IMG/VR virus record: IMGVR_UViG_3300046462_000075
Coordinates: 1-21,562 of that record
Direction: 5' to 3' (one strand)
Length of the DNA stretch: 21,562 nucleotides
DNA from: a virus
Below, piece after piece: positions 1 to 21,562 of this stretch. Both the position numbers and the translations under genes were made by a program. Each line of letters starts with the position of its first letter. Position 1 is the first letter of the stretch. The notes beneath the pieces were generated by a model. It was given only the letters and a program-made list of their open reading frames with translations, searched no databases and was not told the DNA's origin.

Positions 1-87
1 GCCAAGAACGATTTCGAGATCATCGTGAATCTGGACGAGGGTCGGTATCGCGTGACGATCAAGCCTGAGAAGGAGCCGACCCCATGA
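1..87 (+). CDS. C-terminal fragment of an unidentified early phage protein (partial)
   Basis: An open frame runs in from the left edge and stops with TGA at 85-87, giving 28 visible residues that end in KPEKEPTP. The stop overlaps the next start as ATGA, so it is probably the preceding member of the same early operon. The charged, alternating pattern (FEIIVNL..RYRVTI) looks like two beta strands followed by a charged tail. Too little is visible to name a family. The real start lies outside the window. Confidence 0.6.
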   Translation, partial: AKNDFEIIVNLDEGRYRVTIKPEKEPTP

Positions 88-737
88 CCGCCACCCAGCC
101 CGAAGGATTGGATATGACAGACGAACTGAAGCAAGCTGGACTCGACGCCCATCTGCGCCGCTTGGCAGAACAGGAGCAGGGTATGAAGTCAGAAGAAGAA
201 GACGTTAAGCCGCACGGCTGGAAAGGCAATCCTGACATATCCCCTGCCGCGCCAGCGCAATCGGGGGAGCCGGTGGCGTGGTTCATCGCCGACGACAACG
301 GTGAAGTGTATCGCGCGACGGGATACGAGCATGAGCGCGACCAGTGGCGCGCCGTGGGCCACGAAGTGCATCCTCTCTACGCCTCCCCGCAGCCAGCACA
401 GACTGCGCAATCGGAGGCGGTGGCAGAGATGATTGTGCGCAAGAAGGACGTGAAGCTGATCGCATGGTCGAAAGCAGCAAATCTGCCTGAGGGAAAATAC
501 AAACTCCATATTGCAGCCGCCCAGCCAGCACAGACGGAGCGGGCGCTGACGATGGACGAGTATCACGAAGATTACGGCAACGTGGTCTGGTGGACTTGGG
601 AGGATGGGGAATGGCTTGGTGAGCCGGCATGGATCGGCACACCGAACGACAGCGACTGGCCCGGTTATCACACGCACTGGACGCGGCACCCCGATTTCCC
701 ATCCGCCGCGCTGGCTAAACAGGCGAAGGGGGTGTGA
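84..737 (+). CDS. Hypothetical early phage protein with repeated EPVAW/PLYASP-type motifs
   Basis: This 217-aa acidic protein lies in the early operon just before xis. GEPVAWF at about residues 61-67 and HPLYASPQPAQ at about 96-106 are hallmarks of a large, mosaic group of phage accessory proteins (Ea22/Ead-like in lambdoid phages) whose role is unknown. A Q-PAQT linker occurs three times, at about residues 103, 145 and in variant form near 56, as expected for a protein assembled from shuffled modules. The C-terminal third is Trp-rich (VVWWTWEDGEW, HTHWTRHPDFP). The start at 84 is favoured by AAGGAG eight bases upstream and by the ATGA overlap with the preceding gene; an internal ATG at 114 is an alternative. 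No enzymatic motif is visible. Confidence 0.7.
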   Translation: MTATQPEGLDMTDELKQAGLDAHLRRLAEQEQGMKSEEEDVKPHGWKGNPDISPAAPAQSGEPVAWFIADDNGEVYRATGYEHERDQWRAVGHEVHPLYASPQPAQTAQSEAVAEMIVRKKDVKLIAWSKAANLPEGKYKLHIAAAQPAQTERALTMDEYHEDYGNVVWWTWEDGEWLGEPAWIGTPNDSDWPGYHTHWTRHPDFPSAALAKQAKGV

Positions 738-738
738 G

Positions 739-954
739 ATGAAGGTCCGTCTCGACGAATGGCTCAAACGCGAGTTCGATCCGCCGCCAGCAATTCGCAC
801 GGCTCGCCTGTGGATCAACGCTGGCAAAATCTATCCCGCGCCGGTCAAGGTCGGTCGGTCGTACTATGTCGAGCAGAATGCCGTCTTTCAGGATGGCGTC
901 GCCCGCCCCTCCCTCGCCCAACGGGTATTAGAAAAACATGGCCGCACGCCCTAG
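739..954 (+). CDS. xis: Lambda Xis-type excisionase / recombination directionality factor
   Basis: The product is a 71-aa basic protein. It would bind and bend attachment-site DNA and push the integrase toward excision. The sequence follows lambda Xis closely: LDEWLKREFDPP, then TARLWINAGKIYPAPVKVGRSYYV, where lambda has LQEWNARQ, then TVRRWVRESRIFPPPVKDGREYLF. This is the winged-helix DNA-binding core. Its length matches lambda Xis (72 aa). The frame stays open upstream to 604, but a start at 739, one base after the preceding stop codon and preceded by AAGGGGG, gives the family's usual N-terminus. The 3' end overlaps int by 17 bases, the usual xis-int coupling in lambdoid phages. Confidence 0.85.
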   Translation: MKVRLDEWLKREFDPPPAIRTARLWINAGKIYPAPVKVGRSYYVEQNAVFQDGVARPSLAQRVLEKHGRTP

Positions 955-2023
955 AATCCGCCGCCGCGCAAACTGGCCTGAAAACCTTCATGAGCCGCGC
1001 CCGGAATATTATGTCTGGCGCGACCCGATCACGAAGGAGATTCATACGCTTGGGCGCATGCCACTTGCCCAGGCTATTCACGAGGCTCAACAGGCAAATT
1101 TCGCTATCGCCAAGCTGAAGCCGACGACGACCCTCGCGGAACGGCTGAACACTCCCAAGGAAACGGTTGCCGATCTGTTGCTCAGGATGCCGGCCGGCAA
1201 AGCCAAACCAGAGACGATCCGGCATCGCAAATACGTGGACAACGCTATCCGCGAAGAAATCGGCACTGTGAAGTGTGCCGAGCTGACGACCAAGCACATT
1301 GCCGACATGCTGGAAAAGATCGAGGCGCGCGGCAAGATGCAATGGTCGGTGCACGTGCGCAGCCGCATGAAGGTGCTGTGCCGCCGCGGTAAAGCGCTTG
1401 GCTGGATGAAAGAGAATCCGGCGACGGACACCGAGCGCGCGACAGTGACTGTGAAACGCCGCCGGCTGACGTTCGACGAATTCCAGCGCATCTATGAGAA
1501 AGCGCCAGAGGCCGCGTTGTGGTTGCAGAACGCCATGCTGCTGGCGCTTGTTTCCGGGCAGGACCGGTCGACTGTCGCGCGCTGGGAGCATGGGTTCCAG
1601 CAGGACGGTCATGCAGTGCTGACGCGTGGCAAGACGGGCGTGCGCATCGCGATCCCGCTTGAACTGCGCCTAGATAAGCTCGGTATGACGCTCGCCGATG
1701 TGATAGCCAAGTGCCGCTCTACCGGAATCATCAGCAAATACCTGATCCACCACATCCGGCCCAACGTCAACGCACCGAAAGGCTCGGCGATCAAGCTGAA
1801 GACGATCACTGCGAAGTTCAAGGAAGCGCGCGATCTGGCCGGGATCACTGAAGACGACGCACCGACCTTCCACGAAATGCGAAGCCTGACGAAACGGCTT
1901 TACATGGAACAGGGCAACGTCGACACGAAGGCTTTGCTCGGCCACATGACCGACGCGATCGCCGATCTGTACGCCAATTCGCGCGGTCTTGAGCCGATAA
2001 AAGTGCGGATAAACGCTGGGTAG
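938..2023 (+). CDS. int: Lambda-type tyrosine integrase
   Basis: This 361-aa site-specific recombinase would integrate and excise the phage at attP/attB. Residues 1-65 are basic and match the lambda Int arm-binding domain. Residues 75-165 form the core-binding (SAM-like) domain. Residues 176-361 are catalytic. Visible active-site residues are K232 (RGKTGVRIAIP), H312 and R315 (FHEMRSL), H336 (LLGHM) and nucleophile Y345 (ADLYAN), with the same spacing as lambda H308/R311/H333/Y342. The box I arginine is odd: where lambda has GQR, this protein has GQDR, so an ungapped alignment puts D209 at the catalytic position and R210 one residue later. The start at 938 has no strong ribosome site and probably depends on coupling to xis. 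The gene ends directly at repeats typical of Int arm sites. Confidence 0.95.
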   Translation: MAARPRIRRRANWPENLHEPRPEYYVWRDPITKEIHTLGRMPLAQAIHEAQQANFAIAKLKPTTTLAERLNTPKETVADLLLRMPAGKAKPETIRHRKYVDNAIREEIGTVKCAELTTKHIADMLEKIEARGKMQWSVHVRSRMKVLCRRGKALGWMKENPATDTERATVTVKRRRLTFDEFQRIYEKAPEAALWLQNAMLLALVSGQDRSTVARWEHGFQQDGHAVLTRGKTGVRIAIPLELRLDKLGMTLADVIAKCRSTGIISKYLIHHIRPNVNAPKGSAIKLKTITAKFKEARDLAGITEDDAPTFHEMRSLTKRLYMEQGNVDTKALLGHMTDAIADLYANSRGLEPIKVRINAG

Positions 2024-2053
2024 TTTTGAACGAATTTTGAACAGTTGTTGAAC
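2024..2053 (+). repeat. Three tandem TTTTGAAC-type repeats with an 11-bp period (putative Int arm sites)
   Basis: TTTTGAAC at 2024-2031, TTTTGAAC at 2035-2042 and TGTTGAAC at 2046-2053 are phased exactly 11 bases apart and begin at the base after the int stop codon. A fourth copy, TTTTGAACAG, lies at 2223-2232 in the same orientation and matches the ten bases at 2035-2044 perfectly. Three adjacent arm sites beside int is the layout of the lambda P' arm (P'1-P'2-P'3). The repeats are seen directly; their role as Int arm sites is inferred. Confidence 0.65.
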
Positions 2054-2202
2054 ACCCTATGCTAGGCGTGGCTTTGCGGGCGATGTCCCCTGTTGAAGTG
2101 GTAAAGCGCGACGGAACGTCTCAAACCCAATACCAGCATGGTTTACAGGATGATTTTTCGGTGCTTTTTAGACTGCAAAAACGTCCTGTTGCGTCGTAAA
2201 CA

Positions 2203-2215
2203 AATCAAGCACTTA
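2203..2215 (+). promoter_or_regulatory. IHF binding site
   Basis: AATCAAGCACTTA matches the IHF consensus WATCAANNNNTTR at every specified base. It lies 8 bp from the distal arm-like repeat at 2223-2232. In lambda attP, IHF sites sit between arm and core sites and bend the DNA for intasome assembly, so the location fits. The match is seen directly; binding is inferred. Confidence 0.6.
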
Positions 2216-2282
2216 CGCAGGGTTTTGAACAGCCCTCAAGAAATCGGTGTATCGTGCCGATGTTCAATAAATAGACGAAAAC

Positions 2283-2480
2283 ATGCTTAACCTTATCCGG
2301 TCTTTTAAGAAATTTCTTGCCTTCCCACCGATTCCGGATCCCGGCCCTTTGCGGGATGCCTACGAGGCTGGATACACCGCTGAGTCTTATGCGCGTAATC
2401 CGCATCCAAAGGGGACGCAATACTATGAGGCGTGGAGCAATGGGAAGCTCGACAGGGACAAAGAGGAATATGTCTGGTAG
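2283..2480 (+). CDS. Small Rmf/CrpP-like protein
   Basis: This 65-aa protein has a basic N-terminus (LIRSFKKFLAFPP), then AYEAGYTAESYARNP and YYEAWSNGKLDRDKEEY. The pattern G..A...(x)NP...(about 9)..AW..G resembles the Rmf/CrpP fold, which includes ribosome modulation factor and the plasmid-borne CrpP proteins. The expected GW after AW is GK here, so the match is partial. The ribosome site is weak (GACGAAAAC before ATG). It lies between the attP-like region and the acyltransferase on the same strand and may share a transcript with it. Function is unknown; a ribosome-binding role would be speculative. Confidence 0.5.
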   Translation: MLNLIRSFKKFLAFPPIPDPGPLRDAYEAGYTAESYARNPHPKGTQYYEAWSNGKLDRDKEEYVW

Positions 2481-2497
2481 CGCTGTGCGCGCAGTGT

Positions 2498-2503
2498 AGA
2501 ATC
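2498..2503 (+). promoter_or_regulatory. Possible -10 element for the acyltransferase gene
   Basis: TAGAAT matches the sigma-70 -10 consensus TATAAT at five of six positions and lies 24 bases before the acyltransferase start. The base run 17 upstream is a poor -35 (CTGGTA), so this is weak evidence. A private promoter would allow expression from the otherwise silent prophage, as expected of a conversion gene. Confidence 0.25.
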
Positions 2504-2527
2504 CGCGCCGTCCTACCGAGAAACTAT

Positions 2528-3670
2528 ATGAAGAAACTCGACAATCTCACATCCTTACGATTTCTTGCGGCTACCGCGATAGTCATTGAGCATTGCCGCC
2601 CCGCTTTCCGGTCGATGGATTGGATTCCGGTCTTCACTTACGACTTCGGCGTCAGCTTCTTCTTTGTCCTGTCGGGGTTCATCCTGTGCCAGAGATACCG
2701 TGATTTCGACAGCATCGCGGGCTTACGCGATTTCTATGTAGCGCGCATCGCACGCGTCTGGCCCCTTCATCTGTTCACGCTTTGCGTATTCTTCCTGCTG
2801 GCCGACAAGTGGTACTGGAACGGCACTGAGGGCCATCATGCCGGGATGCTGGCAGCTAACATCTTCATGGTGCACGCGTGGATACCCCGCGCGGAATATT
2901 TCTTCGCCTTCAACGCCGTGTCGTGGAGCATCTCGACGGAAGCGTTTTTCTATCTCGTGTTCCCGGCCCTGAGGCATCGCTGGTCGCAGACATGGCACTG
3001 GAAATCTCTATCGGTCCTGCTGATCGCTTTCCTTGTCCTGACGGTGACGACAGCGCGCGGTGTGGCTCCGTTCGATTTCTATAACCCGGCAGCGAATTCC
3101 TCGCTTGGCTGGGGCTACATATCCCCTCTAGTTCGAATCGTCGAATTCGTGCTCGGGATGCTGGCCGCGACTGCGTTTGAACGCCTGCGTAACCTGTCCG
3201 GTGGCGTATGGAAATGGACCGCGCTTGAGCTATGCGCAATAGCGAGTATCCCTGTCATCACTGCAGTTGACCGGTCACTGCTGCTGTCGGCCACCGGGGG
3301 TAACAGTGCGCAGAGTTCGTGGGCTATGTTCGTAGGTCATGCAGCGGCGGCCCCGGCCTTCGCGCTGGCGGTCTTTATCGCAGCCTTCGGGCGCGGCTGG
3401 ATCTCACGCGCACTTTCTATCCGGCCGCTGACTGTGCTCGGCGAGGCGAGCTTTGCGCTCTATCTATCCCACCAATTGCTCTATAACGTATTCGTCTCAC
3501 ATCGGGCTATGTTCGGGCACCGACCGGATCATGTGGTGGCTCTGTTCTATTGGGGTTCGGCTATCGTTATTTCGCTGCTGCTTTGGGCGCTTGTCGAGAG
3601 GCCTGCTCGCACGTGGATCAGGCACGTGGCATCTCGCCGACCTGAGTTGCCGACGCGCGGGCTGGTTTGA
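2528..3670 (+). CDS. Membrane O-acyltransferase (acyltransferase family 3, OafA/WecH-like)
   Basis: This 380-aa integral membrane protein has about ten hydrophobic segments. The N-terminus LTSLRFLAATAIVIEHC carries the family signature R-x10-H (R11, H22), the likely catalytic pair of acyltransferase_3 enzymes, which transfer acetyl or other acyl groups to sugars at the inner membrane. VSFFFVLSGFIL (TM2) and FYVARIARVWPLHLF are also typical, as is the late SFALYLSHQLLYNVF motif. Such enzymes in temperate phages usually O-acetylate LPS O-antigen and alter receptor specificity or serotype; that role is inferred. The frame is open upstream to 2432, but ATG at 2528 begins at the conserved MKKLDNLTSLR. 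It converges on the late operon, with only nine bases between the two stop codons. Confidence 0.88.
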   Translation: MKKLDNLTSLRFLAATAIVIEHCRPAFRSMDWIPVFTYDFGVSFFFVLSGFILCQRYRDFDSIAGLRDFYVARIARVWPLHLFTLCVFFLLADKWYWNGTEGHHAGMLAANIFMVHAWIPRAEYFFAFNAVSWSISTEAFFYLVFPALRHRWSQTWHWKSLSVLLIAFLVLTVTTARGVAPFDFYNPAANSSLGWGYISPLVRIVEFVLGMLAATAFERLRNLSGGVWKWTALELCAIASIPVITAVDRSLLLSATGGNSAQSSWAMFVGHAAAAPAFALAVFIAAFGRGWISRALSIRPLTVLGEASFALYLSHQLLYNVFVSHRAMFGHRPDHVVALFYWGSAIVISLLLWALVERPARTWIRHVASRRPELPTRGLV

Positions 3671-3679
3671 CGGATTCGC

Positions 3680-3922
3680 CTATTTACCGTCAGGAATGAT
3701 GGCGTCTCCGCCGATGGTTGACGTGAGCGCGTTGTCGCAATGGCCCGGATTAACCTTGTCAAGCAGACCACACAGCACGCAACCCCACTTGCGACCGGCG
3801 TTGCGGGCCTTGGCAGAACGCTCGCTGATCGTTTCGTTGCTCGCGCCGAACAGGAAAATGACGTTCACGCCGATGTCGAGCCACTTCAGGATGTTCAGCA
3901 GGTAGTTTTTGATGAGGCTCAT
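3680..3922 (-). CDS. Small Cys-rich lysis-cassette protein of unknown function
   Basis: This 80-aa protein ends the late operon. Its start overlaps the stop of the upstream holin-like gene as ATGA. MSLIKNYLLNILKWLDIGVNVIFLF is amphipathic to hydrophobic and could insert in the membrane. It is followed by the motif NETISERSAKARNAG and then KWGCVLCGLL..(6)..GHC, with C48, C51, H61 and C62 forming a possible Cys3His metal site. I recall similar short proteins beside holin and endolysin genes in proteobacterial phages, without an assigned role. It shows no lipobox and does not look like Rz or Rz1. Confidence 0.75.
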   Translation of the reverse strand: MSLIKNYLLNILKWLDIGVNVIFLFGASNETISERSAKARNAGRKWGCVLCGLLDKVNPGHCDNALTSTIGGDAIIPDGK

Positions 3923-4482
3923 TGCGGCGTCCCCGGTGTCGATTGAGCAAGCAGCTCGGTTTTACGGTCGCTAGATTGCGAGCTGCCGAAGTAGTACGCG
4001 ATAACGCTGATCCATGCGGTACCGAGCGCACCCAGCATGAGCATCAGCGCATCATGCGTTGCGGACGGCAGGGGATAGAACATCATCACGGCCAGCACGC
4101 CAAAGAATCCGAACGTGACGAACATCGCGAGAAATGGAGCCGTCACGCTCCTGGTGCTGATCTGCATCGCTCGCGCGCTGGCGCGGTCCTGCACGGCGAG
4201 ACTTGCGAGCGTCTCCGTATCCTTGAACCCGGCTTGAGCCATTGCGAGTGCATAGTCCTGATCTTTCGCGCGCATCGCAGCTAGTTGTTCGGGAGTCGCA
4301 CCGCTGATCGCCGCGGCGATTGCCCCCTGACGATCGTCCGTCGACGCATCTGGCTTCGGTGTGATACCGAACACGCTTTCCAGCGCCATCACAGCGCCGC
4401 CAGCGAGCGGGCCGCCTAAAGCCGTTGCGATCGTTGGCGCGAGCGTCTTGACGACGTTCAATGCTGATGTCCATGCGCTCAT
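3919..4482 (-). CDS. 3-TM holin-like membrane protein (GTA_holin_3TM type)
   Basis: This 187-aa protein starts with WTSALNVVKTLAPTIATALGGPLAGGAV, a hydrophobic Gly/Ala-rich segment at residues 12-36. A charged helical middle follows (TPEQLAAMRAKDQDYALAM, QDRASARAMQ). Two clear membrane spans lie at about 114-136 and 144-165, and the protein ends with YYFGSSQSSDRKTELL. This layout and the DRASAR and YFGSS signatures fit the 3-TM holin family linked to release of gene-transfer agents and phages. It would act in the inner membrane during lysis. The start overlaps the endolysin stop (ATGA). It is the second holin-like protein in the cassette, so it may be the holin, an antiholin or an accessory factor. 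Confidence 0.75.
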   Translation of the reverse strand: MSAWTSALNVVKTLAPTIATALGGPLAGGAVMALESVFGITPKPDASTDDRQGAIAAAISGATPEQLAAMRAKDQDYALAMAQAGFKDTETLASLAVQDRASARAMQISTRSVTAPFLAMFVTFGFFGVLAVMMFYPLPSATHDALMLMLGALGTAWISVIAYYFGSSQSSDRKTELLAQSTPGTPQ

Positions 4483-4961
4483 GATGCAGCCCTCCGCAAG
4501 TTGCTAGCGATTCTGTTTGACCAGCCTTTTCCGAACGATTCCCACGTTCCGAGGCTGGTGTAATAGGCGATACGCGAGGCATTAAAGAGGATCACGATTT
4601 TCAGCGGATCAGCCGCGCGCACCGCGGCGGCCGTAATGGCGCCGATCACGCCGTCAGCCGTGACGCCGGCCGCCTGTTGAAGCCATTGCGCCGGCTTTCC
4701 GCCGTTGTATGCAGCATCGAACACCTGAAAGCCAATGCGCGGGTCGAACTGGTCGCATTGGAAGGGATCCCAGTAGAACTTCTTCGCGATAGCCTTCGCC
4801 GTATCGAGCGGCAAATCCTTCATGTCGCCGGTATAGCCCCAGCCATGTGCGACGCGCGCTGTGATACCCCACATCGTTTCGCCGCCGGGATCGGACGGAT
4901 TGTTCGAATAGCCGCCCTCATTGCCGATCAGCGCCGAGAATGCATCGTCAAAGCTGCTCAT
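4479..4961 (-). CDS. Endolysin, glycoside hydrolase family 108 N-acetylmuramidase
   Basis: This 160-aa protein would cleave peptidoglycan glycan strands to lyse the host. The N-terminal domain begins FDDAFSALIGNEGGYSNNPSDPGGETMWGIT, the GH108 signature, with E15 in ENEGGY-type context as the catalytic acid. The C-terminal half (VFDAAYNGGKPAQWLQQAAGV.ADGVIGAIT) is the peptidoglycan-binding domain (PG_binding_3) usually paired with it. Length is normal for the family. There is no signal peptide or N-terminal anchor, so export depends on the holin. ATGA overlaps tie it to the holin upstream and the 3-TM protein downstream. Confidence 0.92.
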   Translation of the reverse strand: MSSFDDAFSALIGNEGGYSNNPSDPGGETMWGITARVAHGWGYTGDMKDLPLDTAKAIAKKFYWDPFQCDQFDPRIGFQVFDAAYNGGKPAQWLQQAAGVTADGVIGAITAAAVRAADPLKIVILFNASRIAYYTSLGTWESFGKGWSNRIASNLRRAAS

Positions 4962-5146
4962 TCGCCACCTCTACGCCCGTTGTTTCGGATCAGATAAAAG
5001 GCCTGCAAGCCGATGTAGCAGATGGTCGCGAGAGCCACCCACCAATTGATGTCGTGGGCCACGAACCATAGCCACCAGTTAGCCCCGATGGGGGGAACCG
5101 CCTTTGCGGCGCCCGCTGCGATATCTTTCATTCGATACCCCGTCAT
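4958..5146 (-). CDS. Small holin
   Basis: The product is 62 aa, or 57 aa from the second ATG at 5131. It has one clear membrane segment (WWVALATICYIGLQAFYLI) preceded by a Trp-rich hydrophobic stretch (NWWLWFVAHDINWW), and it ends in a basic tail RNNGRRGGE. Size, topology and position directly before the endolysin indicate a holin that permeabilises the inner membrane. No ribosome site precedes the ATG at 5146 (AAACCACAAA), while GGGG lies seven bases before the ATG at 5131. The internal start may therefore be the main one, and two products differing by MTGYR are possible, reminiscent of lambda S dual starts. Confidence 0.8.
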   Translation of the reverse strand: MTGYRMKDIAAGAAKAVPPIGANWWLWFVAHDINWWVALATICYIGLQAFYLIRNNGRRGGE

Positions 5147-5170
5147 TTTGTGGTTTATAGTTTCTATTTT

Positions 5171-6172
5171 TTAGCGCACCCGACGCGCTCGAATGATTCC
5201 GTCTGCCGTACAGGTGCTGACGCCAAATCCTATCTGCGCAACCAGAAACACCGTCGTTGTTGATGCAACGCTGATCCGCGTAACGGGCGTGCTGTTGTAG
5301 TCATTCTGCCCTGTAGTGAATGGTCCAGAGGACTGCGTAAAAGTTCCTAATGCGCCAGCCGCGCCGGACGTAATGGAGATCCCTTGCAGTTGGAAATTCA
5401 TTGTGGTTGTCCCTGCCGGATTGACTCTCACTACTCCGGAAACATCCCAATCACCAGCCGTCAGGCTGATACTCGTTATGTTTGCAGTCGTGACATTTGT
5501 CAGCGAAACGCCCGTAGCGGTATTGGTTACATACTCGCCAACGCTTCCGGTATTTGCATTGTTGTTCGTCGTCGTACCGACAATTCCGGCAGTCTGGGAG
5601 GTCGTGAGGCCGCCGTTGATCGTCAGATTTCCCAAGTCATCCATCGATGCGATAGAGGCCGAGTTTGCGCTGTTGACGATCTGAAAATTGCCGTTGAAAG
5701 CACGCAGGAATTTGTTTGGCGTAGTCGCGCCCTGGCCAGATAATTCGATCACCGCCCCACTGGCGTTTGCAGTCGCATTGATCTGTAGCGAGGTACCGGA
5801 CGTGCTTGTGATGCTCACCGCCCCGGTAAATGATGGAGACGTCAGTTGCGCATAGCCGGTCGCACAGGTGAACCCCGTGCCGCTTGTCCATTGAAGGTTG
5901 TTGCCGTTCGCGCTGCAACTCGGCATTACAAACGCTGTGGGGCTTGCTGCCGAGCCTGTGACGTTCGCCACCACCGTATTGGCTGCCTGTGCTGCGAGCG
6001 CTGTTGCTGTGACGTTGCCCCATGCAGGAGCCGTGCTTGCGCCAGTCGAGACGATCGCTTGTCCGCTCGTCGATCCGACCGGATTGAGTAATTGCACTGG
6101 ATTGAGAGTCGCAGCCTGCGTGAGGGACGAAAATAGCAGTGCGAAACAGGCAAATAAGCGTACGTTTTTCAT
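5171..6172 (-). CDS. Tail-fibre-like Ser/Thr/Ala-rich protein with a Sec signal peptide
   Basis: This 333-aa protein is coupled to the tailspike gene by a TAATG overlap. The mature part is rich in Ser, Thr, Ala, Asn and Gly, with short beta repeats (LNPVQLLNPVGSTSGQAIVSTGAST, then ITSTSGTSLQI.ATANASGAVIELSG), and resembles the trimeric fibre-like proteins common in phages of Burkholderiaceae. The C-terminus (TTTVFLVAQIGFGVSTCTADGIIRARRVR) looks like a beta-rich tip. The N-terminus MKNVRLFACFALLFSSLTQA-AT has a basic n-region, a hydrophobic core and an AxA-like cleavage site after residue 20, a convincing signal peptide. This is odd for a cytoplasmically assembled virion part. It may be a secreted or surface-exposed phage product instead. 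The signal is seen; the function is not known. Confidence 0.75.
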   Translation of the reverse strand: MKNVRLFACFALLFSSLTQAATLNPVQLLNPVGSTSGQAIVSTGASTAPAWGNVTATALAAQAANTVVANVTGSAASPTAFVMPSCSANGNNLQWTSGTGFTCATGYAQLTSPSFTGAVSITSTSGTSLQINATANASGAVIELSGQGATTPNKFLRAFNGNFQIVNSANSASIASMDDLGNLTINGGLTTSQTAGIVGTTTNNNANTGSVGEYVTNTATGVSLTNVTTANITSISLTAGDWDVSGVVRVNPAGTTTMNFQLQGISITSGAAGALGTFTQSSGPFTTGQNDYNSTPVTRISVASTTTVFLVAQIGFGVSTCTADGIIRARRVR

Positions 6173-8100
6173 TATGAGAAGTTCCCTGAAGCCAAGAAAT
6201 TTGTAGAAGTTCCGTCTGTAGAGATACCGCGACCGCCGGAGCTTGAATTTCCGGTGATGACTGTTCGGGTTGCGCCGGCGTTTTGAAGAACAACCAGATC
6301 CGGAGACGCACCGACAGCACCAAAACCTCCGGTGTTGTTAGTGATCGATTGGGAGATGGTCACGGGTGCGTGCGCCCATATGCCGATGTCCAGCACCTGA
6401 TCGAGCGTGTTTCCTGATATCGTGAGTTCGGCTATGGAGGCGCCCCCCGTATCGATACCCACACCGTTGATCACAGTGAACGTGTTGCCGGTAACTGATA
6501 TCAGTGAGCCGCCATTGAGATACGTGCCCGTTCTCGGGTTCCCGTTCGGAAGGCTCACCGCATTGGTTACCGTGTTGTTTTTGATGGAAATGCCGTTTCC
6601 TTCCGCAAAAATTCCAGATTGGAAACTCGGCGCAGTAACGGGTGGATCAGGCAACGGCGAGTTAAACCAATAGTGATTAGGCTGCACTTCAGCCTGACCG
6701 CAGCCGTCGACCATGTTTCCAACGATCGTCACGTTATTGCAAATTGCATCCTCAAAAAAGGATACCGAGATACCCGAATAGCCTATGTTTCTGAGGATGT
6801 TCCCGGAAACGATGACGTCGTCCGAGCTGTAGATATTTACGCCCGCGCCCGCGATACTTCCGTCAACAACGTTATTTGCGATAACAATGGATCTCGACCG
6901 CGGGAAAGAAAAGCCCGTCTCGTTGCTGGTGGTAGCAATGGAATCGTCGGCCGCATTACGAACGGTGTTTCCGATAGCCTTGCAAAAAGTTGACCCCTGC
7001 CCGAAATGAATCCCATCGGCTTTAGGGGTGTCGACATAACAGCCCGTCACACTGACGTTATTGCATGTAAAAGTCCAGATACCAGCCACACCGCCGAGCG
7101 TGCGGCACTTATCTATCGTGAGGTAATCACAGTTGGTAAAAAGCAGGTTGATCTGGAAGCCGGAACGAAGGTTCGTAAGCGGAATCGAACTCTGTAGTCC
7201 GCGTACGGTTATGTTTGAGAACCCCGTCGCTGATAGCCCCGGATTCGTTACCCCGAGCGAAGATATAAGCCCAGATCCTGAGCCGTCTATTTCAATGTTC
7301 CCGCACGGCAGCACCCATCCTGCCGGAAGATAATAGCTATTCGCCATCCGTACGCGGCCACCGCCGTTAAGGGCTAAATATGCGTTCAGTGCTGCAAATG
7401 CTGTGGTGTTGTCCGTGCCGGTTGTGCCATTCCAGTCGCCCACCGCGCCGAACATTTCCGGCGTTACGAATAACTTTGAGATAGCAGCCACGCGCGAACC
7501 GGGAGCCAGATTCACATCGCCGACCGCTCCAGGAGCAATTTTCGAGGCCGTGACGCTCCCATCTGCGGGGACGCCGATGGAAATGGTATTACCGATCTTG
7601 ACGGTGACGGTCTGCACGCCTACAGGAATAGGCGAATTGAAAGTCAGAGTTACGCCATTAATCGATGCAATCTGGTTGTCAGCCTGATAGGTCCCATCGA
7701 AGAAAATCGACGTGTTGGCGATCGAACCGGGTCCGGCGTCGAGCGTTAGTTGGGTCGTTGTTCCGGGGATGAAGGTTTTCCCCGTACCATCGCCCGCGAC
7801 GAACAGATCGTCCGTCATGTTGCCGATCAGGCCACCGCTGGAATCCTCTGTGATCTGATCCCAGATGGTCACGCCCGATGCATCTTTCACGATCTGGCGA
7901 TAGATTCCCGCGCCCCATATGAGCGCCTGCCCGCGGCTATCGAGCGGGACTGGATTAGGATTGGCGATCGTACCTGCCATGTCCTGATAGGTCGGCTTCG
8001 GGTTCAGCGTGCCAGGAAAATAGAACCCAACTGTTCCAGAGGCAAGCGGCTGCCCGGCTGAATCGATGAACTGTGCTTTCCCGTTTGGAATTAGCTGCAT
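6172..8100 (-). CDS. Tailspike with N-terminal virion-binding domain and beta-helix (pectate-lyase fold)
   Basis: This 642-aa receptor-binding protein is probably a depolymerase for LPS or capsule. Residues 1-90 (FIDSAGQPLASGTVGFYFPGT, LDSRGQALIWG.GIYRQIVKDASGVTIWDQ) form the conserved head/tail-binding domain of many podovirus spikes. Residues 106-168 are a small beta module (FIPGTTTQLTL, FFDGTYQ, LTFNSPIPVGV) that recurs in the virion protein encoded at 14782-15288. From residue 212, VTPEMFGAVGDW starts the pectate-lyase-3-type right-handed beta-helix. Repeated rungs follow (NNVVDGS, GNILRN, NNTVTN, GNTFTV, SGNTLDQ). No catalytic pair can be assigned by eye. It is preceded by a late-strand terminator and overlaps the fibre gene. 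Confidence 0.85.
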   Translation of the reverse strand: MQLIPNGKAQFIDSAGQPLASGTVGFYFPGTLNPKPTYQDMAGTIANPNPVPLDSRGQALIWGAGIYRQIVKDASGVTIWDQITEDSSGGLIGNMTDDLFVAGDGTGKTFIPGTTTQLTLDAGPGSIANTSIFFDGTYQADNQIASINGVTLTFNSPIPVGVQTVTVKIGNTISIGVPADGSVTASKIAPGAVGDVNLAPGSRVAAISKLFVTPEMFGAVGDWNGTTGTDNTTAFAALNAYLALNGGGRVRMANSYYLPAGWVLPCGNIEIDGSGSGLISSLGVTNPGLSATGFSNITVRGLQSSIPLTNLRSGFQINLLFTNCDYLTIDKCRTLGGVAGIWTFTCNNVSVTGCYVDTPKADGIHFGQGSTFCKAIGNTVRNAADDSIATTSNETGFSFPRSRSIVIANNVVDGSIAGAGVNIYSSDDVIVSGNILRNIGYSGISVSFFEDAICNNVTIVGNMVDGCGQAEVQPNHYWFNSPLPDPPVTAPSFQSGIFAEGNGISIKNNTVTNAVSLPNGNPRTGTYLNGGSLISVTGNTFTVINGVGIDTGGASIAELTISGNTLDQVLDIGIWAHAPVTISQSITNNTGGFGAVGASPDLVVLQNAGATRTVITGNSSSGGRGISTDGTSTNFLASGNFS

Positions 8101-8103
8101 GTG

Positions 8104-8140
8104 GGCCTCAAAACAAAAAGGCCACCTCTGTGGGCGGCCT
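8104..8140 (-). terminator. Rho-independent terminator between the last ejection gene and the tailspike gene
   Basis: On the - strand AGGCC-G-CC pairs with GG-T-GGCCT around a six-base loop (5 bp, one mismatch, 2 bp), and the stem is followed by TTTTTGTTTT. It would stop or reduce late transcription 3' of the ejection genes and just before the tailspike, so lysis and spike genes need readthrough, antitermination or another promoter. Confidence 0.6.
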
Positions 8141-8145
8141 ATAAT
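8140..8145 (+). promoter_or_regulatory. Plus-strand -10 box (TATAAT) for the small membrane-protein gene
   Basis: A perfect TATAAT starts at the last base of the terminator stem. No good -35 is visible 16-18 bases upstream. The expected transcript start is near 8152, at the beginning of the 8150-8170 hairpin. Position and orientation fit expression of the small plus-strand gene at 8181, but activity is unproven. Confidence 0.35.
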
Positions 8146-8149
8146 GACA

Positions 8150-8170
8150 AAGCCCTCACAGGGAGGGCTT
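8150..8170. repeat. Perfect 8-bp inverted repeat in the leader of the small + strand gene
   Basis: AAGCCCTC and GAGGGCTT pair perfectly around the loop ACAGG. It lacks a T-tract on the plus strand and has only TTT on the minus strand, so it is a poor terminator. In a plus-strand transcript it would be a stable 5' hairpin ending ten bases before the ATG at 8181, near the ribosome-binding region. Confidence 0.5.
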
Positions 8171-8180
8171 GGGGAACTAC

Positions 8181-8378
8181 ATGTTCGAAGTGCTAGACAT
8201 CCATGGCGAAGTCATCGCCATATTTGGAAAGAAGCGCGGCACCGCCTTTGTGATTGATGAACAAAAGCTGAAAACTGCAAATGGCTATCAGGTGCCAAAG
8301 CCTTATCACTGGCTTGTCTACCTTTTTTTCCCGTTACTTCTCCCAATCGACCTTTGGATTAGAAAACGAATCAAGTAG
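8181..8378 (+). CDS. Small predicted membrane protein, moron-like, antisense to the late operon
   Basis: This 65-aa protein has a soluble N-terminus (MFEVLDIHGEVIAIFGKKRG, FVIDEQKLKT) and one C-terminal membrane segment (WLVYLFFPLLLPIDLWI) ending in RKRIK. It lies on the plus strand inside an otherwise minus-strand late operon, and its last 45 bases overlap the 3' end of the ejection-protein gene. A TTG at 8169 opens the frame earlier, but the ATG at 8181 with GGGG six bases upstream is the better start. A TATAAT and a leader hairpin precede it. This arrangement suggests an independently expressed moron. I do not recognise the family. Confidence 0.5.
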   Translation: MFEVLDIHGEVIAIFGKKRGTAFVIDEQKLKTANGYQVPKPYHWLVYLFFPLLLPIDLWIRKRIK

Positions 8379-11207
8379 CTTGTTTGCTGAGCGCTGGTTG
8401 ACAAACTGCGTAGCCTTGCGTGTGAGTGCTGCACCAGCCGGGCCGGCCACGGCTGCACCGAGCGGGCCGAACATGGCAGATGCTGCGGCGGTCGTCGCGG
8501 CAGTCGGCGCCCAGATGACAGCCTTCTGAAGCAGGTTATGCCCCTGCACCGCGGCGCCAGGGTAGGCGGTCGGCTTCTGCAACACGTGGCCGGCATCATT
8601 GAGCGTGCGGAACCGGCTCATTTCGGCGTCGTCGAACAGCAGACCCATGCGCGAGCGCTGATCGTTCAGTTGCTTCGTCACCCGTGCGGCGTTCCATTCG
8701 GCACCCTGGCCGGCCTTGTTCACCGCGTCAGCAAAGACACCCTTCATTTCGGAAAGCGCCTGCTGCGCCGCCGGCTGAAGCGCATCCGGAACACCATTCA
8801 ATGTCTCGACAATGTGACGAAGCTGTCCGACCGGCATCGAAGTAAGTTTCTGGCCCACCTTCTCATCCGGGACCATCTGGTTGATGCCGTTCGGGCCTTC
8901 CTCATTGAGCAGGGAGGAAATACCCTTGGGATTGTCCAGAACGTTCTTTCGCTCGGCGTGCAGCGCGCGGGCCTGCGCATAGACGTCATCGCCGGCCGAC
9001 TTCGCGACATCGGTATCGAGCGTTTCCTTGATCTTGCCGATCAGACCTGAGTTCTGCGGCGACCATTGGCCATTGATGTACTGGCGCACGCCTTCCGCCT
9101 GCTGTGCGGTCATCGGGTTGAATGTGCCATCGGCGTTGCGGATGCCCTGCTCTTTCAGGTAGGCATTGATGCCGCGGCCGAGTGCTCCGTTTTCAGACTT
9201 GCCGGCGAAGTTCGACTTCGTGTCCATCATCGACTTGAACGAATCCGCGTCGATGCCAGCGATCCCGGCCGCGCGCTCGTCGGCCGCCTGGTAGATGCCC
9301 TTCACCGCGTTGTCGTAATAGTCATTCAGACCTTGCAGCGGCTGGCGGATGATCTGCCCGGCTTCCTCGGGCGACGCCGCGCGTGCGCCGGTATCCTGCG
9401 CGATCTGCTGCGAGTAGCCCTGAAGCGCCGTGTTTTCCTTCGCAAACTGCGCGCGCAGAACTTCACCCTGCGGCGTGTCCGACTTCGAGAGCTGGTACTC
9501 ATTGCCGGCCGTGAACTTGTCACCTGAAATTGCGCTCGGACGCGTCTCGGTGAGGCCGACTTCGCGCATCAGGTCCAGATTCTTCTGCTGCTGATCGGGG
9601 GCAAGCGAGGTCTTGACCGTAGACGGCGCGGAGTCGTCGAACTTCGGCACTTCGGCGGGAGCAGGAGCCGGTGCAGCTGGCGCGGCCTTGCCCGAGTCAT
9701 TCGCTGCGGCGCCTGCGGTAACAGTTTGCGGCGTCGGCGCCTGCGGGAGATCGGGGCGGCCACCGCTCGCGTCATTGACTGCGGGCCGGTTGGTGCCAAC
9801 GACGTCATTCTTTGCCACGGCCGAGCGCGCGATGTCCTCGACGTGGTACGGGGTGGTTGTCGGCTGATCAACTTTCATGATGGCCGACAGGTCATTCGCC
9901 GCCGCCGACACCGGCAATTGCGCGACTGGCGACTGCGGCAGACCTTGCGGAACCTGACCAACCCCACGATTGGCGAGTTCGATGCTGCCTGGCGTCGGCG
10001 CGGGAACGTCAGCGCGGCCGATCGACTTGACCAGACCATTGACGCGGCCGGCGAGTTCCGGCGCGACGATCTGTGCGGTGGCGCTCGGAACCAGATCGTT
10101 GATCGTGCCCATCAGCGGGCCCTGGTTCTGCACGAAGTTCTGCTGATAGGCGTTCGTCAGCGCCTTGACCGGCGCGCTATTGGTGATGACGCCGAGCGCG
10201 TTGCCAGCGACGCGCCCGATATCGGCATTCGCCTGCTGGCCGCCGGCCGTCTGCGGCTGGTAGGTGAGCGCGTTCTGGACCGATTCTCCGATCTGCTTGG
10301 CGCGGTCGAACGAGACACCGGGCAATGCAGCAGCGCCGAGACGCGCAAGGGTGCTGAGCGGCGTAGCAACGGCGCCGGTGGCGAGCGTAGCAATAGGTTC
10401 AAGCGTCGCGCCGATGGCATTGCCAACCGTCACCGGAGCCGGGCCAGTCTGCGCGGGCTTCGTTGCTGGCGCGGCAGGCTTCGGCGCATCCTTTGCCGAC
10501 AGTACGCTATTTGCCATCGCCAACAGAGGGTCATCAGCGGCCTGCGCGGGCTGTGCCGATGCCGTGGTAGCGGCGGGCGCGGACGAAGCCGCTGGCGAGC
10601 CTGATTGGACCGCGTTCGCCATATCGAGCAAGGGATCGCCCGTCGATGCCGGCGCGGCAGACTTCGGCGCGGCGGCCGGCTGTTTCGTTGCTTGCGGCAT
10701 GATCTGTTGTCCAGTAGCCGAGATGACGGGCGCACCATTCATCTGTTGCGGGCTGAGTTCAGCGGCGTTCGCGCTGCCGGAGATCGCCGATGCAATCGAG
10801 TCCCCGAATTTCCTCACCATTCCGACCGCGCCGGCCAGCTTGTTCGCGTAGCCTGAATCCGTCGCATATCCGCCCTTGGCGAGTGCGTTGCCATATGCGG
10901 ATGCATCAGAGCCCGCGCCAACGGCGCCCTGATACCGGTTGCTGATGAGGTTCGCGAAGTCATTGCCGAAGGCCTGCGGGCTCGAATAGGCGCGGTACTG
11001 GTCATTCGAACCGGTCTGATTATCCGTCGCGGCGACGCCCGGCCCCTTGATGTTGCCGAGGTTGTTCGTACCGGGAACGACCGACTTGCCCCAGCCGGTC
11101 TCAAGCCCCCATTGTCCGAGCAGGACATCAGGCGCGACGCCGATCTGCTGGCCGACGCTGGCCGCGACCGGCGCGTATTGCTGGATGAACCCCTGAACGT
11201 TCGGCAT
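8334..11207 (-). CDS. Large DNA-ejection/internal virion protein with an N-terminal GH73 muramidase-type domain
   Basis: This 957-aa protein is the third and largest of three consecutive ejection-type proteins, in the place of P22 gp16. Residues 20-140 form a FlgJ-like glucosaminidase (GH73) domain: GVAPDVLLGQWGLETGWGKS with E36 as the likely catalytic Glu, then NNLGNIKG and YRAYSSPQAFGNDF. It would open the cell wall locally for DNA entry. About residues 165-270 and 480-545 are Ala/Pro/Gln-rich linkers. The middle is helical and charged. A hydrophobic Ala/Gly-rich stretch near the C-terminus (VIWAPTAATTAAASAMFGPLG) may contact membrane. The start at 11207 shares an A with the upstream stop (TGATG); an ATG further upstream at 11252 lies inside that gene and is less likely. 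Confidence 0.8.
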   Translation of the reverse strand: MPNVQGFIQQYAPVAASVGQQIGVAPDVLLGQWGLETGWGKSVVPGTNNLGNIKGPGVAATDNQTGSNDQYRAYSSPQAFGNDFANLISNRYQGAVGAGSDASAYGNALAKGGYATDSGYANKLAGAVGMVRKFGDSIASAISGSANAAELSPQQMNGAPVISATGQQIMPQATKQPAAAPKSAAPASTGDPLLDMANAVQSGSPAASSAPAATTASAQPAQAADDPLLAMANSVLSAKDAPKPAAPATKPAQTGPAPVTVGNAIGATLEPIATLATGAVATPLSTLARLGAAALPGVSFDRAKQIGESVQNALTYQPQTAGGQQANADIGRVAGNALGVITNSAPVKALTNAYQQNFVQNQGPLMGTINDLVPSATAQIVAPELAGRVNGLVKSIGRADVPAPTPGSIELANRGVGQVPQGLPQSPVAQLPVSAAANDLSAIMKVDQPTTTPYHVEDIARSAVAKNDVVGTNRPAVNDASGGRPDLPQAPTPQTVTAGAAANDSGKAAPAAPAPAPAEVPKFDDSAPSTVKTSLAPDQQQKNLDLMREVGLTETRPSAISGDKFTAGNEYQLSKSDTPQGEVLRAQFAKENTALQGYSQQIAQDTGARAASPEEAGQIIRQPLQGLNDYYDNAVKGIYQAADERAAGIAGIDADSFKSMMDTKSNFAGKSENGALGRGINAYLKEQGIRNADGTFNPMTAQQAEGVRQYINGQWSPQNSGLIGKIKETLDTDVAKSAGDDVYAQARALHAERKNVLDNPKGISSLLNEEGPNGINQMVPDEKVGQKLTSMPVGQLRHIVETLNGVPDALQPAAQQALSEMKGVFADAVNKAGQGAEWNAARVTKQLNDQRSRMGLLFDDAEMSRFRTLNDAGHVLQKPTAYPGAAVQGHNLLQKAVIWAPTAATTAAASAMFGPLGAAVAGPAGAALTRKATQFVNQRSANKLLDSFSNPKVDWEK

Positions 11208-12721
11208 CAGAATGCCCCGAGTGCCTTCATGGCCTGATAGTCCTTCGTCCACTGCTGCAACTTGCCGTCAGCCTTCATCTGCTGCATCGCGGCCTGCTGA
11301 TCAGCCGGATCGCCGAGCGAGCGGACATAGGACACGTCAGGATTGAACGCCTGATTCCACTTCGTTTCGAACTGCGGAAGCTGGCTTGTGTTGTTGCCGT
11401 TCTGCGAGAGGAAGTTCGTCGTCGCATTCGAGCGGTCAAGCACGGCCTGCTGCAAACCTTTCACGTGCTGGATGGACGACAGAAGCGCGGGCGCGTTCAT
11501 GTTGTGCGGATCGGGCTGGCCGGCCTTCGCCGCGGCAAGGCGCGAATCGCTGCCCGAGAGGCCGAGCGCGGACGCCGCCTGATCTGCCGCACCGTTGAGG
11601 TAATTGACGAGCAACTGATTGTTTTTGACGGTATCGGAACCCGCCTGAATGCCAAACGTGTTCAGCAGCGCCGGCACATTGAGCGCAGACGCGCCACCCT
11701 TGCCCGGCAATGCTGCCTTAGCCGCCTGCGTCGCGAGGTCATAGGTCTGCATCATCGGCTTGGCCTGATTCGCCGCAGCCTGGAGCGTGCTATACCGCGT
11801 GCCTGCCGCGTCGGCTACGCCTTGCGCACCAACCGGGGGCGCTGCGGAGAATCCGCCGCCGGGAAGCTGTCCGGGAAGCTGGCCAGGAAGCTGGGACGGA
11901 GCGGCGCCGGGAGCGCCGGGAGCACCACCTTGACCAGTAGGCGCCGGTGCGCCACCTTGCGCCCCAGCAAACTGCCCCTTCGTGATCATCGTTGGCTGGC
12001 CGTTCTCATTGACCGTGACCGGCGTCGCAGCATCGGACGGCGACAGGCCGTTCTGAACCGTGTAGCCGACCGTGCCAACGCCGCCAAGAGCGAGAGGATT
12101 CTGATTGACCGCAACCGTCGCCGGGCCAGTGTTGACTGGCGCGAACTGAGGCTGAAGCGCTTTCAACTGATCGCCCACGGCACCTATGGCCGACAAATGC
12201 CGTTGCAGCCACATCGAATTCTGTTGCGGCGTTGAGCCGATCGGCGGAAGGTCGGTCAGTTGCCCCATAACCTTCTGTGCATCACCGCCATAGTTGTGCA
12301 CGAACTCAGTCGCGGTCTGCATCACATGCGCCTGAAAGTTCGGGTCTGACGGATCAATAGATCCAAGCCGTTGATTCAGGAATCCATTCTGCTTCACGGC
12401 AAGGTCAAAGTTGCCGGTATTCAGCGTCTGTTGCTGCTGCTTCTGCGTGTTGATGCCCTGGATAACCTGGGGCAGGTTGTACGCAGCGGCGGGGTCCTGG
12501 CTCAGGATGCCGACGAGTTTGTTGTTGTCAACCTGGCCGGTCGTCGGATCGGTAGCCTGCTGATAAGCGGAAGACGTGGCGCGATTGGCGTCGAGTTGCT
12601 GTTGCTGTGCAAGGCCACTTGCATTGAGCGCGCGAAACTGCGCAACCGACAGTGCCTGCTGCAATGGGTTGATAGGCGCAGGCCGGTTGGCGTTTAGAGC
12701 GATGGTCGGATCGATGGGCAT
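11207..12721 (-). CDS. Ejection-type internal virion protein (P22 gp20 position)
   Basis: This 504-aa, Gln/Ala-rich, mostly helical protein sits between two other ejection proteins. Examples are NPLQQALSVAQFRALNASGLAQQQQLDANRA and the TDPTTGQVDNNKLVGILSQDP stretch. A low-complexity hinge at about residues 258-300 is Gly/Pro/Ala-rich and holds a short tandem repeat (QLPG three times). GAF is the C-terminus. No enzymatic motif is visible. Position and composition resemble P22 gp20, which leaves the capsid with the DNA and helps form the conduit through the envelope. Sequence similarity to gp20 itself cannot be judged by eye. GAGG five bases before ATG supports the start. Confidence 0.6.
   Translation of the reverse strand: MPIDPTIALNANRPAPINPLQQALSVAQFRALNASGLAQQQQLDANRATSSAYQQATDPTTGQVDNNKLVGILSQDPAAAYNLPQVIQGINTQKQQQQTLNTGNFDLAVKQNGFLNQRLGSIDPSDPNFQAHVMQTATEFVHNYGGDAQKVMGQLTDLPPIGSTPQQNSMWLQRHLSAIGAVGDQLKALQPQFAPVNTGPATVAVNQNPLALGGVGTVGYTVQNGLSPSDAATPVTVNENGQPTMITKGQFAGAQGGAPAPTGQGGAPGAPGAAPSQLPGQLPGQLPGGGFSAAPPVGAQGVADAAGTRYSTLQAAANQAKPMMQTYDLATQAAKAALPGKGGASALNVPALLNTFGIQAGSDTVKNNQLLVNYLNGAADQAASALGLSGSDSRLAAAKAGQPDPHNMNAPALLSSIQHVKGLQQAVLDRSNATTNFLSQNGNNTSQLPQFETKWNQAFNPDVSYVRSLGDPADQQAAMQQMKADGKLQQWTKDYQAMKALGAF
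11861..11896 (-). repeat. Three 12-bp tandem repeats coding QLPG units
   Basis: On the plus strand GGGAAGCTGTCC, GGGAAGCTGGCC and AGGAAGCTGGGA follow each other. They encode PSQLPGQLPGQLPGGG in the hinge of the second ejection protein. The repeat is in frame (12 bases), so copy-number change would alter hinge length without a frameshift. Confidence 0.6.
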
Positions 12722-12729
12722 TTTTTCCT

Positions 12730-13566
12730 CTAGACCGTGAAGCCGTACTGGTTATTTCCAGAAGTCGTGCCGCTCGCGACAGGTGCAGAGGGATTTGATG
12801 CGCCACCGGCGTTATTTGTCATCAGGCTATACGTCAATGCTGAGTTACCGGCGCCATTCAAGCCGGCCGTGAGCGCATTAGCGCTTCCGATCGTGCCCGC
12901 TGCTTGCGCGTTCGCACTGCTCGTGAGCGTATTGCCGATGTTGCCGACCGCCTGCGCGCCGAGTGAGCCATTCGTGGCCGCCGCGTTCTGGCCGCTTCCG
13001 ACGATGCCGGTTAATCGGTTCGCATTGTTCGCGGCACTGTTATAGTTCGTTTGGAACGTTCCCTGTGCCGTGTTGTAGTTCGCGTTATAGGTATTCAGCG
13101 CGCGGTTGAATACATCGTTGTAGGTCGAGTCAGCCAAGCCCGTCGCATACGAGGCAGCGCCCTTCATGGCCGCTCCAGACACACCGAGCCCACGTGCGGC
13201 AGCGCTGTTCTGAACCGCCTTCAGACCTTGCGTCTGTGTGAACTGATAACCCGGCGTAGATGCGGCATCGGCCGCTGTCGGCGCATTGAACGCGCCATAG
13301 CTGAACTTCTGCTGAAGCGGATTGCTCGAATTGACCGACCAGTCTGAGTTGTAACCGAGCGCTGTCTGCAATGGATTGATGGCACCTTTGCCAAAATCCA
13401 TATATGGCTGTAGATTGGCCTGCGTCTGGTTCCATTGATCGTTTTGCAGATGCGCCGCATCTTCGGCGGCTTGCGCCTGCGTATTCGCTGCACTTTTCGA
13501 TGCGCTTCCGCTTATTGCGGCGGATGCGATCGAGCCAACGGCCGCTGCTGCAAATCCCCATGGCAT
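12730..13566 (-). CDS. DNA-transfer/ejection protein, P22 gp7-like
   Basis: This 278-aa protein is rich in Ala, Asn, Ser, Gly and Gln. The hydrophobic Ala/Gly N-terminus MPWGFAAAAVGSIASAAISGSASKSAANTQAQAAEDAA is typical of podoviral internal or DNA-transfer proteins. A conserved-looking core follows: NLQPYMDFGKGAINPLQTALG, TPGYQFTQTQGLKAVQNSAAARGLGVSGAA and LADSTYNDVFNRALNTYN. I recall this PGYQFxxxQGxxAxxxSAAARG pattern in phage DNA-transfer proteins. It is the first of three ejection genes. AAGGGG lies seven bases before the ATG, and only four bases separate it from the cupin gene. Confidence 0.7.
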   Translation of the reverse strand: MPWGFAAAAVGSIASAAISGSASKSAANTQAQAAEDAAHLQNDQWNQTQANLQPYMDFGKGAINPLQTALGYNSDWSVNSSNPLQQKFSYGAFNAPTAADAASTPGYQFTQTQGLKAVQNSAAARGLGVSGAAMKGAASYATGLADSTYNDVFNRALNTYNANYNTAQGTFQTNYNSAANNANRLTGIVGSGQNAAATNGSLGAQAVGNIGNTLTSSANAQAAGTIGSANALTAGLNGAGNSALTYSLMTNNAGGASNPSAPVASGTTSGNNQYGFTV

Positions 13567-13570
13567 GGCG

Positions 13571-13876
13571 TTACCCCTTAATCAAAACTTGATCGACCTT
13601 TTCAGGATCGGTTTCATCAGTCGCGTGCACGCAGAACCAGACCGAATCGGTGATGGCGTCAATGCGATGCACTTTGCCGGCCGGTATAACCATCGCGGTA
13701 GGGCCGATGTGCTTTTCCTGCGCACCGTCAATGCATACGATGACCTCGCCGGCAGCCAGAATAGAAATGTGGTCGTATTGGTGTTCGTGCGTCTCAGCGT
13801 AATGGCCGGCCGGAAGCGTCATCTGCTTGGCGTACTCGCGCCCTGAGAAAAAGTGCTTGACGTGCAGCTCGATCAT
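13571..13876 (-). CDS. Small cupin-fold metal-binding protein
   Basis: This 101-aa single-domain cupin has motif 1 LPAGHYAETHEHQYDHISILAAGEVIV, with likely metal ligands H30, H32 and H36, and motif 2 PTAMVIPAGKVHRIDA with H70. The conserved Gly and Pro turns are present. Such small cupins may be dioxygenases, isomerases or sensors; the substrate is unknown. The start at 13876 overlaps the stop of the oxygenase gene as ATGA, and a longer frame up to 13945 lies inside that gene and is less likely. Translational coupling with a second iron-type fold suggests that the two act together, but this is inferred from context only. Confidence 0.8.
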   Translation of the reverse strand: MIELHVKHFFSGREYAKQMTLPAGHYAETHEHQYDHISILAAGEVIVCIDGAQEKHIGPTAMVIPAGKVHRIDAITDSVWFCVHATDETDPEKVDQVLIKG

Positions 13877-14442
13877 TTGAATTTGTCCGTTCGGATGCAG
13901 ACGATCAGCGTGATCCTGTCCTGATCGCTGCGATTCTCGACCCAATGATTCTTGCGGTTGTCGAAGCGCCAGATTTCCCCTTCGTTTGGGTTCAGCGCTT
14001 CAGTTTCGCCGCCGTGATCGCAGAAGAATTCAGCGCCCGGCGCGCTGCGCAGCGACACATAGAACTTGTCGTAATACTCGACATGCCATCCGCAATCGAC
14101 GTGCGGAGCAATGCCGCCACCGGGAGGAATGCAAGTGATCAGGACGCCGCCGAGCATTTCACCTTCGACCTTAGCCATCAGATCGAAAACGATCGAGCGC
14201 ATTTGCGGCAACGTATGCCACGCCGGATACCATACCGGGACATGCTCTGCGTTGAACGATTCGCGATCCTTGTACCGGGCCTTGTCGTTGTAGCGAACCC
14301 AGATATCCGACATGCGTGAATGCGGGCTGCCATCAGACTCCTTGCGCTCCTTGTGCGCGTCCCAAAGCTCCGGTTGAGCGTCGATAGCAGCCATCAGCGG
14401 GTCAACAGCAACGCCCGATTCGATTTTCAGAAAATGTTTCAC
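13873..14442 (-). CDS. Aspartyl/asparaginyl beta-hydroxylase-like Fe(II)/2-oxoglutarate oxygenase
   Basis: This 189-aa protein has the double-stranded beta-helix core of AspH-type oxygenases, which hydroxylate Asp/Asn side chains or small substrates using 2-oxoglutarate and O2. PPGGGIAPHVDCGWH holds the first iron ligands (H114-x-D116). GEIWRFDNRKNHWVEN supplies the distal H166, and R176 ten residues later (SDQDRITLIVCI) should bind 2-oxoglutarate, the same His-to-Arg spacing as AspH. AspH enzymes usually have HxG; here HxD gives a full facial triad. The start codon is GTG with a weak ribosome site, three bases after the upstream stop. It lies in the middle of virion genes, so a virion protein is one possible substrate, though this is inference. 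Confidence 0.85.
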   Translation of the reverse strand: MKHFLKIESGVAVDPLMAAIDAQPELWDAHKERKESDGSPHSRMSDIWVRYNDKARYKDRESFNAEHVPVWYPAWHTLPQMRSIVFDLMAKVEGEMLGGVLITCIPPGGGIAPHVDCGWHVEYYDKFYVSLRSAPGAEFFCDHGGETEALNPNEGEIWRFDNRKNHWVENRSDQDRITLIVCIRTDKFK

Positions 14443-14445
14443 GCG

Positions 14446-14778
14446 TTAGCTCGGGACGAATTCGATACCACTGATATTCAGCGTGCAGGCGAGGCCATCG
14501 GCGAAAAGCTGCGTGCCGGGCTCGGTTTTGTGATTCACGATTTCCGGGACCGAGATGGTCGCGCCCGCGCTAACGGTCTTGCTGGCGATCTTCGTCGGCG
14601 ATCCGGCAGAGCCACCAGTCGGAACCTTGTAAATGTTCACCGTCACAACGGCGCCGGTCGGGTTGCAGATGCTGCCGGCGTGGATCGCGCCAGAGGTGCC
14701 GCCGGGCGTCGTGTAATACGAAACGGCGCTTGCAGTAAGCGTCTGAGCCGCTACCATTTCGCGGTATTTGGTCGTCAT
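14446..14778 (-). CDS. Small virion-associated protein, beta-rich, unknown function
   Basis: This 110-aa protein begins MTTKYREMVAAQTLTASAVSYYTTPGGTSGAIHAGSICNPT. It continues with alternating beta strands (VVTVNIYKVPTG, KIASKTVSAGATISVPEIV, CTLNISGIEFVPS). This pattern fits a small beta-sandwich phage protein, often found near tail or head genes. The position after the gp10-like stabilisation genes suggests an adaptor or decoration role, but none is established. GAGG seven bases before ATG supports the start, and it is separated from the upstream gene by three bases. Confidence 0.65.
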   Translation of the reverse strand: MTTKYREMVAAQTLTASAVSYYTTPGGTSGAIHAGSICNPTGAVVTVNIYKVPTGGSAGSPTKIASKTVSAGATISVPEIVNHKTEPGTQLFADGLACTLNISGIEFVPS

Positions 14779-14781
14779 GCT

Positions 14782-15288
14782 TTAGCCTCGCGCGTAGACA
14801 TTGGACACGCCAACCGGAATCGGCGACGTAAATGTGATCGTGTTGCCAGATACGCTGTACTGATCGGTCGCCTGGAACGTGCCATCGAAGTGCACCAGCA
14901 CAGCAGCCTTGGATGTGTAGACCTTCGATAGCGTCAGGGTCGTGGTTGTGCCTGGTGTGAAACCCGTGCCGCTGGCGAAAATGTCCTCGACCGGATCGAC
15001 CGCGGTAAACGGGATTGCGACCGGGTCAGGCGGGAAATCGGTGAGGAACTGTGGTACCGCAACGGGCAGCGCATTACCGTCAAAATCAGGCTGAAACAGT
15101 GCATACGGCACCTGTGCATCAATCAGCGGCGTGAAATCGGTCTGTGCCGGAGGCGTAGGCGTTCCACCACCACCGGTGCGCTGGAAGATCGCGAGAAGGA
15201 AAGCCCACCAGACTTGCGTGATGCGGCCGGTCTGATCGAGAAACGGAACACCCGGATTCGGGATATTCGTGTTCGTCGAGTCGCTCAC
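14782..15288 (-). CDS. Virion protein sharing a C-terminal beta module with the tailspike
   Basis: This 168-aa protein has an N-terminal segment NPGVPFLDQTGRITQVWWAFLLAIFQRTGGGG, a short motif I recall at the start of podoviral tail-adaptor-like proteins. A Pro-rich middle follows. Residues 106-168 (GTGFTPGTTTTLTLS, HFDGTFQATDQYS, ITFTSPIPVGVSNVY) align without difficulty with residues 106-168 of the tailspike encoded at 6172-8100. The start codon is GTG, overlapping the upstream gp10-like stop as GTGA. The shared module suggests that both proteins dock to the same tail partner, or that one is an adaptor, which is inference. Confidence 0.65.
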   Translation of the reverse strand: MSDSTNTNIPNPGVPFLDQTGRITQVWWAFLLAIFQRTGGGGTPTPPAQTDFTPLIDAQVPYALFQPDFDGNALPVAVPQFLTDFPPDPVAIPFTAVDPVEDIFASGTGFTPGTTTTLTLSKVYTSKAAVLVHFDGTFQATDQYSVSGNTITFTSPIPVGVSNVYARG

Positions 15289-16709
15289 GTGCGCGCCCTC
15301 GACACGTCAACCCAAGCGCCATTCAATGCAGTCTTTACCGGTGCCGACCATGACAGTTCGAACACACGATCACGTGCATAGCCGAGTCGCTGATACTGGA
15401 TGGAGGTCAGGTATTCACCGACCTTGCCAAGCGAGCCAACGACCCAATTGCCCCAGCTGCGCCCGCGATCATCGCTCCAACGCAACCGGATTTCAGGCGG
15501 TGCCGAGTCGTCAGGCAGGCCATTACCGACTTCCATATCTGCGATGAACTGGCGGAACAGCACGCGGTTACCATCGGCACCAAGGATGTGCGGGAACGCG
15601 CGCACGTACTCAATCGTGGCGCCGTTGTCCGTATAGTTGTTCTGGTCCAGCATATAGACCAGACCGGTCTGCCAGTCTCCAACCAGATTCCGGCCACCGT
15701 TGAACGAATGGCAGTTCATGCGGTGCCGGCTGAACGTTCCATCAGCTTCCAGAAAGCCGCGCTGTGCCCATTGTCCGGTGACGACATCGAAGCACCACGT
15801 CGCATTCGCAGTCGGGAATGTCAGCACATAGAAGGCGTGGCCGCCCTGCTGGTAGGAAAAGCCGATTGCATCATCCACGCGCGAATAGCCTGACAGCGCT
15901 TCCTCGATGGCGTGCGTCGAAATGCGCTCCGCAACATAATTGCGGCCGGCGAACACAATGTTCTGCCCTTGCAGATCCTGCCCGAGCCAGAACAGCGCAA
16001 GATCGATCTTGGCAACCGAGTGCTTCGCAGCGCACCCATGCTCGATGAACACGCCCGGCATGCGGCCGAACGTGAAATCGGAGGCGCCGGTGTTGTACCA
16101 GACCTCGGTCGTCAGCTCGCCGAATAGCCAGATTTCACGGTGCATCACCGCGAGCGTGACGAGATTGTCCGAATAGGTCGATTTGGAGGCGATATCGAGC
16201 GGATCGAATGTCACTCCATCGAACAGAGAGATATAGAACTGCTGCGTGTCGGGCCGGTTGAACAGGAAGAATCCATCGACGAAATCGACCTTGTCTGCGC
16301 CCAGAAAAGCGGGGTCACTCACCAGCGACATGACATTTGTCGCCAGCTTGACCGTAAAGCCCTTCACCGTGCCGTCAACGATGAACAGATCGGTGCCGTT
16401 ATCGACCATGGAAACCGGTCCAGACAATGAAGTCAGCGCACCTATTTGCGTGTAGACGTTCGCCGAACTGACCGAGTAGGCGTTCGGGCCAACAACCTCG
16501 TACCGGTTGCCATTGCTCGCGGTGTAGATGCCGCGCGATTCACCCGCAACCGGCGGCGTCGAGACGAGTGTCAGGCCGGGCGTAGGGTAATAGGTGAATG
16601 GGCACGGCGCGTCTTGCGGGTTTGCTTCGGCATACAGGTTGACCGAACGCTGTGCTTCGGCGATCACGCTGCGCGTCTGATAGGCGCCGGTGGTGAGCGG
16701 GACTCGCAT
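15285..16709 (-). CDS. P22 gp10-like packaged-DNA stabilisation (tail hub) protein
   Basis: This 474-aa protein matches P22 gp10 in length (472 aa) and N-terminus: MRVPLTTGAYQTRSVIAEAQRSVNLYAEANPQDAPCPFTYYPTPGLTL, with the family's NLY.E and YPTPGL signatures. In P22, gp10 forms a hexameric ring below gp4 that closes the portal after DNA packaging and anchors the tailspikes. Beta-rich repeats (DNGTDLFIVDG, VDGFFLFNRPDTQQFYIS, GGHAFYVLTFP) follow. The start overlaps the stop of the gp4-like gene (TGATG). It is directly followed by the probable tail adaptor genes. Confidence 0.9.
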   Translation of the reverse strand: MRVPLTTGAYQTRSVIAEAQRSVNLYAEANPQDAPCPFTYYPTPGLTLVSTPPVAGESRGIYTASNGNRYEVVGPNAYSVSSANVYTQIGALTSLSGPVSMVDNGTDLFIVDGTVKGFTVKLATNVMSLVSDPAFLGADKVDFVDGFFLFNRPDTQQFYISLFDGVTFDPLDIASKSTYSDNLVTLAVMHREIWLFGELTTEVWYNTGASDFTFGRMPGVFIEHGCAAKHSVAKIDLALFWLGQDLQGQNIVFAGRNYVAERISTHAIEEALSGYSRVDDAIGFSYQQGGHAFYVLTFPTANATWCFDVVTGQWAQRGFLEADGTFSRHRMNCHSFNGGRNLVGDWQTGLVYMLDQNNYTDNGATIEYVRAFPHILGADGNRVLFRQFIADMEVGNGLPDDSAPPEIRLRWSDDRGRSWGNWVVGSLGKVGEYLTSIQYQRLGYARDRVFELSWSAPVKTALNGAWVDVSRART

Positions 16710-17428
16710 CAGTTCGATTCCGTGTCGCTATAGATGTTGTAGCGCGACTTCGTCATCAGGCCGCGCGGCATCGTCAGTTGAGGAATCTGCACGTTCATCC
16801 GCTTCACTACGCGCTTGGCGTTCATCGCAAGGCGCACCAATGCCGGCGAAGGATCAAGCCCGTACGACGGCGCGAGATAGACCGCGAGGTTGTAGCGGAT
16901 TGCAGCTAGATACGGCGGCGGCAGGTTGACTGCGGTCCCGGCAGTCGCAAGCTGCGGCAGCGTGTCCATCGTCACGATGTGCAGCTCGTAGCTGCTATTC
17001 GGGACCGGGTACAGAAACAGATTACCGAGCGGGAAATCCGAGTCGTAGAACGCATATTCCGGGAAGGAATTCAGCGTTTTCAGCGAGATCCGCGCATAGT
17101 CCTCGCGCGCGTCGATCATCGAGATCGGATAGTCGACCGCGCTGCCGGCGCCGCTGCTCGCGAGCCGCGCATAGGCCGCATTGATCTTGATCGGGCGCGT
17201 GATGTTGAAGTCACCGCCGAGGCCGACCGTGTATGAAACCGACCCGTTCGCCTGGTGCGCTGTGTCGATCAAGTGGAAAACGCTGAGACGCTCCGCCGCC
17301 CACTGGCCGAGCATCATATTGAGCGTCGCCAGCGCGTCGGCCGTGTCTTCAGCAGAGACGGACTGACCGATACCGAGCGCGCCGATATCCTTCAGCGCCA
17401 GCGTGATCAGGTCGGTTCCGGTCGTCAT
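16709..17428 (-). CDS. P22 gp4-like head-completion / tail accessory factor
   Basis: This 239-aa protein carries the gp4 signature near its N-terminus: DLITLALKDIGALGIGQSVSAEDTADALATLNMMLGQWAAERLSVF. It also has LPPPYLAAIRYNLAVYLAPSYG in its second half. In P22, twelve gp4 copies bind the portal and begin closure of the filled head. It is longer than P22 gp4 (166 aa); the extra C-terminal part includes AMNAKRVVKRMNVQIPQL. The start overlaps the upstream stop as ATGA, and its stop overlaps the gp10-like start, so translation is coupled on both sides. Confidence 0.87.
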   Translation of the reverse strand: MTTGTDLITLALKDIGALGIGQSVSAEDTADALATLNMMLGQWAAERLSVFHLIDTAHQANGSVSYTVGLGGDFNITRPIKINAAYARLASSGAGSAVDYPISMIDAREDYARISLKTLNSFPEYAFYDSDFPLGNLFLYPVPNSSYELHIVTMDTLPQLATAGTAVNLPPPYLAAIRYNLAVYLAPSYGLDPSPALVRLAMNAKRVVKRMNVQIPQLTMPRGLMTKSRYNIYSDTESN

Positions 17429-17763
17429 GCCGACTCCAGCGCCGCGCGGATCTTGTCATTCGACCAGCGCTTATCGATCTTCACGCCCTTTTCGTCGGCG
17501 ATCTTGATCAGCGCCTCGCGCTCGTCGCTCTGCTCGATCACAGGCTCAAGCGCGGCCTCTTCCTCGGCGCTGTGCACAAGCACGCTGCCGACCCACTTCG
17601 GGTAATGCTGGAACGTGTCGGCGTCGACGTGCACTTTCGGAGGCACGTGCTGATGATCCGACCAGCCTTCGCCGAGCGCTTCCAGTTCCTCGCGCGAATG
17701 CACAAGGCGTTCTTCCTTGCCATTGCGCGTCCACTTCGGGAACTCCTGATATTCGTAGGGCAT
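17425..17763 (-). CDS. Small phage head-region protein with duplicated FPKW/VHS.EE motif and HeH/LEM-like tail
   Basis: This 112-aa protein (from ATG 17763) contains two copies of one motif: YQEFPKW..(9)..VHSREELEAL at residues 5-30 and FQHYPKW..(5)..VHSAEEEAAL at 51-72. Residues 81-111 (DEREALIKIADEKGVKIDKRWSNDKIRAALES) resemble a HeH/LEM-type helical domain that often binds nucleic acid. The repeated FPK..VxS.EE motif is common in phage proteins located after capsid genes, with no assigned role. The start is uncertain. GGAG lies six bases before 17763, and AAGGGG five bases before an ATG at 17808, which would add MFGSTCGPCLLAEWF; an ATG at 17871 lies inside the coat gene and is less likely. 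Confidence 0.7.
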   Translation of the reverse strand: MPYEYQEFPKWTRNGKEERLVHSREELEALGEGWSDHQHVPPKVHVDADTFQHYPKWVGSVLVHSAEEEAALEPVIEQSDEREALIKIADEKGVKIDKRWSNDKIRAALESA

Positions 17764-17825
17764 GAACCACTCCGCAAGTAAGCAGGGGCCGCACGTTGAA
17801 CCGAACATGACGGCCCCTTGATCAA

Positions 17826-19028
17826 TCAGCCGGCGATACGCGTTGCAAGCTCGGCGTAAATCGGGCGCCATCCGTACAGAACGTCAATCCGGCAGGGGAA
17901 CGTGTCCGTGCCGATCGCGTACTGACGCACGATCCGCATGGAGATGCCCTTGTGATTGCGGCGACCAGCGAAGTCCACGCCTTCCGGCATTTGCAGATCA
18001 GCCGTGGCGAGCGTGAATGCGCTCTTGTGATACGCCAGGTTCACGGTGTACTGAGTCGATGCGGCAACGTCCCACGTGACCACGGCAGCGTTCGCCGGGC
18101 CGGCGGTGACGGTCTGATACTGCTGGTTCGATGCGGACGTGTTGATAGCCGGGAAGATCGACAGCGTTGCATTGCCCGAACCGTCAGCCGTCGCAGCGGT
18201 CAGCACCGTGAACTGGCGCAGCACGCGCGTCGACTGGCGCGATTGCGGGTTCACCGCGAACACACCGGCGATCGTGAACGTGTCACCGGCTGCAACGGTG
18301 CCGGCAGCGCCGAGACCGGTCACAAGCAGCGAGCTACCCGTCTGACCTGCGCCCGATACCGTGCCGTTGGTGCGCGTGCCTGCGGTCGCCTGGCGGATGT
18401 TCTGGTCCATGCCGATGTCGAAGCCCAGCGCCGGAACGAAGATGCCGCTTGCGTACTGATCGCTGATCTTCGTCGGCGCATTGAACAGGCCAGCGGCCGA
18501 CTTCACCATCGAACCGTTCGCAGCCGGGTCCCAGACGACCGTGCGCTGACCGTCGCGCGGCGTAGCTTCCTGATCAAGGCGCGTGCCAGCAGCCAGCAGC
18601 GTTGCGATGTCGTTCGGCGTGGTGCCGGCGGTGCCAACCTGATTGGCGACCGTGGTGTACAGACCAACACCGTCGAAGTCGATCTTGTTGGCGATCGTCG
18701 CCATCGCGGGCGACAGATAGCGCTCAGCGAAGTCGTCGATGTTCAACGTCAGTTCCTGCGACGAGAACGTGAAGTCAACGTGGAACTGCGTGTCGAGCGT
18801 GACCGGCACGACGGTTTCCACCACGTTTTCGACAGCCAGCGCGGGGCCGGTCGTACCGACGAAGCGAACCGGCTTGCGCACGTTCACGGTCGATCCGATC
18901 TTCGCGCCCTTGACGGCGAATTCGTCGCTGTATTCCTTGTTCACGCGCGACGAGAACGCCAGGTTGTTTTCAAGGATCATCAACGACTTGTCGAGGATCT
19001 TGCTGGTATTAAGAAGGGTATTGCTCAT
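17826..19028 (-). CDS. Major capsid protein, P22 coat-protein family
   Basis: This 400-aa protein forms the capsid shell. The N-terminus MSNTLLNTSKILDKSLMILENNLAFSSRVNKEY and the segment LTLNIDDFAERYLSPAMATIANKID match P22-type coat proteins. About residues 220-315 form an inserted beta domain (GTVSGAGQTG, GTVAAGDTFTIAGVFAVNPQSRQ, QFTVLTAATADGSGNATLSIFP). It corresponds to the telokin-like I-domain of P22 gp5, which has ATTGMKRGDKISFAGVKF at this place. The C-terminus ends in YGWRPIYAELATRIAG, as in relatives. The ribosome site GAGG lies seven bases before ATG, and the scaffold gene ends nine bases upstream. Confidence 0.9.
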   Translation of the reverse strand: MSNTLLNTSKILDKSLMILENNLAFSSRVNKEYSDEFAVKGAKIGSTVNVRKPVRFVGTTGPALAVENVVETVVPVTLDTQFHVDFTFSSQELTLNIDDFAERYLSPAMATIANKIDFDGVGLYTTVANQVGTAGTTPNDIATLLAAGTRLDQEATPRDGQRTVVWDPAANGSMVKSAAGLFNAPTKISDQYASGIFVPALGFDIGMDQNIRQATAGTRTNGTVSGAGQTGSSLLVTGLGAAGTVAAGDTFTIAGVFAVNPQSRQSTRVLRQFTVLTAATADGSGNATLSIFPAINTSASNQQYQTVTAGPANAAVVTWDVAASTQYTVNLAYHKSAFTLATADLQMPEGVDFAGRRNHKGISMRIVRQYAIGTDTFPCRIDVLYGWRPIYAELATRIAG

Positions 19029-19037
19029 TTTTCAGCC

Positions 19038-19763
19038 TCATTTGGAGCCGTGTTTCTTCCACCACGCGATCTGGTCAGCCGTCGTCGCGAACTCTTCGGG
19101 CTCGACAGGCGCAGACCGTCCGCCGATCGGATTTATCGGTGCGGGGGCGTTGGAAACGGGTTTGGGTTTTGCCTGACCGACCGTCGATTCGAGACGGGCC
19201 AGTTCAAGCGCCATGCGCAACGGAGGAAGTGACAGCAGGCGTTCAGCGGTTTCCGGGTTCTGGCCGAGGTGATGCAACACCTTGTGGCCGGCATCCATCG
19301 CCGTGACGGCTTCGAGAAACTCGGGCGATGCGCCACCGAGCATCTGGAACGTCCGCAGCGACGAATCCCAATCCGGGAATTCGGTCTTGCCCGCATCGAA
19401 AACCTTGTTGCAGGCGTCGTCGAACTTCTCTTGCTGAATGAGCTTTTTCGCTTCGGCGCGAATCTCGTCAGGCGTCATGCGTCGATCGGTCTGCTGCTCG
19501 CCGGTCGATTGCTGGCCCTGACTTGCTCGCGCCTCTGCGTCGGCTGCCCGTCGCAATGCCTCATGTTTCTCCCGCGTGAGCTGGTCGATGCGGCGTTGAA
19601 CCCAGTCGTTCTTGGGCTTTTCCTGCTGCGTCTGCTCGACTGCTGCGGCGGATTGATCAGTGCCCGATGGCTGATCTACTGCTGCGGGCGGTTGCGCCTG
19701 TTCCGTGGAGGCCGTAGGCGTGACGTTCTCTACTTCGGGTGAAGCGTTCTCTTCGGTTTGCAT
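19038..19763 (-). CDS. Scaffolding protein
   Basis: This 241-aa acidic, Gln/Glu/Ala-rich protein lies immediately before the coat gene, the standard place for the scaffold. The N-terminal 45 residues are disordered (TASTEQAQPPAAVDQPSGTD). A coiled helical region follows (DWVQRRIDQLTREKHEALRRAADAEARASQG), then RMTPDEIRAEAKKLIQQEKFDDACNKVFDAGKTEFPDW, a segment I recall from podoviral scaffolds. The end (EEFATTADQIAWWKKHGSK) is basic and may contact coat. The frame extends to 19814 but that would run into the terminator stem; ATG 19763 begins at MQTEENASP. No strong ribosome site precedes it. Confidence 0.8.
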   Translation of the reverse strand: MQTEENASPEVENVTPTASTEQAQPPAAVDQPSGTDQSAAAVEQTQQEKPKNDWVQRRIDQLTREKHEALRRAADAEARASQGQQSTGEQQTDRRMTPDEIRAEAKKLIQQEKFDDACNKVFDAGKTEFPDWDSSLRTFQMLGGASPEFLEAVTAMDAGHKVLHHLGQNPETAERLLSLPPLRMALELARLESTVGQAKPKPVSNAPAPINPIGGRSAPVEPEEFATTADQIAWWKKHGSK

Positions 19764-19812
19764 GGACGTGTCCAAGGATTGAGCCCGGTGATGCCGCACC
19801 GGTACGGAATGC

Positions 19813-19851
19813 AAAAAGGCCCGCTCTCAGTGAAGAGAAGCGGGCCTTCTG
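19813..19851 (-). terminator. Strong rho-independent terminator upstream of scaffold-coat
   Basis: AAGGCCCGCT (19816-19825) and AGCGGGCCTT (19839-19848) pair perfectly over 10 bp, extended by CTC/GAG with a one-base bulge. The T-tract (TTTTT, 19817-19813) follows only on the - strand. It sits in the late operon 50 bases before the scaffold start, so scaffold-coat expression needs antitermination or partial readthrough. No convincing minus-strand promoter is visible between it and the scaffold gene. Confidence 0.8.
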
Positions 19852-19862
19852 GAAATCTGTGT

Positions 19863-19871
19863 TGCTATACT
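19863..19871 (+). promoter_or_regulatory. Extended -10 promoter (TGCTATACT) for a plus-strand RNA
   Basis: TATACT matches the -10 consensus at five of six positions and is preceded by TG plus one base, an extended -10 that can work without a good -35. No -35 is visible. The expected transcript start (about 19878) coincides with the first stem of the structured RNA at 19879. Activity is inferred. Confidence 0.45.
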
Positions 19872-19878
19872 TGCCGTC

Positions 19879-19993
19879 GAGGTTCAGCGTTTGATGCGGT
19901 GCTAGCCCAATTCAAACGTGCAGGCTGATAAATGGAAATGTCGCCGCCATCGAGGCGGAGCCTGTCGGTTCGATTCCGGCCCTGCCGAACCTC
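19879..19993 (+). ncRNA. tRNA-like structured RNA in the late operon, antisense orientation
   Basis: The region between the scaffold gene and the upstream small head gene has no supported ORF but shows strong pairing. A canonical T-arm is present: stem GTCGG/CCGGC (19964-19968/19976-19980) with loop TTCGATT. A D-arm-like hairpin, GATA/TGTC with loop AATGGAAA (A14, GG and A21 in place), lies at 19927-19942. CCGCC/GGCGG (19944-19958) is in the anticodon-arm position but its loop is two bases short. As a tRNA (about 19918-19988), the acceptor stem pairs at only five of seven positions. An alternative larger fold closes with GAGGTTC/GAACCTC (19879-19885/19987-19993) and has CGTTTGA/TCAAACG (19888-19894/19912-19918). 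It may be a degenerate tRNA, a tRNA mimic or another small RNA. Confidence 0.45.
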
Positions 19994-20006
19994 CTCCCAA
20001 TTCTTC

Positions 20007-20315
20007 CTAGCGCTGACCGCCGATGATGTACTGCTCACTCGTCGGCACGATCGCGCCGGCCGTCGTGTTCACGAACTGGATCGCCAGCGTGTTCGCCGCG
20101 GAGACGCGCACATTGCCAATCGACAAACCGACCTGATGCGATGCCTTGTTCACATCGATCGAATCGCCTACGGCAAGGCCAGGAACGGTGAACGTCTGCT
20201 CAGCGCTCGTGTTGGCCGCGACGGATGCCGGCGTGAGCGTTTGCGCGATGCGATACAGACCAACGATCGGCGTCGTGCTGCCGAGATCCTGAATAATTCC
20301 TGTGTAACCGGCCAT
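20007..20315 (-). CDS. Small head-region protein of unknown function
   Basis: This 102-aa, beta-rich protein lies between portal and scaffold: GLYRIAQTLTPASVAANTSAEQTFTVPGLAVGDSIDVNKASHQVGLSIGNVRVSAANTLAIQFVNTTAGAI. The pattern (an EQTF.V.GL..GD motif followed by short strands and a final YIIGGQR) suggests a compact beta-sandwich. A decoration or head-fibre role is possible from position, but I do not recognise a named family. AGGGGG six bases before ATG gives a strong ribosome site. The portal stop is nine bases upstream. Confidence 0.75.
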   Translation of the reverse strand: MAGYTGIIQDLGSTTPIVGLYRIAQTLTPASVAANTSAEQTFTVPGLAVGDSIDVNKASHQVGLSIGNVRVSAANTLAIQFVNTTAGAIVPTSEQYIIGGQR

Positions 20316-20324
20316 TTAGGCCCC

Positions 20325-21562
20325 CTATTGAGGTTGAGCGGGCAAAGAAAAACCCGCGCTCGGCGGGTTCGGTTGGGGCTGCTGTTGCTGCTGCGATGGA
20401 TCGGGCGGCGCACCGCTCGGCATCGGCTGAATCTGGCTCGGATCACCGGTGCGCAACGTCTCCGCCACCAGGTGCGCAGCGATCGCGGCGATGAGTTCCG
20501 GCGCCATGTCGGGCGCAATGGCCTTCAGGCGGTCGGTCTCAGCCTTGTAGGCGTCGATCTGAACATGATCGTCCTCGCGCCCTTCCGTGCGGGACTTGTC
20601 CTGAAGCATCTGGCTCATGTGCTCGATCATCTGGCCCATTTGCTGGATCTTCTGCTCCATGTCCTGCTCAGTCGGCGTCGGGCCTTCGCCGAGGATCGCC
20701 GCCGGTATCGTGCGATGCAGGCGTTCGGCGACCTCGTCAGCCATCGGGAAGTCGGCAGCCTTAAACAGCAGATCGCCCGCGACCTTCATCAGGTCCTGAT
20801 CCTGCGACATGATCTGCGTGAGCGCGTGGAATGCTTCCTGACGGCGCGTTTCGTAGTTCGGGCCGACCTCAACCGTCACGTCGTAGCGGCCAATGCCGGG
20901 GTTGTAGATCAGTTGCGCGGCCTGCGCAGCACTCAGCTTCGAGTTGTCGGCCGGCGCAGGCTGCGGATTGCCCTGCTGATCGCCCACGGCATGCTGCTGC
21001 TGCGGATTGATCTGCGCGAAGTCCTCGCTGCCATCCTCGCCCACGATGCGCACCACGCGTTCCGTGTCATACACCTTCGGGATGAGGTCAACCATGATGC
21101 GGCCGGTGTAGCGGATCGCCCGGGCAACGTTGTCAATGAAGTGATATGTCGCCTTGTCGCCCTGGCGCTGACGTGCAGCGATGGCCACACCAGCATCAGC
21201 ATTCGACGGTGCGCCGAACTGCTCCTGATACTGGCCACTGGTCATCATCAGTTCCTGCTGCGCCGTCTGCATGGCTTGCAGGTATGCAGAAGCGCCTACA
21301 GGCGGCTGCTCGCGCTGCGGACGGTGGATTTCATTGCCTTCCTCGTCGCGGCTGTTGTAGGGCAGAATCGCCTTGTTATCCTTGTTCGCGTTCGCCCACT
21401 CGTCTTCAAATCCTTCGATGGCTTCGGCCGGCGCGACGTAGGGCGTCTTGGTCTGCAACGCGATGTATTCGACGTTGGCCGAGGTCATGTAGTTGTACAT
21501 GCGCTGGCCGTCTTTCATGTTGCGCGTGTGGCCTTTGCGCTCGACCTTGCCATTGATGACGA
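20325..21562 (-). CDS. Portal protein, P22 gp1 family (partial, N-terminus outside the window)
   Basis: The frame stays open to the window edge. The visible 411 residues are the C-terminal part, with VINGKVERKGHTRN preceding the first internal Met at 21518. The segment NMKDGQRMYNYMTSANVEYIALQTKTPYVAPAEAIEGFEDEW is a P22_portal signature, followed by ILPYNSRDEEGN and MMTSGQYQEQFGAPSNADAGVAIAARQRQGDKATYHFIDNVARAIRYTGRIMVDLIP. Twelve copies would form the DNA-packaging vertex and bind terminase and the gp4-like protein. The C-terminal region has a long helix (MEQKIQQMGQMIEHMSQMLQDKS) like the P22 barrel, and a Pro/Gln-rich end. Terminase genes are expected to the right of this window. Confidence 0.93.
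   Translation of the reverse strand, partial: VINGKVERKGHTRNMKDGQRMYNYMTSANVEYIALQTKTPYVAPAEAIEGFEDEWANANKDNKAILPYNSRDEEGNEIHRPQREQPPVGASAYLQAMQTAQQELMMTSGQYQEQFGAPSNADAGVAIAARQRQGDKATYHFIDNVARAIRYTGRIMVDLIPKVYDTERVVRIVGEDGSEDFAQINPQQQHAVGDQQGNPQPAPADNSKLSAAQAAQLIYNPGIGRYDVTVEVGPNYETRRQEAFHALTQIMSQDQDLMKVAGDLLFKAADFPMADEVAERLHRTIPAAILGEGPTPTEQDMEQKIQQMGQMIEHMSQMLQDKSRTEGREDDHVQIDAYKAETDRLKAIAPDMAPELIAAIAAHLVAETLRTGDPSQIQPMPSGAPPDPSQQQQQPQPNPPSAGFSLPAQPQ

Follow-up and report, generated by a model that had tools for sequence, protein, structure and literature searches.

A variable gene slot before the first ejection gene of short-tailed phages and its relation to the N-terminus of the protein encoded downstream

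In the short-tailed phages examined for the current report, the type of small enzyme or enzyme-like protein encoded directly before the gene for the first DNA ejection protein predicts residue 2 of that ejection protein. We refer to this position as the "pre-ejection slot". Its place in the gene order and the catalytic residues of its enzymes are conserved, the enzymes themselves are exchanged, and the type of enzyme covaries with residue 2 of the protein that follows (gp7 in the phage described here). We estimate a probability of about 0.55 that the slot enzymes act on the N-terminus of gp7. The target proposed in an initial annotation of this DNA, "a virion protein", would thereby be narrowed to a single N-terminus, that of the first ejection protein.

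The window and its oxygenase-cupin pair

The window, by which we mean the whole stretch of 21,562 nucleotides analysed (IMG/VR virus record IMGVR_UViG_3300046462_000075), comes from a temperate P22-like podophage, of whose genome it is a fragment. Genes for integrase and excisionase lie at the left end of the window, followed by lysis and tailspike genes and then by a virion operon on the minus strand, which encodes a P22-type portal (PF16510) and coat (PF11651). In the direction of transcription the operon reads portal, small ORF, scaffold position, coat, 148-aa ORF, gp4-like, gp10-like, gp26-position protein, 110-aa protein, oxygenase, cupin, gp7-type protein, gp20 position and gp16 position (glucosaminidase). 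Close to the integrase, at 2522-3670 on the plus strand, lies an acyltransferase gene (PF01757, 5.7e-26) that is likely to be a surface-modifying lysogenic conversion gene. The features considered below are:

8334..11252, minus strand: third gene of the ejection module, gp16 position, with a glucosaminidase domain (PF01832)
11207..12721, minus strand: second gene of the ejection module, gp20 position, assigned by position and without a family match
12730..13566, minus strand: gp7-type DNA ejection protein, 278 aa, matching phrog_598, the P22 gp7 family, at 3e-29
13507..13566, minus strand: first 20 codons of the gp7-type gene, ATG after AGGGG, N-terminus MPWGFAAAAVGS..., the proposed target
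13571..13876, minus strand: metal-type cupin (PF07883), 101 aa, His 30/32/36/70/84 complete, overlapping the oxygenase gene at ATGA
13873..14442, minus strand: 2OG/Fe(II) oxygenase of the AspH type (PF05118), 189 aa, class I (cupin-context), GTG start
14446..14778, minus strand: 110-aa protein encoded before the slot (phrog_20100), which served as the upstream control
14782..15288, minus strand: gp26-position protein, 168 aa, with weak similarity to the C-terminal part of tail fibres/spikes
15285..16709, minus strand: gp10-type head closure protein (phrog_578 at 3e-114), the survey bait
16709..17428, minus strand: gp4-like gene, a neighbour of the pair

The initial annotation had described the oxygenase and the cupin as a pair coupled by ATGA between the tail-adaptor genes and the first ejection gene, and this description is borne out: the two ORFs share the ATGA, family matches place gp10-like and gp4-like genes upstream and a gp7-like gene downstream, and the residues that it had named (H114, D116, H166 and R176 of the oxygenase; H30, H32, H36 and H70 of the cupin) are all present in the ORFs. 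Stretches encoding relatives of the oxygenase were found in viral contigs 130 times (80 were kept) and those for cupin relatives 78 times, and most of the stretches that were read have a common gene order. In the genome collection only two of 14 pattern matches encode a relative, those of Paraburkholderia kirstenboschensis (85% identity) and Cupriavidus basilensis (52%).

The oxygenase matches PF05118 (Asp_Arg_Hydrox) with E 2.4e-9 and 37.7 bits, against a cut-off of 22.6. Among 84 oxygenases, the window's and 83 others with 32-89% identity to it, the Fe-binding HxD...H residues H114, D116 and H166 are kept in 84/84, and R176, the expected ligand of the 2OG carboxylate, is kept in 75 and missing in nine. 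The AlphaFold model (mean pLDDT 96.6) is a double-stranded beta-helix whose best Foldseek match is L-proline cis-4-hydroxylase. With VIA-align, 2OG oxygenases as a whole score Z 13.5-15.6, led by a nucleoside-antibiotic hydroxylase, an uncharacterised oxygenase and proline 3-hydroxylase (15.1-15.6) and followed by proline cis-4-hydroxylase (14.8), PHD2 (14.3) and AspH (14.0), scores that lie too close together for a substrate to be named from them. By sequence, the solved structures gave matches only to designed repeat proteins, over a short stretch. Oxygenases found with a cupin (class I, 88 sequences) and with a GNAT (class II, 43 sequences) differ at V49/L, Y51/F, G99/R, K126/R, Y128/H and C182/D; the window's has the class-I residue at all six positions.

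The cupin lies exactly at the cut-off of PF07883 (Cupin_2; E 3.3e-6, 27.2 bits, cut-off 27.2), and its relatives at L085 and L041 (loci are designated by L and a number) reach 27.7 and 36.7 bits. In 89 cupins, H32 and H36 are kept in all, H84 in 88, and H30 and H70 in 85; the lone cupins of L202, L219, L223 and L235, which have no oxygenase beside them, belong to a degenerate class. A sequence search of solved structures with the cupin returned unspecific cupins only.

The pre-ejection slot and residue 2 of the downstream protein

The content of the slot was surveyed in contigs selected by the window's gp10 as bait, a selection that did not depend on the oxygenase-cupin pair. Of the 80 contigs with the nearest gp10, 71 extend to gp7, and every one of these has a slot gene: oxygenase+GNAT in 43, oxygenase+cupin in nine, a cupin in six, a GNAT in six, a protein that we call type C in five and a cupin-SET fusion in two. 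The slot thus encodes an identified enzyme or cupin fold in 66/71 and the type C protein, of no assigned family, in 5/71. Among the nine contigs that end before gp7, seven show no slot gene and two oxygenase+GNAT. With the gp10 of Shewanella phage X14 as bait, 24 of 30 contigs reach gp7 (cupin 19, cupin+SET 3, GNAT 1, none 1); the two bait sets are related to each other and their counts are therefore not independent. Absence of the pair from relatives had been named beforehand as a sign of random cargo, a reading that is excluded by the filled slot (71/71) and the shared gene order. In the T7-like phages Sphaerotilus vB_SnaP-R1 and Macromonas BK-30P (an unannotated record), a cupin gene lies directly before the gene for an internal virion protein, at the place of gene 13 in T7.

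Pfam GNAT is matched above its cut-off by the slot proteins of L265, DC33, MW202796 and Vibrio 1.253; the common type A and type B slot proteins fall below it, and profile comparison ties both to the Vibrio one. The SET part of slot proteins matches PF00856 at 1e-6 to 6e-6. The type C protein (L197:8368-8763, L226:3235-3606, L232:8661-9263), which precedes Met-Ser proteins, has a C-terminal part that resembles GNAT motifs (L197 against phrog_1249, E 0.058).

To read residue 2, start codons were picked by a fixed rule (ATG, Shine-Dalgarno sequence, distance) that was blind to it. Downstream ORFs of 150 aa or more were found at 204 of 254 loci with a slot gene; the other 50 have contig ends, small ORFs in between, or a 148-aa protein that was counted apart. 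Residue 2 is proline at all 75 oxygenase+cupin loci and at all four loci with the order cupin+oxygenase (79/79 together), and at none of the 43 oxygenase+GNAT loci, where it is valine (34) or alanine (9). Nor is it proline at any of the seven loci with a GNAT alone (Cys 6, Val 1); it is serine behind SET-cupins (5/5) and type C proteins (5/5). Lone cupins precede Ser (29), Pro (24) or Ala (3), and they divide by their metal site: the degenerate ones precede Ser in 29/29 cases, and those with metal ligands Pro in 24/27 and Ala in 3/27. Taken together, metal cupins precede Pro in 104/107 cases (the three before Met-Ala being L137, L140 and L141) and degenerate cupins Ser in 34/34. A single GNAT+oxygenase+cupin locus has Pro. 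Oxygenases alone precede Pro in 6/8 cases; of the exceptions, L028 has a frame that reads Ile-Pro-Trp without a standard start, and L049 has a sulfotransferase-like gene first, with Met-Pro-Trp at the beginning of the next protein. At L028:8560-8640 (Ile-Pro-Trp), and likewise at L062 near 4540 (Thr-Pro-Trp), no standard start directly precedes the ejection gene, which might reflect an unusual start codon or a sequence error.

Several loci represent the same contig fetched twice. Among the 148 distinct downstream proteins, Pro follows Met in 49/49 for oxygenase+cupin, 4/4 for cupin+oxygenase, 0/26 for oxygenase+GNAT and 0/7 for GNAT alone, and Ser in 5/5 for SET-cupin and 3/3 for type C. As a control, 887 further virion genes that could be recognised were read; 12.5% of them have Pro at this position, and no slot-linked pattern at this residue was seen among them; gp20 mostly begins with Met-Pro independently of the slot, and hence carries no information. 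The six class-specific residues of the oxygenase also track the residue-2 class of the downstream protein.

The rule extends to other families of downstream protein: the phrog_418 internal virion protein (L085, L018), phrog_4287 (L068), phrog_8003 (L027, L045) and phrog_21132 (MW202665). In another group of phages (L102-L128, for example L108:7914-8752), a metal cupin follows the terminase large subunit and precedes a 148-aa protein that starts with MP[WFLI]; these proteins, which are probably distant ejection-type proteins, begin with Met-Pro in 22/25 cases and Met-Ala in 3/25, the three Ala loci being also among the 204. In 23 records with starts annotated by their depositors, part of them already among the 204 loci, residue 2 is Ser (10) or Thr (2) behind 12 cupins whose metal site is incomplete, Pro behind one class-I oxygenase, and Val, Gly, Ser and Ala behind four GNATs; the other six (PAE2, phiAX1, MW202557, CBW1004C-Prop1, T7 and P22) have no recognised slot family before the gene.

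Descent of the slot and alternative explanations

In a tree of 167 gp7 cores, from which the first 30 residues had been removed, there are eight independent slot switches on supported branches, and residue 2 switches to match in seven of them, in the opposite direction in none, and is unchanged in one (sign test, p 0.0156). The unchanged case is probably explained by L050, where oxygenase+cupin behind a GNAT was coded as GNAT. The expected residue 2 was also written down before two further scans were made. Of 25 new loci with class-II oxygenases, three are cut off, and the remaining 22 all have Val and a GNAT. Of seven with class-I oxygenases, two end too early, the four evaluable loci (three contigs) all have Pro, and one is a miss (L387), where the oxygenase lies before terminase genes and not before an ejection gene.

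Gene trees also bear on the question of whether the covariation might have arisen by hitch-hiking, that is, by recombination between the conserved upstream genes and the conserved core of gp7 that drags the first ~20 gp7 codons along, in which case the enzymes would modify some other virion or host protein and the N-terminus would be a linked marker. We regard this as unlikely, although it is the main rival of our proposal. Counted over 59 loci, the slot type changes seven times on the gp20 tree, nine on that of gp7, 13 on gp10, 14 on gp4 and 16 on the 110-aa protein (~24 for shuffles). It tracks the gp7 and gp20 trees more than those of gp4, gp10 and the 110-aa protein, which speaks for a tie to the downstream protein; tracking of downstream genes that includes gp20 is, however, also what linkage would produce. 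Moreover, gp7 proteins with different slots differ over their first ~20 residues and are nearly identical beyond them. Since the next homologous stretch begins ~20 codons into gp7, these codons may have moved with the enzymes, and the covariation need not mean catalysis on gp7. Such linkage accounts for covariation within a close group but less easily for its wide range: the rule is also obeyed by downstream proteins that BLAST does not relate to the window's gp7, at loci with the gene order swapped (4/4), and at loci where an oxygenase or a metal cupin stands alone, and an ancient unit of enzyme and N-terminus that persists over such divergence would itself suggest coupling. A comparison of 74 oxygenase-bearing with 49 oxygenase-less gp7 proteins yielded no convincing oxygenase-specific column in the gp7 core, only A7, A195 and N219 (76% vs 39%) passing the filter; it was this failed search for a substrate residue inside gp7 that turned our attention to its N-terminus.

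The slot proteins might alternatively be assembly factors that bind the ejection protein as chaperones and cap its hydrophobic N-terminus, their enzyme folds serving as peptide-binding scaffolds, and T7 gp13 and P22 gp14 might do likewise. The cupin of the BA3/VPMS1 type, which is kept in the slot without its metal ligands, is what one would expect of such factors; Pfam names T7 gp13 a "probable scaffold protein", PHROGs names P22 gp14 "head morphogenesis", and the list of virion proteins of phiPsa17 in PMC4517105 has gp14-gp16 and not VO98_195, the homologue of T7 gp13. Capping alone would not need the invariant Fe-binding residues of the oxygenases (84/84) or the metal ligands kept in the Pro-class cupins, and we consider a purely non-catalytic role rather improbable. 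The degenerate cupins in the slot nonetheless suggest that binding alone may sometimes suffice. Further points against our proposal are the oxygenases that go with Val/Ala starts, the three metal cupins before Met-Ala, the L387 oxygenase before terminase genes, the nine oxygenases that lack R176, and cupin relatives located elsewhere than in the slot (Elanor, VBv52).

Annotations of VPMS1 and in PHROGs would make the cupin a short tail fibre or tail-fibre adhesin, the names given to phrog_12032 and phrog_24280, which it matches at 2e-17 and 7e-17. Its predicted structure is a single compact barrel of 101 aa with no fibre part and no further domain, relatives occur outside the slot in the DNA-metabolism region of Xanthomonas phage Elanor and in Variovorax VBv52, and the passage of PMC8703784 on Ralstonia phage phiAP1 says of the cupin of that phage that it was not validated by experiment; a structural role thus seems very improbable. 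The labels "short tail fiber protein" and "tail fiber adhesin" (VPMS1, VvAW1, BA3, X14, Elanor; phrog_12032, phrog_24280) look like a propagated misannotation. Hardly credible, finally, is a host-directed or metabolic pair (hydroxylation of lipid A as by LpxO, sugar or small-molecule chemistry), for which a faint LpxO match (NCBIfam NF033391) of 13.2 bits against a cut-off of 500, and a cupin fold search that returned general cupins, including sugar and antibiotic-synthesis enzymes, and no functional lead, must be set against the placement in a virion operon beside the ejection gene and the covariation with its N-terminus, both left unexplained; the modification of a host surface component suggested in the initial annotation likewise finds no support here, the surroundings of the pair being without a sign of envelope chemistry.

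A possible chemistry and its relatives

A methionine that precedes Pro, Ser, Thr, Ala, Val, Cys or Gly is cleaved by methionine aminopeptidase, whereby residue 2 becomes the N-terminus. GNATs acetylate N-termini of such kind, and proline is a poor substrate for N-acetylation. In the Pro class the slot has, in place of the GNAT, a metal cupin, an oxygenase or both. An enzyme that has to match residue 2 is most simply read as one that acts on residue 2. We propose that the small enzymes encoded in the variable slot modify the first ejection protein at its N-terminus, and that this protein (gp7 here and, by analogy, gp14 in T7) would be made right after them. After removal of Met, the gp7 of the window would begin Pro-Trp-Gly-Phe-Ala-Ala-Ala-Ala, and the oxygenase, probably with the cupin, would oxidise its N-terminal residue or segment, our best guess being hydroxylation of the N-terminal proline. 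In other phages a GNAT would N-acetylate Val, Ala, Cys, Ser or Gly starts, and a degenerate cupin, which may carry a SET domain, would serve Ser or Thr starts.

The modification may serve to maintain the solubility of a membrane-inserting pore protein while it is still in the cell that makes it, or to prepare this protein for insertion into the envelope of the next host. The first 20 residues of the gp7-type proteins are hydrophobic, with a mean hydropathy of residues 2-21 of ~0.5 to 1.9 by class, and the processing of such an N-terminus has a precedent in P22 gp7, which according to database annotation loses 20 residues to host OpdA. A table in PMC8954989 has gp7-type proteins correspond to T7 gp14, which the same source describes as water-insoluble, as the first protein ejected and as the former of the outer-membrane pore.

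The hydroxylation of a virion protein by the pair, one of the possibilities raised in the initial annotation, gains support in so far as modification is concerned, with the gp7 N-terminus as the candidate pointed to by the residue-2 covariation and the gp7-core tree; the hydroxylation itself would be a further step. Given the poor acetylation of proline, the replacement of the GNAT in the Pro class and the presence of free-proline hydroxylases among the nearest folds, we judge oxidation of the N-terminal Pro(-Trp) to be the most likely of the chemistries, albeit a doubtful one when stated so exactly. Slightly more plausible to us, and still tentative, is the general proposal that short-tailed phages possess interchangeable cassettes in which an enzyme set and the matching first codons of the ejection gene move as a unit, each with its own chemistry (oxidation of Pro/Val, acetylation of Val/Ala/Cys/Ser/Gly, or a SET-linked one for Ser), for the maturation of the pore-forming ejection protein; the pair of the window would then be an oxidising couple specific for a free N-terminal Pro-Trp, for which the searches made found no precedent.

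Several known systems resemble parts of this arrangement. The phage oxygenase shares with AspH (PF05118) its sequence family, the HxD...H motif with R176, and the double-stranded beta-helix (Z ~14), but it has 189 aa without a TPR part, is only ~15% identical and is encoded in a phage virion operon. The free L-proline 4- and 3-hydroxylases (4p7w, 1e5r), the former being the top Foldseek match and both among the top VIA matches, have as their substrate proline whose imino group is free, and an N-terminal proline would resemble this substrate; they are 15-17% identical, and the class-II phage enzymes go with Val/Ala starts, so the oxygenase family as a whole is not specific for proline. The phage GNATs (phrog_1249) are likewise encoded in the slot ahead of the same ejection gene, in many cases following an oxygenase, but differ in fold and chemistry and go with V/A/C/S/G starts. 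T7 gp13 (PF11090) and P22 gp14 (PF11039) have the same gene position, directly before gp14 and gp7, respectively, yet no detectable sequence relation to the oxygenase, the cupin or the slot GNATs: profile-profile comparison with the latter gave E 0.027 and 0.044, values like those of unrelated pairs, the P22 gp14 set consisting of near-identical sequences only. The "short tail fiber adhesin" cupins (phrog_12032, phrog_24280, PHA00672) are homologous to the window's and lie in the same slot in BA3, VPMS1, X14, VvAW1 and Amaethon, but they lack the metal ligands kept in it and precede Met-Ser proteins. The thiol dioxygenases ADO and PCO, small cupins that oxidise the N-terminal cysteine of proteins, are a precedent for the oxidation of a protein N-terminus by a small cupin, and differ in substrate residue, metal-site motif and context.

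The enzyme families are known, whereas the slot and the N-terminus rule have not been described as far as a search of the open-licence PMC literature shows, in which we found no paper that deals with this slot, with modified N-termini in ejection proteins or with an N-terminal prolyl hydroxylase of phages. If our proposal is true, podophage assembly would include a new step, the N-terminal modification of the first ejection protein, and this step might account for the timely production, storage and release of a membrane protein that is insoluble in water. The puzzling series of small genes found at this position, among them perhaps T7 gene 13 and P22 gene 14, would acquire a purpose, and the recurrent database label "short tail fiber adhesin" would be corrected. 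Slot enzymes that are active on free protein N-termini might be useful tools.

Other genes are found at or near the slot. Sulfotransferase-like genes with a PRSxxxWLANxM-type motif, possibly another slot enzyme, adjoin the oxygenase in two contigs (L049:8554-9081 and L387:2496-2999), the former matching Sulfotransfer_3 below the cut-off (E 0.018), and gp47 of CBW1004C-Prop1 (L442), near gp10, is annotated "sulfotransferase family 2". A conserved small ORF of 64-80 aa with the core DMYFAS..SMQ.HPGAGTKEH lies between oxygenase and ejection gene at L062:3879-4073, L067:8527-8733, L072:8516-8719 and L075:8453-8695; the two that were scanned match no Pfam family. One contig of 64,750 bases (L385 and L386) carries the oxygenase-gp7 region twice, ~33 kb apart, and might represent a tandem prophage, a concatemer or an assembly artefact.

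Follow-up and report, generated by a model that had tools for sequence, protein, structure and literature searches.

What is the 115-base stretch that lies between two late genes of a P22-like phage, packed with stems and loops resembling those of a tRNA, and on which strand is it read? The window, i.e. the whole 21,562-nucleotide DNA analysed here, taken from a virus record of IMG/VR, is a 21.6-kb fragment of such a phage, as judged from domain and PHROG matches. Its minus strand encodes a portal protein (PF16510), a coat protein (PF11651), a scaffold, a head-closure protein and an endolysin. An integrase gene on the plus strand suggests that the phage is temperate, and is followed downstream by an O-acetyltransferase gene (2435–3667, plus strand; phrog_3333, PF01757), a plausible candidate for lysogenic conversion. 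The tRNA-like element (19879–19993) sits in the gap separating the gp102 and scaffold genes. On its left, the longest ORF of the head scaffolding protein covers 19038–19814 on the minus strand (phrog_8865, E 9e-24), with a start possibly nearer to 19762. On its right, gp102 (20007–20315, minus strand) is a small conserved protein with no match in Pfam, PHROG or PDB, found between the portal and scaffold genes of many related phages; a relative of it is encoded in 191 candidate stretches of viral contigs. A minus-strand hairpin followed by a T-run (19813–19850) resembles an intrinsic terminator of the late operon and is kept in most relatives, with or without an insert. This hairpin is missing from the output of the terminator scan, so that its function as a terminator is putative.

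A reading made from the sequence only had noticed, in 19879–19993, a T-arm, a D-arm-like hairpin and further stems, and every piece it named was found. Read on the plus strand, the element combines an end helix of 7 bp (P1) with a hairpin (H1) and with a cloverleaf that has all its parts: a 5-bp acceptor, a D-arm, an anticodon-like arm and a T-arm. P1, which was not on that first list, is the outermost helix: GAGGTTC (19879–19885) pairs with GAACCTC (19987–19993), and encloses both H1 and the cloverleaf. H1 (19888–19918) has an outer stem of 7 pairs and an apical segment of 15 nt, GCGGTGCTAGCCCAA (19896–19910). The acceptor-like stem is formed by GCAGG (19920–19924) and CCTGC (19981–19985). 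Between its two strands come the D-arm, GATA-AATGGAAA-TGTC, with 4 bp and a GG in the loop (19927–19942), the anticodon-like arm, CCGCC-ATCGA-GGCGG, with 5 bp and a loop of 5 nt (19944–19958), a variable region of 5 nt, AGCCT (19959–19963), and the T-arm, GTCGG-TTCGATT-CCGGC, with a canonical T-loop, also covered by the Rfam tRNA match (19964–19980).

The sequence-only reading had also remarked that the short anticodon-arm loop and the 5-bp acceptor do not fit a normal tRNA, and this was borne out. The loop has 5 nt instead of the 7 of a normal anticodon loop, and the acceptor is continued by P1, where a tRNA has 7 bp and a free 3′ end. The loop is shortened and offers no usable anticodon; an RNA of this form cannot decode. 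ARAGORN reported no tRNA and no tmRNA in the window, and the Rfam tRNA model (RF00005) gave 18.9 bits for the element, under its cut-off of 29.

Two competing folds had been announced as well, and two were obtained: the minimum free energy structure reaches −46.5 kcal/mol, versus −39.0 for the nested cloverleaf. By nearest-neighbour energies the alternative is thus better by 7.5 kcal/mol, which counts against the cloverleaf; the two structures share P1 and the outer stem of H1. The folding z-score of the plus strand was −2.45, with 1 of 200 shuffled sequences equally stable, a stability above chance expectation. The minus strand is also stable (z −3.46 and −3.35), so that stability alone cannot designate the strand.

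The evidence for the cloverleaf comes mainly from a sister copy, found at the same gp102–scaffold site in phage IMGVR_UViG_3300010224_000029 (our stretches L014, L141 and L158); L082 and L159 carry the window's own version. Between the window and L014/L158, the flanks are 83.5% identical and the element 62%, which means either that the element evolves fast or that it has been exchanged. Compensatory changes in relatives, whose absence the sequence-only reading had named among its refutations, were present: in an alignment fitted to the model, both copies have standard base pairs at all 35 paired positions, and 15 of these differ by two-sided compensatory changes, a figure that represents one comparison, since two distinct copies are known. 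None of 500 shuffles did equally well, and sliding the pairing partner by 1 to 3 columns left 30–44% of cells paired, with at most 2 two-sided changes. Changes on both sides affect 4 of the 7 pairs of P1, 3 of the 7 outer pairs of H1 and 3 of the 4 D-arm pairs; the T-arm stem is compensated too, and the acceptor-like stem becomes GCGAG/CTCGC. The 15-nt tip of H1 is invariant in the two known copies, and so are the letters of the elbow, namely the GG of the D-loop (CATTGGTGT in L014) and the TTCGATT of the T-loop. Elsewhere the letters vary: the variable region is AGATT in L014, the anticodon-like loop has 4 nt, and, applying tRNA numbering, the letters of the 8–14 tertiary contact are not kept, with C8 in the window copy and C14 in L014, a point against the tRNA-mimic reading.

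Paired columns are less conserved (54% identity) than unpaired ones (74%), a pattern characteristic of structures under selection. Fitting the alignment to the structure of the window copy biases it in favour of that structure. This bias is offset by two observations on L014 taken alone. Folded unaided, its minimum free energy and centroid structures are both the nested cloverleaf, and the Rfam tRNA model, which owes nothing to the window, matches it with 38.4 bits (E 3.8e-7), above the cut-off despite the 4-nt anticodon loop. The same fold written with different letters in a distant sister phage means that the shape itself appears to be under selection, and we conclude that the element is very probably a structured RNA kept by its fold. 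A protein-coding reading was rejected, as most frames contain stops and the two copies differ by single-base indels. The same data bear on another explanation, according to which the element is the non-functional relic of a phage tRNA gene, now without the anticodon loop and with only part of the acceptor stem. Rejection by ARAGORN, the low Rfam score of the window copy and the missing anticodon loop are what such a relic would give; the compensatory changes maintain the fold between copies of only 62% identity, and they extend to P1 and H1, which do not belong to a tRNA. We therefore regard decay as very unlikely.

To place the element among its relatives, related loci were gathered with two protein queries, up to 80 for each, and their gp102–scaffold gaps were compared. 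In this set, 44 of the 59 distinct gaps are compact (62–113 nt) and hold little besides the terminator-like hairpin, some not even that. The other 15 exceed this length, and several of them contain small ORFs, on one strand or the other. A −10-like box (TATACT, TATAAT, TACAAT or TACACT) occurs at a similar offset in just 5 of the 59 gaps: those of the two tRNA-like elements, and three with inserts read as plus-strand genes. In the window it is the extended −10, TGCTATACT, that the sequence-only reading had pointed out; it is indeed present at 19863–19871 on the plus strand. The element is thus an optional gene among late genes, missing from most relatives, with a −10 box seen only beside plus-strand inserts and no recognisable −35. 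It is likely to be an RNA “moron”, i.e. an optional cargo inserted into the late operon. It shares with phage morons the extra gene, the −10 box of its own and the variable site between late genes; it differs from them in lacking a clear ORF, its presumed product being an RNA, and in that no terminator of its own was seen.

The gap is a hot spot for other cargo, in the form of small ORFs on either strand (L007, L012, L013, L034, L037, L038, L095, L115, L131 and others). These include a 69-aa family (MNVVQFPRDTTPE.../MELVKFPANTTPE...), a family of 48–56 aa ending in DD...RRK, and a peptide of 58 aa that includes a hydrophobic stretch. The 147-nt gap of L137 has no ORF of at least 40 aa and contains an inverted repeat rich in G+C; it may hold a further RNA, or a regulatory insert.

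Three observations make the plus strand the likely sense strand of the element. Each copy has two G-U pairs, at different places, which would be C-A on the minus strand; the letters of the D- and T-loops are correct only when read on the plus strand; and TATACT stands just upstream of P1 in both the window and L014, at nearly equal distance. Transcription is likely to start from this box, judging from its position, although no complete sigma-70 site was returned for it when consensus promoters were scanned for. A cis-acting structure of the late transcript, such as an attenuator or a processing site between gp102 and the scaffold, would instead be read on the minus strand, which folds stably and on which the terminator-like hairpin comes after the element. 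This reading has to accommodate the C-A mismatches, conserved loops that are D- and T-loops on the other strand only, a −10 box that accompanies the insert on the plus strand, and the compact gaps of most relatives, and we find it improbable. A second possibility keeps the plus strand: since the element is directed into gp102 and the terminator scan found no plus-strand terminator for it, transcription could continue and pair with the gp102 mRNA, the cloverleaf being a stable 5′ structure on an antisense regulator. Neither the D/T elbow nor the invariant tip of H1 is necessary for such a role, and most relatives manage without the element; we consider this unlikely. Among the three options that had been offered from the sequence, a tRNA mimic on the plus strand therefore fits best, while the decayed tRNA is disfavoured by covariation and antisense regulation has no need of the elbow.

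A search was made for further members. A covariance-type model derived from the window gave 89 bits for L014 and up to 36 bits for ordinary tRNAs, so that scores of that order within tRNA clusters are meaningless. Run over 50 related phage records, it returned L014 and one partial match of 18 bits only; a weak match in L051 lies inside the portal region and was judged to be due to chance. BLAST against phages and plasmids found no homologue of the element, and a few additional relatives carried no further copy. Pattern scans of viral contigs, with the H1 tip plus T-loop or with the 15-nt tip alone, gave no third member, the other matches being coding stretches, ordinary tRNAs and the end of a tmRNA-like sequence. 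The scan of genome contigs found L165 and L166 only, and no third member. The H1 tip motif GGTGCTAGCCCA occurs 8–10 bases before an ordinary tRNA-Lys (L157:6360–6483) and an ordinary tRNA-Arg (L166:128–250). Both were rejected as members: the model gives them 26.7 and 29.1 bits, inside the range of ordinary tRNAs, and the motif is probably there by chance.

Compared with known RNAs, the element has the cloverleaf order of a tRNA (RF00005), with the GG of the D-loop, the TTCGATT T-loop and the 5-nt variable region, but its acceptor has 5 bp, it has neither free ends nor CCA, its anticodon loop counts 4–5 nt, and P1 and H1 surround it. tmRNA is a non-decoding RNA whose tRNA-like domain has a T-arm and no true D stem; the element, unlike it, has no mRNA-like part. 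Species 1 RNA of phage T4 (rnaC, AF158101 70908–71046), with YrlA one of the two closest analogues, is an older case of a phage RNA that is stable and has a canonical T-arm together with additional hairpins, but it lies within a tRNA cluster and its predicted fold has no D-arm; it was not among the matches of the window-derived model. YrlA (RF02553), the other analogue, is a bacterial Y RNA of ∼90–150 nt in which both ends form a basal stem and a tRNA-like domain, which has a D-arm and a T-arm but lacks an anticodon loop, is modified by DusA and TruB (PMC8394870; Rfam alignment). Here, P1 and the cloverleaf provide the same combination of basal helix and tRNA-like module. In the Rfam alignment YrlA is circularly permuted, with the basal helix in the place of the anticodon stem and a capped acceptor, whereas the phage element keeps the tRNA order, its basal helix continuing the acceptor side and its anticodon stem being capped, with H1 added.

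Could it nevertheless be a true phage Y RNA of the YrlA family, tethering an Rsr/Ro60 protein? In favour is the shared architecture, in which the two ends pair into a helix that is joined to a tRNA-like module (PMC8394870). The YrlA model, however, found no match in the window and only 12.3 bits in L014, over 17 positions that correspond to the T-arm alone (cut-off 69); the order of modules is T-arm, capped acceptor, D-arm in YrlA, versus D-arm, anticodon-like arm, T-arm here; and no TROVE (Rsr/Ro60) protein was found in the three phage records searched, at least two of which are fragments. This identity is highly improbable. The element is not a member of the YrlA family, judging from this comparison, although a mode of action similar to that of Y RNAs is possible.

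Taken as a whole, the reading of the element as a late-operon moron RNA of a P22-like temperate phage, acting as a non-decoding tRNA mimic, has in our opinion an even chance of being correct. According to this proposal, a small RNA gene would be read opposite to the late operon from its own −10 promoter, giving an RNA of ∼116 nt whose ends, presumably trimmed to P1, would be paired as the 7-bp helix. From the P1 junction would emerge H1, with its invariant 15-nt tip, and the cloverleaf with its capped and shortened anticodon arm. The T-loop might be modified by enzymes of the TruB/TrmA type. The D/T elbow would mimic that of a tRNA and bind a host protein that recognises tRNAs, without the RNA being used or cleaved at an anticodon, H1 supplying specificity; a tRNA-cleaving defence could be blocked in this way, or a tRNA-handling enzyme recruited.

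tRNA-cleaving systems are now counted among the common defences against phages, and some phages counter them with entire tRNAs. An RNA that retains the elbow but has no anticodon would be another kind of response on the part of a phage. That the element functions by elbow mimicry, occupying tRNA-recognising proteins and perhaps tRNA-cleaving defences, is possible, and is the function that we tentatively prefer. For YrlA, it has been suggested that the tRNA-like domain, itself not cleaved, competitively inhibits an anticodon nuclease (PMC7790460); by analogy, an activity of this kind would account for a phage keeping the elbow and dropping the anticodon. More speculatively still, the element could represent a new class of phage non-coding RNA, an un-permuted counterpart of Y RNAs in which an anticodon-less cloverleaf mimic is joined to a specificity hairpin, evolving fast with its fold kept, as a decoy or inhibitor directed at a nuclease that recognises tRNAs or at another defence protein. 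Such an RNA would be a compact probe for proteins that recognise tRNA by shape alone. The element also suggests that moron sites may carry structured RNAs overlooked by gene finders: the window copy was reported neither by ARAGORN nor by Rfam at its cut-offs.

Outside the phage records, the YrlA model gave a full-length match in the genome of Nocardia macrotermitis (L326:1501–1612, minus strand), with 43.2 bits (E 1.4e-7), under the cut-off of 69. This match is possibly a divergent Y RNA.
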